The notes below the pieces were generated by a model. It was not told the origin of the DNA and made no database searches. It was given only the letters and a program-made list of their open reading frames with translations. A program made the translations under genes and the position numbers. Below, piece after piece: positions 1-64,000 of a stretch of DNA of 64,000 bases. The stretch is from Candidatus Gastranaerophilales bacterium (GTDB taxonomy: Bacteria; Cyanobacteriota; Vampirovibrionia; Gastranaerophilales; Gastranaerophilaceae), in assembly GCA_905234865.1 (NCBI GenBank), contig CAJOJE010000002.1:1-64000 (forward strand), given 5' to 3'. How positions within the stretch are numbered: the stretch's first letter is position 1; the number at the start of each line of letters is the position of its first letter.

Positions 1-319
1 TTTTTATTTCCTTTCGTTTCGTTATAATTTAATTATAACGTATACCGATTTCGGCATTTTTTAGACGACAAAAAGCCTTACGCCGAAAGGAATTAAAGGA
101 AAAGTTTCAACGAAATTTCTGCACCGAGCTGCCGGTAATTTAAGAATGCATTTTGCGCCCTTAAAATCGGTACGATAAGAAATGCGAACAAATACATTAT
201 CTTGCAGGAAGCAGAGATAAAGTTTTATTTACCTTGTTAAAAGCTCAAACGGTAATATTATAAAAAATTAAAAAATAGAAAGTAAAAAGAGCCCGTTAAG
301 TAAAGTTTTGTACATAAAA
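1..319. other. Intergenic stretch without a recognisable gene
   Basis: I see no supported coding region or RNA gene here. The longest candidate is a 34-codon minus-strand frame starting at 197, and it has no Shine-Dalgarno sequence. Positions 20-40 hold a perfect inverted repeat (CGTTATAATT, one central base, AATTATAACG) that carries a TATAAT on each strand. A minus-strand TATAAT lies at 257-262. Both could belong to a transcript that runs off the left edge. Confidence 0.4.
20..40. promoter_or_regulatory. 21-bp palindrome, operator-like
   Basis: Two perfect 10-bp half sites (20-29 and 31-40) flank a single base. Each strand contains TATAAT, so the site could be a bidirectional -10 region, an operator, or chance symmetry in AT-rich DNA. 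The target gene is not in the window. Confidence 0.3.
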
Positions 320-619
320 TCAGAATGCGACGGTATCTTCAAGCATAAAACGAAACATTTGATATTCTTCATCTTCTTTTCTGTCTTTATTAGCTTCGTA
401 TCTTTCTTTTTCTCGCTGCATTCTTTCTTTTTCGCCCGGGACTTCTTGCTTTAATTGAATTAATTTATCGCCTGCTTCAGCTCTGTCCCTTTTTGAAAAA
501 TTAAACTTAAAACCGTCAATTAAGCCGTAATCTTCTTCAGGCTTATACATGCCAAAATTCATACCGAATGAAGGTAAGGCAATAAATGAAATTAAAATTA
601 ATAAAAAAAACTTTTTCAT
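320..619 (-). CDS. Small secreted protein of unknown function
   Basis: This 99-residue protein starts at ATG 619, chosen because it begins with a typical signal peptide: MKK, then a hydrophobic stretch ending near PSFG. An upstream in-frame ATG at 676 would bury that signal. The mature part is strongly charged, with an E/K/R-rich probable helix (EKERMQREKERYEANKDRKE) and no Cys. I do not recognise a family. It lies 78 bp downstream of the phage-portal gene on the same strand and might share its transcript, but no other phage feature is visible in it. Confidence 0.6.
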   Translation of the reverse strand: MKKFFLLILISFIALPSFGMNFGMYKPEEDYGLIDGFKFNFSKRDRAEAGDKLIQLKQEVPGEKERMQREKERYEANKDRKEDEEYQMFRFMLEDTVAF

Positions 620-697
620 ACTACCATAATAACACAAAAAAAGCGCCTTACAAGAATAAGGCGCAAGAGAAAACAAGTTATGACATTTTGACGAAAT

Positions 698-2026
698 TTA
701 ATTTTCCGCCACCACCTCCTCCCCATTTTCCTCCTTGTCTTGACCTTTTATACTTAAATTTTTCTTTTCCTCTTTTATTGCTTTGTATTCAGCATCGGCA
801 TCCTCAACAATCGAAAGATTTTTCAAAATCGTTTTAAGTGATAACACATTGGATAAATTTTTGGCAATTTCATAATCCTGCGCCATATTTTCGGGCAAAT
901 TCCTGTAAAAATTGATTTGTAATTTATCGGCTTCTTCTTCACTTATGCCCAAAATTCTAAAAGCAAGTTTTAATCTTTTATGTAAACAGGTTTTGTACTT
1001 TCGGATTTTTGACATCCACAATTGGTCTATTCCCCACATTTTAAACTGCATTGCAACCCCCGACAAATTTCCCGCAAAAGCATCATCCGATAAATCAGGC
1101 ACCATGGAAATTTGGAAAATAAAATTCAATAAATGTTTAATCTGCCCCAAAACTCCTTCAACGTTTGAATTTTTAATAACCCACTCCATATTTGCGCCGA
1201 TTGGAAGATTTGCAACTTTGTATTGATTAATCTGTTTTATTTCTTCTTCGCCCAATTTTCCGCCCGTTACCGCAAGTATCGCATTCGAGATTGATTGCAG
1301 GTCATCCGTATTGTTTGAAATCATTAAATTCAAAGAATCCAAAAGGTCTAAAATCATCCTATAATCACCATAAGCGTCATCATTGTTTAAAGATTGAATA
1401 ACGGGAATTTGACCCATATAGTGAGGAGTTTTTGAATATAATTCAAGAGAATAATTGTTGCCCTTAAATAAATAGATGTAATTTTCATCCCAAACATAAA
1501 CCTTTGTTTTAGCCTGCTTATTTTCTTTATAATCATGGAAATAAACAGCACAAATTGAATTTTCTTCAATCGTATTGTCTGAAACAAAAAATGTCTTAAT
1601 CGGATCCAACCTTTTATATTTAACGGGGAATTTTGCCTTTGAGTCAGCATAAACAAGCTGATAGGCAATTCCAAATACAGACATATCCCCGCCCAAATGA
1701 TAATCAAGTTCATCCGTATAATTCGCCTTATTTATTTCCAAAACGGAATTTAAAAGATTTTTCGAACTATCGTCCAAAACGCTGTAAGAAACAGGTTTTC
1801 CGAATGTATATCCGGTTGCAACATCGGTTATATATTTTGCCATATTCACATTAATCGAATAATTCGGGCGCCCCTGTACGGCATTTTGTTTCACAATCTG
1901 ATTTAAACCGTCATAATAATCGCTCAGCTTTACCCTTAACGGCATAATCGAATTTTTGTATTCAAAAAGCCAATCTGATAAGTTGCAAGTATTGATAAGA
2001 TTGTTGTCAGCAATAATTTTGTACAT
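698..2026 (-). CDS. Phage portal protein, SPP1 Gp6-like
   Basis: The 442-residue product resembles the SPP1 Gp6 portal family, which forms the dodecameric ring through which DNA enters and leaves a capsid. Visible hallmarks are the N-terminal YYDG segment, the motif around residues 60-80 (NVNMAKYITDVATGYTFGKP), and a helical C-terminal part with a charged, Glu-rich tail. The length fits the family. A strong GGAGG precedes the ATG. The frame is intact, yet no terminase, protease, capsid or tail gene is near: the upstream neighbour is ftsY and the downstream one a small secreted protein. It is therefore an orphan, either a prophage remnant kept intact or a domesticated gene. Confidence 0.82.
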   Translation of the reverse strand: MYKIIADNNLINTCNLSDWLFEYKNSIMPLRVKLSDYYDGLNQIVKQNAVQGRPNYSINVNMAKYITDVATGYTFGKPVSYSVLDDSSKNLLNSVLEINKANYTDELDYHLGGDMSVFGIAYQLVYADSKAKFPVKYKRLDPIKTFFVSDNTIEENSICAVYFHDYKENKQAKTKVYVWDENYIYLFKGNNYSLELYSKTPHYMGQIPVIQSLNNDDAYGDYRMILDLLDSLNLMISNNTDDLQSISNAILAVTGGKLGEEEIKQINQYKVANLPIGANMEWVIKNSNVEGVLGQIKHLLNFIFQISMVPDLSDDAFAGNLSGVAMQFKMWGIDQLWMSKIRKYKTCLHKRLKLAFRILGISEEEADKLQINFYRNLPENMAQDYEIAKNLSNVLSLKTILKNLSIVEDADAEYKAIKEEKKNLSIKGQDKEENGEEVVAEN

Positions 2027-2066
2027 AAATTAACCCTCCATATTTTTATTTTAAGGGTTTTCAAAA

Positions 2067-2085
2067 CGGGCATTTTTTATGCCCG
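2067..2085 (-). terminator. Hairpin between ftsY and the portal gene
   Basis: CGGGCAT and ATGCCCG form a 7-bp stem with a 5-nt loop. On the minus strand TTTT follows. It sits 29 bp after the ftsY stop, so it probably ends the nusB-ftsY transcript. The T-tract is short. Confidence 0.55.
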
Positions 2086-2113
2086 AAAAGTCTTGCAATA
2101 TAAGGGTTTAGAA

Positions 2114-3157
2114 CTAAAATATCGCTTCAATAAAATCTTTTGGAATAAATTCTTTTAAATCTTGTATACCTTCGCCCAGTCCAACCATTTTAACAGGGAT
2201 TTGGTACTCTTTTGCAACAGAAAAAATAACTCCGCCTTTTGAAGAACCGTCCAATTTTGTTAAAACGGCTCCTGTTATTTCAACTGCCTCTTTAAAAACT
2301 TTTGCCTGCGAAAGCCCGTTTTGACCGAGGTTTGCATCAAGCACCAATAAACTTTCAAAATTAGCATCAGGCGCTTTTTTATCAATAACGCTTTTTACTT
2401 TCTTTAATTCTTCTATTAAATTAAATTTGTTTTGGAGCCTGCCTGCCGTATCAATTATTAAAACATTGTAGTTTTCGTTTTTTGCTTTTTCGATTGATTT
2501 ATAAACAACTGCAGCGCTTTCTGCGCCATCTTCCCTTACAATGTCCACATTTGCTCTTTTTGACCAAATATCAAGCTGTTCTTCGGCGGCCGCCCTGAAT
2601 GTGTCGCCTGCACATAATAATACCTTTTTTCCTTCTTGTTTTAATTTATGCGCAAGTTTTCCTATAAACGTTGTTTTTCCCGCACCGTTGACACCTACCA
2701 CAAAATAAATATTTAAAAGATTGTCAGCATAAGAGAGGTTTGAAGAACCCGCATAACTTAACATTTCTTCAAAATAGGCTTTAAGATGTGATTTTAAGGC
2801 GCTTGGAGGCACTTTATTTTTCTTAATGTTTTCAACAATTTCAAGCGAAAGGTCAATTCCTAAATCTGCTTTTATCAGGGCATCTTCAATATCTTGAAGC
2901 GTAAATTCATCCAGCTCGTCTTTTGAAGAAACAAGCCCGACAACGCCTTTAATCAATGTGTCAGAGGTTTTTGCAAGAGCATTTTTTAAAAAAGAAAAAG
3001 GAGCCGACTGATTTTTATTTTCTTTATTTTCTAAATCATCGGACAAAGAACTATTTTCACCGCTTTGAATACCATTTTCGTTTTTATTTTGAAAATTGTC
3101 TTTTTTTATTTCAAAATCGGTAGTTTCTTCTTTCTTTTTCTTCCAAAAATTAAACAT
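2114..3157 (-). CDS. ftsY: Signal recognition particle receptor FtsY
   Basis: FtsY is the SRP receptor GTPase that docks ribosome-nascent chain-SRP complexes at the inner membrane. A charged acidic/basic N-terminal A region (about 1-60) precedes the four-helix N domain and the NG GTPase domain. Visible motifs are GVNGAGKTTFIGKLA (G1), DTFRAAAEEQL, DTAGR (G3), TKLDGSSKGG (G4) and GLGEGIQDL at the C terminus. I chose ATG 3157 (347 aa, MFNFW) over a TTG at 3178. It overlaps the end of nusB by 8 bp, which suggests translational coupling. The order nusB-ftsY is the one found in cyanobacteria. Confidence 0.95.
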   Translation of the reverse strand: MFNFWKKKKEETTDFEIKKDNFQNKNENGIQSGENSSLSDDLENKENKNQSAPFSFLKNALAKTSDTLIKGVVGLVSSKDELDEFTLQDIEDALIKADLGIDLSLEIVENIKKNKVPPSALKSHLKAYFEEMLSYAGSSNLSYADNLLNIYFVVGVNGAGKTTFIGKLAHKLKQEGKKVLLCAGDTFRAAAEEQLDIWSKRANVDIVREDGAESAAVVYKSIEKAKNENYNVLIIDTAGRLQNKFNLIEELKKVKSVIDKKAPDANFESLLVLDANLGQNGLSQAKVFKEAVEITGAVLTKLDGSSKGGVIFSVAKEYQIPVKMVGLGEGIQDLKEFIPKDFIEAIF

Positions 3158-3803
3158 ATTCTTCAACCACTTTTGCAAGAATGCCGTTTACAAACGAAGG
3201 CGAATCGTCGGTAGAATATTTTTTGGCAAGCTCTAAAGCCTCGTCTATAACAACTTTTACGGGAGCGTCTTTGATATATACGAGCTCAATTATTGCTATT
3301 CTTAAAATGTCTTTATCTATTTTAAAGAGCCTGTCTATATCCCAACCGATTGCATGAGTTTTAATAATTTCGTCGATTTCTTTCGATTTTTCTTTAAAAG
3401 TTTTAAAGATTTTTTCAATGTATCTTTTTACGTCGCTTCTCTCGGATAAAATCGTGAGTTCCGCTACATCAAGCGCCGCAATTGATTTTTCCGCAGCATT
3501 TAACAAAATATCAATTTTATTCACCATTTTATCCGTCATAGGGATTTTAACGGGGATATTTAAAGCATCAATCGGACGTTCCAAATTATCCTTATGGTTA
3601 TTTTCATATTCTATGATATATTCCTTGATTTCGTTCAATTCGCTTGAAATAAGCTGTAATTCATCAGCGGAATTTCCGATTAATGTTCTTGTCGAGTTTA
3701 AAACAATATCTCTGAAATCAACAGAGTCAAATTTATCTAAATCTTTTCCCAATTGAGAAAACAATATTAAAGCCAATTCTCTTGAAGCACGTCTTGCTTG
3801 CAT
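3150..3803 (-). CDS. nusB: Transcription antitermination factor NusB, long form
   Basis: NusB binds boxA RNA with NusE/S10 in rRNA antitermination. The C-terminal half is canonical: WDIDRLFKIDKDILRIAIIEL, then a VVIDEALELAKKYSTDDSPSFVNGIL segment. At 217 residues it is longer than the usual ~140. The extra ~70 residues lie between the N-terminal helix (MQARRASRELAL) and the core, as in cyanobacterial NusB. AAGGAA precedes the ATG. The stop overlaps ftsY. This gene is one of the best lineage markers in the window. Confidence 0.93.
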   Translation of the reverse strand: MQARRASRELALILFSQLGKDLDKFDSVDFRDIVLNSTRTLIGNSADELQLISSELNEIKEYIIEYENNHKDNLERPIDALNIPVKIPMTDKMVNKIDILLNAAEKSIAALDVAELTILSERSDVKRYIEKIFKTFKEKSKEIDEIIKTHAIGWDIDRLFKIDKDILRIAIIELVYIKDAPVKVVIDEALELAKKYSTDDSPSFVNGILAKVVEEYV

Positions 3804-3850
3804 TTTTTAATTCCTTAATAAATAGTACACTTGTTATAGAAAATTATATC

Positions 3851-4927
3851 TTAAAAAAGAATATTTTTTAAATAATTTTCCGCCATTTTTATTTTTTCCA
3901 TATCCCTTGCGGTTTGAAGGGCGTTTTCTTTTATTTTATCAATATCGCCATATTCTTTAATTCTTTTTACGGTATCAATTAAAGATTTATTGTCGGGTTT
4001 TGATATAAAGCCGTTAAAACCGTCTTTTATAAATCCTGCCATGCCCGAGTTTTCACTGCATACGACAACACATCCTTTTGACAAGGCTTCAAGATAAACC
4101 ATGCCGAATGTTTCATTCAAAGAAGGCAGAATAAATAAATCAAATTCTAACATCAACTTATTTATTTCTTCTTTAGATTTTTTCCCCAAAAGTTTTACTT
4201 TTGCGCCCGTTTTTTTAATCAAGTGTTGAAGGTTTTTTTTATTTTTGCCCTCTCCTGCTATTACAAGCTCCATATCAAGAGCTTTTGAGGCTATAATTAA
4301 TTCTTCAAAGTTTTTTCTTTTAATCAGAGAACCTACGGATAAAATTCTTTTCAAATCATCTTTTTTTATGACATTTTCTAAAACCGCATTACCGCTAATT
4401 CCTGAAGGAATAAGAGATGTTTTTAAATTGTTTGAAATATTTTTCTTAATTCTCTCATCAAGCCAAAAACTTCTGGGTAAAACCATTTTTGCTTCCATAT
4501 ACGCTTGTTTCATAAGAGGTTTTAAAAAGGCATACTTGATATCTTCTAAAACCTTTATGTCACTTGAATGAACGGAAACAAAATAAGGGACGTTAAATTT
4601 TTTTGAAATTTTATTTGCGGCAAGTATACCTGACGGCATGTGGGATAAAATTAGGTTAAACTTTTCATCTTTCAGGAAAGTAAAGTCGCTTTCTTTAAAA
4701 AACGGAGTTAAAAAATTTTTATTAATGCATCTTATTCCGCAAAAATCATAAACTCCCTCTTTTAAGATTTTTCTGCCACGAATTAAAACGTTTGGAATAA
4801 CATTTGGACGAAAAAGAAGAACTTTATGCCCCAGTTTTTGAAAATCCAAAATAAATTCAAGCAAAGTCAGGGGAAGATTTTCGTCTTGCTTAATCGGGCA
4901 TAAATCCGTCACAAAGAGGATGTTCAT
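3851..4927 (-). CDS. Glycosyltransferase family 4 protein
   Basis: The 358-residue protein has the two-Rossmann GT-B layout of GT4 retaining enzymes. The N-terminal domain starts with MNILFVTDLCP. The C-terminal nucleotide-sugar domain contains RILSVGSLIKRKN, IAGEG, and the acidic acceptor/donor motif LPSLNETFGMVYLEAL (E-x7-E type). Such enzymes build cell-envelope glycans or glycolipids; the substrate cannot be read from sequence. The start lies 3 bp after the glyS stop with AAGG upstream, so the two are co-transcribed. Confidence 0.88.
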   Translation of the reverse strand: MNILFVTDLCPIKQDENLPLTLLEFILDFQKLGHKVLLFRPNVIPNVLIRGRKILKEGVYDFCGIRCINKNFLTPFFKESDFTFLKDEKFNLILSHMPSGILAANKISKKFNVPYFVSVHSSDIKVLEDIKYAFLKPLMKQAYMEAKMVLPRSFWLDERIKKNISNNLKTSLIPSGISGNAVLENVIKKDDLKRILSVGSLIKRKNFEELIIASKALDMELVIAGEGKNKKNLQHLIKKTGAKVKLLGKKSKEEINKLMLEFDLFILPSLNETFGMVYLEALSKGCVVVCSENSGMAGFIKDGFNGFISKPDNKSLIDTVKRIKEYGDIDKIKENALQTARDMEKIKMAENYLKNILF

Positions 4928-4930
4928 TTT

Positions 4931-7000
4931 CTACCTTGAAACAATTTTTGAAAAATCACAAATTGAATTAAATTTATCTCTCAAATCGGATAATAAATTC
5001 AATCTGTTATTTTTAACGTTTTCGTCTTTATCCATAACAAGAACTTTATCAAAGAATTTGTTCAAAGGTTCAACAAAAACCTTAATGTCGGAAATATTTG
5101 AATAATTAATCGTCGGCGCTTTTAAAATTACGTCATAAAGCGCTTTCTCTTCCGTTTCGACAAAAAGATTTTCTTTAATATCGCCCGATTTATGGTCTTT
5201 TGTAATTCTTATTACCCTGTTTACCGCTTCCAATATATCGGAAAGAGAGGTTTCTTTAACGAATTTATTAACAGTTTCAACTCTTTTCAGCCAATCGTTT
5301 AAATCAACCAAAGGATTTTCCGACTTGCAAGCCGATAAAACGTCGTTATCAAAATTTTTCTCGTATAAAACGCTTAATCTGCCGTATATAAAATCAAGAA
5401 TTTCGTCCAAAGTTTCATTTTCGATTTTTATTTCAAATTCTTTTGATATTACATCAAGTGCTTTTTTAATCACAAGGACCAAATCTAATTTTAAATTGAA
5501 ATTAATAACTGTTTTTAAAACACCGATTATTGCACGCCTTATGGCAAGAGGGTCGTTTGAACCCGTCGGACGTTTTTTCTTTTTATCTCCTTGAGTTGAT
5601 AAAAATACCGCACAAATCGTATCAATTTTATCTGCGATTGAAACTATTTGTCCTTCAATTTTAGACGGCAGCGAAGAATTAGCGCTCAAAGGGAAATAAT
5701 GTTCCTTAATCCCGAGCGCAACATTTTCTTTTTCGCCTGATTTTAAAGCGTAGTTTTCGCCGATATATCCTTGTAATTCCGTAAATTCAAAAACAAGTTT
5801 CGTTGACAAATCGGCTTTAGAAAGTTTTGCCGTTCTTAAAATATCTTTCTTATCGGAAATTTTAAGTAAATCTGCGATATAATCCGACAAAATTTCTATT
5901 CTTTCGGTTTTATCCAATAAAGTTCCCAAATCTCTTTGGAATGTCATGCCGGAGAGCGCAGGAATTTTAGATTCCAAAGAAGTTTTAATATCATCATCGT
6001 AAAAGAATTTACCGTCCTCTAAACGAGCGGAAATTACTCTTTGATTACCCGTTTTGATATTATCAAAACTTTCTTTTTCAACTCCGACAAAGTTTGCCAT
6101 TGTTATAAATTTATTTGAAAGTTTTCCCGATTTTTCATACAAGGGGAAATATCTTTGATGTTTTGACATAACCGTAACCGTTACAATGTCGGGAATTTCA
6201 AGGTATTCCTTTTTAAATTCGCAAAGAACGGGAACGGGAAATTCGGTTATATAAACAACTTCATCCAACAAATCGTCAAGGTTTGAAAAATCAATAACCA
6301 AATTTGCTTCACTTGCTTTTTTTGTTGCAAGGTCAATTATAACTTTTTTTCTTTCTTCAACGTCGGCATAAACGTTGACTTTCTTTAAACTTTCAACGTA
6401 TTCGAGCGGATTTTTGATTTCTATTGTTTGAAGTTTTGAAAATCTGTGTCCTTTTGTTACGTTGTTTGATTTTTTATGGAAAATTTCCACATCTAAAACT
6501 TCGTCATTATATAGCGCAATTACATTTTCGACAGGTCTTGAAAATTTATCGTCATAATCAGCCCAGCGCATAAAATGAGCGCCTTGAAGTTTATTTACGA
6601 CCGAAGCGACATTTACTTTCAGAACTTCTTTTGAAGTTTTGCCTTTTTGCTCAGCCCTTGCATAAATATAATTATCTTTTTTGTATAAAGAGTCAACACT
6701 TACGCCGTTTTTCTTTGCAAAACCTATTGCGGCATTTGTATAGTTGCCGTTTTCATCAAGTGCAACGTTTAAAACAGGTCCTTTGACATCTTTTATAATA
6801 TCCTCTTGCGAAAAAGCAAGTCCCGTAATTAAAACGGCAAGACGCCTCGGCGTAGCATAAGTTTTAATTTCTTTAAAACTTAATTTATTTTCGTTTAAAA
6901 GTTTTGCAAAAAGTTCTTCTAACTGCCCTTGAGCGCTCGGAATGAACTGATAAGGGAGCTCTTGAACCAATATTTCCAGTAAAAAGTTATTATTTTCCAT
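4931..7000 (-). CDS. glyS: Glycine-tRNA ligase beta subunit
   Basis: This is the 689-residue beta subunit of the alpha2beta2 bacterial glycyl-tRNA synthetase. It opens with LLEILVQELPYQFIPSA and contains ATPRRLAVLITGL, KHQRYFPLYE, KLVFEFTELQGYIGENYA and the HD-like segment SIADKIDTICAVF, followed by GSNDPLAIRRA and a C-terminal anticodon-binding-like part. The alpha subunit gene glyQ, often the partner immediately upstream, is not in this window. The ATG has no Shine-Dalgarno sequence; a TACAAT box at 7008-7013 ends 7 nt upstream, so the mRNA may be leaderless. Confidence 0.95.
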   Translation of the reverse strand: MENNNFLLEILVQELPYQFIPSAQGQLEELFAKLLNENKLSFKEIKTYATPRRLAVLITGLAFSQEDIIKDVKGPVLNVALDENGNYTNAAIGFAKKNGVSVDSLYKKDNYIYARAEQKGKTSKEVLKVNVASVVNKLQGAHFMRWADYDDKFSRPVENVIALYNDEVLDVEIFHKKSNNVTKGHRFSKLQTIEIKNPLEYVESLKKVNVYADVEERKKVIIDLATKKASEANLVIDFSNLDDLLDEVVYITEFPVPVLCEFKKEYLEIPDIVTVTVMSKHQRYFPLYEKSGKLSNKFITMANFVGVEKESFDNIKTGNQRVISARLEDGKFFYDDDIKTSLESKIPALSGMTFQRDLGTLLDKTERIEILSDYIADLLKISDKKDILRTAKLSKADLSTKLVFEFTELQGYIGENYALKSGEKENVALGIKEHYFPLSANSSLPSKIEGQIVSIADKIDTICAVFLSTQGDKKKKRPTGSNDPLAIRRAIIGVLKTVINFNLKLDLVLVIKKALDVISKEFEIKIENETLDEILDFIYGRLSVLYEKNFDNDVLSACKSENPLVDLNDWLKRVETVNKFVKETSLSDILEAVNRVIRITKDHKSGDIKENLFVETEEKALYDVILKAPTINYSNISDIKVFVEPLNKFFDKVLVMDKDENVKNNRLNLLSDLRDKFNSICDFSKIVSR

Positions 7001-7007
7001 ACCAAAT

Positions 7008-7013
7008 ATTGTA
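7008..7013 (-). promoter_or_regulatory. -10 box of glyS, predicted leaderless start
   Basis: TACAAT on the minus strand ends 7 nt before the glyS ATG, so transcription would start at or next to the start codon. No good -35 is present; TTGCAT at 7029-7034 has only a 15-bp spacer. Confidence 0.35.
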
Positions 7014-7058
7014 TTACAAACAAAAAAAATGCAAAAATATATTTTTTAAAATACGTTT

Positions 7059-10000
7059 TTATGCCTTTAATTCGGATAACACATCTAAAATTCTGTCTAA
7101 ACATACTTTTTTAGACATATCCCATTCTCTTTTGGTTAGTCTTATAACCTTAAAACCGCACCTTTCAAGTATGGATTGTTTTTTCATATTTTTAATATGA
7201 GATATTTTATTATCAACAACTCCGTCAATTTCAACAACGAGATTGTCAATAACTATATCTGCGCTCACACCGCCTATTTCAAGCCCTGCCGAAATTTTAT
7301 ACTCGTCGTTTAATAAAAGAGCTAATTGAGTATAAACTTCTTTTTCAAAATTATTTTTAAATTGAAGTTTAACTCCCTCTTCAAAAGCAACTTTAGCATT
7401 TTGAACATATTCCAAATAATCCCTTAACAGTCCTTCAGGAACGGTGTTTGGCTCTTTTGAAATAAAATTAATCGATTTTTTTCTTGCCCTTGTGATTGCA
7501 ACGTTAAAAAGGTTCGGCTTTTGTAAAAACGTAAGGGATTGAGGTTTTGAATTATCCGCAATTGCCCACGACATAAGCATTACATCTTTTTCATCCCCTT
7601 GGAAAGTATGTGCCGTACCTACTTCGATTGAATGTTTTTGAATTGTTTCAAGGTTAAAAATCTTTAAAACATCTTTTTTAATTAAATCGACCTGCCCTCT
7701 AAAAGGAGACAAAACTCCGATTGATGTCGGCTTTTCGGGATTATCGTTTTGGATTATTTCTTGAATTTTTTTAATAATCGCTTCCGCTTCAACGGTATTT
7801 CTTGTTACATCAACATCAACCCTGCCGTCTTGAACATGGATTAATTCAACGGGGCATTCATCATCCGCCCTCATTTTTTTCATAACTTTTATTCTTCCGC
7901 CGTAAAATTCTTTTGAAGAAAATTCAATAATCGGGCGGGGAGATCTAAAATGTTCATCCAATAAAACGGGCGAAATCGAATAATAATTTGCAAGGTCAAA
8001 CATGGAGTTTTCTCTAAAACGCCACATCAATTGGTATTTATCATCAATATTGTATTGATTTAAAAACGATTGTTCTTTTGCCTTTTCTAAGAAAGAAAGA
8101 TGAGGCAATTGTTTGTCATCGCCCACTATAACCGCTTTTTTCGCTCTGAATAAAATCGGGAAACAGCTTGCAATATCGCACTGGCTCGCTTCATCAATAA
8201 TAACGACATCAAAAAGTCCCGGTTTTAAAGGAAGCGAATTTGAAGTTGCGTAAGTTGTCGTACACCAGCATGGAAAAGCGCTCAAAAGAGGTTTAAAATC
8301 TTCATTTTCAAGAAGTCTGTTTTGTAACATCATCTTTTTTGAAACAAGGGATTTTGCATGGATGATTAATCTTTGGCGCTTTTTTGCATCCGATAAAAGG
8401 TCTTTAATTGCCGCTCTTCTTTTATTTGTCAAAATATCGACGGCAAGTTTTTTTCTTTTTCCCTTTAAAACGGAAATTTTATTCATCAATTGATGTAAAT
8501 TACCGCATTTTAAAATTTCATCTTCGATTTCTCTCTTTTGAGCGGAAGATTTAACCGCATCAAGTTCAATATTCAGCCTTGATACCATATCTTTAGTTCT
8601 TGAAGTTCTTTTTAAATCAAGAATTTTTTTGATTTTATTTAATTTAATATGAACAAAAATTTTATTTATAAAACTTTCGTTTTTGTTTAACAATTCTTCC
8701 AAAGAAGTTAAAATTTGCCTAAGCTCTTTAATTTGAGCGGTAGATAAATCGGTATGAATATATCTTAATTCACCTATTGCGCCGATTGAATCTTTTTCTT
8801 CTACATCAACTTCGTTGTATTTTTCTTCAAGTTTAATTATTTTTTCGGAAAGATTTTCAAGCCTCGCAATTTCATCCAACAGGGTTTTCATATCGGGAGT
8901 ATCAACAAGAACGGAATCCATATATGCTTCATTATTGAGCTCGATTTTTCCCGATAACAAATCTTGAAGTTCATAACATAATTGTTTTTGATAATTTGCC
9001 CTGCCCGCTCTTAGCGCAAGGTAAGGCGCACCGAGTTCATTTAATCTTTCAGCAACGACATCAACCGCCTTATCCATTCTTGATGCGACAAGAACGGTTT
9101 TTCCGTTTGAAATTAAATGAGAAACCAAATTTACGATTGTTTGGCTTTTTCCTGTGCCCGGAGGCCCGTAAACCGCAAGAAAATTATTGTTTTCAATTTT
9201 TTTTATGACATCTTCCTGTGAATCGCTCAAAGACAAAGGGGTTATCGGGAAAAATTCGTTCGTATCCGACATCTTAAAATCTTTTGATTTTTGTTCGCTA
9301 TATTCATCCAATATAACTCCGAGAGCCGTTTCTTTAATAACACCGGGGGATTTTTCCGATATTTGGGTTAATTCATGCAAAACTCCCGCAGTTACCGTCG
9401 GACGTTTTGTTAAAATAACGGATTGAATTTTCTTTAAAACAAGTTTATCAAGTTTAACTTTTGTCTTTTTATTTATAACATCAATGGAGTCAAAATCTTC
9501 AAAGTTGAAATCGTCAATATTTTCTATCGTCTTGGAATAAAATTCTTCTTCATCCTGATGAAGATTATTTGTTTCGTTATTTCCCAAATCCAATTCAACA
9601 TCGGGAATTAAGGATTTTAGGGTTGATAAAAATATTTCAAGCTTTTCTTCATTTAAGGGTAATTCGGGAACAACGTCGATTAGCCCTTGAAGCATAGCAT
9701 CAATTTCTTCCTCGTCGTCTTTTTTCATTAATTGAGAAAGAGCGCCCGTATTTAACGATAAAGTTTCTTCCTGAATTGAAATCAAAAGGTTTTTCCCTTC
9801 TCTTTCGATTTTGCAGGGAGAATATAAAATAGGGGTTAAAAATTCGTTATTTTTCTTTGCTCTGCCGTTTTTCCCGACAAGAAAAAGATATCCGTATAAA
9901 AGATATTTTTCTTTTTGGCTGACTTCAGCCTGTATCATAAGTTCCGTTAAAAAAGGATTATCGCCGTCAATAATTAAGGGCTTATCAAATTTTGAAAACA

Positions 10001-10172
10001 GCTCCTCACTGCCTTCTAAAAATACCCATTTGTTGTCCTTATCGCCTTTAAGATTTCTAAAAGTAGAACTTTGCACTTCTTCTCTTATACAATCATGGAG
10101 ATATTGGGAAATTCGTTTGATGAAATTTCCCCCCAGTACTTTATTTACGGTTTTTGGCAAAGTTTGTAACAT
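7059..10172 (-). CDS. Superfamily 1 helicase with C-terminal Vsr/MTES_1575-like nuclease domain
   Basis: The 1037-residue protein is a UPF1/DNA2-like SF1 helicase. Walker A GPPGTGKS is at about 336-343, Walker B IIDEAS near 658-663, motif III GDDKQLPH near 684, and late motifs HTFQGDEKDV and NVAITRARKK near 855-897. A coiled-coil insert separates motifs Ia and II. After the helicase comes a small PD-(D/E)xK-type domain: DIVIDNLVVEIDG at about 971-983, then a GFKVIRLT strand, as in Vsr/MTES_1575 or DUF559 endonucleases. The roughly 300-residue N-terminal region is unassigned. Such fusions occur in anti-phage islands, but no partner gene is adjacent. A TATAAT at 10181-10186 ends 8 nt before the ATG, with no Shine-Dalgarno. 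Confidence 0.85.
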   Translation of the reverse strand: MLQTLPKTVNKVLGGNFIKRISQYLHDCIREEVQSSTFRNLKGDKDNKWVFLEGSEELFSKFDKPLIIDGDNPFLTELMIQAEVSQKEKYLLYGYLFLVGKNGRAKKNNEFLTPILYSPCKIEREGKNLLISIQEETLSLNTGALSQLMKKDDEEEIDAMLQGLIDVVPELPLNEEKLEIFLSTLKSLIPDVELDLGNNETNNLHQDEEEFYSKTIENIDDFNFEDFDSIDVINKKTKVKLDKLVLKKIQSVILTKRPTVTAGVLHELTQISEKSPGVIKETALGVILDEYSEQKSKDFKMSDTNEFFPITPLSLSDSQEDVIKKIENNNFLAVYGPPGTGKSQTIVNLVSHLISNGKTVLVASRMDKAVDVVAERLNELGAPYLALRAGRANYQKQLCYELQDLLSGKIELNNEAYMDSVLVDTPDMKTLLDEIARLENLSEKIIKLEEKYNEVDVEEKDSIGAIGELRYIHTDLSTAQIKELRQILTSLEELLNKNESFINKIFVHIKLNKIKKILDLKRTSRTKDMVSRLNIELDAVKSSAQKREIEDEILKCGNLHQLMNKISVLKGKRKKLAVDILTNKRRAAIKDLLSDAKKRQRLIIHAKSLVSKKMMLQNRLLENEDFKPLLSAFPCWCTTTYATSNSLPLKPGLFDVVIIDEASQCDIASCFPILFRAKKAVIVGDDKQLPHLSFLEKAKEQSFLNQYNIDDKYQLMWRFRENSMFDLANYYSISPVLLDEHFRSPRPIIEFSSKEFYGGRIKVMKKMRADDECPVELIHVQDGRVDVDVTRNTVEAEAIIKKIQEIIQNDNPEKPTSIGVLSPFRGQVDLIKKDVLKIFNLETIQKHSIEVGTAHTFQGDEKDVMLMSWAIADNSKPQSLTFLQKPNLFNVAITRARKKSINFISKEPNTVPEGLLRDYLEYVQNAKVAFEEGVKLQFKNNFEKEVYTQLALLLNDEYKISAGLEIGGVSADIVIDNLVVEIDGVVDNKISHIKNMKKQSILERCGFKVIRLTKREWDMSKKVCLDRILDVLSELKA

Positions 10173-10180
10173 ATAAACTG

Positions 10181-10186
10181 ATTATA
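10181..10186 (-). promoter_or_regulatory. -10 box of the helicase gene, predicted leaderless start
   Basis: A consensus TATAAT on the minus strand ends 8 nt before ATG 10172. The intervening CAGTTTAT has no Shine-Dalgarno, so the transcript probably starts within a base or two of the start codon. Confidence 0.5.
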
Positions 10187-10227
10187 CTCTACATAAAAGC
10201 ATGGAATATCACATAAAAGGTTGAGTT

Positions 10228-11958
10228 TTAAACGTTTTCAAATAAAAGTTTGTCCGCAAGAGGAGATATAACCCTGCCGTTTAGAGTTTTATTAATTTCT
10301 CTCAGTTTTTGAGCAATTATCTCCATTTCATCCGTCCAGACAAAATTAGTTTTAACGTATTCTTCACCTTTTGAAAAGTCGCCTGACATTTGAACTTCAA
10401 TAATTTGCTCAAGCATTTTCCGAGCAGCGGGAACGACTTTATCAATATTAACATGAATTTTATTATCTTCCGTTAAATTGTAAGCCCCCTCCTTAAAAAG
10501 AAAATAATTCTGCATAACACTTCTTACTCTGTGCGCTTGAGCCATTGTGGGCTTTGATTTTAAGAAATTATCCGCAACAAAAGTAACTATTACTTTCAAC
10601 CTGTCCTCTTCGGTGTAGTACCCCTTTTCCGTCAAAAGGTCAACGAATGCCAATGAGCCCATATCCGCTTTATTTTCTTCAATTATGCTCGTATACTTTC
10701 CTAAAGCCTCCGTACCTTTATTCGGACCTAAAGAATGAGCATTTTCATGACCTATCGTAAACCAATGGTCGGCTTCATCAAGATAGTATTTGTGTTGAGC
10801 TTCATCCAATATTGCATTCAACCTTTTTTGTAATTTTTCAGGGTCGGAAACTCTTATTTGTCTGTGATAAACATTTCTTCTTCCGCCTCCGATTTTTATT
10901 GACATTTTGTCGTTATTCGGAAGGTTTTCGGCTAATGTTATTCCCCCTCTGAATGCGCCGACATCACCCGCTACCATAACAAGGTCAACATCCACCATTG
11001 TTTGTTTTGTGTCGGAATCGGGATTTATGTTTTGTTCGTATTTATCCGCAAACGGCATTTTAGAAGCCAATAGGGGAAGATAATCTTTGATTTTAAGTAA
11101 AGCCGAAGTTCCTTCTTTATTTACAATTCCCACTCTGCCCCCTAAAAAGTCTTTTGAAACGGGCGTAATATCGCATTTATCCAAAAGGTCTTTTAACTCG
11201 GGATTTTCAATAACCGTTTCCGTCATTTCGTCAGCATAATTTTCCCTTGTAATCGTAAATTCCAAAGGCGTGTCTTGAAGTGTTGCCCATTTTTTATCGC
11301 AATTAGCATCCAGCATAGGATCGGGACTTGTAAGAGCAACGGCCTGAAGTCTTAAAAATTCGTTGAAATCTTGATTGGTTGAACATTTTGAAGCAAGAAT
11401 AAGTTCGTCTGCCGCTTCTTTAAATTCATTTTTAAAATAATCGACATAATCGTATGCAATAAGTTCATCTCGAAATCTTTCGACCACGCTTCTTTGGTTC
11501 AAAATTTTTCTGACGGAGTCAATTTTTCCGTTTTTTAACATCGAAATTAAAATATTATGAAATTCTTCAATGCTTAAATCCGAAGGATACAGACCCTTTT
11601 GAGGAAGTTCTTTTATGCCTGAAGCTAAAGAAATTTTATTCGACTCGCAATCAATTGCGCAAATCCCCTTTTGAGCATCATACAGAATTTTTGTAAGCTC
11701 CGCTTCTTTTGAGTTTTCTTTTATTTTAGCATCCAGCCATTTTTCAAAAGGAAGATTTCTTCTGTTATCAAGAATTTTGTTTACTTTTTCGATAACATAA
11801 GCTGCCTTAACCAAGTGCAAAAGAGCTTCTTTATCGCCTTCTTGAAGATTTTGGTATTCTTTGGAATTTTCGGAAAGCATTTTCTTTTCAATTAGACATT
11901 CTTTACTTGTCCTTCTTTCCAATTCTTTCAAACTTAAACCGAAACTGAATTCTTCCAT
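10228..11958 (-). CDS. Peptidase family M49-like zinc metallopeptidase
   Basis: The 576-residue protein carries HENAH at 404-408 followed by GP, and EENKAD at 427-432. This is the HExxH...EExxAD pattern of the bacterial/plant M49 (dipeptidyl-peptidase III-related) group, with two His and a downstream Glu as zinc ligands. It has no signal peptide, so it is probably cytosolic and acts on oligopeptides. The conserved middle part (MVDVDLVMVAGDVGAFRGG) also fits this group. AGGAG precedes the ATG, 9 bp after hisH. The link to histidine and cell-wall genes upstream may be only operonic. Confidence 0.75.
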   Translation of the reverse strand: MEEFSFGLSLKELERRTSKECLIEKKMLSENSKEYQNLQEGDKEALLHLVKAAYVIEKVNKILDNRRNLPFEKWLDAKIKENSKEAELTKILYDAQKGICAIDCESNKISLASGIKELPQKGLYPSDLSIEEFHNILISMLKNGKIDSVRKILNQRSVVERFRDELIAYDYVDYFKNEFKEAADELILASKCSTNQDFNEFLRLQAVALTSPDPMLDANCDKKWATLQDTPLEFTITRENYADEMTETVIENPELKDLLDKCDITPVSKDFLGGRVGIVNKEGTSALLKIKDYLPLLASKMPFADKYEQNINPDSDTKQTMVDVDLVMVAGDVGAFRGGITLAENLPNNDKMSIKIGGGRRNVYHRQIRVSDPEKLQKRLNAILDEAQHKYYLDEADHWFTIGHENAHSLGPNKGTEALGKYTSIIEENKADMGSLAFVDLLTEKGYYTEEDRLKVIVTFVADNFLKSKPTMAQAHRVRSVMQNYFLFKEGAYNLTEDNKIHVNIDKVVPAARKMLEQIIEVQMSGDFSKGEEYVKTNFVWTDEMEIIAQKLREINKTLNGRVISPLADKLLFENV

Positions 11959-11967
11959 TTTTTTCTC

Positions 11968-12570
11968 CTATTTATTGAGCCAGTTTTTAAAAAATTCCAT
12001 ACCTTTTATCGAACTTTTTTCAGGGTGAAATTGAACCGCCGTAATGTTTTTATACTCTACCCCCGAAGCAAAATCCATATAATAATGAGCAAATGAACTT
12101 ATTATATTTTTATCTAAAGGATTAATGAAGTATGAATTTACAAAATAATAATAATCATCCGACAAAAGCGTATTTGCACTTGTTGTTCTTATTTTTGACC
12201 AACCGATTTGGGGGGTTTTTCCTTTTGTAAATTTTCTGACATCCCCTTTAAAAATTTTTAACCCCTCAACGTTCGGGGCTTCTTCGGATTTTTCGAATAA
12301 GACTTGAAGCCCTAAACAAATTCCCAAAAATTCTTTCCCCGAGGAAGTTATATCTTGAATAAAACTTATCATATCGTTTGACTTAAGTTTTTTAATCGCT
12401 TGCTCAAAATGTCCTTGCCCCGGAAAAATAACTTTATCGGATTTTAAAATTTCTTCTTTATCGGGTGTGATTTTATAGGAAACGCCCAAATATTCAAGCA
12501 TATTGCCGATACTTTTAACGTTTCCCGCACCATAATCTATAATTGAAATTTTAATTTTGGAATCCGTCAT
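11968..12570 (-). CDS. hisH: Imidazole glycerol phosphate synthase glutaminase subunit
   Basis: HisH is the class I glutamine amidotransferase that feeds ammonia to HisF in histidine biosynthesis. The 200-residue protein shows IIDYGAGNVKSI, the oxyanion motif PGQGHF, the nucleophile elbow GICLGLQVLF (Cys), a PQIGWS segment, and the catalytic HPEKSS near the C terminus. It overlaps the aminotransferase gene by 20 bp. Its partner hisF is not in the window. HisH paralogues also serve nonulosonic-acid pathways, but none of those genes are here. Confidence 0.9.
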   Translation of the reverse strand: MTDSKIKISIIDYGAGNVKSIGNMLEYLGVSYKITPDKEEILKSDKVIFPGQGHFEQAIKKLKSNDMISFIQDITSSGKEFLGICLGLQVLFEKSEEAPNVEGLKIFKGDVRKFTKGKTPQIGWSKIRTTSANTLLSDDYYYFVNSYFINPLDKNIISSFAHYYMDFASGVEYKNITAVQFHPEKSSIKGMEFFKNWLNK

Positions 12571-13792
12571 TTTTCATTCTTTCAATAACTTCATCCAAAT
12601 CTTTTTCATCCGCAACGACGGAAATTCTAACCCAGCCGTAGCCTAAATCGCCGAAGGCTTCCCCCGGCACAAGAACAATTCCCGATTTTTCAAGAAGGTC
12701 ATTTGCAAATTGTTTGGAGTCGTTATTATATCTTTCGGGAATTTTAACCCAAAGATAAAATGCCGCTTTCGGCATTTCAACCTGATATCCTAAAGATTTT
12801 AGGCCGCCAACAAATTTTTTGATTTTTGTTTCAAATTTTTTGTTGGCATATTCAATATATTCATCGCCCTCTTTTGAATCAAGAAGTTTTGCGCCCGTTA
12901 ATTGAAGCGCTTTAAAAATGCCCGTGTCAATCGTGGATTTTAATTTTCCAAACATTGAAATTATTTCGGAATTTCCGACGACATACCCCAATCTCCAGCC
13001 TGTCATAGCGTAGGGTTTAGAAAAACTATGAAATTCAACGGCAATTTCTTTTGCTCTATCACACTCCAAAACACTGTGAGGTTTATCGTTTTTATCAAAA
13101 TAAATCTCGCAGTATGCGTTATCGGAAATTAAAATAATTTCATTTTTTATACAAAAATCAACGCATTTTTGCATATATTCTAAAGTACAGGTTACTCCTA
13201 AGGGATTATTGGGATAATTTATTATAAGAGCTTTTATTTTTTCTTTTTTATAACCCTTTTGAAGAAGTTTTTCCAATTCTTTATCTAAATCAGGCATATA
13301 ATTATTTTCTTTGGTCATCTCCAACCCGTAACAAAGACCGCCCGAAGCTTTTATCATTTCTTTATAACTTGCATAACCGGGGTTTGGACATAAAATAATA
13401 TCTTTTTCAAATTCGTCATCATTCGGATTAATTAATTCACGAATTAAATTTGCAATACCTTCTTTTGAACCTATAAGAGAAAAAACTTCCGTTTTAGGGT
13501 CTAGTTCGACATTAAATCTTTTTTTCATTCTTCTTGAAACGGCTTCCAAGAAATAGCTTTCGCCTTTAGGAGTTGAATAAGTATGAATAGAAGCATCGTC
13601 CAATACGGATTTTAAAGTTTCTATCGCAAATAAAGGGATATTATCAACAGGCGCACCCATGGAAAGAGCAATCGGCTTTCTTCCTTTTTTTGTAAGTTCG
13701 TCTTTTAACTCCAGCTGTCTTTGCTTAATTTGAAACATAATGTATGTTTCAAGGGATTGTACGCTTTTATTGAATTTACTTTTTATATTCAT
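12551..13792 (-). CDS. Class I aminotransferase, LL-diaminopimelate-aminotransferase-like
   Basis: This 413-residue PLP enzyme has fold-type I motifs: GSKEGIANL, INYPNNPLGVTC (substrate/PLP Asn), SDNAYCEIYF (PLP Asp and Tyr), HSFSKPYAMTGWRLGYVVG (catalytic Lys and phosphate-binding Arg), and WVRISVV (substrate-binding Arg) near the end. The overall look is that of the aspartate/LL-diaminopimelate aminotransferase group used by cyanobacterial relatives for lysine and peptidoglycan precursors. A different 2-oxo acid specificity is possible. It sits 14 bp after the phosphohexomutase gene with a good AAGGAAGAG. Confidence 0.8.
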   Translation of the reverse strand: MNIKSKFNKSVQSLETYIMFQIKQRQLELKDELTKKGRKPIALSMGAPVDNIPLFAIETLKSVLDDASIHTYSTPKGESYFLEAVSRRMKKRFNVELDPKTEVFSLIGSKEGIANLIRELINPNDDEFEKDIILCPNPGYASYKEMIKASGGLCYGLEMTKENNYMPDLDKELEKLLQKGYKKEKIKALIINYPNNPLGVTCTLEYMQKCVDFCIKNEIILISDNAYCEIYFDKNDKPHSVLECDRAKEIAVEFHSFSKPYAMTGWRLGYVVGNSEIISMFGKLKSTIDTGIFKALQLTGAKLLDSKEGDEYIEYANKKFETKIKKFVGGLKSLGYQVEMPKAAFYLWVKIPERYNNDSKQFANDLLEKSGIVLVPGEAFGDLGYGWVRISVVADEKDLDEVIERMKNDGFQN

Positions 13793-13806
13793 TTTTCATC
13801 TCTTCC

Positions 13807-16014
13807 TTAAAAATTATACTCGGGTACTTCAAATTGCCTTTTATCAGGCTCATTATTTGCATATTTCAAATAAACATCATAAGATATTTTTTTAACTTTT
13901 TCAATATATTCTTTTGATAAATATTTTAAATACTTTTCATTCAAATCGCCCGAATAATTACCCAAAGTTTTTGAATATAAAGCTAAAACCTCTTTATCCG
14001 CACCGCCTGCATAGGCTTTTGTTTTAGCGTCCGTCCCCGATGGACGGATTTCAATAAATTTATCCGAAAAATCAAGATATGTGCCGTCGCCCACGAATTT
14101 TACCGTCAAAAGGTTTGAAAAATCGAGGTTGTTAAACGTTGAAGATAAAATTTCTTTTATGTTTTCAAGAGTAATTTTATTTTCAAGAAGTCCGATTGAT
14201 AAAGCAAGATAAAACACGTCGTTTTTTGTTCTTTTTGCTTCGCCCTCAAGTTTTGCCTTCTTCAATTTGTTTATATCCGGTTCGGACTCGTTATAATACG
14301 CTATATCATCTCGAACATCGAATTTTGCGACAATGTTATTATTTTTATAAACATTTTCAAGATGTTCATAAAGCGGAATGTCTAAATCCGCAATTAGCCC
14401 TGACGCTGCAATTATTGCTTCCGTAGCGCTTTTTTCACGCATGGAAAGCGCAATTCTTCCCATTTTTGATTTTATAAGCTCGTTTGAACCAATTATCATT
14501 CCGCCCGATTCTTCGCCGCCAAATATCATTCTCGGGCTTTCTCCCAAAGAAATTTCATTATTAAAAATGTCTTTTACTTTAATGTTTTTAACTTTTTTCT
14601 CGAGCTGATACTCTACTTTTTTTACGACGTTTGCAATTTCTTTAAAGCCGACGGGAGTATTTACGACTTTTATATTGTTAAATTTCGCCCATTCATCCCA
14701 GCTTTTTGAACTTGCTGTTGTTTTAACCATAAATCTTGTATGCTCGTCAAATTTTCCGGATTTTTTCAAAACATCTTTAAAATAATCCATAATCATTAAA
14801 AACGCCTGGTTTGCGGAAAATATGCAAAGTATTCTGTCATCGCCCAATTTTGCATAATCAACGCCTGCTTTTTTAACTTTTTCAACATTTTTAATATCTT
14901 CGATTTGAACAACCGAAAGCCTGTCGTGGTCAGGGTCCGTTATTAAAGAAACCGTTCCCGTCGGATAATTTTTTAATTTTTCGCCGTAGTTCAGAGAATC
15001 AATAACGGGAAAATAAACTTCACCGTTTTCCTTTTTGGAAGTTACCGTTATATCGAGCGACCAATCGTAAAAAGCGCCGTTTTTAACATCTTTTCCTATA
15101 CCATGGAAAAACGGATCTTCTTCAATATTCAGCCAATCATAAGTTTCATTAATATCTAAAATTTTCAAAATTTTTGATAAAGTTTTATAGCTTGCACCGC
15201 CCACAGAATCAATAATTATTTTTTTATCGAATTTTCTGATTTTTTCAAGAATGTCATCAAGCGCAACCGTTGTTTTTAAGTATTCAACATAAAGATCAAT
15301 TCCGTTATTCAGCTTTTCCATAACTTTTTCATCAATTAAAGAATCGTTTGATGAAGAAAAATTAATTTTGTATTCGCCTTTTTTATCTACAATATCAAGT
15401 ATTTCCTGAATTTTACCCACAAATTCCATAGATTCGTCGGGCAAAAATTGAGAACCCTGATTATTCAAATCTTTTGTTGCATTTTTGACCGAAATTCCAT
15501 GGGAGCTTGTTATATATTCGGCACCCACTAAATCCAGCTTAAACGCTAAAAATGAAGCAAGCCAAATCGGAATTGTTTCTCTGTTTTTCGGAACCAAAGT
15601 CGTAATTCCCTGTTTTGCCTGTATTCTTGCAATTAAATCAAGATAAATTTTTGAATTATATCTGACTTCGGAACCTGCAAGCTTATATAATTTTTTATTC
15701 GGATATTTTTCAAGAAGAACGAGCGCTTTTGCAAGCGTTGCAAGAGTAATTCCGACGGTATTAATCGGAAACCTCGTATCATGCGGATACAAAATATTTT
15801 GAGGCCCCCTTATTCCTGCGGTTGACACCATTGCTTCTTTTTTATAATTTTCAAACCAGCTTTTGAGATTTAATTTCTCAACAATGTCTTTTGTTAATGT
15901 AAAAACAAACTCGTTTTTATCGGTATAATCAAAAATTTTATCTTTTTTAACTTCAAGAGGCGTATTGTTTTCAACCCCGTCCATTAACATTTTGTTCAGT
16001 TCTGCCGTTCTCAC
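13807..16014 (-). CDS. Phosphoglucomutase/phosphomannomutase family protein
   Basis: The alpha-D-phosphohexomutase superfamily interconverts sugar 1- and 6-phosphates. Seen here are STAGIRGP near the N terminus, the active-site serine loop ITSSHGISVKN (usual form TASHNP), the metal-binding TDPDHDRLSV (DxDxDR-type), the sugar-binding GGEESGGMIIG and the phosphate-binding EIRPSGTDAK. I chose GTG 16014 (735 aa) because AAGGAG at 16024-16029 is spaced 9 nt from it; a TTG at 16041 would overlap this ribosome-binding site. The protein is longer than the usual ~460-580 residues and its serine loop is atypical, so substrate assignment is open. Confidence 0.85.
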   Translation of the reverse strand: MRTAELNKMLMDGVENNTPLEVKKDKIFDYTDKNEFVFTLTKDIVEKLNLKSWFENYKKEAMVSTAGIRGPQNILYPHDTRFPINTVGITLATLAKALVLLEKYPNKKLYKLAGSEVRYNSKIYLDLIARIQAKQGITTLVPKNRETIPIWLASFLAFKLDLVGAEYITSSHGISVKNATKDLNNQGSQFLPDESMEFVGKIQEILDIVDKKGEYKINFSSSNDSLIDEKVMEKLNNGIDLYVEYLKTTVALDDILEKIRKFDKKIIIDSVGGASYKTLSKILKILDINETYDWLNIEEDPFFHGIGKDVKNGAFYDWSLDITVTSKKENGEVYFPVIDSLNYGEKLKNYPTGTVSLITDPDHDRLSVVQIEDIKNVEKVKKAGVDYAKLGDDRILCIFSANQAFLMIMDYFKDVLKKSGKFDEHTRFMVKTTASSKSWDEWAKFNNIKVVNTPVGFKEIANVVKKVEYQLEKKVKNIKVKDIFNNEISLGESPRMIFGGEESGGMIIGSNELIKSKMGRIALSMREKSATEAIIAASGLIADLDIPLYEHLENVYKNNNIVAKFDVRDDIAYYNESEPDINKLKKAKLEGEAKRTKNDVFYLALSIGLLENKITLENIKEILSSTFNNLDFSNLLTVKFVGDGTYLDFSDKFIEIRPSGTDAKTKAYAGGADKEVLALYSKTLGNYSGDLNEKYLKYLSKEYIEKVKKISYDVYLKYANNEPDKRQFEVPEYNF

Positions 16015-16079
16015 CTGTTTTAGCTCCTTTATTTCAAGCAAATTATATCACAAAAACGGGATTTTTTACGTTTTTATGT

Positions 16080-16085
16080 TACAAT
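16080..16085 (+). promoter_or_regulatory. Extended -10 (TGT-TACAAT) of the Cys-cluster gene
   Basis: TG at 16077-16078 and TACAAT at 16080-16085 lie 10 nt before ATG 16096. There is no Shine-Dalgarno between them, so the leader would be only about 3-4 nt. Confidence 0.45.
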
Positions 16086-16095
16086 TGTCTTAATT

Positions 16096-16677
16096 ATGAT
16101 TGAAGGTTACCAAAAATATTTAGAATTAATACAAAATAAAATCGACGGGTTTTTTAAACAACAAGAACCTTTTATTTTTTGCAAAAAAGGATGTTCATAT
16201 TGTTGTGAAAACGGGGAGTATCCTTGGTCCAAAATGGAATTTAATTATCTTGTAATCGGATATAACGAACTTGATTTTAAGTTAAAACAAGAAATTGCAC
16301 AAAATATAATCAGCCTGAAAGAACAAAAGAAAAATTTTCATGGCATTGGCGCATTTATGCATAAATGCCCTTTTTTAATCAATAAAACCTGCGCTGTTTA
16401 TAAATACAGAGGAATTGTTTGCAGAACTTTCGGGCTTTTATCAAGAAAGAAAGACGGGCAATTAACCATTCCTTTTTGCGCTTCAATGGGCTTAAATTAT
16501 TCTAACGTGTACGATATGGAAAATCATTGCATTTCAAAAGAAAAGTGCGAAAAGTTAAACACAAATATTGAACCTTTATTATATAGAACGGAATACGATT
16601 TTTTAACGCAGGAAAGGTTTTCAAGCGCTTACGGTTTTGAATTCGGCGAGAAAAAACCGCTTTTGGATTGGTTTTAA
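16096..16677 (+). CDS. YkgJ-type cysteine-cluster protein
   Basis: The 193-residue protein carries the cysteine spacing of the YkgJ (CxxCxxCC) family: CKKGCSYCC near residues 32-40, then CPFLINKTCAVYKYRGIVCRTFG around 93-115. These cysteines are thought to hold zinc or an iron-sulfur cluster; the biochemical role of the family is not settled. It is the only plus-strand gene in the first 19 kb and is divergent from the phosphohexomutase gene. No Shine-Dalgarno precedes the ATG. A hairpin shared with alaS follows. Confidence 0.8.
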   Translation: MIEGYQKYLELIQNKIDGFFKQQEPFIFCKKGCSYCCENGEYPWSKMEFNYLVIGYNELDFKLKQEIAQNIISLKEQKKNFHGIGAFMHKCPFLINKTCAVYKYRGIVCRTFGLLSRKKDGQLTIPFCASMGLNYSNVYDMENHCISKEKCEKLNTNIEPLLYRTEYDFLTQERFSSAYGFEFGEKKPLLDWF

Positions 16678-16682
16678 TGAAA

Positions 16683-16711
16683 AAACCGGCTCGTTAAATT
16701 TAAGCCGGTTT
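16683..16711. terminator. Bidirectional terminator between the Cys-cluster gene and alaS
   Basis: AAACCGGCT and AGCCGGTTT form a 9-bp stem with an 11-nt loop, flanked by A-rich and T-rich DNA. It sits between two convergent genes. Confidence 0.75.
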
Positions 16712-16728
16712 AATATATTTTTAAAAGA

Positions 16729-19362
16729 TTACATTTCTTTTATTTCTTTTTCCAAATCCGATAGAATTTGTATCGCACTTGTTATATCTTTTGCGCTTCC
16801 CTGTGCCATATTCGGTTTTCCGCCGCCCGAGCCGCCCATAAGTTTTGTTATTTTTGAAACAATTTGCCCTGCTTGAACACCTTGTTTTACAAAACCGTCG
16901 GTTACTTTTGAAATAACCGTAGCGCCTTGATTGTCGGATTTTTTAACGCAAAGAACAATAATTGACTCGCCGCCCAAACGTTTGGCAAGCATTTCAACCC
17001 CGAGCCTTATTGCGCCCTGCGGGACATTTTCCGCCATGGAAATAAATAATTTTCCTTCTTGTTCTTTAATTTTAATATCCTCCGCTCTTGATATCAGAGA
17101 TTCAAATTTTGCACTTGTTATTTTATTTTCCAAATCTTGAATTTGCGTATTTTTTTCCTTAATTTCATTTGCCATTTTTTCGATTTTGGATTTTACTTCA
17201 TCAGGCTTAATCTTATAATTTTGCGCAATTTCATTGATTAAGTTTGCTTTTTCATTCAAAAACTCAAGCGCAGAATCGGAACATACGATTTCAATTCTCC
17301 TGACCCCTTGAGAAATTGCGGATTCAGACACGATTTTTGCAAGTCTTAAATCTTTAGTGTTATTAACATGCGTACCGCCGCAAAGTTCTTTTGAAATATC
17401 CCCAAACGTTACAACTCTTACGGTATCGCCGTATTTTTCGTTAAATAAAGCCGTTGCGCCCGATTGTTTGGCGGCTTCTATTTCCATAACTTCGGTTTTA
17501 CCTTGTATTCCGTCTTTAATCCACGAATTTATTATATTTTCGGTCTTTTGTAATTCATCTTTATTGACCCCTCTTGAGAAAGAAAAGTCAAACCTTGTTC
17601 TTTGTTTTTCAACAAAAGACCCTGCCTGATGAACTTCATCGCCTAAAACTTTAATTAAAGCCGCCTGCAAAAGATGAGCGAGAGAATGATGTTTTTTAAT
17701 TTCTTCTCTTGTTTCGACATTGATTTCGGCTGTTAGCGTATCACCTTTTTTAATTGAGCCAAAACCTCTGTGTACAAAAACTTTTCCTGCTTTAAAGGTT
17801 GTTTTTACGCAAAAATTACCGATTTTTCCGCAATCACCGACCTGACCGCCCGATTCTGCGTAAAACGGTGTAACATCAAGAATAACATCCGCTTCATCAT
17901 CGATTACTTCGTCAACTTCAACCCCGTTTTTAACGATTGCAAGAACTTTGGAATTTGACGAATTTTCTTCGTACCCTACAAATTTTGTATCGGGATTATT
18001 TGTATAGCTTAAATCGTCGGTTAAAACGACTTTTTGCTGAGAAGCTCTTGCTCTTTGTTTTTGAGCTTCCATTTCTTCCTTAAAGCCTTTTTCGTCAACT
18101 TCAATATTTTTTTCTTCCGCTATTTCTTTTGTAAGTTCATAAGGAAATCCGTAAGTATCGTACAATCTGAAAGCGTCAGCCCCCGACATAATTTTTTGTC
18201 CTTTGGATTGGAGATTTTCAATTATATCGTCAATTTGGGAATATCCCCTTTGGACGGTCAGCTTAAATCTTTCTTCTTCTTGAAGAATTACTTTTTGAAT
18301 TTTTTCTTTGTTTGAAACAAGCTCAGGATAAGCGTCGCCGTAATTTTCAATTACTTTATCAATAATAGGCGCCATAAACGGAAGTTCAAGCCCTAAAAGA
18401 TACCCGTGGCGAAGCGCACGTCTTAAAATCATTCTCAAAACATATCCTCTGCCTTCGTTTGTCGGCAAAATACCGTCTGCAATCATAAAAGAAATACATC
18501 TCGCATGGTCTGTAACTATTCTTAACGACACGTCGGTTTTTTCTTTTTCTTTGTATTTTTTGCCCGAAATTTCGGAAACCTTATCTATGATTGACCTTAA
18601 AAGATCCGTATCAAAGGTTGATTCAACCCCTTGGCACACCATAGAAATTCTCTCCAAACCCATTCCCGTATCGACGTTTTTCTTATCGAGAGGGCTCCTA
18701 TTTCCTTGTTCGTCCTGGAAAAGTTCGGTAAATACAAGATTCCAAATTTCAACCCACCTGTTACATTCGCAGGTTGCAATCGAACAATCGTCAGAGCATT
18801 TTAAATGCTCCCCTAAATCATAATGAATCTCGGAACATGGTCCGCAAGAGCCTGATGCCCCCGGAGGTCCCCAAAAGTTATCTTTTTTGCCTTTTCTTAT
18901 AATTCTGTTCTCGGGTATTCCTTCTTTTTTCCACAATTCAAAAGCTTCATCGTCGTCTTTATAAATTGTAATCCAAAGCCTGTCTTTATCTAAGCCTAAA
19001 TATTCTTTACTTGTAACAAATTCCCACGCCCATGGAATAACTTCTTTTTTATAATAATCTCCAAAGCTGAAATTTCCGAGCATTTCAAAAAAGGTATGGT
19101 GTCTTGGCGTACGTCCCACATTTTCAATATCGGAATCTTTTCCGCCCGCTCTTGCGCATTTTTGGCAGCTTGTGGCTCTCGGCGGATTATAAGGAGGTTT
19201 TTCAAGCCCCAAATAATAAGGCATAAATTGGACCATGCCTGCCGTTGTAAGTAAAATCGTAGGATTATCGGGAACAAGAGAAGAACTTTTTACCCTTGTC
19301 GAATTATGCTTTTTTTCAAAAAAGCTCAAAAACATTTCTCGTATTTCAGCCGAAGTTTTCAT
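16729..19362 (-). CDS. alaS: Alanine-tRNA ligase
   Basis: AlaRS charges tRNA-Ala and edits Ser/Gly mischarging. The 877-residue protein has the class II catalytic domain (TSAEIREMFLSFFEKK at the N terminus, then GMVQFMPYYLG, RHHTFFEMLGNFSFGDYYK, the Gly-rich GMGLERI), the editing domain with HHSLAHLLQAAL and CGGTHVNNT as zinc ligands, and a C-Ala domain ending in GGSGGGKPNMAQG. Length and order are normal. Upstream, TGG-TATGAT at 19395-19403 is a probable extended -10. Confidence 0.97.
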   Translation of the reverse strand: MKTSAEIREMFLSFFEKKHNSTRVKSSSLVPDNPTILLTTAGMVQFMPYYLGLEKPPYNPPRATSCQKCARAGGKDSDIENVGRTPRHHTFFEMLGNFSFGDYYKKEVIPWAWEFVTSKEYLGLDKDRLWITIYKDDDEAFELWKKEGIPENRIIRKGKKDNFWGPPGASGSCGPCSEIHYDLGEHLKCSDDCSIATCECNRWVEIWNLVFTELFQDEQGNRSPLDKKNVDTGMGLERISMVCQGVESTFDTDLLRSIIDKVSEISGKKYKEKEKTDVSLRIVTDHARCISFMIADGILPTNEGRGYVLRMILRRALRHGYLLGLELPFMAPIIDKVIENYGDAYPELVSNKEKIQKVILQEEERFKLTVQRGYSQIDDIIENLQSKGQKIMSGADAFRLYDTYGFPYELTKEIAEEKNIEVDEKGFKEEMEAQKQRARASQQKVVLTDDLSYTNNPDTKFVGYEENSSNSKVLAIVKNGVEVDEVIDDEADVILDVTPFYAESGGQVGDCGKIGNFCVKTTFKAGKVFVHRGFGSIKKGDTLTAEINVETREEIKKHHSLAHLLQAALIKVLGDEVHQAGSFVEKQRTRFDFSFSRGVNKDELQKTENIINSWIKDGIQGKTEVMEIEAAKQSGATALFNEKYGDTVRVVTFGDISKELCGGTHVNNTKDLRLAKIVSESAISQGVRRIEIVCSDSALEFLNEKANLINEIAQNYKIKPDEVKSKIEKMANEIKEKNTQIQDLENKITSAKFESLISRAEDIKIKEQEGKLFISMAENVPQGAIRLGVEMLAKRLGGESIIVLCVKKSDNQGATVISKVTDGFVKQGVQAGQIVSKITKLMGGSGGGKPNMAQGSAKDITSAIQILSDLEKEIKEM

Positions 19363-19394
19363 TTTTCTAACCTTTATATGTAGACAACAGAATA

Positions 19395-19403
19395 ATCATA
19401 CCA
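19395..19403 (-). promoter_or_regulatory. Extended -10 promoter of alaS
   Basis: On the minus strand TGG-TATGAT lies about 32 bases before the alaS ATG, giving a leader of about 26 nt. A TTGACA further up is too distant (26-bp spacer) to be its -35. Confidence 0.45.
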
Positions 19404-19452
19404 TAAAAAAAATTTTGGTAATAAAGTGTCAAAATTACGATAAATAAAGGGG

Positions 19453-19481
19453 TTGCGGGATTTTTGAATTTATGCTATAAT
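19453..19481 (+). promoter_or_regulatory. Promoter of the first phosphodiester glycosidase gene
   Basis: TTGCGG (19453-19458), a 17-bp spacer and TATAAT (19476-19481), with TGC just before the -10, form a good sigma-70-type promoter. The leader to ATG 19572 is about 85 nt. Confidence 0.65.
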
Positions 19482-19571
19482 TGTAGTATAAAAGTGTCGT
19501 TATTTGGAAAAAGCAACTAATCGAAGAAATATATAAAAAATTACCCCAATTAAAAAAGAATCGGAAGAAAA

Positions 19572-20846
19572 ATGACTGCGGCTCTTTCAATTTTATATGC
19601 AAACGAAACGAATGACAAAACGTTATCCGTTAAAAGAGAGCTTATATCTTTTATTGTATTTTGTTTTAACCTTTTTATGGTAGGGTTTTTTCTTAATGCA
19701 AATTACGCTCTTTTTGAAATTAATCCTTCTGCTTACTCAAAAGAAATCTTAAATATGGAAAAAATTAAAGCCGAAATCGAAAATAATTCATCTGCTTGGA
19801 TTGAAGCAAAAACCGCAAAATATTCAAGATATAAACTGTCATACCCTGTAAGCGGAATAATCCATGCAAAAGGGCTGGCGCCCGTCAATGGAAGCTCGGT
19901 CAGGGTAAATGTTTTAGAAATTAATGCAAAAATCAATCCTTCTCTTGAAATTAAACCCCAAACCGCCTCAAACACGTTAAATTCAAGAGTAAAAATTAAA
20001 ACAACCGCAGAAAAAACAGGTGCAATAGCGGCAATTAACGGAGGATATTTTAAACCCCAAACGGGAGTTCCTCTGGGCGCTTTAGTTATAGATAACGAGG
20101 TTTTAACGGGACCGATTTATGAAAGAGCGGGTTTTTCCATAAATAAAGACGGGAGTTATTCAACGGGGAAAACAAATATAACCTTTTCTTTAAAAAACGA
20201 AAATATTGATTTTAAAATAGATAACATAAATCAACCGAGAATGCTCTCAACTTACACTCTTTTATATACGGACAAATGGGGAAAAATTTCTCCCCCGCCC
20301 CCGAAATACGGTTCGGTTGCATTAATTTTAAACGGAGAAATAACAAAAATTTCAAAAACGGCGTTTGAAATTCCGAAAGGAGGATATATTATTTCAGCAC
20401 CCGACAGTGAAATTAATAAAATTAAAAACGAAAAGAAATTAAAATTTATAACTCATTACCCGAAGCATTTTGAAAATGCCGTTCATATAGTATCGGGAGG
20501 CCCGTATTTATTAAAAGAGGGAGAAATTTACATTGATGTTAAGGAAGAAAAATTAAGTTCAATAACGGGAAGAAATCCGAGAACTTTAATCGGTTATACT
20601 AAAGAAAACGATTTGATTTTAGTAACGGTAGACGGCAGAGAAGCAAGTTCAATAGGAATGAGCCTTTATGAAGCCGCAAAATATATGCAAAAATTAGGGT
20701 GTTTTGAAGCAATTAACCTTGACGGCGGTTCTTCAAGCGTAATGTATGTAAACGGAAAAATAACAAACTCTCCTCCGGTTACGGGCGGTATACCGATTTC
20801 GGGAATTATAACAATTACAAGTAATGAAAAAATTTCAAAACTTTAA
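19572..20846 (+). CDS. Membrane-anchored phosphodiester glycosidase (NAGPA-like) protein
   Basis: The 424-residue protein has one N-terminal membrane segment (about 25-47) and an extracytoplasmic domain of the phosphodiester glycosidase (NAGPA) family. Typical motifs are AAINGGYFKPQTGVPLGALV, a GRNPRTLIGYTKEN strand, VDGREASSIGMSL, and INLDGGSSSVMYVNG with the conserved Asp-Gly-Gly. Family members remove sugar phosphodiester caps or act on cell-wall and exopolysaccharide linkages; the bacterial substrate here is unknown. GGAAG precedes the ATG. A paralogous domain occurs at 33712-34524. Confidence 0.85.
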   Translation: MTAALSILYANETNDKTLSVKRELISFIVFCFNLFMVGFFLNANYALFEINPSAYSKEILNMEKIKAEIENNSSAWIEAKTAKYSRYKLSYPVSGIIHAKGLAPVNGSSVRVNVLEINAKINPSLEIKPQTASNTLNSRVKIKTTAEKTGAIAAINGGYFKPQTGVPLGALVIDNEVLTGPIYERAGFSINKDGSYSTGKTNITFSLKNENIDFKIDNINQPRMLSTYTLLYTDKWGKISPPPPKYGSVALILNGEITKISKTAFEIPKGGYIISAPDSEINKIKNEKKLKFITHYPKHFENAVHIVSGGPYLLKEGEIYIDVKEEKLSSITGRNPRTLIGYTKENDLILVTVDGREASSIGMSLYEAAKYMQKLGCFEAINLDGGSSSVMYVNGKITNSPPVTGGIPISGIITITSNEKISKL

Positions 20847-20851
20847 ATTTA

Positions 20852-20887
20852 AAAGACGAGAAACTTTTTTTGTTTCCCGTCTTTTTT
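20852..20887. terminator. Terminator after the glycosidase gene
   Basis: AAAGACGAGAAAC pairs with GTTTCCCGTCTTT with one mismatch, followed by T6. It lies between convergent genes and can act in both directions. Confidence 0.8.
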
Positions 20888-20922
20888 CGATGTTATGTTC
20901 TTTTTTAAGAAACATTTATCTT

Positions 20923-22830
20923 TTAATTGTTCCCGAATGCGATTGTAATTTGTTCTTTGGGGTTAACTCTTGAAATTCTGTTTCCGGAGCCGTCCACAAG
21001 ATAGGTTACTTCATCCGCCGTATTTGCAAATAAACCTACCGTTCCCGATAATGCGGTTCTTGTTAAATCAATCGGGGCCTTAACGGTTGTTTTTATGCCG
21101 TCGCCGTAACTTCTGCCCGCAGCTTTGAAGTTACCCGAGAACACTTCGCCCGTACCCGTACCTACTTGGTCAAACAGAGCTTCGGAAGCATTCCCTAAAC
21201 CTACGAGCATACCGCCTACGGTTCTTCCTACGTTACCGATTGTTGAACCTACGAGTGTAAACGGCATTTCAAGCGTCCTTACAATTATATTCATATCTTT
21301 TTTCTTTTCGACTCTTGCGGATAGAACCTGTTTCGGAAGCGCCTGTTTACATCCGTCGCAGCCTATAATTTCATTAAACGAAAGTTTAATTGCACCATCG
21401 TCACATTTTGTGGGACGAACGACTTCCGTTATTTTACCGTTTACTCTGCTTCCTTTCGGGTATGTTTTGCCGTTTACGGTTATTTCATGGGTGGTTTCCG
21501 CTTGAAATCTTTCGCCGACGTTTGCATTTTTAGCGTTTATAATATCTTTCATTTGCAATGATAATGTCGGTATACAAACGGGAGTTTCTTTTTCCACGAA
21601 TGTCGGTCTTGAAGGTCCTATTGCCGTTTTGGTATCGGGATTTACGTCGTATCCTCCCGCAACACGAATATTTTGAAGCATTGTTGAAACTTCCGCCCTT
21701 GTAGCCTTATCGTTTGGCCTTATTTTATTTGATGAAGACATATCTTTGAGAGCGCCGTTATCTATTGCTTTTGCGACGCTTTCTCTGTATTTTGAAGGAA
21801 CAAGATTTCCGTCATGGTATTTATTTAAAATTTCATTAGCTTTACATGAATCCATTTCGCAATTTATGCCTTTTGCAATGGTATCCATAGCTTCGCCTCT
21901 TGAAACGCTGCTTTCGGGGTGGAATTTGTTATCCGACATACCGTCCATCATATCCGTTGTTACGCTTTTATTTATTGATTCATAAGCCCAGTGGCTTTTC
22001 GGCACATCTTTAAAATTGCCCTCGCTTGAAAGGGGTGTGTTTTCCAGATTATACCCGTTTACTACCATTGAAGCCAATTCTGCACGAGAAATATTTCTGT
22101 TCGGCTTAAACATATCGTCAGGATATCCCGTCACAACACATTGGTCCGTTAAACGGTTTATGTCTTTTGAAGCCCAATAACTGTTTGGAACGTCAGGGTA
22201 TCTTTGCCCTGAAATACTTGAAGCACCGCCTGTTGCACATCCGCAATCGGATTTTTTTTCGCACCCGCATGGTTCAAGTTCTTTGTAGATCGCTTTCATG
22301 GTATTAGGCGATTGAATATCCGGTTCGGGGCAGCAATCCGATTTAGGAAGAATTTTTTCATCCAAAACAGGTGCCGCAGCGCCTGTTATACAGTTATCTT
22401 CAACGGGAACGCCTGCAAAATATCCCGATGAATTATCTTTTATGACGGCAGAATTATTTAATTCGCCGACAACGGCATTATTTGCGGGAGAATAAATTGC
22501 GCCCGGGTATGCGTAGCTTTGAGAATTCATTAAGTCTTTATGCTCATAACAATCATTTTTTTGTTTGCAATTGCAGGGAGCTGCCGCCCCCGTTGTCTTG
22601 CAAGGGTCGCACTTGTTTCTTTTTAAAAAACCGAAAAAATCTTTTTTACAGTTACAATCCGACATTTGCTTATGGCATTTGTTGCATGTGGCATTATTCG
22701 GAGTGACGGCTTGCGATTGTTCAACAGGGCATGCTCCCCCGACAGGACATGCCGCAAAACTTGTCGGTACCGTAACGGCACATACGCTAAGAGCTAATGT
22801 GGCAGTCAGCAAAAATTTGTTAATGGTCAT
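20923..22830 (-). CDS. Secreted Cys-rich protein with three SLH domains
   Basis: The 635-residue protein starts at ATG 22830, fixed by AGGAGG in front and by a signal peptide ending PTSFA. The mature N terminus is Cys-rich (CPVGGACPVEQ, then CNKCHKQMSDCNC and further CxC/CxxC pairs up to about residue 200). Three SLH repeats follow, with cores YWASKDINRL, HWAYESINKS and YRESVAKAID, each with a downstream SRAE/SRGE/TRAE. SLH repeats bind pyruvylated secondary cell-wall polymer. The last ~220 residues (NVGERFQAET, KGSRVNGKITEV) are unassigned and lack an OprB-type porin barrel. Probable role: envelope or outer-membrane tethering. Confidence 0.8.
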   Translation of the reverse strand: MTINKFLLTATLALSVCAVTVPTSFAACPVGGACPVEQSQAVTPNNATCNKCHKQMSDCNCKKDFFGFLKRNKCDPCKTTGAAAPCNCKQKNDCYEHKDLMNSQSYAYPGAIYSPANNAVVGELNNSAVIKDNSSGYFAGVPVEDNCITGAAAPVLDEKILPKSDCCPEPDIQSPNTMKAIYKELEPCGCEKKSDCGCATGGASSISGQRYPDVPNSYWASKDINRLTDQCVVTGYPDDMFKPNRNISRAELASMVVNGYNLENTPLSSEGNFKDVPKSHWAYESINKSVTTDMMDGMSDNKFHPESSVSRGEAMDTIAKGINCEMDSCKANEILNKYHDGNLVPSKYRESVAKAIDNGALKDMSSSNKIRPNDKATRAEVSTMLQNIRVAGGYDVNPDTKTAIGPSRPTFVEKETPVCIPTLSLQMKDIINAKNANVGERFQAETTHEITVNGKTYPKGSRVNGKITEVVRPTKCDDGAIKLSFNEIIGCDGCKQALPKQVLSARVEKKKDMNIIVRTLEMPFTLVGSTIGNVGRTVGGMLVGLGNASEALFDQVGTGTGEVFSGNFKAAGRSYGDGIKTTVKAPIDLTRTALSGTVGLFANTADEVTYLVDGSGNRISRVNPKEQITIAFGNN

Positions 22831-22871
22831 TTTTCCTCCTTTGTTAAAGAAAAGTTTATCAATATAATGCA

Positions 22872-22912
22872 AAAAGTGCATAATTTCATCTTTTAATGAA
22901 TTATGCACTTTT
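22872..22912 (-). terminator. Long hairpin upstream of the SLH gene
   Basis: Left arm AAAAGTGCATAATTTCAT and right arm ATGAATTATGCACTTTT form a stem of about 17 bp with one bulged base. On the minus strand T5 follows. It may end the upstream HEAT-like transcript, or it may be a leader structure of the SLH mRNA if that starts at a TATAGT near 22972-22977. Confidence 0.55.
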
Positions 22913-23030
22913 AAAAAACTATGTTCATTGCCGATTGGGATTATCTTTGCGGATTATCTTATTTTGTTTAAACTATACCGTTTCATAAGAAACAACCCGC
23001 CCGATAAAGGCAATTAAAGGAAAAATTACC

Positions 23031-23354
23031 TTAAAAAGTTCCTTCGATTTCTTGAATAATGTAATTTGCAACCCAAGTGTAATTTTTGTTTGAATTTGCA
23101 AGGTCTTTCAGGGCTTGTACGGAGGTTTCGCCTATTCTGATTAAACTCATAGCGGCAACACCTCTTTGAACGCCTTTTGAGCCGGTTAATTTATCAATAA
23201 GAAAGTTTATTGCGCTCTCGCCGTAGTTTACAATTTTATTTTCGATTGAACTTTTTGTCATATTATCCGCACCTTCAAGCTCTGAAAATAAATTATTTAA
23301 TTCGGTTCCGATTGTTCTTTCCATTAATGATACTTTTGTTAAAACCGCCTGCAT
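23031..23354 (-). CDS. Small HEAT-repeat-like protein
   Basis: The 107-residue protein starts at ATG 23354 (MQAVLTKVSL), placed by GGAG eight nt upstream rather than at ATG 23396. It is all-helical by composition. The segment INFLIDKLTGSKGVQRGVAAMSLIRIGETSVQALKDL is kept as two short pieces here: GVQRGVAAMSLIRIG and SVQALKDLAN, which resemble a HEAT/PBS-lyase helix pair. No signal peptide or catalytic motif is seen. A similar small helical protein is encoded at 31409-31777. Function unknown, perhaps protein-protein interaction. Confidence 0.55.
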   Translation of the reverse strand: MQAVLTKVSLMERTIGTELNNLFSELEGADNMTKSSIENKIVNYGESAINFLIDKLTGSKGVQRGVAAMSLIRIGETSVQALKDLANSNKNYTWVANYIIQEIEGTF

Positions 23355-23424
23355 TGGCATTACTCCTTTTTCATTTATGCAATGATTATAAATCAAAAAA
23401 ATTAAAAAAATTGATTTTTTAATA

Positions 23425-23450
23425 TAATCTTTATACGGATATAAAGATTA
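23425..23450 (-). terminator. Hairpin downstream of gtrA
   Basis: TAATCTTTATA and TATAAAGATTA form a perfect 11-bp stem with a CGGA loop. On the minus strand T-rich runs follow after several bases. It is a likely end of the rpmG-gtrA transcript. Confidence 0.5.
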
Positions 23451-23491
23451 GCCGGAATAAAGTAATGCCTCTCCAAAATTTTAATAAAGCA

Positions 23492-23980
23492 TTATTTTGA
23501 ATTTCTAAAAACGAAATTCTTTAAAAGCATAAAAGATATAAGTGCGATAGGAAATACCAAAAGCGCCTGAGATAAATATTTATCAACACCGAACGTATTA
23601 ACCAAAGTTTCTAACGAAATTTTATTTATAAAATACGTTGTTAAATACGAGAGGAAAAATTTAACGATTAGAGTGTTATCTTTATTTTTGAAAACAATTC
23701 TCCCCGTTGTTTGGAAATTGAATATAATTCCTATTATATAAGAAACGGCAAGTGAAAAAGCGGGTCTGTTCGTTATTGTAATTACGATTGCATAAACGAT
23801 ATAAGAGAAAACCGTATTCATAAATCCGACAAAAAGATATTTTACGAATTTTCTTTCCAAATGACTAAAAACACCGAAGCAAAAATCATTGTAAAACCAA
23901 TTAAACATAATAGAAAGTACGGAGATAAATTTCTTATACTCCGCACTTTCTTTTATAGAATTTTTTAAAGTTTTAATCAT
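23492..23980 (-). CDS. GtrA-like membrane protein
   Basis: The 162-residue protein shows the four hydrophobic segments of the GtrA family: FVGFMNTVFSYIVYAIVI, FSLAVSYIIGIIFNF, FFLSYLTTYFI and LVFPIALISFMLLKNFVF, plus the family-typical F(x)RN ending. GtrA proteins are thought to flip polyprenyl-phosphate-linked sugars for O-antigen or teichoic/arabinogalactan modification. It begins 5 bp after the rplA stop, so it is probably co-transcribed with ribosomal protein genes, an unusual partner. Confidence 0.82.
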   Translation of the reverse strand: MIKTLKNSIKESAEYKKFISVLSIMFNWFYNDFCFGVFSHLERKFVKYLFVGFMNTVFSYIVYAIVITITNRPAFSLAVSYIIGIIFNFQTTGRIVFKNKDNTLIVKFFLSYLTTYFINKISLETLVNTFGVDKYLSQALLVFPIALISFMLLKNFVFRNSK

Positions 23981-23985
23981 TAATT

Positions 23986-24711
23986 TTAGTCAATGTATTC
24001 TTTAATTTCAGCAGCAATATTTTTCGGATCTAATTTAATTCCGGGGCCCATTGTCGTTGAAAGATAAGCTGATTTAATATAGGTTCCTTTTGCAGCCGAC
24101 GGTTTTGCTTTAATAACAGCATCAGCCAAAGTTGAAAAGTTTTTCATTAAATCTTCTTTTGAAAATTTAATTTTACCCAAAGGTACATGAATCATACCTT
24201 GTTTATCGGCTCTGAATTCAACTTTACCCGCTTTTGCGTCTTTAACCGCTTTTGCAACATCGGGCGTAACCGTTCCCGTTTTAGGGTTCGGCATTAAGCC
24301 TTTAGGACCGAGCACTCTGCCCAATTTTCCCAAAGGAGCCATCATATCGGGAGTTGCAATCAAAGTATCAAATTCAAACCAACCGTTTTGAATTTTTTCG
24401 ATTACTTCTTCCGCACCTGCTTCATCAGCGCCTGCTTCTTTTGCAAGAGCCGCTTTATCAGCTTTTGCGATAACGCAAACTCTAACCGTTTTACCCAAAC
24501 CTGCAGGAAGAACGGTCGTGCTTCTAACCTGTTGGTCAGCATGCTTTACTTCAATGCCTAATCTCATGTGGCATTCAACCGTTTCGTCGAATTTTGAAGT
24601 TTCCGATGCAACTTTTTGAAGCATTTCAATCGCAGCATCCGCCGTTGCAGGTTGAGTGAAATTTTCCATTAATTCTTGTATTTTTTTCTGTTTCTTAGTT
24701 AATTTTGACAT
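23986..24711 (-). CDS. rplA: 50S ribosomal protein L1
   Basis: L1 forms the mobile L1 stalk of the large subunit and, in many bacteria, represses its own mRNA. The 241-residue protein has the segments [71 protein letters not shown] and the C-terminal [13 protein letters not shown]. The middle domain carries one short Ala/Glu-rich stretch ([10 protein letters not shown]). GGAGATATAA precedes the ATG. It follows rplK by 56 bp. Confidence 0.98.
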
Positions 24712-24767
24712 TTATATCTCCGTTTCTTGCGGTATTAACGGCAAGTTAATTGCCTCCCGTCGATTGT

Positions 24768-25202
24768 TTATTCACTAACTGTAACGCCCATAGCTCTTGC
24801 CGTACCTTTAATCATTTTTACGGCAGCTTCCATAGATGTTGCGTTTAAATCTTGCATTTTTGTTTTTGCAATTTCTTCAAGCTGAGCTTCCGTAATTTGA
24901 CCGACTTTCGTTTTGTTCGGAGCAGCCGAACCTTTCGGTAAATTAAGCGCTTTTTTAATTAAAACAGCAGCCGGAGGTGATTTTGTAACAAAAGTAAAAC
25001 TTCTGTCCTCATACACGTCAATTACGACAGGAATAATGTAGCCTGCCATTGAAGCAGTTCTTTCGTTGAACTGTTTGCAAAAATCCATAATGTTTACACC
25101 TTTTTGACCTAACGCAGGTCCGACAGGCGGTGAGGGATTAGCTTTCCCGGCTTCAATCTGAAGTTTGATTTTACCTGTTACTTTTTTGTTTGATGGTGCC
25201 AT
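24768..25202 (-). CDS. rplK: 50S ribosomal protein L11
   Basis: L11 is part of the GTPase-associated centre. The 144-residue protein has the N-terminal domain motif [20 protein letters not shown] with [11 protein letters not shown], and the RNA-binding C-terminal domain with [12 protein letters not shown] and TARAMGVTV at the end. The length is normal. A possible L1-binding hairpin lies just upstream of its ribosome-binding site (25217-25249). Confidence 0.98.
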
Positions 25203-25216
25203 TGTTTTTTCCTTTC

Positions 25217-25249
25217 TGTGGTCAAACGGGTATTTTATACCCTTCCACG
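25217..25249 (-). promoter_or_regulatory. Candidate L1 autoregulatory structure in the rplK leader
   Basis: On the minus strand an inner 6-bp stem (GGGTAT/ATACCC, 3-nt loop) is joined by an asymmetric internal loop (2 nt against 6 nt) to an outer stem CGTGG/CCACA. Two helices around an asymmetric loop, just before the rplK Shine-Dalgarno, match the general form of L1-binding mRNA sites. The conserved bases were not verified. Confidence 0.35.
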
Positions 25250-25329
25250 ATATACATAATTTTTTTGTGTTTAACCCTTATAACAAGTGTTAATTCGGGT
25301 TATTCCGTTTACTTTCTCAATTCAAGCCG

Positions 25330-25950
25330 TTATACTTTTTGAATTTGTTTATATTCAAGCTCAACGGGGGTTTCACGTCCAAAGATAGAAACCATTGCTC
25401 TGAGTTTTGATTTGTCGGGATAAACTTCCGCAATATCACCGATAAATTCAGCAAAAGGTCCTGATATAATTCTGACTTTATCACCCACTTTAACGTCAAG
25501 TTCAATTTTTTGAATTGAGGATGAACCTCTGTGGATAATTTTCTTAATTTCGGAATCTCTTGCGGGAATCGGCTTTTTAGATGAACCGACAAATTTTGTA
25601 ACCCCTGCGGTATGACGAACAACATACCAAGAGTCATCATCCATAATCATTTCAACAAGGACGTACCCCGGGAAAATCTTTTCTTCTTTTTCGGTTTTCT
25701 TCCCGCCTTTAACTTGAGTAATGGTTTTTTGCGGAACTTCAACTCTGAAGATTTTTTCTCCCATGTTCATATATTCGATACGTTTTTCCAGGTTGACTTT
25801 AACTTTGTTTTCATGTCCTGAATATGTATGAACAACGTACCAGCGTTTTTTTCCTGCTTTATCCTTGATTTCAGACTTTTCTTCCTGAAGCTGAGGGGTG
25901 TCTTCTTTTACTTCTTCGGTATCGGGAATATTTTGTTCTTTTTCGCTCAT
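25330..25950 (-). CDS. nusG: Transcription termination/antitermination factor NusG
   Basis: NusG binds RNA polymerase and links it to Rho or the ribosome. The 206-residue protein has an acidic N-terminal extension of about 30 residues (EEVKEDTPQLQEEKSEIKD), then the NGN domain (KRWYVVHTYSGHENKV, FPGYVLVEM, WYVVRHTAGVTKFVG) and a KOW domain (VGDKVRIISGPFAEFIGDI). The stop is followed by 127 bp before rplK. It lies 14 bp after secE. Confidence 0.97.
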   Translation of the reverse strand: MSEKEQNIPDTEEVKEDTPQLQEEKSEIKDKAGKKRWYVVHTYSGHENKVKVNLEKRIEYMNMGEKIFRVEVPQKTITQVKGGKKTEKEEKIFPGYVLVEMIMDDDSWYVVRHTAGVTKFVGSSKKPIPARDSEIKKIIHRGSSSIQKIELDVKVGDKVRIISGPFAEFIGDIAEVYPDKSKLRAMVSIFGRETPVELEYKQIQKV

Positions 25951-25964
25951 TATTTCAACCTTTT

Positions 25965-26180
25965 TTACTTTGTAATTAATCCCAAAAGACCTTTAAAAAT
26001 AATATCCATGAGATATACGGTTATCGTAAACGTGGCAACAACAAAAATTACAACACCCGTTTCAAAAATTATTTGTCTTCTCTCAGGCCAAGTTACCTTT
26101 CCCCATTCGGATTTCACACCTTTAAAATATGTGATTAAGAACTCTTTTAAATCAGGTTTTGATGTTTTGGTATTTGCCAT
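25965..26180 (-). CDS. secE: Protein translocase subunit SecE
   Basis: The short 71-residue SecE has an amphipathic segment with the conserved KSEWGKVTWPERRQI and a single membrane span (TGVVIFVVATFTITVYLMDI). It clamps the two halves of SecY in the translocon. TAAGGA precedes the ATG. It sits between tRNA-Trp and nusG, as in many bacteria. Confidence 0.97.
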   Translation of the reverse strand: MANTKTSKPDLKEFLITYFKGVKSEWGKVTWPERRQIIFETGVVIFVVATFTITVYLMDIIFKGLLGLITK

Positions 26181-26203
26181 TTTATTTCCTTACTTTTAAA
26201 ATT

Positions 26204-26276
26204 CGCGCCCTGAAGGACTCGAACCCTCGACATCCGGTTTTGGAGACCGACGTTCTACCAACTGAACTAAGGACGC
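26204..26276 (-). tRNA. trnW: tRNA-Trp (CCA)
   Basis: A 73-nt cloverleaf is visible. The 7-bp acceptor stem is GCGTCCT/AGGGCGC with one U-G pair. The D arm is AGTTCAGTTGGTAGA, the anticodon loop CTCCAAA reads CCA, and the T arm contains GGTTCGAGTCC. The discriminator is G and the 3' CCA is not encoded. It lies between rpmG and secE. Confidence 0.95.
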
Positions 26277-26280
26277 ATTT

Positions 26281-26295
26281 GCCCTTTTAAAGGGC
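26281..26295 (-). repeat. Short palindrome between rpmG and tRNA-Trp
   Basis: GCCCTTTTAAAGGGC is a self-complementary hairpin 5 bp upstream of the tRNA. It may act as a processing signal or a weak pause; it lacks a T-tract. Confidence 0.4.
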
Positions 26296-26349
26296 ATGTA
26301 ATTTTAATTTTCAACCTTAAACGATACAAACCGCACCGTTTGAAATCAA

Positions 26350-26517
26350 CTATTTCGTTTCTTTATGAACGGTGTGTTTATTGCATCTCGGGCAATATTT
26401 ATTGATTTCCATTCTTTCTTTTAAGGTTTTTTTATTTTTTGTTGTGGTATAGTTTCTTTCTTTGCAATCTTCGCAAGCAAGAACAACCATTCTGTCATTT
26501 TTACCTTTAATGCCCAT
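26350..26517 (-). CDS. rpmG: 50S ribosomal protein L33
   Basis: The 55-residue product has the L33 layout: [18 protein letters not shown] at the start, a NYTTTKNKK segment, and a second Cys pair CPRC followed by [10 protein letters not shown]. Two CxxC pairs give the zinc-binding type of L33. AAGGAG lies 10 nt before the ATG. It is the first gene of the rpmG-trnW-secE-nusG-rplK-rplA block. Confidence 0.96.
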
Positions 26518-26600
26518 TTGGACTTTTCTCCTTTTTCTAAAGCAATTAAAAATGCCCTTTTAATCGGACATCTTTAATAATTATATTTATTTATAATACA

Positions 26601-26628
26601 ATTTTAACAGGAACAAAATTTTTGTAAA
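26601..26628 (-). promoter_or_regulatory. Promoter of the rpmG-secE-nusG block
   Basis: On the minus strand TTTACA (26623-26628), a 16-bp spacer and TAAAAT (26601-26606) with TGT before the -10 lie about 84 bp upstream of rpmG. The leader would be about 76 nt. Confidence 0.5.
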
Positions 26629-26665
26629 GCGCTTTTATCCCATGGTATTTCGGTATTTTATGACG

Positions 26666-27766
26666 TTAATACAAACTTTGTTGTTCGTTAGGATTGGTTA
26701 TTCCGAGCATACGTCTTAATTCGTCGACATGCTGAGATTTTGTAAGCGCATCTTCAACTGTTACAAGCTTTGCCTGAACCAAATCACGAAGCGCCATATC
26801 AAGAGTTTGCATGCCAAGCTGCGTACCTGTTTGAAGCGCTGAATAAATTTGTGCCGTTTTTTGCTCACGAATTAAGTTTGAAATAGCACCCGTTACAACC
26901 ATTATCTCTTGTGCCATGACACGCCCTTTTTTTGTAACGCCGTCAGGAGAGAGCTTTTGTAATAAAGTTTGAGAGAAAACGGCAACCAAACTGTTTGACA
27001 ATTGAAGTCTTGCCTGCTGCTGCTGCCCTTGCGGGAAAACGTCAACAATACGGTCAATCGTCTGTGAAGCGCTTGATGTGTGAAGCGTTGCAAGAACAAG
27101 GTGACCCGTTTCTGCGGCGGTAAGCGCAAGCGACATTGTTTCCATATCCCTCATCTCACCTACGAGGATAACGTCAGGGTCCTCACGCAAAGCTGATTTC
27201 AGAGCATTTGCCATACTTCTTGTATCTTGCCCCAATTCTCTCTGGTGTACGATACTTTTCTTTGAGGAATGAATAAATTCGACAGGATCCTCCATCGTAA
27301 TAATATGTTCCGCTCTTGTGGAATTAATATAATCAATCATCGCCGCAAGAGTCGTTGATTTACCGGAGCCTGTCGGTCCTGTTACCAAAATTAAGCCTCT
27401 GGGGCGGTTTGAAACCGTTTTCATAACTTCGGGAAGTCCCAAACTTTCAAACGTGGGCGGATTAGAATTTACCGTTCTGAATGCGGCAGCATAATTGCCC
27501 TTATCTTTATAAAAATTTACCCTGAAACGCCCGAGCCCATGTAAGCCGTAACCGAAGTCGAGTTCCCAAGTTTGTTCAAGGGTTCTTCTTTGTTCGTTTG
27601 TTAAAATCGGAAACAAAAGCGCTTCAACATCATCGGGCGACAATACGGGCAAATTCGTTCTTAAAAGTTGACCGTCAACTCTTATGACGGGGGGAAGATA
27701 CGAACTTATATGAATATCCGATGCGCCTTGTTTTACCGCTAATTCCAAAACATCTTCTATAATCAT
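26666..27766 (-). CDS. pilT: Type IV pilus retraction ATPase PilT
   Basis: PilT is the hexameric ATPase that depolymerises type IV pili. The 366-residue protein has the N-terminal PAS-like domain (QGASDIHISSYLPPVIRVDG), Walker A GPTGSGKSTTLAAMIDY, the Asp box ITMEDPVEFIH, Walker B VILVGEMRDMETMSLALTAA, and the His box ETGHLVLATLHT. The C-terminal AIRNLIRE-type helix of PilT is present as AISNLIREQ. It implies a functional type IV pilus machine outside the window, relevant to the prepilin-like genes at 58679-64000. Confidence 0.95.
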   Translation of the reverse strand: MIIEDVLELAVKQGASDIHISSYLPPVIRVDGQLLRTNLPVLSPDDVEALLFPILTNEQRRTLEQTWELDFGYGLHGLGRFRVNFYKDKGNYAAAFRTVNSNPPTFESLGLPEVMKTVSNRPRGLILVTGPTGSGKSTTLAAMIDYINSTRAEHIITMEDPVEFIHSSKKSIVHQRELGQDTRSMANALKSALREDPDVILVGEMRDMETMSLALTAAETGHLVLATLHTSSASQTIDRIVDVFPQGQQQQARLQLSNSLVAVFSQTLLQKLSPDGVTKKGRVMAQEIMVVTGAISNLIREQKTAQIYSALQTGTQLGMQTLDMALRDLVQAKLVTVEDALTKSQHVDELRRMLGITNPNEQQSLY

Positions 27767-27792
27767 GATTTTTACTCCATATTAACCCTTAA

Positions 27793-27821
27793 AGTATGGC
27801 ATATTAAAGAGAGTTTGTAAA
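27793..27821 (-). promoter_or_regulatory. Promoter of pilT
   Basis: On the minus strand TTTACA (27816-27821), a 17-bp spacer and CATACT (27793-27798) are seen, with TGC just before the -10. The leader is about 20 nt and contains GGAG. Confidence 0.6.
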
Positions 27822-27899
27822 TAAAAATCAGTTAAAAGCCCGATTTTAAACTATTGTAAAGAAATGTAACAATATATACCTGATATTGAAATTGTATAT

Positions 27900-28050
27900 A
27901 CTAAAAAAACTTTATATAGGTGTAAGAGATAAACATTAAAATACACGAGTTTCATATTAAGACCAAACACTAAACACGATAACTAATAACCTAACTTCCT
28001 AACCTTCCCTTCCTATTAAAGATTTACTCCCTATTTTGGGAGTTTTTTTT
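27900..28050 (+). ncRNA. Candidate small RNA or leader attenuator
   Basis: This G-poor stretch ends in an intrinsic terminator but has no open frame and no plus-strand gene before it. Its 3' half is C/U-rich and looks unstructured (for example CTTCCTAACCTTCCCTTCC), a composition typical of small RNAs that pair with Shine-Dalgarno regions. A TATACT lies at 27897-27902 without a clear -35. It could instead be the attenuated leader of the gene at 28092. Confidence 0.3.
28026..28050 (+). terminator. Intrinsic terminator in front of the coiled-coil gene
   Basis: ACTCCC and GGGAGT form a 6-bp stem with a TATTTT loop followed by T8. It stands 42 bp before ATG 28092, with no gene upstream on this strand. 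Confidence 0.75.
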
Positions 28051-28091
28051 ATGTTAATATTTTGAATATGAGAATTAAGGGGAAGTTTTAA

Positions 28092-29348
28092 ATGAAAAAA
28101 AGAGTTTTTATCGTATTTCTGGCAATGCTGTTCGTTATTTCCATGCCTGCATATTCGGCAGAAAAAACAACGTTAAAAACAGATAAAAAAGATGCTCTTA
28201 TAATTGATGAAACAAAAAAACAAAATCAAACCGAGGAAAGCAATTTAAGTAAAAAAGACTTGAAAAAAATCGAAAAAAGAAAAAATAAAATAAAAAAAGA
28301 AGAAGCAAAACTCAGAGAAGAAAAAGAAAAAATCAACAAAAAAAATGAAGAAAAAGAATTAAAAGCAAGAGAAGAAAAACAAAAAAGAGAAGAAAAGGCA
28401 TATAAAAAAGAAGCCGAAAAACAAGCTCGAGAAGAAGAAAAACAATTAAAAATTCAAAATAAAATTGATAAAAGAAACGAAAAATTAAAAGCAAAACAAG
28501 ACCAAAAAGAAGAAAAAGCAGCAATGAAAGAAGCTAAAGAAAAAGCGAAAGAGCAAGCTAAAATTCGGGAAGAACAATTAAAAGCCGCAAAAAAAGAGAA
28601 AAAAGGGAAAGAAGTTTCAAATATCATTGAAGAAAAACCGATAAAAAAAGAAGATATTGAAGAAAAAAACGAAGAAATTAAAGCGGTTGAAGTTGAAAAC
28701 AAAGACGAAAAAAACAAAGACGAAGATTTAATCGAAATAAAAAACAACGACTCAACGGATTTGGGAATTGATAAAAAAATTCCTCAAATAAAAAGTAAAA
28801 AAGAATATGCGGTCGAAAAATCCGAGGAAAAAGAGGAAACAAAAGAAGAAAAAGAGGAAGAAATTAAAGAAAAAGAAGAAGTACAAGAAACCGTCAAAGA
28901 AGATAAAAAAGAAGAAACCGCAAAAGAAAAAGAAACGGAAGAAGAAACTCCCCTATATTCGGGCGGTTCATACAAAAAAAACATAACGTATAAAGAAATC
29001 GACGAAGGAAACGTTTCAATTAACGAAGTGCTTCAATTCAGCGAAAAACAAAATCAAAAATTCAATATTTTTTATTATGAAACAACCTCAAAATTGAAAG
29101 AATACAAAACAAAAACCGAAACCAAAGAAAAAGAAATGCTTGAAGCCAAAAAAGCGGATATGCAAACAAAAGGCGCATACGAAAAATTTAAAAAAGCCGA
29201 AAAAGAATATGACACGCTCTCAATTGAAAGGGATATGTATTATAACAAACAACTTGAAAAATTCAATTCGATTTTAAACAAAAAACAAAAAGTAAAATGG
29301 GAAGTTTTACGGGAAATGGGGTATAGATTTTTACCCGACTATGAATAA
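28092..29348 (+). CDS. Secreted Lys/Glu-rich coiled-coil protein
   Basis: The 418-residue protein has a clear signal peptide (MKKRVFIVFLAMLFVISM, cleavage near YSA). Residues about 50-290 are almost entirely K, E, R, Q and A, forming a long charged helix or coiled coil. The last ~125 residues (ITYKEIDEGNVSINEVLQFS onward to FLPDYE) have a more normal composition with several aromatic residues and may be the conserved functional domain. I recognise no family. GGGGA precedes the ATG. It may span the periplasm or bind envelope polymers. Confidence 0.7.
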   Translation: MKKRVFIVFLAMLFVISMPAYSAEKTTLKTDKKDALIIDETKKQNQTEESNLSKKDLKKIEKRKNKIKKEEAKLREEKEKINKKNEEKELKAREEKQKREEKAYKKEAEKQAREEEKQLKIQNKIDKRNEKLKAKQDQKEEKAAMKEAKEKAKEQAKIREEQLKAAKKEKKGKEVSNIIEEKPIKKEDIEEKNEEIKAVEVENKDEKNKDEDLIEIKNNDSTDLGIDKKIPQIKSKKEYAVEKSEEKEETKEEKEEEIKEKEEVQETVKEDKKEETAKEKETEEETPLYSGGSYKKNITYKEIDEGNVSINEVLQFSEKQNQKFNIFYYETTSKLKEYKTKTETKEKEMLEAKKADMQTKGAYEKFKKAEKEYDTLSIERDMYYNKQLEKFNSILNKKQKVKWEVLREMGYRFLPDYE

Positions 29349-29381
29349 TTTTATTTTTGTGGTAAATTAAAAAAAGGAAAT

Positions 29382-29455
29382 GTCCTCGTAGTTCAGCAGG
29401 ATAGAACGTCACCCTCCTAAGGTGAATGTCGGAGGTTCGAATCCTCTCGAGGACG
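29382..29455 (+). tRNA. tRNA-Arg (CCT)
   Basis: A 74-nt cloverleaf has acceptor stem GTCCTCG/CGAGGAC, D arm GTTCAGCAGGATAGA, anticodon stem-loop TCACC-CTCCTAA-GGTGA with anticodon CCT (reads AGG), and T arm GGTTCGAATCC. The discriminator is G and no CCA is encoded. It lies 44 bp before purB and may share its transcript. Confidence 0.95.
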
Positions 29456-29499
29456 TTTTCTTAATTTAACCCGAAAATTTAAGGAAAAATTATAATAAT

Positions 29500-30777
29500 A
29501 TGATAGAAAGATATTCAAGAGAGGAAATTTCAAAAATATGGTCAAGAGAAGAAAAATTCTCCTACTACCTTAAAGTTGAAATTGCCGTTCTTGAAGCATA
29601 TCATAAGCTCGGGCAAATTAGCGACGAAGCGTTGGCGCACATTAAAAATACCGCCAAGTTCGATTTAAAAAGAATGGATGAAATCGAAAAAACGGTAGGA
29701 CATGATGTTATTGCTTTTTTAACTTCCGTAAACGAAAATGTCGGCGATAAATATTCAAATTTAATTCATAAGGGTCTTACAAGCTCTGATGTTATAGATA
29801 CGGCTTTTGCGCTTCAAATAATTGATTCGTCAAATATAATTCTGAAAGATTTGGATGAAGTTATAAATTCTTTTACAAGCCTTGCAAAAAAAACGAAATA
29901 CGTCATTTGCGCAGGAAGAAGCCATGGAATAGGCGCCGAAGTCGAAACTTTCGGATTTAAAATTTTAAATCATTTAGAGATGTTTAATCGAGCTAAAAAA
30001 AGATTTCTTTTTGCTCTTGACGAAATTAAAACAGGACAAATTTCAGGTCCCGTCGGAACATATTCAAATATTAGTCCCGAAATAGAAAAAATTGCGCTTG
30101 AAATTTTAAACTTAAAACCGGCTAAAATTTCAACACAGGTTATAGCAAGAGATATCCATGCAAATTATTTATCCTCGCTTGCAATTTTAGCTTCGGCAAT
30201 TGAAAATTTCGCAATTGAAATAAGACATCTTCAAAGGTGGGAAGTAGCCGAAGTTGAAGAAGGCTTTTCAAAAGGTCAAAAAGGTTCATCCGCCATGCCT
30301 CATAAAAAAAATCCGATAAAATCGGAAAATTTAACGGGACTTGCAAGAGTCGTAAGAGGAAATTTAATACCCGCTTTAGAAAATATTTCTCTATGGCATG
30401 AAAGAGATATTTCCCATTCGTCGGTCGAGAGGATAATCTTCCCCGATTCAACAATTTTGATTGATTTTATGCTCCAAAGGCTTAAAAATCTCATAGATAA
30501 TCTTGTTATTAAAGAAGAAAACATGAAGAAAAACCTTGATAAATACGGCGGAATTATGTTTTCTCAAAGCTGCCTTTTAAAATTAACAAAAAAGGGAATG
30601 ACAAGAGAGGCTGCCTATGAAATCGTACAAAAAGAAGCTTTATTTGCCTTTAACAATAACGGCAACTTTAAAGAACTTATGAAAAAACATTTAACAAAAG
30701 AAGAAATAGACGATTGCTTTAATTACGACAATTATCTCAAAAATATAGACGAGATTTTTGCTCGATTTTCTCTTTAA
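29500..30777 (+). CDS. purB: Adenylosuccinate lyase
   Basis: PurB cleaves SAICAR and adenylosuccinate to release fumarate in purine synthesis. The 425-residue protein has the fumarase/aspartase superfamily regions: TSSDVIDTAFALQI, a GRSHGIGAEVETFG segment with catalytic His, and the signature GSSAMPHKKNPIKSEN. The length matches the family. No strong Shine-Dalgarno is visible close to the ATG. Confidence 0.96.
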   Translation: MIERYSREEISKIWSREEKFSYYLKVEIAVLEAYHKLGQISDEALAHIKNTAKFDLKRMDEIEKTVGHDVIAFLTSVNENVGDKYSNLIHKGLTSSDVIDTAFALQIIDSSNIILKDLDEVINSFTSLAKKTKYVICAGRSHGIGAEVETFGFKILNHLEMFNRAKKRFLFALDEIKTGQISGPVGTYSNISPEIEKIALEILNLKPAKISTQVIARDIHANYLSSLAILASAIENFAIEIRHLQRWEVAEVEEGFSKGQKGSSAMPHKKNPIKSENLTGLARVVRGNLIPALENISLWHERDISHSSVERIIFPDSTILIDFMLQRLKNLIDNLVIKEENMKKNLDKYGGIMFSQSCLLKLTKKGMTREAAYEIVQKEALFAFNNNGNFKELMKKHLTKEEIDDCFNYDNYLKNIDEIFARFSL

Positions 30778-30857
30778 TCATACATTAAAATGATTTCCAA
30801 AAGCTTGCTTTTTGTTAAAGTTCAAATAACAAGAACAATAACAGAAGGAAATTTATT

Positions 30858-31409
30858 ATGGAAAAAATATCTCCCCTAAGAGCAGGGTTAAACGCAATAA
30901 ACAATACATTCAAAACAAATAAAGCAGAAAAAACAAATAATACTCGACAAAATTCTTCAAATCCTTTCGGTATTTCCTTTAAAGGAACTTTGTTGCAAAT
31001 GGATGTTTTTGAATCAAGCGCAAAGAAAAGCGCCGATAAAGCAGTTAAAGACAATTCCTTGGCGCAAATCGACAAATTTGAAAAAACTTCAAAAGTCGAA
31101 AAAGTTGCAACAAATACAATAAAAGATAATGCGGCAGAAAATTCTTCAAATGATTTGTCAGCCGTAAAAGCAGTTAAATCAAACCCCTTTGCCGACAAAT
31201 TCAACAGCTTTATGTCAAGCGCAAAAGAAGTCGGCAATAATATTAAACAAAATACGCTTGCATTTTGCGGAAAAGTAAAAGATTCTTTCTCTAAACTTGC
31301 AACGTCGGAAGTTTCCATGGATTTATTCGGAAACTCCGTATCAAAACTCTCCAAACGCCCCGTTAATGATTTAGAAGGTATGTTTAAAACGGAGGTGGCT
31401 AAAGTATAA
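30858..31409 (+). CDS. Unknown low-complexity protein with an N-terminal FKG motif
   Basis: The 183-residue protein is rich in Lys, Ser, Asn and Ala. It has no signal peptide and no membrane segment. Near residue 38 it carries NPFGISFKG; short SFKG-like motifs of this kind are something I associate with hypothetical proteins of this lineage, but I cannot verify this. Repeats of the type AVK(D/S)N occur in the middle. GAAGGAA precedes the ATG. Its stop overlaps the next start (TAATG), so the two are translationally coupled. Confidence 0.55.
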   Translation: MEKISPLRAGLNAINNTFKTNKAEKTNNTRQNSSNPFGISFKGTLLQMDVFESSAKKSADKAVKDNSLAQIDKFEKTSKVEKVATNTIKDNAAENSSNDLSAVKAVKSNPFADKFNSFMSSAKEVGNNIKQNTLAFCGKVKDSFSKLATSEVSMDLFGNSVSKLSKRPVNDLEGMFKTEVAKV

Positions 31410-31777
31410 TGGCAATTTCAAAAAAACTTTGTAACATCATTGAGGCACTGGGCATTCATGAAGATAACGATTCAATCAGAGTATTGAACGAAATAGGCAC
31501 AAACTGCGCAAACGATGAAGTAAGAGAGTTGACTTCAAAAGCGCTTATCAAAAAAAATGTCAAAAAATCATTGGAAATCGTAATCAAAGAAAAAGGCAAA
31601 GGTATAAATGACCTTTCGGCTAAGGTTGCAATGAGCGCAATAAACGAACTTCTTTCATTGAAAGATAAAAGTTTTGCTACAAACGTTTTGGAAGAAACGA
31701 TTGCGCAGGAAGAACTGGACAAAGACATAAAAGATACCGCAAAATCCGTTAAAGCGCTTATGTCTTTCAGTATTTAG
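31409..31777 (+). CDS. Small helical, HEAT-like protein
   Basis: The 122-residue protein is Lys/Glu/Ala/Leu-rich and all-helical by composition. Segments IRVLNEIGTNCANDEVRELT and AKVAMSAINELLSLKD resemble consecutive HEAT-type helix pairs. It has no signal peptide. It starts within the stop codon of the preceding gene and ends before a strong terminator, so the two genes form a bicistronic unit. Similar in character to the gene at 23031-23354. Function unknown. Confidence 0.6.
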   Translation: MAISKKLCNIIEALGIHEDNDSIRVLNEIGTNCANDEVRELTSKALIKKNVKKSLEIVIKEKGKGINDLSAKVAMSAINELLSLKDKSFATNVLEETIAQEELDKDIKDTAKSVKALMSFSI

Positions 31778-31807
31778 CAATTTACATATCATATAATATA
31801 TATTTTG

Positions 31808-31836
31808 GGTCGCATTTTACTTTTGCGACCTTTTTT
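31808..31836 (+). terminator. Terminator of the two-gene unit
   Basis: GGTCGCA and TGCGACC form a 7-bp stem with a short loop followed by T6. Confidence 0.85.
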
Positions 31837-31868
31837 AATATAATTATTAAAAAGACATAGGGGAATTT

Positions 31869-32603
31869 ATGAGGATAACTGCAAAAAATCTTATAAAAAT
31901 TTACGGATACCGTTCTGTCGTAAATGATATTTCATTTGAAGTAAACAAGGGCGAAGTTGTCGGTTTGTTAGGTCCTAACGGAGCAGGAAAAACCACCACG
32001 TTTTATATGATAGTCGGACTCGTAAAAGCTGACGAGGGAAGCGTTTTTCTTGAAGATAAAGAAACGCTTGAAATTACAAAAAAACCGATGAACGAAAGAG
32101 CAAAACTCGGTATAGGTTATCTTCCGCAGGAGGCCTCCATTTTTAGAAAATTGTCGGTTGAAGATAACATTAAACTTGTTCTTGAAATGAATGAAAAACT
32201 CAATAAAGAAGAAAAAGCCGAAATGCTTGAAAACTTGCTTGATGAATTCGGTATTAAAAAATTAAGAGATTACAGCGCCGTTTCGCTATCGGGCGGCGAA
32301 AGACGACGTGTCGAAATTGCTCGTGCGCTTGCGGCAACTCCGCATTTCATTCTTCTTGACGAACCTTTTACGGGAATTGACCCTATCGCAATCGGTGAAA
32401 TTAAAGAAAACATACATAAACTTGCAAAAGAAAAAGGGCTGGGCGTTTTAATCACCGACCACAACCCGAAAGCCACTCTTTCGATTACCGACAGAGCTTA
32501 TGTTATTTTTGACGGCAAAATAAAAATTTCGGGCAAAAGCAGGGATGTTGCAAATGACCCTGTCGCTAAACAATTCTACCTCGGGAAGGATTTTACTCTT
32601 TAA
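31869..32603 (+). CDS. lptB: LPS export ABC transporter ATP-binding protein LptB
   Basis: LptB powers extraction of LPS from the inner membrane with LptFG. The 244-residue ABC ATPase shows Walker A GPNGAGKTTTFYMIVGLV, the Q-loop region IGYLPQEASIFRKLSVEDN, the signature LSGGERRRVEIARALA, Walker B FILLDEPFTGIDPIAI and the switch HNPKATL. PQEASIFRKL and the short C terminus are typical of LptB. GGGGA precedes the ATG. It opens a six-gene envelope operon. Confidence 0.95.
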   Translation: MRITAKNLIKIYGYRSVVNDISFEVNKGEVVGLLGPNGAGKTTTFYMIVGLVKADEGSVFLEDKETLEITKKPMNERAKLGIGYLPQEASIFRKLSVEDNIKLVLEMNEKLNKEEKAEMLENLLDEFGIKKLRDYSAVSLSGGERRRVEIARALAATPHFILLDEPFTGIDPIAIGEIKENIHKLAKEKGLGVLITDHNPKATLSITDRAYVIFDGKIKISGKSRDVANDPVAKQFYLGKDFTL

Positions 32604-32605
32604 TT

Positions 32606-33706
32606 ATGTTTCATATTAAAATTTTTGATAAATATATTTTTAAACAAGTTTTCATGGCAACTCTTGTTTGTCTTGTTCTTTTTGTAATAGTTTGGATTGC
32701 TCCCGAAATTCTCGTTAAAACGATTAAGAAAATCTTTATTCTTCATATAACCGTAAAAGAAGCTCTTATGCTTCTTGTTATGCAATTGCCGAAAGTTTTA
32801 GGGAAGGCGTTTCCCGTCGGGATTTTATTGGGCTCGATTTTTACGTTTGATAAATTATCCAAAGATTCCGAATTAAGCATACTCAGAGGTATCGGCTTAT
32901 CTTTTTCAAGAATTATGCTTCCGTCCGTTCTTTTAGGTATTGTATTAACCGGTCTTTGCTTTTATACAACCGACCAATTAATTCCTGCGGCCTCCAAAGC
33001 CGAACATGAAGAAAAACATTACGCTTCACAGTTTGTTTATATTCAAAAAGATGAAAATGATATGCCGAAAACGGGTATAATTATTTCAAATTTTCAACCT
33101 TCGTATCTTAAAGACATTATCGTTATTGATTTTGCAAAAGCAAAATATGATGATGCCGTTACGTTTGAAAATTTATACTTTGCGCAATGGGCAAACGTTC
33201 AGGATAAATCCTGGGTTCTTCACGGGGTTAAAAAATATGAAATCTCGGAAGGCGGAGTATATAAAGATATTGACAATATAGGCGATTTGGAAATTTTCAA
33301 AGGAGACATTTCAAAAGAAATTTATTCCGTCATGAAAGATTCGACAAAAAGGGACAGAACTTTTACCAACAAGGAAATGTTCCATTATTTAAAAATGCTT
33401 AAAAAATACGAATTTACGGACGAATACAGATTTATGCTCTCAAAATTCTATCAAAGATTTTTCCACCCTCTAACTTGCGTTTTATTCGCAATTTTAGGAT
33501 GTATTTTAGGCTTTTCGCCTCCAAGATCGCAAAGACTCATCGGCTTTACGGTTGCAGTCGGCATAGTTTTTGCTTATTACATAACTTTGCCGTTCTTTGA
33601 CCTTCTTGCGCAAAAAGGGATTTTATCTCCGTTTTGGGCGGCATTTGTTCCGATTTTAATGTTTATCGGCGCAATCGTATTTATCAAAAAATATAAGGAT
33701 ATATAA
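32606..33706 (+). CDS. LptF/LptG family permease
   Basis: The 366-residue protein has the YjgP/YjgQ (LptF/LptG) arrangement: three N-terminal membrane spans (one around KQVFMATLVCLVLFVIVWIA), a periplasmic beta-jellyroll (about 120-250), and three C-terminal spans (from PLTCVLFAILGCILGFS). The order after lptB identifies it as the LPS-export permease. Only one permease gene is present here, so it may work with a partner elsewhere or as a homodimer. It starts 2 bp after lptB. Confidence 0.92.
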   Translation: MFHIKIFDKYIFKQVFMATLVCLVLFVIVWIAPEILVKTIKKIFILHITVKEALMLLVMQLPKVLGKAFPVGILLGSIFTFDKLSKDSELSILRGIGLSFSRIMLPSVLLGIVLTGLCFYTTDQLIPAASKAEHEEKHYASQFVYIQKDENDMPKTGIIISNFQPSYLKDIIVIDFAKAKYDDAVTFENLYFAQWANVQDKSWVLHGVKKYEISEGGVYKDIDNIGDLEIFKGDISKEIYSVMKDSTKRDRTFTNKEMFHYLKMLKKYEFTDEYRFMLSKFYQRFFHPLTCVLFAILGCILGFSPPRSQRLIGFTVAVGIVFAYYITLPFFDLLAQKGILSPFWAAFVPILMFIGAIVFIKKYKDI

Positions 33707-33711
33707 ATATA

Positions 33712-34524
33712 ATGCTTAAAAAAATATCAATACTGCTTACGATTTTAATAATGCAATGCGCAGCTTTTGCGGATGAAATTTACACAAGCAATTATGACGG
33801 AGTTTATATTTTTAAAGTTCCCTTAAAAACTTATGCGGATAAAATAAAACCCTATGTATCCGAAAAATTAAAAACAACAAGCGATTTATTCAAAGAAGGA
33901 AATTATGAACTCGTCGTAAACGGCGGCTTTTTCGATACGGTAACGGGAGAAGAAATTTCATACGTTAAAATTGACGGCAAAAAAGTTCAAACCCTTTTTA
34001 GGAATATAAAATTACTGGAAAAACTCGAAGCAAAAAATCGTGCCGAAGATGTTATGAACAGAAGCGAACTCAGAATAATGAAAAATGATTTCGGGGACAC
34101 TCGCTTTGATATACAAAGACATTTTGAAGAAGCGCCCGAAGGATATGAAATAATCCACTCGATTCAGGCGGGTCCCATGATTTATCCCGAATTAAAAGCG
34201 GAAAAAGAAAGTTTTATTAAATATGATGCCAAAGGAAACATAATTTCTTTAGGGGCGGACGTTTTCAAAAAAAGGGAACGAACCGTTATCGGACTTAAAA
34301 AAAATGCTTTGGGTAAATATTCTTATTTATATATTATAATATTTACAAAAGACCATAAAGTAACTTTAAGCGAAGTGAAGGATTACTGCGAAAATTTAGG
34401 GCTTGATAAAGCGCTTAATTTAGACGGCGGAGCCTCAACTTCAATTAATTACAAAGATACGGAATTATTTTCCGCAACCGATGTTCAAAGATGTGTTAAG
34501 TCGTTCCTTGTGATAGAAAAGTAA
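33712..34524 (+). CDS. Secreted phosphodiester glycosidase (NAGPA-like) protein
   Basis: A signal peptide (MLKKISILLTILIMQCAAFA) leads a 250-residue domain with the NAGPA motifs: LVVNGGFFDTVTGEE, IHSIQAGPMIYPE, RTVIGLKKN, and ALNLDGGASTSINY near the C terminus. It is therefore a smaller, soluble relative of the membrane-bound protein at 19572-20846. Its place between the LPS permease and a pilin-like gene suggests action on an envelope glycan in the periplasm, but the substrate is unknown. Confidence 0.82.
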   Translation: MLKKISILLTILIMQCAAFADEIYTSNYDGVYIFKVPLKTYADKIKPYVSEKLKTTSDLFKEGNYELVVNGGFFDTVTGEEISYVKIDGKKVQTLFRNIKLLEKLEAKNRAEDVMNRSELRIMKNDFGDTRFDIQRHFEEAPEGYEIIHSIQAGPMIYPELKAEKESFIKYDAKGNIISLGADVFKKRERTVIGLKKNALGKYSYLYIIIFTKDHKVTLSEVKDYCENLGLDKALNLDGGASTSINYKDTELFSATDVQRCVKSFLVIEK

Positions 34525-34531
34525 AGAGAAA

Positions 34532-34960
34532 ATGAAAAAAATTACACCCGTTGAAATTATAGTTATTTTAATTGTTTTGTCCGGTTTTGGGCTATATTTA
34601 TACCCCAAAATTACCGTTTCTTTAGAACAAAAACAATATACGAGAATGCAAACCAACGCTGCAATGATAACTTCAAAAATTTTATCGGAAGTATCGGACA
34701 CAACAAATAAAGAATTGCCCGATAAATACTCCGAAGCTGTCGTATCAGAGATGAACAAAAACGTAAAAAATCCGATTAACAAAAATAACCCCGCATATTC
34801 TATAATAAACGAATGTGAAGGGTGTATTGTCGTTACTCCCGACAACAAATTAAAAAGCATTACCGTAGCAGGAAAAGACAAATCGGGAAATTTAGTTGTA
34901 AGAACAGTTATCCAGCCGCCTTCTTATGTCACTTTTAATAAGGATTTTAATAAAAAATGA
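34532..34960 (+). CDS. Pilin-like protein with one N-terminal membrane helix
   Basis: The 142-residue protein begins MKKITPVEIIVILIVLSGFG, which aligns with the type IV pilin start (F-T-L-I-E plus a hydrophobic helix), including Glu at +5. The Gly before the cleavage site is replaced by Lys, so normal processing is doubtful. An amphipathic helix follows (about 20-60), then a small C-terminal domain with one Cys pair (CEGC). It could be a minor pseudopilin or an uncleaved membrane protein. It overlaps the thioesterase gene by 4 bp (ATGA). Confidence 0.6.
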   Translation: MKKITPVEIIVILIVLSGFGLYLYPKITVSLEQKQYTRMQTNAAMITSKILSEVSDTTNKELPDKYSEAVVSEMNKNVKNPINKNNPAYSIINECEGCIVVTPDNKLKSITVAGKDKSGNLVVRTVIQPPSYVTFNKDFNKK

Positions 34961-35343
34961 AATCTTCAAAATTAACATTCAAAGTTCAATACTCCGACAC
35001 CGACGCATATAAAGTCGTCTGGCATGGCAGTTATTTAAGGTGGATGGAAGCAGGCAGAGTAGATTGGCTATATTTAAACGGAATTGACATAAAAAAACTC
35101 GACGAAGAACAAAATATCGTAATGCCTGTGGTCGATTTAAAAATAAGATATGTAAAATCGGCAAAACTGCTTGAAGAAGTTATTGTTAAAACAAATGTTA
35201 TCGAATATACAAATCTTCATGTTATCTTTGAGCAAATTATTACGCTTAAAGACGGGACGTTGCTTACAAAAGCCGAAGTAAAGGGAGTCGGCATTCAAAA
35301 CGGAAAAATCATGAAAAATTTAAAAAGCATTATCGGAGAATAA
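34957..35343 (+). CDS. Acyl-CoA thioesterase, YbgC/4HBT family
   Basis: The 128-residue hotdog-fold protein has the YbgC-type active-site segment VQYSDTDAYKVVWHGSYLRW with MEAGR, with the catalytic Asp in YSDTDA and the HGSY loop (usual form H-x-N-Y). Family members hydrolyse acyl-CoA or acyl-ACP thioesters. It is translationally coupled to the pilin-like gene and lies 2 bp before the DedA-like gene, in an envelope operon. Confidence 0.83.
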   Translation: MKSSKLTFKVQYSDTDAYKVVWHGSYLRWMEAGRVDWLYLNGIDIKKLDEEQNIVMPVVDLKIRYVKSAKLLEEVIVKTNVIEYTNLHVIFEQIITLKDGTLLTKAEVKGVGIQNGKIMKNLKSIIGE

Positions 35344-35344
35344 A

Positions 35345-35956
35345 ATGGAATTTTTACACAATTTAATACACAATATAGGACATTATTTCAATTCGCTCGG
35401 AACAATAGGATTGTGTTTAAATTCTTTCATAGAAAGTTTTTTTCTTGTTCCGCCGCCTGATATAATTTTAATCGGAATGGATTTAAAAAGTCCTAATCTT
35501 GCTCTTTATTATGCGCTTTTGTGCACGATAGCTTCGGTTGTGGGCGCAATTGTAGGGTACGGAATAGGAATTTGGTTCGGTCGTCCCGCATTTGATTGGA
35601 TTTTTTCGGGGCTTCATAAAAAAGGTAACGACAAAGCAAAACAATATTTTGATAAAGTTGAAATATTATACGATAAATGGGGCGCATGGGCAGTATTTTT
35701 CTCCGCTTTTACGCCGATACCGTATAAAGTCTTTACCATTGCTTCGGGAATTTTAAAAATGAACTTTTTAGGGTTTGTTTTAGCCTCATTTATAGGCAGA
35801 GGTGCAAGGTTTTTCTTAATAAGCATAATTTTAATGTTATTCGGAGAAAAAATTAAAAACAACATAGAACTTGTTATTGTTTTATGTACTTTGCTTATGG
35901 TTCTTTTCTTTATTGTTTTATACAAAAAAAGAAGAAGCCTTATGAAAATAAAATAA
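35345..35956 (+). CDS. DedA/VTT family membrane protein (YqaA-like)
   Basis: The 203-residue protein has the VTT (SNARE-associated/DedA) domain: SFIESFFLVPPPDIILIGM, a re-entrant-like ALLCTIASVVGAIVGYGIGI with FGR, FSAFTPIPYKVFTIASG and ASFIGRGARFFLISII. DedA proteins are undecaprenyl-phosphate or lipid translocases, which fits its position at the end of the LPS/envelope operon. No clear terminator follows. Confidence 0.88.
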   Translation: MEFLHNLIHNIGHYFNSLGTIGLCLNSFIESFFLVPPPDIILIGMDLKSPNLALYYALLCTIASVVGAIVGYGIGIWFGRPAFDWIFSGLHKKGNDKAKQYFDKVEILYDKWGAWAVFFSAFTPIPYKVFTIASGILKMNFLGFVLASFIGRGARFFLISIILMLFGEKIKNNIELVIVLCTLLMVLFFIVLYKKRRSLMKIK

Positions 35957-36015
35957 ACATATTTTTAAATAAGCGTAAAAATATTAAGCGCATTTTAAAA
36001 AAATATTAAAATAAT

Positions 36016-36420
36016 TTAAGCATTCTCATCTATAAATTTATTATTGATATCTTCTCTTGCTTTTGAAACGCCCATATGAGCCGCAAATATACCTGTTGCA
36101 AGCCCCGCAACTCCGCTTGCTATTGCAACGGGAGTGGCATTTTTAGAATAATGACATCCTGTAACCGCACCTGCAAAAGCCGCTAAAAGAGTACAAGCGC
36201 CGGTTATAAGCATGCCGGTACTTTTCTTTTCTTCAATTTTTTCTTCCCGTTCTTTTACAAATTTATCGATTTTATCCGCATTTGTTGTTATTGCAATCGG
36301 TGAGTCAATTCTCTTATCTATAAGGATAATAGTCTTGTTTTTTTGGGTGTTATCCGCAATATTATTATCTTTATAAAAAGAGCCATATCTGCCTGCTGCA
36401 GGCGGAATTTGGTTTAACAT
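36016..36420 (-). CDS. Small membrane protein of unknown function
   Basis: The 134-residue protein has a soluble N-terminal half ending in a K/E-rich helix (DKFVKEREEKIEEKKSTG) and a C-terminal hydrophobic hairpin rich in Gly and Ala (LLAAFAGAVTG, then AIASGVAGLATGIFAAHMG). This resembles small membrane-hairpin proteins. No family is recognised. A ribosome-binding GGGAG lies close before the ATG. It is convergent with the DedA-like gene. Confidence 0.55.
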   Translation of the reverse strand: MLNQIPPAAGRYGSFYKDNNIADNTQKNKTIILIDKRIDSPIAITTNADKIDKFVKEREEKIEEKKSTGMLITGACTLLAAFAGAVTGCHYSKNATPVAIASGVAGLATGIFAAHMGVSKAREDINNKFIDENA

Positions 36421-36497
36421 TTTACATCTCCCGAAATTAATTGCTTATATAAACCATGAAATAAATTTTTTTTGCCACAATTTCTTTATCTAACAAA

Positions 36498-36522
36498 AAA
36501 GCCCCTCATAAAAAGGGGCTTT
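36498..36522 (-). terminator. Terminator of the wHTH gene
   Basis: AAAGCCCC and GGGGCTTT form an 8-bp stem; on the minus strand T6 follows. It sits 17 bp after the stop of the gene at 36539. Confidence 0.85.
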
Positions 36523-36538
36523 AATCTTGTTTTACGAA

Positions 36539-36736
36539 TTAACGTAAAGAAACTTTTGTGTGTGCACCTTTTTTTTGGTAAGCAATTTTGTCTTCTCTTG
36601 ACAACCAGCCAAGACCCATGAAAGCAATATTTTCATTTAAGTCTAAATCTTTTTGCATTTTTTTTGTGGTAACTTCACCTTTTTCATTAAGGTAATTCCA
36701 AATCTGACCGGCTGCTTCAACGATAGCTTCTTGCAT
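36539..36736 (-). CDS. Winged helix-turn-helix protein (DUF2582-like)
   Basis: The 65-residue protein matches the small stand-alone winged-helix family DUF2582: IWNYLNEKGEVTTKKMQKDL, then NIAFMGLGWLSREDKIAYQK and a short basic wing. It is monocistronic, with AGGAG in front of the ATG and a strong terminator behind. Such proteins are presumed small DNA-binding regulators; no target can be named. Confidence 0.8.
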   Translation of the reverse strand: MQEAIVEAAGQIWNYLNEKGEVTTKKMQKDLDLNENIAFMGLGWLSREDKIAYQKKGAHTKVSLR

Positions 36737-36785
36737 CTCTTTTTCTCCTTCTACTAATTTTCTAAAGCAAGTAATTTAATTTTTA

Positions 36786-36794
36786 TGGTATTAT
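36786..36794 (+). promoter_or_regulatory. Extended -10 (TGG-TATTAT) of leuD-leuB
   Basis: TGG followed by TATTAT ends 39 bp before ATG 36834, giving a leader of about 33 nt with GGAG. No -35 is evident. Confidence 0.4.
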
Positions 36795-36833
36795 GATAAA
36801 ACAAGTTTTATAAAATGTAAATGGAGCAAATGT

Positions 36834-37334
36834 ATGAGAAATTTAAAATCCGGAAACGCCTTTTGTTACGGCAACGATGTTGATACTGATGTTATAATTC
36901 CCGCAAGATATCTTAACACTTCGGATCCGATTGAATTACAAAAACATTGTATGGAAGATATTGATAAAGATTTTGCATCTAATGTAAATGAGGGAGATTT
37001 TATCGTAGCGGGAGATAATTTCGGCTGCGGTTCTTCAAGAGAGCATGCTCCGATTGCAATTAAAGCAAGCAAAGTAACTTGCGTTGTCGCAAAAAGTTTT
37101 GCAAGAATATTTTACAGAAATGCAATTAATATAGGGCTTGTCATTATCGAATCACAAGAATTGCCCGACGAAACAAAAACGGGTGACAAACTTGAACTCG
37201 ATATGGAGCAGGGGGTTATTAAAAACTTAACAACAAATAAATCATACCCGATTACAATTTTCCCGAAAGAAATTCAAGAGTTAATTGATGTCGGCGGTCT
37301 TGTAAACTATACAAAGAAAAAATTAGGAGTATAA
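36834..37334 (+). CDS. leuD: 3-isopropylmalate dehydratase small subunit
   Basis: LeuD is the swivelling-domain subunit that, with LeuC, isomerises 2- to 3-isopropylmalate in leucine synthesis. The 166-residue protein is the short LeuD/HacB type: [52 protein letters not shown]. LeuC is not in the window. It lies 2 bp before leuB. Confidence 0.95.
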
Positions 37335-37336
37335 AA

Positions 37337-38407
37337 ATGTACAAAATTACGGTTGTTGCAGGGGACGGCACAGGCCCCGAAGTTATGGCGGAAGCAAAAA
37401 AAGTTTTAAATAAAACCGCTGAAGTATTTGATTTTAAATTGGAATTTAACGATTATTTAATAGGCGGAATTGCTTATGAAAAATTCGGTACGCCTTTGCC
37501 CGACGAAACAATTAAAGCGGCTAAAGATTCCGATGCGGTTATGCTCGGTGCCGTCGGAGATTGGAAATATGACACGCTTCCTCCCGAAGTTCGCCCCGAA
37601 AGAGCGCTTTTGGGAATTAGAAAAGAATTAAATCTGTTTGCAAATTTAAGACCCGCAATTGTTTGGGAAGAACTTGTAAATTCATCTCCCCTAAAACCCG
37701 AAAATGTATCGGGCGTTGATATTATGATTATAAGAGAATTAACGGGCGATGTTTACTTTGGCGAACCCAAAGGAGTTGATGTTATAAACGGCAAAAAAAC
37801 AGGCTTCAATAATATGATATATAACGAAGACGAAGTAAGAAGAATTGCAAAAATCGCTTTTGAAACGGCAACGGTAAGAGATAAAAAACTTTGTTCCGTT
37901 GACAAAGCAAATGTTCTTGACGTTTCAAGATTGTGGAGAGAAATTGTAATCGAAGTTTCAAAAGATTACCCCGAAGTTCAATTATCTCACATGTACGTTG
38001 ATAATGCGGCTATGCAATTAGTGAGAGCGCCGAAACAATTCTCGACAATCGTAACGGGAAATATTTTCGGAGATATTTTATCCGATGAAGCCAGCATGCT
38101 TGCGGGTTCATTAGGATTGTTACCGTCGGCAAGTTTATCCGATAAGGGAGTATCTTTATATGAACCAATCCATGGTTCCGCCCCGGATTTAACCGGAAAA
38201 GATGTTGTTAATCCTATTGCAACGATTTTATCGGGCGCTATGATGCTTAAATATTCTTTCAAAATGGATGAAGCATACAAAACAATCGAAAAAGCAATTA
38301 AAGATGTCTTAAAAGAAGGATACAGAACTCAAGATATAATGAGCGAAAATAAAACGCTCATAGGCACAAAGAAAATGGGCGATTTAATTGCAGAAAAAAT
38401 TAAATAA
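37337..38407 (+). CDS. leuB: 3-isopropylmalate dehydrogenase
   Basis: LeuB oxidatively decarboxylates 3-isopropylmalate with NAD. The 356-residue protein has [28 protein letters not shown] (substrate Arg residues), [31 protein letters not shown] (catalytic Lys), [18 protein letters not shown] (metal Asp) and [23 protein letters not shown] precedes the ATG. A terminator follows directly. Confidence 0.96.
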
Positions 38408-38412
38408 CAACA

Positions 38413-38443
38413 AAAGCGCTTAACTTAAAGTAAGCGCTTTTTT
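38413..38443 (+). terminator. Terminator of leuD-leuB
   Basis: AAAGCGCTTA and TAAGCGCTTT form a 10-bp stem followed by further T residues. Confidence 0.85.
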
Positions 38444-38458
38444 ATTTAAAAAAAATCG

Positions 38459-38467
38459 TGGTATAAT
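38459..38467 (+). promoter_or_regulatory. Extended -10 promoter of gdhA
   Basis: TGG-TATAAT at 38459-38467 is an extended -10 with no good -35, 43 bp before the chosen start codon. Confidence 0.5.
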
Positions 38468-38492
38468 AATCTCACTAATAATGTAGTAATAA

Positions 38493-39887
<1,395 letters not shown>

Positions 39888-39905
39888 TTTCAAACCCATA
39901 AAAAT

Positions 39906-39936
39906 AAAATCGGGAGTTTGAAAGCTCCCGATTTTT
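39906..39936. terminator. Bidirectional terminator between gdhA and the serpin-like gene
   Basis: ATCGGGAG and CTCCCGAT form an 8-bp stem (extended by A-T pairs) with T6 on the plus side, between convergent genes. Confidence 0.85.
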
Positions 39937-39942
39937 TAATTT

Positions 39943-41037
39943 TTAATCTTCGCCATCGGTTATTTTTTTTAAAAGTTCCGCATTTTTAAAATGCGCAATA
40001 AAATATGGTGTATTTTTATCCTTTTCAATCAGAAAAAGAACAAACGGTTTATCAAAATTAAATTCTCTTTTTTCCCGAATTTCAGGAGCAGCGCTTGTGA
40101 GCCCGACCGTTATTGCGGCTTCTGATTTTAATTTTGCGCCTTTATTATCCATTTTAAAATCAACCGTTTGTATTGCATTTGATATTGTAAAATCGGTTCC
40201 GAAAATAGGTTTATTGGTAAGCTCTTTATATTGAAACATTTCATTAAAATCAATATACGGTATTTTCATTGAATCATTTTTTGAAAAATAATCTTTTAGA
40301 GGATTGGAAGCTGTTTTTCTTTTTAAATCTTTATAATAATACTCGAAACTTTCTTCAACGTCCGTTCTGTATAAAATTACTTCGTCATTGGTTTTTGTAT
40401 ATAATTTAACGGCATAATCATCAGGGTTTCTATAATATAAAACATTGATATTTTGCCTTAAATCCAAAGGGGCTTCTTTTTTTGCACCAAAAAATTTAAC
40501 GGGAGTTCCCATAAAATTTTCATTTTTTAATTTTTCAAATTCTTTTATAAATTCAAAATCTTTTTTTAACATGGCATAAACTAAAATCATTTCATCGTTT
40601 GACCAATCAAGATTATCTAAAATGTCGCTTTTTTCGTTAAACTTTTCGATTAATGCCCCCTCGATTTCTTCTTTAAGGGCATTCGTCATATTACCGCTTT
40701 TTATATAATAAGAATCATCGGATATCATATCTTTTTTAAACATTTGTTTATTCAAATTATCCGCAAGCTCTGATTTTATTCCCGTAAATTGTATAGGCGC
40801 TTTTATTATATCGTCTTGAAGATTGTTCCAAACTAATTGAAAAGTGCCGACCCAAACTCTGTTATCGCCTATATTATTCATCGGGAAAAATACGCCGTCG
40901 GTATTTTTATTTTCTTCTTTGGAAATATTTTCCGTCTGTGCCTTAATTTTTGACTTAAAATGTTTTGCAAAACACAAATTTTGAATATTTAAAAACATTC
41001 CGAAAATAAGCAGCATTATTATAATTTTTCTTTTCAT
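39943..41037 (-). CDS. Secreted serpin-like protein
   Basis: The 364-residue protein has a signal peptide (ends near LCFA). Its C terminus follows the serpin plan: a hinge-like NKGAKLKSEAAITVGL (about 298-313), a reactive-centre-like loop, then FNFDKPFVLFLIEKDKNTPY and FIAHF. Upstream, MILVYAMLKKDFEFIKEF (150-167) looks like the serpin strand-3A segment (LVNAIYFKGKW). Serpins are suicide inhibitors of proteases. The hinge has Lys where inhibitory serpins have Gly at P15, so inhibition is uncertain. It follows the DUF4145 membrane gene by 14 bp with AGGA in between, forming a likely operon. The family call is by eye only. Confidence 0.6.
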   Translation of the reverse strand: MKRKIIIMLLIFGMFLNIQNLCFAKHFKSKIKAQTENISKEENKNTDGVFFPMNNIGDNRVWVGTFQLVWNNLQDDIIKAPIQFTGIKSELADNLNKQMFKKDMISDDSYYIKSGNMTNALKEEIEGALIEKFNEKSDILDNLDWSNDEMILVYAMLKKDFEFIKEFEKLKNENFMGTPVKFFGAKKEAPLDLRQNINVLYYRNPDDYAVKLYTKTNDEVILYRTDVEESFEYYYKDLKRKTASNPLKDYFSKNDSMKIPYIDFNEMFQYKELTNKPIFGTDFTISNAIQTVDFKMDNKGAKLKSEAAITVGLTSAAPEIREKREFNFDKPFVLFLIEKDKNTPYFIAHFKNAELLKKITDGED

Positions 41038-41051
41038 AAATTCATCCTTTT

Positions 41052-41771
41052 TTATAGAGGTAATATAAAAATTAAAATTCCAATCATCATAGAAATCAAT
41101 ATCACACCGATAAGAACATGTATATAAAGTTCAAACTCGGTTAATTCTTCATTTTCTTTTTTTTCAATCTTCTTTGTTTCTTTTTTCTTGCTTGTTTTAG
41201 GTTTGGGTTTTGTTTTTAATTGTTTGGCCGGAGTTTTTTCTTTTTTAACGGGAGGATATTTATTTTCTTTTTTTTGAAATTCTTCTTTCTTTTTCTCGTA
41301 TTGCTCGCTCAAAGTTTCCGTTATTTTTTCGTTCTTTCCCGTCATAAGAGTATTTACGTTATAAATCGAATTTAACAACTTTTTATTTCCCCAGCCGTTT
41401 TTAAGCGCATAGCTTATCGAAACTTCATAAGCTCTTTGCAAGCATTCAAGCGCAACATCTCCGCCCAATTCTCTTGCGCTGTCATGTACCGCCAAATTAC
41501 CTTTTTGTTTAATAAAATAAAGGTCGTCGATAAATTCTTTATCCGTTTGGTTATCGCCTAAAATATCGCTTAATGTGGCGAGAACATCACTGAAATTTTC
41601 TTCGGTTGTTCTTCTTACTCCTAAAACGTTTTTAGAAACAATTTCTCCAAATTTCCTCACTTGTCCTATTGTTTGTACAAAATAACCGTCACGATACAAT
41701 TTTTCGGCGTCAATCATTATATCGTAGAGCTTTTTATCTTTATTTTTCAGAAAATCAAAATTAGATACCAT
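41052..41771 (-). CDS. DUF4145-like protein with a C-terminal membrane anchor
   Basis: The 239-residue protein has an N-terminal DUF4145-like domain: AEKLYRDGYFVQTIGQVRKF, then LYFIKQKGNLAVHDS (the RxxGNxAVH-type motif). This domain is often attached to type I restriction enzymes but also occurs alone. A Lys/Pro-rich linker (about 160-205) leads to a single C-terminal membrane span (LIGVILISMMIGILIFIL), so the domain faces the cytoplasm. A TATAAT at 41778-41783 ends 6 nt before the ATG without Shine-Dalgarno, suggesting a leaderless mRNA. Confidence 0.65.
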   Translation of the reverse strand: MVSNFDFLKNKDKKLYDIMIDAEKLYRDGYFVQTIGQVRKFGEIVSKNVLGVRRTTEENFSDVLATLSDILGDNQTDKEFIDDLYFIKQKGNLAVHDSARELGGDVALECLQRAYEVSISYALKNGWGNKKLLNSIYNVNTLMTGKNEKITETLSEQYEKKKEEFQKKENKYPPVKKEKTPAKQLKTKPKPKTSKKKETKKIEKKENEELTEFELYIHVLIGVILISMMIGILIFILPL

Positions 41772-41777
41772 AGAACA

Positions 41778-41783
41778 ATTATA
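41778..41783 (-). promoter_or_regulatory. -10 box of the DUF4145 gene, predicted leaderless start
   Basis: TATAAT on the minus strand is followed by only TGTTCT before the ATG, so the transcript would start at the initiation codon. Confidence 0.5.
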
Positions 41784-41925
41784 CCGATATTTCCTTACTC
41801 TTGTAAATCATTTAAGGAATTTAAAAAACAAATTCTTAAAATTTGATTAATTTTTAAGGAAATGAAAAAAAAGAGGTCATAATAAGAATGTAAGACAAAT
41901 AGAAAGTTTGAAAGGAGTATAAATT

Positions 41926-42381
41926 ATGAAATTTTTAGTTAAAAAATCTCCGGACGGATTTATTAAAACAATTAACGATGAAATCAGTTCGATTTTGAAC
42001 AGAAACTTTGATTCTTTCTTTCCGGAATATGTAATGAGCGAAACTTACGAAAAAATGGCAATGCCCGTTGAAATTCACGAAAAAGATACGGAATACAAAA
42101 TTATGGCGGAATTACCGGGCGTTAAAAAGGAAGATTTGGATATTGAAATTGATAAAAATTATTTAACCGTTTGTGCTAAACGTCATGAAGAAAAAAAAGA
42201 AGATACAAAAAGTTTCAGAAAATCCGAATTCAAATACGGAGAATTTTCAAGAACGGTTTACTTCCCTGAGGAAATTAATATTGAAGATACAAAAGCAAAA
42301 CTTGAGGACGGTGTTTTAAAAATCACCGCTCCAAAAAAAGTTGTCGAAAAACAAGACAAGAAAAAACTTGCCGTTGAATAA
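41926..42381 (+). CDS. Small heat-shock protein, Hsp20 family
   Basis: The 151-residue protein has an alpha-crystallin domain: MPVEIHEKDTEYKIMAELPG, VKKEDLDIEIDKNYLTV, the FSRTVYFPEEIN strand and KLEDGVLKITAPKK (the A-x-x-x-G-V-L motif), followed by a short Lys-rich tail. It is an ATP-independent holdase for unfolding proteins. AAAGGAGTATAAATT precedes the ATG. I see no CIRCE or other heat-shock operator upstream. Confidence 0.94.
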   Translation: MKFLVKKSPDGFIKTINDEISSILNRNFDSFFPEYVMSETYEKMAMPVEIHEKDTEYKIMAELPGVKKEDLDIEIDKNYLTVCAKRHEEKKEDTKSFRKSEFKYGEFSRTVYFPEEINIEDTKAKLEDGVLKITAPKKVVEKQDKKKLAVE

Positions 42382-42442
42382 AATAAATTAACTTTTTCGT
42401 AAATTTAATCTCATACAAACCAACTTATGAATACACTTTTTA

Positions 42443-42480
42443 CGGGCATTTTATCTATCCTTAAAATGCCCGCTATTTTT
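42443..42480. terminator. Terminator between hsp20 and the ABC exporter
   Basis: CGGGCATTTTA and TAAAATGCCCG form a perfect 11-bp stem with an 8-nt loop, followed by T6. It serves convergent genes and overlaps the exporter stop codon edge. Confidence 0.85.
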
Positions 42481-44294
42481 TAATTTTCAATATCTTCTTT
42501 TCTAAATTGCATATCATACAATGCCTTGTATTGACCGTTTTCAATATTCATAAGTTCGTTATGGCTTCCTTCTTCAACCAAATGCCCTTCATTTATGACA
42601 AGAATTTTATCGGCATTTTTAATTGTTGATAATCTGTGTGCAATAACAAAGACCGTTTTATTTTTCATTAAATTTTCAAGCGCTCTTTGTACAATTGCTT
42701 CAGAAACGTTATCCAAAGCAGAGGTTGCTTCGTCAAGAATGATTATCGGCGCATTTTTCAAAATGGCTCTTGCAATTGCAACTCTTTGTTTTTGTCCGCC
42801 CGATAAGCCCGTACCGTTTTCGCTTATTTGAGTATCAATCCCGTTTTCCAAAGAATTTATAAATTCATCAACATGAGCCAATTTAATTGCATTTTCAATT
42901 TCTTCTTCGGTAGCATTAAATTTACCCATTAAAATATTATCTCTTATCGTGCCTGAAAAAAGGAAGTTATCTTGAAAAACTTCTGCTATGTTATATCTTA
43001 AAGATTCGAGTTTATAATCTCTAATATCAACATCATCAATCGTAATCGAGCCTGATTTTACATCGTAAAAACGAGGAATTAAATTTACTATCGTCGATTT
43101 TCCGCCACCCGAATTTCCGACAAGCGCAACCGTTTGGTTTTTGTATACGTTAAACGTTACGCCTTTTAAAACAGGGTCGTCTTTTACATATTCAAAGCAA
43201 ACGTTATTGAATGATATTCCTTTTTCTATACCTTTTAATTCTTTTGCATTTTCCTTATTTTGAATTTCAGGAATAATATCAAACAGTTCAAATACCCTTG
43301 AAGCCGCAACGCAAACTCCTTGAAGGTTTGTTAATTGTCCGCCCAAATCTTTAACGGGTTTATACAAAAGTAAAAGTGAGGTTACAAAACTTGCAAAACT
43401 TCCCGTTGTCATTTTTCCCGCTATAATTAAAGAATTACCGTAGAACATAACGATTGCAATACCGATACTTGCAATAAAATACATAATCGGGCTCATCCAG
43501 CCTACACGCTTTGTTAAAGACATAGCAAGGTCAAACTGTTGTCTTACTTGTCCTTCAAACTTATGGAACATCTTATCTTGAAGCCCGTATGCCGTTACGA
43601 TTTTATTTCCATGGTAGGTTTCGTTAAAATTAGTAACTATTCCGCCGCCAATAACGGTTGAACCGTTTGACACTTCCTTAATTTTCTTTCTTATTAAAGC
43701 AAGTGGAATAAAAGCGACTCCCAAAACTAAAATGCCAACTATTGCAAGCCTCCAACCCGTATACAATAAAACACATATTAATCCCAAGGCTTCCGTCGCA
43801 CAGGTTAAAAGCCTTTTTAGGGATTCAATAACCGTTCTTGAAGCTGTATCGGGGTCGTATAAAAATCTTGCAATTATCATGCCGGACGAATTTTCATCGT
43901 AAAAAGAAGAGTCCATTTTAACAAACCTTTCAAAAAGGTCAATTTTAATGGTGTTTGAAATTTTGCTGCTTAACCACTCCGCAAGATATGTATTAATATA
44001 TCTTAAAGCTCCTTGTATAATTGCAAACATCACGATTGCAAAAGGAATTGCATTAACCAAAACATCTCTTGTTAAAGTAAGTCCTTCATAAACTTTCCAA
44101 GGATTACCGTTTACGACAACATCAATATACGGTTTTATCGCAAAAGTCATTGCGCCGTCCAAAAGTCCTAACGGTATTGAGAGCGCAAGAGTTATAAAAA
44201 CTCTGAACAATAAAGGTTTAATGTATGGATATAACCTTGATAAAATAAATTTATAATCAAATGAGGTATCTGCCGTTGCCAATTCAAGTTTCAT
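42480..44294 (-). CDS. ABC exporter, MsbA-like (membrane and ATPase fused)
   Basis: The 604-residue half-transporter has six membrane spans (about 25-310) and a C-terminal ATPase: Walker A GNSGGGKSTIVNLI, Q-loop AEVFQDNFLFSGTI, signature LSGGQKQRVAIARAI, Walker B IIILDEATSALD, switch VIAHRLST. The pattern fits lipid-A/lipid flippases of the MsbA type or a drug exporter. I start it at ATG 44294 (MKLELATADT), 4 bp after the Nudix stop, with GGGA in front; an upstream frame extension is not needed. Confidence 0.9.
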   Translation of the reverse strand: MKLELATADTSFDYKFILSRLYPYIKPLLFRVFITLALSIPLGLLDGAMTFAIKPYIDVVVNGNPWKVYEGLTLTRDVLVNAIPFAIVMFAIIQGALRYINTYLAEWLSSKISNTIKIDLFERFVKMDSSFYDENSSGMIIARFLYDPDTASRTVIESLKRLLTCATEALGLICVLLYTGWRLAIVGILVLGVAFIPLALIRKKIKEVSNGSTVIGGGIVTNFNETYHGNKIVTAYGLQDKMFHKFEGQVRQQFDLAMSLTKRVGWMSPIMYFIASIGIAIVMFYGNSLIIAGKMTTGSFASFVTSLLLLYKPVKDLGGQLTNLQGVCVAASRVFELFDIIPEIQNKENAKELKGIEKGISFNNVCFEYVKDDPVLKGVTFNVYKNQTVALVGNSGGGKSTIVNLIPRFYDVKSGSITIDDVDIRDYKLESLRYNIAEVFQDNFLFSGTIRDNILMGKFNATEEEIENAIKLAHVDEFINSLENGIDTQISENGTGLSGGQKQRVAIARAILKNAPIIILDEATSALDNVSEAIVQRALENLMKNKTVFVIAHRLSTIKNADKILVINEGHLVEEGSHNELMNIENGQYKALYDMQFRKEDIEN

Positions 44295-44298
44295 AAGT

Positions 44299-44853
44299 TT
44301 ATTCCCAATCCGAACAATATAGTGCCGCCAAAGTCTGAGCACCTATTGCCCAGCCTTTTTTATTACATTCGTTTAAAAATTCTTTTATTTGAGATTTTTT
44401 AACGTAAATTCTATCTTGTATAACTCCGTTATCACTTATGGGAGTTGATTTTATTTCTTTATCTTCGATATAAGCAATTGCCATAACGGAAGATTCGTCC
44501 GTTAACCCTGATGAAGATGAAATTTTATCCAAAATTATCTTAAATTCTTTTGCAACCAATCCCGTTTCTTCTAAAAGTTCTTTTTTTAGAGCTTCTTGAA
44601 TTGTTTCATCTCTTCTTTCATCGCCCACAAGCCCCGCAGGAGTTTCAACGCAATATTGCGCTTTATTTTCCGCAATAAGAGGGGGGCGCTTTGTAATTAA
44701 AAAAAGAACTTCATCCTCATCGTTTTCATTTTTAATTAAAGGAAGAATAACAACCACGTTTTTTGCGTTTTCTCTTGTTGTATAAAACCAATCATGCCCG
44801 AAAATATCGGTTGATTTTAACGTGATAAATTTTGTTTTATATAATTCCGCCAT
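44299..44853 (-). CDS. Nudix hydrolase, ADP-ribose-pyrophosphatase-like
   Basis: The 184-residue protein holds a Nudix box in the stretch VGDERRDETIQEALK followed by KELLEETGL. It fits G-x5-E-x7-REUxEExGU except that Lys replaces the conserved Arg. The preceding ETPAGL is typical of ADP-sugar pyrophosphatases. It probably cleaves a nucleoside diphosphate derivative. AAGGAG lies before the ATG. It is operonic with the ABC exporter. Confidence 0.85.
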   Translation of the reverse strand: MAELYKTKFITLKSTDIFGHDWFYTTRENAKNVVVILPLIKNENDEDEVLFLITKRPPLIAENKAQYCVETPAGLVGDERRDETIQEALKKELLEETGLVAKEFKIILDKISSSSGLTDESSVMAIAYIEDKEIKSTPISDNGVIQDRIYVKKSQIKEFLNECNKKGWAIGAQTLAALYCSDWE

Positions 44854-45127
44854 ATAACTCCTTGAGATAATTATACAATCAAAATGGTTTTTTCCTTAGA
44901 ATTTAGATAAATTGTAACTTTTGATAGTATTTTAAAAAATAAAAGACGGCAAAAGGCTGTAACAGGAGTATTTACAAAAATTTACATAAGTTTTGTAAAG
45001 AAATTGTGAATTTTTAGCAAAAAATTCTATTCTTAGTGTTTTAAACATGCAGCAAGTGTGCTATAATATTTTCAAAAATCGGTGTTGTTTTAAAAAGGTC
45101 GAAAAGGTGTAAGGAAGGGGGCAATTC
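44854..45127. other. Intergenic region with promoter elements
   Basis: No gene is seen. It holds an inverted repeat TTTACAAAA/TTTTGTAAA (44971-44979 and 44991-44999) and the promoter of the 53-codon gene. The minus side has a TATAAT (44870-44875) for the Nudix-exporter unit. Confidence 0.5.
45059..45067 (+). promoter_or_regulatory. Extended -10 (TGC-TATAAT) of the 53-codon gene
   Basis: TGC-TATAAT is identical to the -10 region in front of the glycosidase gene at 19572. The leader to ATG 45128 is about 54 nt and ends in a strong GGAAGGGGG. Confidence 0.6.
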
Positions 45128-45289
45128 ATGGTTGCTTTGGCTGAAAAACTTAGTGTAAAATCTCCTATCAAATCGAAATTCAATGACGAATTTCAAAATT
45201 ACCTCAAAGAACAATGTTTAAAAACGACATTTAACGGTGTCGAACTTGAAACGTTCAGCTGGTATAAAAAAGTATTAGGTCTAATGTAA
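45128..45289 (+). CDS. Small 53-residue protein of unknown function
   Basis: This short gene has its own extended -10 promoter, a strong Shine-Dalgarno 7 nt before the ATG, and an intrinsic terminator 15 bp after the stop. The product begins MVALAEKLSVKSPIKSKF and ends ETFSWYKKVLGLM. It has no signal peptide or membrane span; it is basic in the first half with an amphipathic helix (NDEFQNYLKEQCLK) in the middle. I recognise no family. The complete monocistronic unit argues that it is real and well expressed. Confidence 0.7.
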   Translation: MVALAEKLSVKSPIKSKFNDEFQNYLKEQCLKTTFNGVELETFSWYKKVLGLM

Positions 45290-45304
45290 AATTTATTCAT
45301 TCAA

Positions 45305-45334
45305 AAAGCGAGAACTTTATTTCTCGCTTTTTTT
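45305..45334 (+). terminator. Terminator of the 53-codon gene
   Basis: AAAGCGAGAA and TTCTCGCTTT form a perfect 10-bp stem with a 6-nt loop and a T7 tract. Confidence 0.9.
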
Positions 45335-45460
45335 AAACTTTTAACATTATTGTAAAAATATTGTAATATTCATTTTCTTTTTCTAAAGTTTCTACTTCCA
45401 AAAACCGACATCTTTCTTGTTAAAGAAATCGTTATTGGAAATTCGTGTAAGAACAGAAAG

Positions 45461-45766
45461 GTGCCAATAGAAATTATGGTTGGAGAAACAGCAGAAAAAA
45501 CTAATTATGATGAACTGTTAAGTACGTTCAGGGAAATTACGGTAAAAGAAGCGGAGAAAGAAACTACGCATTTTGTTCCCATTAAACTGAAACCGAAAGA
45601 AGCAAAGAAAATTTTAAGATGTCAAAGAATTATGCTTGAATACGCCAGAATACAATACAGAAAAGCGCTCGGAAGCGAAAAAGAAGACTTTATGAGAAAA
45701 ATCTACAACGATGCGGTTGCCGATTATAATATGTTCATAGAGCAGTATGAAAAAGAGCTAAAATAA
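45461..45766 (+). CDS. Small helical protein of unknown function
   Basis: The frame starts at GTG 45461 (101 aa) or, less well spaced, at ATG 45476 (96 aa); AAAG lies immediately before the GTG, so the start is unsure. The product is acidic at the N terminus and then a Lys/Glu/Tyr-rich helical segment (IMLEYARIQYRKALGSEKED). No signal peptide or family is recognised. An intrinsic terminator follows at 45810. Confidence 0.6.
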   Translation: MPIEIMVGETAEKTNYDELLSTFREITVKEAEKETTHFVPIKLKPKEAKKILRCQRIMLEYARIQYRKALGSEKEDFMRKIYNDAVADYNMFIEQYEKELK

Positions 45767-45809
45767 AATGTGTTAAACTAAAAATCCGTAAAAGGTTTAA
45801 CAATGTTTT

Positions 45810-45836
45810 TGCGGTCGATTGAGCCGCATTTTTTTT
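45810..45836 (+). terminator. Terminator before the sigma-factor gene
   Basis: TGCGG and CCGCA form a short GC-rich stem followed by T8. Confidence 0.8.
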
Positions 45837-45907
45837 GCTTAATTTTGGAACTTTGTATTTTATTAAACGTCTTTTATAAAAGAATAAGCAAAAGAGGGTT
45901 TTAAAGT

Positions 45908-46834
45908 ATGGAAAAAGAATTAAGCAACGAAGAATTAGAAGATTTTTTGTGCGAAGAAAATATTGACGAAGAACCAAAAACTTTTAACAACATAATGAAT
46001 AAAGATGAAATTCTTCAAGTTTACCTGAAAGAAATAGGAAAAATTAAATTATTAAATAAAAAAAACGAAGTCTTAATCGGAAAAACAATTCTTGAAGGAG
46101 ACAAAAAAGAAGCAATCATCGCAAAAAAGAAACTTATTCAGGCTAATTTAAGACTTGTTGTTTCAATTGCAAAAAAATATACGGGACAAGGACTTTTATT
46201 TATGGATTTGGTTCAAGAAGGCTCTTTGGGGTTAATTAGAGCAGCAGAGAGGTTTGATTATAAAAAAGGGTTTAAATTTTCAACTTATGCAACTTGGTGG
46301 ATTAAACAAACAATAATAAGAGCTGTTGCAAACTATTCAAGAACAATCAGAATACCCGTTCACATGAGCGATAAAATCAGAAATTTAAGAAAAGCAATTA
46401 TAAAATTGAGCGTGAATTTGGGGCGAGAGCCGAACGATACCGAATTATCAAAATATTTAAAAACGGATATCAATAAAATTAAACAAATTAAAAAAGCTAT
46501 GATAAAAGAACCCGTCAGCATATACACACCCGTTGCGGAAGATTTGTGCCTTGAAGATTATATAAAAGATGAAACATTATTAAGTCCCGAAAAAAATGCC
46601 GACAGGAACTTATTATTTAAAAATATAAAAAATATGCTGAAAATTTTAACCGAAAGAGAAAAATTTATTATCATAAACCGTTTCGGGCTTTTGGGAGAAA
46701 GCGTAAAAACTCTTGAAGAAACGGGAAAAATTCTTGGTTTTTCAAAAGAGCGAATAAGACAAATTGAAAATGAAGCGATAAGAAAATTAAGAAAAATTCC
46801 CCACATTGAAGAATTGAAAAATTATCTTGCATAG
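45908..46834 (+). CDS. RNA polymerase sigma-70 factor, group 2-like
   Basis: The 308-residue protein has sigma regions 1.2 ([20 protein letters not shown]), 2 ([20 protein letters not shown], then [16 protein letters not shown] and [13 protein letters not shown]), 3, and 4 (a [14 protein letters not shown] stretch and [19 protein letters not shown]). It lacks a long region 1.1. Short length and divergence in region 4.2 suggest a group 2 alternative factor, as in cyanobacterial SigB-E, rather than the housekeeping one. GAGGG precedes the ATG. An OppF-like gene follows 15 bp later. Confidence 0.88.
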
Positions 46835-46849
46835 TGTACATTAAATTCA

Positions 46850-47644
46850 ATGGAAAATCTTATTGAAATCAAAAACGTATATAAAACTTTTGAATCAAAA
46901 GCCAACGCTTTTTCAAAAAATACAATAAAGACAAACGCCGTCGAAAATGTTTCTTTTGATATAAAAAAAGGCGAAATTAAAGGTTTAGTGGGCGAATCAG
47001 GCTCGGGCAAAACCACAGTCTGTAATATGATTTTAAAATTAACCGATATATCAAAAGGAACAATTTTGTACAAAGGCGAGGACATAACCAAATTCAACAA
47101 AAAAGAAACAAAAGATTTTAGAAAACATTGTCAAATGATTTTTCAAAATCCCTATTCAAGTTTAAATCCAAAAATGAAAGTTTTCGACATTTTAAAAGAA
47201 CCGCTTGATGTATACGGTTTTAAAAAAGATGCGACAAAAAAAATCTTAGAAATGGCAAGAAACGTCGGATTAACGGAATATGACTTAAAAAAATACCCCC
47301 ACGAATTTTCCGGAGGGCAAAGGCAAAGAATTGCGATTGCAAGAGCATTAATTTTAAACCCCGAGTTTATTGTGGCGGATGAGCCCGTTTCGGCGCTCGA
47401 TATAAGTATTCAAGCGCAAATTATTAATCTTTTGATTGATTTAAAAAACGAATATAATTTAACCTACCTTTTTATATCGCACGATTTAAACGTTGTATCT
47501 TACCTTTGCAAAAACGTTGTAATTTTAAATAAAGGTAAAATCGAAGAAGAAGGCATTGTTGAGGATGTTTTTAATAATCCGAAAACAGAATATACAAAAA
47601 CTTTAATCAATTCAATTCCGAAACTTAAAACGGATAAATTTTAA
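46850..47644 (+). CDS. Oligopeptide-type ABC transporter ATP-binding protein
   Basis: The 264-residue ATPase belongs to the OppF/DppF class: Walker A GESGSGKTTVCNMI, Q-loop IFQNPYSSLNPKM, signature FSGGQRQRIAIARAL, Walker B FIVADEPVSALDISIQAQII and switch FISHDLNVV. The C-terminal ending with a YTKTLINSIPKL segment is typical of the OppF group, which couples to peptide or nickel permeases. No permease, OppD or binding-protein gene is adjacent, so the partners are elsewhere. There is no clear Shine-Dalgarno. Confidence 0.88.
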   Translation: MENLIEIKNVYKTFESKANAFSKNTIKTNAVENVSFDIKKGEIKGLVGESGSGKTTVCNMILKLTDISKGTILYKGEDITKFNKKETKDFRKHCQMIFQNPYSSLNPKMKVFDILKEPLDVYGFKKDATKKILEMARNVGLTEYDLKKYPHEFSGGQRQRIAIARALILNPEFIVADEPVSALDISIQAQIINLLIDLKNEYNLTYLFISHDLNVVSYLCKNVVILNKGKIEEEGIVEDVFNNPKTEYTKTLINSIPKLKTDKF

Positions 47645-48300
47645 TCTATTCCTAAAAATTTATGGGTTTGGGGAATTAATCTTATGTTTTTATATTTTTC
47701 ATAAAATTTATTGTAAATTTCCATGTAAGGAATAGAACCGCTTAAAGGAGATTTTGGCTGTAAAATTAACGGAATGTTAAATTTAATAACAAGCTTTAAA
47801 ACGGAATTAATTTCATCTTCTTTTATATCTTCCGTAAAAACAACTTTTGCAAATGCCTTACATCCTGAAACGGCTAAAAATTTTTCGTTATCATAAAAAC
47901 GGTTTTCTTCTCCCGTAGAAGATTTTATTTTTATATCGGCGCCTATTTCATCAATTAAATCAATTATTTTAGACAATTTTTCGTACAAAACGCCGTTTGT
48001 TTCAAGGTATATTTTTTTATTTAAAAATTTCTTATACTTTGACAAAAAAGAATGTAAAAATTCGACTTGCAATAAAGGTTCTCCGCCCGTTAAACTTATT
48101 GTATCGGCATTTGTTTTTTTTAATTTATCAAAAAGCTCTTCTTCCGATAAATTCATATACCCCGTATTTTCGCTAAAATCAGTATCGCAAAATCTGCAAT
48201 TGAGATTGCAATGACAAAAACGCACAAAAACCTGCTTTTTGCCTATATCAATTCCCTCACCCTGTATTGATTCAAAAATTTCCTTTATTTTTGCAAACAT
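47641..48300 (-). CDS. queE: 7-carboxy-7-deazaguanine synthase
   Basis: QueE is the radical-SAM enzyme that makes 7-carboxy-7-deazaguanine on the way to queuosine. The 219-residue protein has the N-terminal substrate loop ESIQGEGIDIGKKQVFVRF, the cluster motif CNLNCRFC followed by DTDFS, the Gly-rich SLTGGEPLLQ and ILQPKSP. Other queuosine genes are absent here. It overlaps the DnaJ-like gene by 29 bp and is convergent with the OppF-like gene by 4 bp. Confidence 0.92.
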   Translation of the reverse strand: MFAKIKEIFESIQGEGIDIGKKQVFVRFCHCNLNCRFCDTDFSENTGYMNLSEEELFDKLKKTNADTISLTGGEPLLQVEFLHSFLSKYKKFLNKKIYLETNGVLYEKLSKIIDLIDEIGADIKIKSSTGEENRFYDNEKFLAVSGCKAFAKVVFTEDIKEDEINSVLKLVIKFNIPLILQPKSPLSGSIPYMEIYNKFYEKYKNIRLIPQTHKFLGID

Positions 48301-49117
48301 CTTTTTTCTCTGAATTTATTTTCCTTATTCTATCATATAAATTTTTTTCTTCATTTGAAATCGTTTTTGGAAAAATTACTTCAATTTGCGCATAACAGTC
48401 TTTTTTTTCGTATTGAAAATTCAATTTTATTCTGTCCCCATGTTTTGAAAAAGGGGGAATTTTAATTTTTTTAATTTCTTTATTATTAATGCTTATTTCC
48501 TTTTCAACCCCCAAAATTGTATCATATACGGGTAGTTCAACAAGAAATACGATTTTTCCTTTTTCTAAAAACATCTCTTGCGCTTTAGCCGTTTTAATTT
48601 TTAAAAATAACTCTTTCGGAAAAACATTATTACCACCGATTTTTCCGACATAAACAAATTCCCCTTCTTTAATTCCCGAGGGGATTTCCACTTCAATTTT
48701 TTTATGTTCGGATTTTTTACCCTCACCCAAACAAAAAGCGCATTTTACGCCTTTTATATATTTTTTTCCTCCGCATTTAGGACAAATTTTTGCATTTAAG
48801 ATATTTACCGTTCTTTTAGAGCCTTTTATTTGTTCATAACTTGAAATTACGGTTTCTTTAATTACGGATTCTTCATTTGGAGTTTTGACCGTTTTTTTAT
48901 TGGATATAAACAAATCGTATTCTTGCTTTTTGTTAAAATCCGAAAGCGTTTTATAAGCGCTGTTTATAAGTTTAAATTTTATATCGGCGCCTTTTGCTTT
49001 ATTTATGTCGGGATGAAACTTCCTTACGAGTCTTTTATAAGAAGCTTTTATTGCATCAATATCTGCACCTTCTTCAACTTCAAGAAGCTCATACAAATTT
49101 TCTTTAAAATCAGCCAT
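48272..49117 (-). CDS. DnaJ-like co-chaperone with one zinc centre
   Basis: The 281-residue protein has a J domain (NLYELLEVEEGADIDAIKAS, HPD at about residues 37-39), then a linker and a reduced zinc module of two CxxC pairs (CPKC and CAFC) instead of the usual four, then a DnaJ C-terminal peptide-binding domain (VEIPSGIKEGEFVYVGKIGG, LPVYDTILGVEKEI). It therefore lies between DnaJ and CbpA in architecture. The ATG lacks a Shine-Dalgarno; TAAAAT ends 6 nt upstream. Confidence 0.85.
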   Translation of the reverse strand: MADFKENLYELLEVEEGADIDAIKASYKRLVRKFHPDINKAKGADIKFKLINSAYKTLSDFNKKQEYDLFISNKKTVKTPNEESVIKETVISSYEQIKGSKRTVNILNAKICPKCGGKKYIKGVKCAFCLGEGKKSEHKKIEVEIPSGIKEGEFVYVGKIGGNNVFPKELFLKIKTAKAQEMFLEKGKIVFLVELPVYDTILGVEKEISINNKEIKKIKIPPFSKHGDRIKLNFQYEKKDCYAQIEVIFPKTISNEEKNLYDRIRKINSEKKDVCKNKGNF

Positions 49118-49189
49118 ATTTTTATTTTAATAACGGTTTTTTAAAAAACAATCGGAATAAAAGGCGTTATGAAAAATCCCCCTTGTGTC

Positions 49190-49852
49190 TTATTTTACAA
49201 TTCCTAAATCAAGAACTTCTTTTACTTTTCTTTTAATTATTTCATGGATTTCTTTTTTGGAAAGTTCCCCGTTTATGTTAATAAAATTATATTCTTTTTG
49301 AAGTTTTTTATATTCTTCGATACATCTTTTTTGATATATTTCAAAACTGTTGTAAATATCCGTAGAAAGACCGATATCACGACCCGATTCGTAATAATCA
49401 AGCCCCGTTGAACCTATTATTCTTTTTAATAAGACATCGACCGAAACGTCAAGATAAAAAACCAAATCGGGTTTTGGAGCATAATTGTAAAGATTTTTTA
49501 CCCAACCAATATCATGACCTCTCACCGAATCTCTTACATAAGCCGTATAAACATATCTGTCTAAAATTACGACAAACCCTGATTGAAGTGCCGGAATAAT
49601 CTCATTTTCAAGACGTTCCGCATAATCTGCCGCATACAAAAGGGAAAAAGTCGTCGTATTTAAAAGGTTTTTATCTTTTGCTTCGTTTATAACGTTTGAA
49701 ATAAGTCTTGATGTTTTCCATTCGCTCAGCATGCAGCCGTAACATTCACTTTCGATATAATTTTTAAGCAAATTTACCTGCGTTGATTTTCCGACACCGT
49801 CGGTTCCTTCAATAACGATTAAAAGCCCTTGCATATTATGTTCTTGAAGCAT
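49190..49852 (-). CDS. Thymidylate-kinase-like nucleotide kinase (copy 1)
   Basis: The 220-residue protein has the P-loop GTDGVGKSTQ, DRYVYTAYVRD (DRY/R motif), and a LYNYAPKPDLVFYLDV segment before a helical lid region. This fits the thymidylate kinase family (dTMP to dTDP). It is a paralogue of the next gene upstream, with a 1-bp overlap. The lid and its basic residues differ from classic TMPKs, so one copy may use another substrate. Confidence 0.8.
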   Translation of the reverse strand: MLQEHNMQGLLIVIEGTDGVGKSTQVNLLKNYIESECYGCMLSEWKTSRLISNVINEAKDKNLLNTTTFSLLYAADYAERLENEIIPALQSGFVVILDRYVYTAYVRDSVRGHDIGWVKNLYNYAPKPDLVFYLDVSVDVLLKRIIGSTGLDYYESGRDIGLSTDIYNSFEIYQKRCIEEYKKLQKEYNFININGELSKKEIHEIIKRKVKEVLDLGIVK

Positions 49853-50526
49853 TAGATTTTTATTCCTTTCTTCTCTAAAATATCTTGAACCATATTTCTT
49901 ATTGCAAGCTGCTTGGAGTGAATGGTATCATTTGCATCTAATTTTATTAAATTAAATTCATCCGTCATGTTTTTATATTCTTCAATTACTCTGTTTTGAA
50001 ACAATACATAACTTTTATAGGGATTATTTGAAAGTTTTAAATCCATTCCCGCTTCGTAATATTTGGGCTGTCTTGTTGAACAAAGTCTGTTTAAAGAAAC
50101 TTTTGCACTGACATCGAAATAAACCGTTAAATCGGGTTTAATCGCAAAAGAATACATATTTCTTACCCATTTTTTATCAACGCCTCTTGCAACATCTCTT
50201 GCAAAAGCCGTATAAACGTATCTGTCGGCAAGAACGACAAACCCTGCTTTCATGGCGGGAATTATAACTTTTTCCAATCTGTCGGCAAAATCAACGGCAT
50301 GTAAAAGGGAAAATGTTCTTGGGGACAAGAGATTTTTCTTTTTTGCCTTTTTTGTCGTTTGAGAAATCAACTCGGAAGAATTCCACCTTGTTAAAATAAC
50401 ATCAATTTGTTTTTGTTTTAACCAATTGTATAAAAGGTCAATTTGTGTACTTTTACCCGAACCGTCAATGCCTTCCGCACAAATCAATACACCTTTCAGA
50501 TTATGGTCTTTTGAAAATCTTAACAT
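49852..50526 (-). CDS. Thymidylate-kinase-like nucleotide kinase (copy 2)
   Basis: The 224-residue protein has the P-loop AEGIDGSGKSTQ, DRYVYTAFARD, and SFAIKPDLTVYFDV, matching copy 1 position by position, so the two arose by tandem duplication. Family activity is phosphorylation of dTMP; the two copies may be subunits of one enzyme or have diverged. It starts at ATG 50526 with AGGGAT in front and is divergent from the six-TM gene. Confidence 0.8.
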   Translation of the reverse strand: MLRFSKDHNLKGVLICAEGIDGSGKSTQIDLLYNWLKQKQIDVILTRWNSSELISQTTKKAKKKNLLSPRTFSLLHAVDFADRLEKVIIPAMKAGFVVLADRYVYTAFARDVARGVDKKWVRNMYSFAIKPDLTVYFDVSAKVSLNRLCSTRQPKYYEAGMDLKLSNNPYKSYVLFQNRVIEEYKNMTDEFNLIKLDANDTIHSKQLAIRNMVQDILEKKGIKI

Positions 50527-50594
50527 TTTATCCCTTGCATTTTGATAAGCATTATTATTATATTATATATGAACACAAGGGAAAGAGGAAATTT

Positions 50595-51422
50595 ATGAAA
50601 TTTACGCATAAAAAATCTTTGACAATGTTGATTAATAATCCGCAAATTACTTTGTTTTTAGTGATTTATCTTATGTTTGCGGGAATTATCGTACCGAATA
50701 TTCTTTTATCGCAAACAAAAGCCGCTTTTTATACGTTTTCTTTTCTCCTTTTAATGTTTTCAACCGCATTTTTTGCGGGTTGGTTCGGCTTTATTAAAGG
50801 AGTTGTCACCTTAAAAAACGATAAGGACATAAATGAAAAACTCGAAAATTTAAAGTCGGGGTTTTTTGGTTCGATTCCCGTGTATTTCTTTCCGATTTTA
50901 CTTTTAATCATAATTTTTATGTTAATTCAAACGGGCATTCCTAACGTTGCTTCAATACTGTTTGGTAAAACAGACGCAATTTTAATGCAAATAGCTTCTC
51001 TTACAAACGATAAAAACGCAATAGCAAACTATATTACCACATTGCCCGAAGTACAAAAGAAAATGCTTATTGAAAGAAGTCTTTTTATAATTACGGCTTC
51101 CGTTTCGTTTTACATTCTTTTCTTTTACACAATCCCCGCATTATATTTCAATAAAACACCAAACGTAATTACGGGAATTGTTCAAAACTTTAAAGCCGTT
51201 TTTAAAAAGTTCTTTCCCACGATTTACTTATTTTTCCTGATTTTATTAATACATCTTGTTTTGTTCTTTTTTGAAGTTATATCGGCTTCTTTGGGACAGA
51301 TTTTTATGTTTATCGCACTTGTATTAAGAGTTTGTTTCATAGCTTATATTATTGTGCTAATATTTTCAATATATGAAGAAAATTTTGGTAATAACGGGGG
51401 CGACAGCCTCGGGGAAAACTAA
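50595..51422 (+). CDS. Six-span membrane protein of unknown function
   Basis: The 275-residue protein starts at ATG 50595, with AGAGGA six nt upstream; the frame is open further upstream but has no ribosome-binding site. Six hydrophobic segments are visible: from ITLFLVIYLMFAGIIVPNIL to a last one ending IVLIFSIYEENFG. The loops are short and no catalytic motif stands out. It overlaps miaA by 50 bp in a different frame. No family recognised. Confidence 0.65.
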   Translation: MKFTHKKSLTMLINNPQITLFLVIYLMFAGIIVPNILLSQTKAAFYTFSFLLLMFSTAFFAGWFGFIKGVVTLKNDKDINEKLENLKSGFFGSIPVYFFPILLLIIIFMLIQTGIPNVASILFGKTDAILMQIASLTNDKNAIANYITTLPEVQKKMLIERSLFIITASVSFYILFFYTIPALYFNKTPNVITGIVQNFKAVFKKFFPTIYLFFLILLIHLVLFFFEVISASLGQIFMFIALVLRVCFIAYIIVLIFSIYEENFGNNGGDSLGEN

Positions 51423-52260
51423 ACTCTCGATTGAAGCGGCAAAATATCTCAATACGGAAATTATTTGCGCCGATTCAAGAATAGTTTACAAAGATTTAGA
51501 CATAGTTTCCGCAAAACCAACTCTAAGGGAACAAGAAGGAATTATTCATCATTTAATTGATATAAAATCCCCGATTGAGGGAGATTATTCCTGTGGAGAT
51601 TTTGTAAGGGGCGCAAAAGAAATTATTGATAATTCCAAGAGTTCTCCGATAATAATTCAAGGAGGAACATGGTTTTACATAAAAAGCCTTTTAGACAGTA
51701 AAAATCTGCCCGAATACGGACAAAATCCGAAACTTAGAAAAGAGCTCGAAAAATATACAAATGATGAACTTTATGAAATATTAAAAGAAAAGGACGAAAA
51801 AAGAGCATTATTAATTCATAAAAATAATCGTGACAAAATCATACGCTCAATTGAATTAACGGAAGCAATTCAAGGTAAAATTTCAGAATATGAAAGAAAA
51901 GACAACGAACAATACGAAACCCTTTGGTTTATGAAAGACTATTCAAGAGAAGAACTTTACGAGAGAATAAATCTTAGAGTCGATATTATGATAAAAGACG
52001 GTTTGTATGAAGAATGGCTTAAAAATAAAGAAAAATACGGCAGACTGGAAATTTTATATAACACGATTGGATATCGAGAATTTTTCGATCTTGAAGACAA
52101 TATATACAAGGATTTTGACGAAGCCGTTTCAAAAATTAAACAGCATACGAGAAATTTTGCCAAAAGACAATTGACTTGGTTTAGAACAAACAAAGATAAG
52201 CTTAATATTCATCTTGTATCAAATACAAATGATATCTTAAAATTCTACGACGAGCGTTAA
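51373..52260 (+). CDS. miaA: tRNA dimethylallyltransferase
   Basis: MiaA adds a dimethylallyl group to A37 of tRNAs that read UNN codons. The 295-residue protein has the P-loop TGATASGKTKLSIEAA, DSRIVYKDLDIVSAKP, HHLIDI, the QGGTWFYIKSLL segment and the C-terminal KQHTRNFAKRQLTWFRT. Length is normal. Its last 24 bp overlap the convergent TonB-like gene. Confidence 0.96.
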   Translation: MKKILVITGATASGKTKLSIEAAKYLNTEIICADSRIVYKDLDIVSAKPTLREQEGIIHHLIDIKSPIEGDYSCGDFVRGAKEIIDNSKSSPIIIQGGTWFYIKSLLDSKNLPEYGQNPKLRKELEKYTNDELYEILKEKDEKRALLIHKNNRDKIIRSIELTEAIQGKISEYERKDNEQYETLWFMKDYSREELYERINLRVDIMIKDGLYEEWLKNKEKYGRLEILYNTIGYREFFDLEDNIYKDFDEAVSKIKQHTRNFAKRQLTWFRTNKDKLNIHLVSNTNDILKFYDER

Positions 52261-53661
52261 ACCGTTTTTATTTCCTACGAATGCTCCTTTTGGAGGGTGC
52301 ATATATCTAAGGGTATTTTCTACGCTTTCTCTTAACATATCATCAACTGCGCCCGAGCCTGAGGATTTACTTACAATAACTTCATCCAAACTGCCGTCCC
52401 TTAAAAATCTTATATCGAATTTAACTTTGTTGCTCATAGCGATTTGATTAGACAACAACAAGTCGTTTTGAAGATTTAACCTAATTGTTTTTCCTGCTTG
52501 TTGAAGGAAATTTCTTTGAGATTCCGATTTAATGTCGGATGAAACTTCCCACGAAACTTTAGAAACGGTCATATATCCGCCTCTTTCATCAATTTTAGGT
52601 GCAACAAAATCATCATACCCGTTGTTTTCTTCTTGATTATAGGCAGTGTCCTCAACGTATTCCTGAGTTTCTTTGGATGGCATATTTTTTCGGTTTGCAA
52701 GACTTGTTGCGGAAACAACCAAAGCACACAATAAAAATACTACGGCAACAGAAATTGCAGCCATTTTCTTTAAGTTATCGGGAATATCCGCAACGGAAGA
52801 AAAGCCTATTTTCTCATTTTTTAAACCCTTAAAATCTTCGGGATTATAGATTATGTCAATTGCACCTTTAACGCTTTCACCGTCAGATTTTACGGGGCTT
52901 TCAATTTTAGACATAAATTTTTCTTTTGTAACAATTTGTTGTTCCGGTTTTTTTTGAGTTTCCTGAACATCGGCTATAACAGGTTTATGCTGCGTAATTG
53001 TTTTTGATGTTTCATCAAATTCGATTGTTTCAATCAAACTTTTTTTGCATGTTTCGCAAGACAATATATGTCTTATTAAAAACTTTTTATCCGTATCGCT
53101 TATTTCAGAATCAACGTACGGAACAAATAAATTCATACAATCTAAATGGCGCCCGATTGAAGGTTTAATTCCGGTATAAACTTTTAATTTTTCAATTAAT
53201 TTTTCAATAGGAGATATTTTATCAAAATCGGCTTTATAATATCTTCCGTCATTTTCGTATTTGTGTAAGTCTTCCGCAAAAATTGCACCTTTTACTTCAG
53301 CTTCTTTCATACCTATTTTAAGGTCAACAATTAAATATGCCTCAGGTAAAATTTCGTATTTTGAATGTAAAACGGGAATTTTAATTTGGCTTGAGCCGTA
53401 AGTCGTTATTACATATAAAGTGTGAGAATTGCAATAAATATCGGCAATTTGAAAATCCCTATACAGCCTGTTACATTTGAATATACTTCTTGCGGTATTG
53501 GCTCTCAGTCTTTGAGAAGCTAAATAATCAATCGCAAAGAAAACTCCCGTAAATTCAACATACGCTCTTTTTCTTTGCATAGAATCACTTAACCTCGAGG
53601 ATAATGCTTTAGCCTCTTGGTGTTGTTTATCCGTAATAACAGATGATAATGTCTGGTACAT
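52237..53661 (-). CDS. ZAS-type zinc-finger, TM and TonB-C-like domain protein
   Basis: The 474-residue protein starts at ATG 53661 with GAGG in front. Its N-terminal ~165 residues are an unassigned soluble domain. Then comes H198-x3-C202-x2-C205 (RHILSCETCKK), the anti-sigma zinc-binding pattern (Hx3Cx2C), a Lys/Gln-rich linker, one membrane span (about 299-321), and a C-terminal TonB-like domain (KVKFDIRFLRDGSLDEVIV ... LRYMHPPKG). The order puts the zinc module in the cytoplasm and the TonB-like domain in the periplasm. It may sense or transmit envelope state, but no partner is visible. Confidence 0.65.
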   Translation of the reverse strand: MYQTLSSVITDKQHQEAKALSSRLSDSMQRKRAYVEFTGVFFAIDYLASQRLRANTARSIFKCNRLYRDFQIADIYCNSHTLYVITTYGSSQIKIPVLHSKYEILPEAYLIVDLKIGMKEAEVKGAIFAEDLHKYENDGRYYKADFDKISPIEKLIEKLKVYTGIKPSIGRHLDCMNLFVPYVDSEISDTDKKFLIRHILSCETCKKSLIETIEFDETSKTITQHKPVIADVQETQKKPEQQIVTKEKFMSKIESPVKSDGESVKGAIDIIYNPEDFKGLKNEKIGFSSVADIPDNLKKMAAISVAVVFLLCALVVSATSLANRKNMPSKETQEYVEDTAYNQEENNGYDDFVAPKIDERGGYMTVSKVSWEVSSDIKSESQRNFLQQAGKTIRLNLQNDLLLSNQIAMSNKVKFDIRFLRDGSLDEVIVSKSSGSGAVDDMLRESVENTLRYMHPPKGAFVGNKNGLTLVVEF

Positions 53662-53714
53662 TTTCAACCTCACTCCTATACAATAGGATTACACAATTTC
53701 TCTTTTTTTTCAAA

Positions 53715-53739
53715 AATATTAACCGTTTTGTTTAATATT
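53715..53739 (-). terminator. AT-rich hairpin after the fab operon
   Basis: AATATTAA and TTAATATT pair around a 9-nt loop, and on the minus strand T5 follows. It sits 7 bp after the ankyrin gene stop. Confidence 0.5.
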
Positions 53740-53745
53740 TCTTAA

Positions 53746-54399
53746 CTATTTTATGGAAACTCCAAGTTGTCTTTCAAGTTTTTTATTACTGATTAAGCGG
53801 CATGACTCATTATCGGGTTTTGCTCCTTTTTGAATTAAAAGCCTTGCAATGTCATATTCTTTCTTTTTCAGCGCCGTATAAAGAAGCGTCTCGTTTGTTG
53901 TCATATCCCTGTAATTTGCGTCTGCTCCCGCTTCAAGCAATATTTTCGTAGAATAATAATCTTTATGTAATATTGTAAATCTGACGGGGGAAGTTAAATC
54001 CTTTTTCGGATTTGCTCCGCTTGAAATCAATAAATCGATGATTTCGGGCCTGTTATATCTTGCCGCATAATAAAGCGGAAAAGAAGAATTTATATTTTGA
54101 TTGGGGTCAAACCCCGCATCGAGAAGAAGCGCAATTGCAACTTTATCATTCTTCTTAATATAATTTACAAAATCCTCGGGAGTCCTTTTTATTCCTTTTG
54201 CTTCTAAAAGCTCTTGCGCCTTTTGATTTTGCTGTCTTATTTTTTTTGTTTCGGGCTTTTTAACATCTAAATATATATCGCTTGAATGCCCGAATTCAAA
54301 AGGAAAAGGGAAACTCGATTCATAGGAATAAGCGCTTTTACAAAAAATAAGTAAAAGCGCCGTAATTAAAATTCTTTTCTTAAATAACAAGTCCGCCAT
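53746..54399 (-). CDS. Secreted ankyrin-repeat protein
   Basis: The 217-residue protein has a signal peptide (hydrophobic core ILITALLLIFCKSAYS) and then four ankyrin-type repeats: DKVAIALLLDAGFDPNQ, YAARYNRPEIIDLLISSGANP, HKDYYSTKILLEAGADANYR and KKKEYDIARLLIQKGAKPD. It is an extracytoplasmic protein-binding scaffold. It overlaps fabG by 20 bp, so it is co-transcribed with fatty-acid genes, where acpP or fabF would often stand. Confidence 0.8.
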   Translation of the reverse strand: MADLLFKKRILITALLLIFCKSAYSYESSFPFPFEFGHSSDIYLDVKKPETKKIRQQNQKAQELLEAKGIKRTPEDFVNYIKKNDKVAIALLLDAGFDPNQNINSSFPLYYAARYNRPEIIDLLISSGANPKKDLTSPVRFTILHKDYYSTKILLEAGADANYRDMTTNETLLYTALKKKEYDIARLLIQKGAKPDNESCRLISNKKLERQLGVSIK

Positions 54400-55108
54400 C
54401 TACCGATAAAACCTGTCCCGTTATGTAATTTGTATCCAACGCTAAAAATTTAACCGCAGCCGCAATGTCTTCGGGCTGACCCAATTTTTTTAAAGGTATT
54501 CTCTCAACAATTGCATCCGTCGGTAAATCTTTTGTCATATCGGTTTGAATGAACCCCGGAGCTACCGCATTAACTCTTATGTTTCTTGAAGCAAGTTCCT
54601 TTGCAAGAGCTTTTGTAAGACCGATTAAGCCCGCTTTTGCGGTAGAATAATTTGCTTGACCCGCATTGCCGTAAATTCCGGATATGCTTGCCATATTTAC
54701 GATTGCACCCGATTTTTGCTTAATCATAATTTTAGAAACGGGGTTTGTAACGTAATATGCGGAATTTAAGTTAGTGTTAATAACATCAAGCCACTGACTT
54801 TCGTTCATTCGCATAAAAAGCCCGTCACGAGTAATTCCTGCATTATTTACGAGAATATCTATTCTTTTAAATTCATCGAAAATTTCTTTTATTGCGTTTT
54901 CGACTTCTTCTTTATTTGCAACATTGAATTTTTTTGCGACCGCATTAACTCCAAGCGCCTTAATATCTTGAACCGTTTTGTTTGCGGCTTCTTCATTTCC
55001 CGCATAATTAACAATAACGTCAACTCCCGCTTTTGCAAGAGCAATAGCGCAAGCTCTGCCTATTCCTCTTGAAGCACCCGTTACAATTGCAACTTTATTT
55101 TCCGACAT
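54380..55108 (-). CDS. fabG: 3-oxoacyl-ACP reductase FabG
   Basis: FabG reduces beta-ketoacyl-ACP with NADPH. The 242-residue SDR has TGASRGIGRACAIAL (cofactor), NNAGITRDGLFMRM, the catalytic Ser-Tyr-Lys in MASISGIYGNAGQANYSTAK and NIRVNAVAPGFIQTDM. I start it at ATG 55108 (MSENKVAIVT), 7 nt after AAGGAG. The stop of fabD lies just ahead. Confidence 0.96.
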   Translation of the reverse strand: MSENKVAIVTGASRGIGRACAIALAKAGVDVIVNYAGNEEAANKTVQDIKALGVNAVAKKFNVANKEEVENAIKEIFDEFKRIDILVNNAGITRDGLFMRMNESQWLDVINTNLNSAYYVTNPVSKIMIKQKSGAIVNMASISGIYGNAGQANYSTAKAGLIGLTKALAKELASRNIRVNAVAPGFIQTDMTKDLPTDAIVERIPLKKLGQPEDIAAAVKFLALDTNYITGQVLSVDGGLVI

Positions 55109-55121
55109 AATTTTCTCCTTT

Positions 55122-56081
55122 TTATACACTTGCTAAATCAAACTCATTGCAAACCGTATCTAAAGTTTGCATGTCTGATATATTATAAGTTTTAACCTCG
55201 GCAGGGCAAATTTTTCTGTTCATTCCGGATAAAACTTTTCCTGCGCCGAATTCAATAAACGTATCAACTCCGCTATCAAGAAGTTTCTTTACGGATTGAA
55301 CCCAATATACGCTAGAGCTTATTTGTTCGGGCATTTTTAAAACAAAATCTTCTTTTTTTGTTGTAAATTCAAAGTCAACATTTGTAACAACGGGAATTTT
55401 AGCATCATTAATTATAAGAGAAGGTACAAATTCTTTAAACGATTTTGTTGCACTCTCCATTAATTTTGAATGAAAACCACCCGAAACGGCAAGCGGAACA
55501 ACTCTTTTTGCGCCTTTTTCCTTAATAAGTTCGCTTGCATAATTAACAGCTTCGACTTCACCCGTTATAACGATTTGGCTCGGGTCATTATAATTTGCAA
55601 CGCTTACCAAACCTTTTGTCGAAGCTTTTTCCAAACATTCTTTAATCGAGTTTTCATCTAATCCCAAAACGGCCGCCATTGTTCCTTTTTTGGACGACGT
55701 ACAAGCCTCTTGCATAACTTCGGAACGTTTTTGAATAGCCTTTAAAACATTTTCTAAATCCATAACGGACGACGCATACATTGCGCCATACTCACCCAAA
55801 GAATGCCCCAAAGTAAAATCAGGCTTAATTTTTCCGTTAGTTTTTTCAAAAAAAGCTTCCAGCGCAGCAATCGAAACGGTCAAAAGGCAGCTTTGAGTAT
55901 TAATCGTTTGCTTTAATTCTTCATCGGGCCCTTCAAAACAAAGTTTTGTAACATCTTTATTTAAAACTTTATTCGCAAAATCAAAAACTTTCCTTGCAGC
56001 ATTTGAATTTTCATATAAATCACGTCCCATACCGACGGCTTGAACTCCTTGCCCAGGGAACATAAAAGCTATTTTCTTCAT
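55122..56081 (-). CDS. fabD: Malonyl-CoA-ACP transacylase FabD
   Basis: FabD loads malonyl onto ACP. The 319-residue protein has FMFPGQGVQAVGMGRDLYE, the nucleophile GHSLGEYGAMYAS and the His-containing VSGGFHSKLM. ATG 56081 (MKKIAFMF) follows GGGAG by 7 nt; an upstream extension in frame would not resemble the family. It lies between fabH and fabG. Confidence 0.96.
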   Translation of the reverse strand: MKKIAFMFPGQGVQAVGMGRDLYENSNAARKVFDFANKVLNKDVTKLCFEGPDEELKQTINTQSCLLTVSIAALEAFFEKTNGKIKPDFTLGHSLGEYGAMYASSVMDLENVLKAIQKRSEVMQEACTSSKKGTMAAVLGLDENSIKECLEKASTKGLVSVANYNDPSQIVITGEVEAVNYASELIKEKGAKRVVPLAVSGGFHSKLMESATKSFKEFVPSLIINDAKIPVVTNVDFEFTTKKEDFVLKMPEQISSSVYWVQSVKKLLDSGVDTFIEFGAGKVLSGMNRKICPAEVKTYNISDMQTLDTVCNEFDLASV

Positions 56082-56107
56082 AAATTCACTCCCCCAAAAA
56101 ATAAAAA

Positions 56108-57109
56108 TTATTTTAAATTTTCTCTCAATCGAACAACGGCGCTTCCCCAAGTCATCCCCGCCCCAAATGCGCATAAAATGGCTTTTGAAGGAGTTTTGAT
56201 TTTTCCTTGTTCAATGCCTTCTGTTAAAGCAATGGGAACCGAGGCCGCAGATGTGTTGCCGTATTTATCAATATTTACAATAACTTTATCGTCCGAAAAT
56301 TCAAGACGGTTTTGAAGCCCCTCAATTATCCTGTAATTTGCTTGATGAGGAACAAGATAATCTATATCGGAAGGTGTCAAGCCCGCATCCTCTACCGCTT
56401 TCATAACCGAGTCGGGCATTTTTTGAACAACAAACTTATAAACCTCTCTGCCGTTCATCGTAATTTTATTGCTTCCTTTGGAACTTTTTTCAACTAACGG
56501 GCAATTATCTCCGATTAAATTCATGGTTATATATTTCCCGACACTACCGTCTGAGTGGATTTCAAGAGATAATATATCATCAATTCCGTCATCCGCTTCT
56601 TTTATAACAATTGCACCCGCTCCGTCCCCGAAAAGCACGCATGTACTTCTGTCGTTCCAATCGACGAATTTTGAATTGGTATCGGTTGCAACAAGCAAAA
56701 TTGTTTTATATTTTTCCGTCGTAATTAAGCTGCGCCCGAGTTCGAGCGCATAGAGCATGCCGGTACAAGCCGCCGTTATATCAAATGCAATTGCATTTTT
56801 AGCGCCGATGGCTTCTTGTATCGCACATCCTGTTGAAGGGTAAACATTATAAGGGTTTGAGCTTGCAGCAATTATAACGTCAATATCCAAAGGATTTATA
56901 TTACCTTTTGAAATTGCTTCACTTGCAGCTTTTGCCCCGAAAAGTGTTGAATTTTCATCGCCGTTTGCAATATATCTTTGTTTAATTCCCGTCCTTGTTG
57001 AAATCCATTCATCGGAAGTATCTAAAATTTTCGACAAATCATCGTTTGTAACTACGGTATCGGGAACCGCCTTTCCGATAGAAACTATCTGTACGGGTTT
57101 AAAATTCAT
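56108..57109 (-). CDS. fabH: 3-oxoacyl-ACP synthase III FabH
   Basis: FabH starts fatty-acid synthesis by condensing acetyl-CoA with malonyl-ACP. The 333-residue protein has the Cys nucleophile in DITAACTGMLYALELG, His in VPHQANYRIIEGL, Asn in YGNTSAASVPIAL and the ending GAGMTWGSAVVR. I start it at ATG 57109 (MNFKPVQIV) with AGGA 8 nt upstream; ATG 57118 is too close to that site. Confidence 0.96.
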   Translation of the reverse strand: MNFKPVQIVSIGKAVPDTVVTNDDLSKILDTSDEWISTRTGIKQRYIANGDENSTLFGAKAASEAISKGNINPLDIDVIIAASSNPYNVYPSTGCAIQEAIGAKNAIAFDITAACTGMLYALELGRSLITTEKYKTILLVATDTNSKFVDWNDRSTCVLFGDGAGAIVIKEADDGIDDILSLEIHSDGSVGKYITMNLIGDNCPLVEKSSKGSNKITMNGREVYKFVVQKMPDSVMKAVEDAGLTPSDIDYLVPHQANYRIIEGLQNRLEFSDDKVIVNIDKYGNTSAASVPIALTEGIEQGKIKTPSKAILCAFGAGMTWGSAVVRLRENLK

Positions 57110-57125
57110 TTTTATCATCCTATTT

Positions 57126-58175
57126 TTATTGGAAAAATTCGGTAATTTTTTTGTTTACGCCCGTTTCAACCGCTTCTTTTGCGACACGAACGGCATTTTT
57201 AATGGCGTAAGACGTGCTTCTTCCATGGGCAATAACAGTTATGCCTTTAATACCCAATAAAAGCGCACCGCCAAATTCCTCGTAATTTATTCTCTTATAA
57301 ATTCTTTTCATAAAAGGCTTTGCAATTAAACCGATTATTTTAGAAATAATATTTGCTCCAAATTCCTGTTTTATCATCTCAAAAAGCATTGAGCTCGAGC
57401 CTTCAACGGTTTTAAGAGCAACGTTGCCGACAAAACCTTCGCAAACGACAACATCGCATGCGCCTTTAAAAATTTCTTTGCCTTCAATATTGCCTATAAA
57501 GTTCATACCGTCTTGATTTTCTTCAAGAAGTTTATATGCGGTTTGAACAAGCTCGTTTCCTTTGCCCGCTTCTTCTCCGATATTCAAAACGCCGACTTTA
57601 GGGTTTTCATAACCGTAAACATGTTTTACGAAAGTTGTTCCCATTAGAGCGAACTGATAAAGCATTTCAGGAGTCGAAGAACTGTTTGCGCCCGCATCAA
57701 GGAGCATAAACGGTCTTTTTACCGTAGGAAGAGTAAGAGCAATAGCGGGACGTTCAATTCCCGTTAATCTTCCCAAACCGAATAAACTTGCAGCCATTGC
57801 GGCGCCCGTTGAACCCGCAGCAACAACGGCATCCGATGAGCCTTTTGAAACCGCCTCGACGGCAAGAACAATGGAAGAATTTTTCTTCTTTCTGATTGCC
57901 TGTCCGACGGCTTCGCCCATCTCAATTACTTCGTTTGCGTTTGTAATTTTAATATCTAACTCATCGAGGTTGACTTTGATTTTATGTTTAAAATAGCCGC
58001 CACGATTGGAATTTATTCCTTTTTTCGCTATTCTGTCAAGCTCTGCCTTTATTTCATCTTCTTTTCCGACAAGTTCAATCGGAACATGATAATCAAGCGC
58101 AGCCCAAACAGCCCCGTCTACTATTGCAGCGGGTGCATAATCTCCACCCATAGCGTCTATTGCTATTCTCGTCAT
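57126..58175 (-). CDS. plsX: Phosphate acyltransferase PlsX
   Basis: PlsX makes acyl-phosphate from acyl-ACP for phospholipid synthesis. The 349-residue protein has RIAIDAMGGDYAPAAIVDGA, a GSTGAAMAASLFGLGRL segment, LLDAGANSSSTPEMLYQFA, GVLNIGEEAGKGNEL and FGGALLLGIKGITVIAHGRS. It follows rpmF by 24 bp with GGGGA, a widely conserved gene pair. Confidence 0.97.
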   Translation of the reverse strand: MTRIAIDAMGGDYAPAAIVDGAVWAALDYHVPIELVGKEDEIKAELDRIAKKGINSNRGGYFKHKIKVNLDELDIKITNANEVIEMGEAVGQAIRKKKNSSIVLAVEAVSKGSSDAVVAAGSTGAAMAASLFGLGRLTGIERPAIALTLPTVKRPFMLLDAGANSSSTPEMLYQFALMGTTFVKHVYGYENPKVGVLNIGEEAGKGNELVQTAYKLLEENQDGMNFIGNIEGKEIFKGACDVVVCEGFVGNVALKTVEGSSSMLFEMIKQEFGANIISKIIGLIAKPFMKRIYKRINYEEFGGALLLGIKGITVIAHGRSTSYAIKNAVRVAKEAVETGVNKKITEFFQ

Positions 58176-58199
58176 ACTAATTTCCCCGATAAGTCAAGT

Positions 58200-58523
58200 C
58201 TATTCTGCAGTTTCTTCTTTTGTTTCTTCTGTTTCAGCTTTTGTTTCAGTTGTTTCAACAGCTTTAACTTCTTCAGATTTTTTCTTTGAAGCTCTTTTAG
58301 CTTTCGGCTTTTCTTCCGCTTTAACTTCTTCTTCAGCTTTAAAGTTCGGATTTTTAATCGAAACTACTTTGCCTTTATATGAACCGCATTCGGGACAAAC
58401 CGTGTGCGTCGGAACAATTGCTCCGCATTTTGAACATGTTGTTGTTGCGGGAACCGTTGCTTTCCAGTTAGCTCTTCTTTTAGCTTGTGCCGATTTACCC
58501 GTTCTCTTTTTAGGTACTGCCAT
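58200..58523 (-). CDS. rpmF: 50S ribosomal protein L32 with long charged tail
   Basis: The first ~57 residues are canonical L32: MAVPKKRTGKSAQAKRRANW, then a zinc site of two CxxC pairs (CSKC and CPEC). The remaining ~50 residues are an unusual Lys/Glu/Ala/Thr extension with repeats such as ETKAETEETKEETAE. Standard L32 has ~57-60 residues, so this tail is extra. AAGGA precedes the ATG. Confidence 0.93.
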   Translation of the reverse strand: MAVPKKRTGKSAQAKRRANWKATVPATTTCSKCGAIVPTHTVCPECGSYKGKVVSIKNPNFKAEEEVKAEEKPKAKRASKKKSEEVKAVETTETKAETEETKEETAE

Positions 58524-58581
58524 TTTTATTTTCCTTTTTACTTTGTGTCAATATTTTGTTACAAATACTATTCTCTGAAAA

Positions 58582-58611
58582 AAGGGGCATAATGTCAACA
58601 TTATACCCCTT
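58582..58611 (-). terminator. Terminator of the glycine-rich protein operon
   Basis: AAGGGGCATAATGT and ACATTATACCCCTT form a 14-bp stem with one wobble pair; on the minus strand T6 follows. On the same strand the hairpin also contains TTGACA (58593-58598), a possible -35 for rpmF. Confidence 0.8.
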
Positions 58612-58678
58612 ATATTTTGAAAAAATTTAATATTCCGATTTAAAACTTACGAATATAAACGTTTTTACAATCGAAAAA

Positions 58679-61336
58679 CTATTCCTCAGGACGATTCCAC
58701 GTTATGAATACATAACCGTTTTGACCGTCACCGCCACTACCTGAGCCTTGTTGCATATTCCAGCCGCCGCCTCCGCCGCCTGCACCTGCTGCGCCCAAAT
58801 ATTCACCCGATTCAACGGAATATTGAGGCGGAATAAACTCGGCAGTATGACCATTTGGGGTAGAATATGTACAACCGTCAAAAAAATCATCTCTTTTGAA
58901 GAATATATGTTGATTATTTATAGGTAAACCAAAAGTCCCTTGGAATTTATTCGGTTCATAAGAAATGCTTCTTTCATCCCGTCCGAATGCGGCTTCATTA
59001 CCCATAAAAAATCCGCCGCAACCTGCCTTTGTACCGAGCGGCGAAAAACCGCCGAGTCCGCCCGGATAATATTTAAAGCTGTACGAAGCGTCAACATTTT
59101 TATAATATAATCCATTATAGACATAGTTTGAACTTCCGCCCGTAAACGTTTCATATACGGGGGAATTTAAACTCACATAATTATAAAGACTTGAATAATA
59201 AGAACCGTTTTCCGAAGATGAGGGTTTATAATAACCGCTAAAGCTACCAAAATAACCATTATAATCTTGTGTATACGGATTTATATTTGTAGTGCTGCCA
59301 GGATTGTAAGTATTTATACTAAGAGCATAATACGGAGATGTTAAATCATAAAGATGTGTATAAACCATTCTTTTTAAATTAATATCTTCTTTAATAGCTT
59401 GTCTTGCACCCCCGGGGGTATACCAAAGTACATTTGTAGTTTTAAGGTTATATTCGCCACCACTTATTGAATTAAATTTATATGTAGAATACAAAATATA
59501 TTTCGGATCATAATTAAGATATTCATAATTTCCCGCTCTGCTCAACGAGCCTTCTGTCGTATGACCGTAATAGCTTTTGGTTCCAAAGAAAGACATGTTT
59601 GCAAACTCTGCACGTCTTGGTAAATCGGGATTTGGAGCATAATTAGAGTAATCTATCGTTGTTACCTGTTGACCGCTTGATGATACCGTTGTTCCGACAG
59701 GAACGGTAAGTGCTCCCGTATTTACATATCCGCCAAAACCGCCTATTCCGCCTATTACAAGAAATAGCGTATTTCCTTCTTCATCGTAAATTGCAGTTGA
59801 AGAACCTGCTTCTCCGTCATAACCTACCGTCGCATTTTGCATAAGCGACCCGTCTGACATAATTCTTCCTGAATGTCCCGCACTGCCGCCTTTTCCGCCT
59901 GCACCGACAACAATTGTATATTTTGCACCGGGCTTAACAGGGAAATTAAGAACTCTGATTAAATTTCCGCCCACTCCGCCACTTCCGACACCGCCCGGGT
60001 GTTCAAGCGTTAAAGTTACATGTCCGAAATTTTGAAAGTTTACGGTAGAATTTGACGTTTGGTAATCAGCACGACCCATTGCTCTTGTAACCGTAGGATA
60101 ATTTTCATATCCTGATGAAGTATTTTCACCATATACGCCGTTAATATTATTATTAAACTGGCAATAAAGATAGTTAGCACAATAAAATTGTCTTGATTGA
60201 CCCCTGCCGCCTGCACCTACTCTTCGCCCCGCATAGTTAAAGCTTCCGCCTTCACCGCCTTGAAGAACAACTCCCGAGGCAGTATATCCTTTTGTCGTCA
60301 AAACAGATGTTTTTCCGGGCACAGGATACATGATATTTGCTTCATTAATCGCCCAATATTGCTCGGAATCAAATCCTTTTACGGCTTTTGTATCTCCGTT
60401 TAACCAAGTAAAAGCATTACTTGCCTTGCCGTATGTATTATTTGGAATACCCAAAAACAGCATATAGCTTGGGGATGATACGCTGCCATCGGCTACATAA
60501 TACCCCTTTAAACCGTAATTATCATCATTCATATTAACATTTCTTGTATAACTTCCGTCACTTGTTTTGGTATCAACCAAAAAGCCGAGTCCCGCAAAAG
60601 ACGATAAAGACGAATAATAAGAATTACTACTTCTTATGGAATCAACATCACTTTGGGTTATAAAAGATAAATCCACTTTTGGGTCAAATTCGTTAACGTA
60701 TAATTTGGGTTCAAACTGAGTAACAATATCCTGCCCCATAATAACGGCATCAAATAACCCCGTACCCGAACGTCCTCCGGTACCAAGGTTCAATTGCGAA
60801 GAATTACTGCTTCCGTCATAGTTGCTTCCGTCAGCACCCTTTCCGACAAGAGCATTAATTTTTAATTCTTTAATTCTTGCCTTCGGAACATTTATAAGCT
60901 TTTCTACAAGGTATGTACCGCTTGATGTTGTATTTCCGTAATACAAATCTTTTGTATACAACATACTTCCTGCGGCACCGCCTCCTCCGCCGCCGCCTGC
61001 AACCATGGTGAGATTAATTCTATATACGCCTTTTGGGATAACAAATTCATATTTTTGACATTTACCGACATATCTCGGAGAAAGAATTAAGCTACTGTAA
61101 TCATAGCTTCTTGAAGGTTTAGCACAAGTATAATTAACAAAAGACTCTTCATTTGTTAAATTATTGTAATTATACAAAAATAATGCCGAACCGCCTCTTG
61201 CAAATTTTGACGAGTTGTGCTTTCTATATTGCGTTACAACAGGAAACATAAGTATTAATACCAACATAAGAATGGTAATTGATATCATGATTTCAACAAG
61301 AGAAAAACTGTCTGCTTTTTTAATATATTTTTTCAT
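58679..61336 (-). CDS. Large glycine-rich prepilin-like surface protein (1)
   Basis: The 885-residue protein starts at ATG 61336 with AGGTG upstream. The N terminus has a basic segment, then DSFSLVEIMISITILMLVLI, a type III (prepilin) signal with Glu at +5 and Ser at the cleavage site instead of Gly. A beta-rich domain (YEFVIPKGVYRINLTMV) leads into an AGGGGGGGAAG block, and further Gly-rich blocks recur up to GAAGAGGGGGGWN near the C terminus, which ends GQNGYVFITWNRP. About 25 Tyr- and Ser-rich segments lie between. It is probably assembled or anchored by the type IV pilus/type II secretion route. It is the last gene of a tandem set. Confidence 0.75.
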   Translation of the reverse strand: MKKYIKKADSFSLVEIMISITILMLVLILMFPVVTQYRKHNSSKFARGGSALFLYNYNNLTNEESFVNYTCAKPSRSYDYSSLILSPRYVGKCQKYEFVIPKGVYRINLTMVAGGGGGGGAAGSMLYTKDLYYGNTTSSGTYLVEKLINVPKARIKELKINALVGKGADGSNYDGSSNSSQLNLGTGGRSGTGLFDAVIMGQDIVTQFEPKLYVNEFDPKVDLSFITQSDVDSIRSSNSYYSSLSSFAGLGFLVDTKTSDGSYTRNVNMNDDNYGLKGYYVADGSVSSPSYMLFLGIPNNTYGKASNAFTWLNGDTKAVKGFDSEQYWAINEANIMYPVPGKTSVLTTKGYTASGVVLQGGEGGSFNYAGRRVGAGGRGQSRQFYCANYLYCQFNNNINGVYGENTSSGYENYPTVTRAMGRADYQTSNSTVNFQNFGHVTLTLEHPGGVGSGGVGGNLIRVLNFPVKPGAKYTIVVGAGGKGGSAGHSGRIMSDGSLMQNATVGYDGEAGSSTAIYDEEGNTLFLVIGGIGGFGGYVNTGALTVPVGTTVSSSGQQVTTIDYSNYAPNPDLPRRAEFANMSFFGTKSYYGHTTEGSLSRAGNYEYLNYDPKYILYSTYKFNSISGGEYNLKTTNVLWYTPGGARQAIKEDINLKRMVYTHLYDLTSPYYALSINTYNPGSTTNINPYTQDYNGYFGSFSGYYKPSSSENGSYYSSLYNYVSLNSPVYETFTGGSSNYVYNGLYYKNVDASYSFKYYPGGLGGFSPLGTKAGCGGFFMGNEAAFGRDERSISYEPNKFQGTFGLPINNQHIFFKRDDFFDGCTYSTPNGHTAEFIPPQYSVESGEYLGAAGAGGGGGGWNMQQGSGSGGDGQNGYVFITWNRPEE

Positions 61337-61345
61337 TAATTTCAC

Positions 61346-63682
61346 CTATTTGACATATTCAATTACGACAAACCCTGCTTGACCCGCAGCGCCCGAACCG
61401 CCTCCGAGTTTTATCGAGTATCCTCCGCCGCCGCCGCCTGTACCGCCTGAACCATAGTTACCCGATTTTGGATCGGGTTTTTGATAAGTTGCCGTTGCAC
61501 CGTTATTGTGTTCATCTCTAACACACCCTTCAAAATAATGAGCGACTTTATGTGCCGTATAAGGAAAACTTCTGGCAAAAGTACCTTCCTCACTATTAGT
61601 GTATATTGTTTCCCGATAAGTATGCATTTTTACGCAACCATCACCCGTACAAGCCGAGAGGTCCGAATTAACGCAATTAGTACCGTCAAAATCCCAATTA
61701 CCACAACCGTATTGATCGCCGTTAAAATATCCGCCACAACCTGCTCTACCGCCAAAACCCGTAAAACCGCCAAGGCCACCGACGTATGCAATAGCTCTTG
61801 CGGAATCTATTTGTTTAGTATACCAAAAGCCGTTTTGTCTACCGTTAATCGAACCGAAATTGTGATTGTTATCATATGTATCATTACTAACTTGGGAGCT
61901 GCCTGAAACTACATTATTCCAATTCGTTCTTTCATATCCGCTAAAGCCGCCATGGGTATAATCCGTAGAGGATTTAGTTGCAGCACCGTTTCTATCAATC
62001 GTTTTATAGGGTTCTACATTAAAAATCGGATAATTTAACAGTTTTGTATAGCTGTTATCAACACTGCTCGGATATCCCGTCGTATTTGTAACATAGCTTC
62101 CGCCGTTCGTTACATAATTAACATAATTTGTATCTAAAGTAGGCGTAGCAATAGAACTATATGTTGATGAAGTAAACAATTTCGGTACATTTCTTCCTGA
62201 CTGACCTATTGCGCCGGGCGTACCGGTAGAAGTTGAATATTTGCCGCCAATACCTTGAGCACCGCCATTTACCATATAAATTACGTTACCCGAACTGTCA
62301 TATATTGCACTTGAAACTCCGCCCGTACCGTCTGAGCCGTTTGTAGGATTAGAACTTGTATATCCGCCTTTTCCGCCTGTACCGCCCGCACCTACTCTTA
62401 CATAATAAGTTTGCCCGGGAGTAACTTTTAAACGTTTTATTTTCACCATAGTGCCGCCTGCGCCGCCGCCGCCCGTTCCGCCTGCATCTTCTTCAACCCA
62501 GCTTGTATAAATGCACCCCGGCTCACCCTTTGTTGCACCAAAATACATTTTGGTCCAATCCTCATTACCGTCTACATTTAATAACGCTGTCGGCGTTGCA
62601 TTATTAACGGAGCAAATGCTTGCATTATCAGGACAAAGAAATATTCCGCTTTCTCCGATACCGCCTTGTCCGCATGTACCGTAACCCAGCGCTTGTCCGT
62701 CGGAAGAATGCGGAACACCGCCAAGCAAAGGTTGTTTATTCGCAACGCTGTATCCTGAATATACAAAAGAACCGTATTCTGCCCCATAACCCTGACGATA
62801 ATTTCTCATAGGAATATGGCACTTTTCAAAAAATGAGTTACCCCTTTGTTCGCTACCCTGAAATAAAGAAACATCTCCGTATGAGCAGCCGAAATATGCA
62901 TCGGTAGTTCCTGAAGTCAGAGCATAGTCCTCTCCTCTTTCATCTCCGAAACCGTTTATCCAGTATTGCGCCATATTGGTTGAATAATCCGTTTCAAACA
63001 TTTGAACGGAAAAACTGTACGGATCTCTAATCGTTTGATCGTCAACAAGTTTAATAGTTACCTGTTTTGGAGCTCTTATGCTTGCAATATGGCGATAACC
63101 GCCGATTAAAAATGAAGGCCATTCAAAATCGACAAGAGCCGGCGAAGTTCTTCCGCTTCTTGGAGCGCAATAAGTTCCGCCATATAAACATCTTCTTTCG
63201 CTAAAAGGTTCTCCGGCTTCACCGTAACCCGACATATAGTTTATTTTAAAATTCTTCATTCTTTCTGTGTACAGATTAATTGTTTCCATAACATCCGTTG
63301 TGGAAGCACCGTTCATTATAGAAGCACCTACAATATGTGCTTCTTTATCTATTGTTTTTCCGCCTGCAGCGCCGCCTCCGCCGCCGCCTCCCGCTACAAG
63401 AGTTAAATCAATGTAATTAACGCCTGTCGGAACAGTAAAAGCATATTCGGAGCACTTATTCGTTTCAATATAAGTTTCCGTTGAAGAACCGTCAGACACT
63501 GATGTTTGATAGCATACGTTATTTTTAGCATTATTTGAATCGGTATATGAATAAATTTCATAATGCCTATCTTTTATTGACGTTTTTTTTAAGAATAGCG
63601 GAGCTAAAGCTACAAGTCCGACGGACAATATTAATAAAGTTACTATAACTTCTGCAAGTGAAAAACTCTTTAATTGTTTCAT
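61346..63682 (-). CDS. Large glycine-rich prepilin-like surface protein (2)
   Basis: The 778-residue protein opens MKQLKSFSLAEVIVTLLILS, again a prepilin-like start with Ser before FSLAE. After a short Cys-containing stretch, YAFTVPTGVNYIDLTLV leads into AGGGGGGGAAGG, and the C terminus runs GSGGTGGGGGGYS to GFVVIEYVK. More Cys residues than in protein 1 (for example CGQGGIGESGIFLC) suggest disulfides. Same domain plan as its neighbour. No strong Shine-Dalgarno precedes the ATG, so it may be translated from an operon transcript. Confidence 0.75.
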   Translation of the reverse strand: MKQLKSFSLAEVIVTLLILSVGLVALAPLFLKKTSIKDRHYEIYSYTDSNNAKNNVCYQTSVSDGSSTETYIETNKCSEYAFTVPTGVNYIDLTLVAGGGGGGGAAGGKTIDKEAHIVGASIMNGASTTDVMETINLYTERMKNFKINYMSGYGEAGEPFSERRCLYGGTYCAPRSGRTSPALVDFEWPSFLIGGYRHIASIRAPKQVTIKLVDDQTIRDPYSFSVQMFETDYSTNMAQYWINGFGDERGEDYALTSGTTDAYFGCSYGDVSLFQGSEQRGNSFFEKCHIPMRNYRQGYGAEYGSFVYSGYSVANKQPLLGGVPHSSDGQALGYGTCGQGGIGESGIFLCPDNASICSVNNATPTALLNVDGNEDWTKMYFGATKGEPGCIYTSWVEEDAGGTGGGGAGGTMVKIKRLKVTPGQTYYVRVGAGGTGGKGGYTSSNPTNGSDGTGGVSSAIYDSSGNVIYMVNGGAQGIGGKYSTSTGTPGAIGQSGRNVPKLFTSSTYSSIATPTLDTNYVNYVTNGGSYVTNTTGYPSSVDNSYTKLLNYPIFNVEPYKTIDRNGAATKSSTDYTHGGFSGYERTNWNNVVSGSSQVSNDTYDNNHNFGSINGRQNGFWYTKQIDSARAIAYVGGLGGFTGFGGRAGCGGYFNGDQYGCGNWDFDGTNCVNSDLSACTGDGCVKMHTYRETIYTNSEEGTFARSFPYTAHKVAHYFEGCVRDEHNNGATATYQKPDPKSGNYGSGGTGGGGGGYSIKLGGGSGAAGQAGFVVIEYVK

Positions 63683-63705
63683 TTTTATTTAAGATTAAAC
63701 CTTTC

Positions 63706-64000
63706 TTACCTTGTCCAATCCAGCACAACATACCCCGGAGTGCCATTTGCGCCGTTTCCGCTTCTTTGTGTATTAATAAAACCGCCGCCCGAGCCTCCGT
63801 TTCCTGCTGAACCGTAATCTCTTTCAAGTACGTTCGGAAGAACTATCTCAAATTCTTCGGCATTTGGAGATGATACATTACAATGAGTAAAATATTTATT
63901 TATATCATAATATTGGTTATTTGATAAAGTAAAGGTATTCTTATATGTAGCATTCGTATAATTACCCGCTGAGTCCGTTCTGCCGTCAAAATTACCCATG
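63706..64000 (-). CDS. Glycine-rich protein (3), C-terminal part, cut by the window edge
   Basis: At least 98 codons are visible; the gene continues past position 64000. The end reads GSAGNGGSGGGFIN, then GANGTPGYVVLDWTR, the same closing pattern as proteins 1 and 2. It is the upstream member of the minus-strand tandem set, 23 bp before protein 2. The N terminus and any prepilin signal are outside the window. Confidence 0.7.
   Translation of the reverse strand, partial: MGNFDGRTDSAGNYTNATYKNTFTLSNNQYYDINKYFTHCNVSSPNAEEFEIVLPNVLERDYGSAGNGGSGGGFINTQRSGNGANGTPGYVVLDWTR

Follow-up and report, generated by a model that had tools for sequence, protein, structure and literature searches.

Three head-to-tail genes for giant prepilin-like proteins

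The window analysed here, the first 64,000 nucleotides of contig CAJOJE010000002.1 of a Candidatus Gastranaerophilales genome (GCA_905234865.1), closes with three minus-strand genes arranged head to tail. Gene A has its last 97 codons inside the window (63706..64000, minus strand) and is followed by gene B (61346..63682, minus strand; 778 aa) and gene C (58679..61345, minus strand), which encodes 888 aa if read from a GTG. The likelier start of C is the ATG at 61336, and the AGGTG 5′ of this ATG overlaps the stop codon of B. Extending the contig past position 64,000, as an earlier note on this DNA had proposed, recovered the whole of A (725 aa, reaching contig position 65883; L007:5707-7884), which also begins with a prepilin N terminus. 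A and B are separated by 23 bases and B and C abut, so the three form a single tightly spaced gene unit. On its 5′ side, judged by consensus matches only, the S1 gene is followed by a terminator-like hairpin, and A is preceded, at a distance of about 50 bases, by a promoter-like site. On the 3′ side, in the same direction, lie what we take, from reading the sequences, to be the gene for ribosomal protein L32 and then plsX-fabH-fabD-fabG; the trio is not adjacent to other pilus genes. Elsewhere in the window (52237-53673), a 478-aa protein has a TonB_2-like C terminus that scores over the cut-off, together with weak DUF1822 and zf-HC2 matches below it.

The earlier note had described the three proteins as alike in plan and about five times the size of a normal pilin. 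The size estimate is fair, and pairwise comparison revealed that the likeness reflects homology: a sequence search with B retrieved A with an E-value of 1.8e-32 and pieces of C with E-values of 7.9e-16, 3.2e-12 and 4.0e-6. Within the genus, 17 proteins align over their full length, with invariant Phe1, Glu5 and Pro22 (mature numbering), glycine blocks, and two cysteines that precede the first glycine run. A run of seven glycines followed by AAG, ascribed earlier to all three proteins, occurs in B (first run at residues 98-104; 63371..63391, minus strand) and in C (residues 117-123; 60977..60997, minus strand), whereas A has six glycines followed by SSG.

Prepilin signals and pilus machinery

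The N_methyl model PF07963 (cut-off 21.2 bits) matched B with 22.0 bits (63605..63679, minus strand), where a serine at −1 precedes FSLAEVIVTLLILSVGLVALAP, and C with 23.0 bits (61247..61312, minus strand), where a serine precedes FSLVEIMISITILMLVLILMFP, in agreement with the prepilin-type N termini first noticed in these two proteins. The N terminus of A, FSLAEVLIALIIVTAFMVVMAP, scored 18.8 bits, just under the cut-off. Each protein carries Phe+1, Glu+5 and Pro+22, and the only membrane segment is the one at the N terminus. Gly14, otherwise common, is missing from the trio, and residue −1 is Ser, Ser and Ala. Across the prepilin motifs of the genome this position is Gly in 15 cases, Ala in 13 and Ser in 6, and several homologues of the trio have Gly there. 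An ordinary Sec signal was rejected on the basis of the PF07963 matches and of −1 residues like those of the other prepilins in the genome; prepilin peptidase would be expected to cleave before Phe+1.

The components that such proteins would require are present. The genome encodes a single prepilin peptidase, a secretin (PilQ)-PilB-PilC operon on contig 17 and two PilT-like ATPases, which excludes a missing machinery. The pilT gene previously recognised within the window corresponds to a PF00437 ATPase (26666..27766, minus strand) that lies outside the array and is presumably part of the machine. None of the findings that the earlier note had named as contrary to its proposal (Sec signals, a missing peptidase, unrelated genes) was obtained. 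Gastranaerophilales are reported to carry type IV pilus genes (PMC5877343). A separate Tad-type set (secretin, CpaF-like ATPase and TadB/TadC-like proteins) lies at L124:4139-10986, on contig 2 at about 138-145 kb.

The HMMs used here poorly separate the secretin, ATPase and platform sets of type IV pili from those of type II secretion, and the trio might on that account be pseudopilins of a secretion system that push cargo without forming a surface fibre. We regard this as very unlikely, given that the genome has two PilT-like retraction ATPases, which are typical of pili, and that large heads with variable loops are not known from pseudopilins.

Genome-wide, B and C are among 35 N_methyl matches that exceed the cut-off, and about 30 other, smaller prepilins are dispersed over many contigs (loci L009-L037). 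These smaller prepilins bear on the earlier proposal of a surface structure built by a type IV machine from giant subunits. Its signals, machinery and sequence similarity stand; a thick filament composed mostly of giant glycine-rich pilins does not follow from them and appears improbable to us. Glu5 in all three proteins would permit stacking, and three homologous copies in tandem could suit a major subunit, but smaller prepilins are plentiful, the heads of the trio amount to 75-95 kDa, and structurally characterised type IVa major pilins have fewer than 165 residues, 208 being already unusual (PMC11046646).

Among the roughly 30 other prepilin-like genes, 18 belong to one family of roughly 310-410 aa that is scattered across the genome. 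Several contig ends lie within prepilin-like genes, and there are a few truncated prepilin copies whose frames run for 30-39 aa after Phe1.

A glycine-rich domain apparently in place of the pilin head

Behind the N terminus, the proteins resemble the Pfam family Gly_rich_2 (PF21722). The window proteins scored 18.9 and 22.2 bits, just below the gathering cut-off of 24.3, and the family matched 14 of the 17 genus members; close and distant homologues reached up to 52.8 bits, with E-values down to 7.1e-14 in other genera, where the end of the profile coincides with the C terminus of the protein. Reversed sequences of three glycine-headed proteins gave no match to Gly_rich_2 or N_methyl, and an artefact of low complexity or composition was rejected because these controls were empty. 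The strength of the matches in other genera and the empty controls together indicate that the glycine-rich part forms a genuine, ordered domain, as far as sequence can tell.

This domain begins about 85-100 residues after Phe1, and the intervening stretch shows no evident room for a full pilin head. The first Gly or Pro after Pro22 falls at a median of residue 35 in 37 glycine-headed prepilins; for 24 ordinary prepilins encoded by this genome the median is residue 55. Helix propensity after Pro22 is also clearly worse in the former than in the latter, which favour helix (p 2.5e-8, a value inflated by kinship among the sequences). AlphaFold2 (AF2), run on residues 1-110 of B with two alignment rows, placed a helix at residues 9-30 followed by strands, the helix alone being moderately confident; for the whole of B the pLDDT was 29.8. 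By the Gly/Pro statistic and by this partial model, which is only indicative, no complete small pilin module can be discerned ahead of the glycine-rich domain. The N-terminal helix thus appears to end soon after Pro22, with the glycine-rich domain replacing the normal head.

Conservation is concentrated in the N terminus and the glycine segments, and the loops are hardly conserved. Profile comparisons connect the groups along the N terminus and the first glycine region, with E-values of 7.6e-37 (A1-A3), 3.5e-20 (A4-A3) and 3.3e-18 (A4-A1), scores that derive in part from the common prepilin helix. The B proteins of genera g2 and g11 (L077, L081, L083) have only 330-365 aa and may represent a minimal form; another short homologue, at L075, has 482 aa. 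In genus g36, a glycine-headed prepilin (L072:3588-6014) carries a further inserted module inside its glycine-rich part, an Lcl_C-like stretch that matches PF07603 with an E-value of 1.5e-5, below the curated cut-off.

Distribution and divergence

The array was sought in related genomes: 8 of the 9 from the genus carry it, and the one that does not is an assembly of 85% completeness. Trios are seen in five genera (g1, g36, g6, g2 and g11), with differing neighbours and at different chromosomal sites. When a profile was built from the glycine-headed prepilins of other genera, 85 of 377 phylum genomes gave a match, and every one of them belonged to the window's own family; the weakest of these matches align over the prepilin helix only and may represent ordinary prepilins. 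The genus profile additionally matched one genome from another family of the same order. Glycine-headed prepilins are found in many genera of Gastranaerophilaceae. Photosystem reaction-centre genes, carried by 47 of the 117 genomes sampled from the phylum, were found in none from this family, which makes the organism a non-photosynthetic representative of the cyanobacterial phylum. In several genera the trio is followed by a smaller fourth prepilin of 205-321 aa (L075:3358-4269, L082:9311-10276, L077:4078-4695).

Among the phylum genomes, wherever the start of the frame was readable, Gly_rich_2 was not found behind a prepilin N terminus outside the family. That the domain occurs elsewhere in the phylum without such an N terminus, and that Gly14 is missing from the trio, with Ser or Ala at −1, would fit proteins merely anchored at the surface or in the periplasm, with a borrowed prepilin-like N terminus and no assembly. 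We judge this unlikely. Ala and Ser are frequent at −1 in this genome; Glu5 is kept in 37 of 37 homologues, as are Phe1 and, nearly always, Pro22 even in very diverged copies, residues that a mere anchor would not need; and an inner-membrane anchor in a diderm would leave the head stuck in the periplasm.

In a tree of the proteins, paralogues cluster by genus group and not by position in the array, except that, within g1, the C proteins group together and that A, B and C are each common to g2 and g11. Strict orthology of A, B and C across genera was therefore rejected. Long tracts of similar DNA between paralogues (83% over 1426 bases for B and C in genome G095; 75 identical bases reaching the contig end in G110) suggest exchange or repeated duplication among them. 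Between species the trio is 30-42% identical, with the neighbouring S1 protein at 85-88%. Divergence is about as great in an ordinary prepilin from the genome (33-44% identity), and a special evolutionary speed of the trio was rejected on this ground.

A probable role as minor, tip-exposed subunits

The explanation we favour, with a probability of roughly 60%, is that A, B and C are minor adhesive subunits exposed at the tip of a type IV pilus, with a glycine-rich scaffold in place of the usual head. The proteins would be anchored in the inner membrane by the N-terminal helix and trimmed before Phe+1 by the single prepilin peptidase, after which the PilB/PilC/PilQ machine would take them up through that helix, where Glu5 and Pro22 are kept. 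The head would consist of a short helix stub leading into the Gly_rich_2-type domain. There, six or seven glycine-rich segments together with conserved strands would form a scaffold for long variable loops rich in Tyr, Ser, Thr and Asn. Exposed at the tip, these loops may bind surfaces, host molecules or other cells, and the PilT-like ATPases would retract the fibre.

A minor or tip role is made likelier by the smaller prepilins in the genome, by the bulk of the heads and by the precedent of three-gene minor-pilin operons whose products cap pili (PMC9934059), and the recurrence of trios with different neighbours in five genera favours the explanation as a whole. Several observations weaken it. 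Tip complexes of the HIJK and PilABC kind hold one pilin without Glu5 (PMC9934059), whereas A, B and C all retain this residue; the trio lies apart from other pilus genes in a genome with a second, Tad-type machine; and the whole-protein model of B has very low confidence, while the helix-stub statistic comes from related sequences.

The closest parallels among pili are found in Streptococcus sanguinis, whose PilA-PilB-PilC operon encodes three pilins with bulky modules thought to cap the pilus and to bind host proteins and glycans (PMC8179133, PMC9934059). Like the modular pilins PilB and PilC, the proteins of the trio combine a prepilin N terminus with a large non-pilin domain in a three-gene operon, and by analogy they could likewise be minor subunits with a presumed role in adhesion at the tip. 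Unlike PilB and PilC, in which a module is added to a complete small pilin, they show no room for a full pilin head, and the trio consists of three homologous giants in tandem, all with Glu5. The HIJK complex (GspHIJK and its type IV equivalents; PMC9934059) is similar in being encoded by an operon of prepilin-like genes, in being thought to cap the filament and in having a bulky subunit, but it comprises four dissimilar small pilins rather than three homologous glycine-rich giants. The text of the modular-pilin survey (PMC8179133) does not name the glycine-rich domain.

In overall plan the head is comparable to the phage adhesin gp38, in which hypervariable loops that bind the receptor are mounted on a lattice of glycine helices (phages S16 and PP01; PMC6851490, PMC12892980). 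In both, hypervariable segments alternate with several glycine-rich motifs that include runs of 7-8 Gly; the two folds may differ. The trio proteins differ from gp38 in being pilins and not tail proteins, and sequence searches detected no homology to phage records or solved chains. PHROG tail-protein families matched the glycine-headed proteins weakly; phage records, plasmids and viral contigs contained no relatives of glycine-headed prepilins, and PDB sequence searches returned no related solved structure, the matches being pilin N termini or chance. More tentatively, a scaffold of glycine helices (polyglycine-II-like) may have replaced the classical pilin head throughout the family, providing a gp38-like receptor-binding design diversified by tandem duplication and exchange; we consider this broader scheme possible but doubtful.

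The usual picture of type IV pilins is of one head design to which modules are occasionally added; across this mostly uncultured family, a glycine-rich scaffold appears to have taken the place of the head itself. No paper in the literature searched combines 'prepilin' with 'glycine-rich domain', and the glycine-headed prepilins constitute a real class of type IV pilins that is undescribed within that literature. If confirmed, the exchange would widen the range of what a type IV machine can assemble, suggest in testable form how these bacteria attach, and connect the tips of pili and phage tails by a common design of glycine scaffold and variable loops.

With other PF21722 proteins the homologues from other genera share the same domain by HMM and the same C-terminal end, and they differ in their long insertions and in the fused prepilin N terminus. 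In another genome of the phylum (G597, contig 1, about 876-918 kb; L134, L150, L157 and L162), an open frame of 20,437 residues contains at least seven Gly_rich_2 domains.
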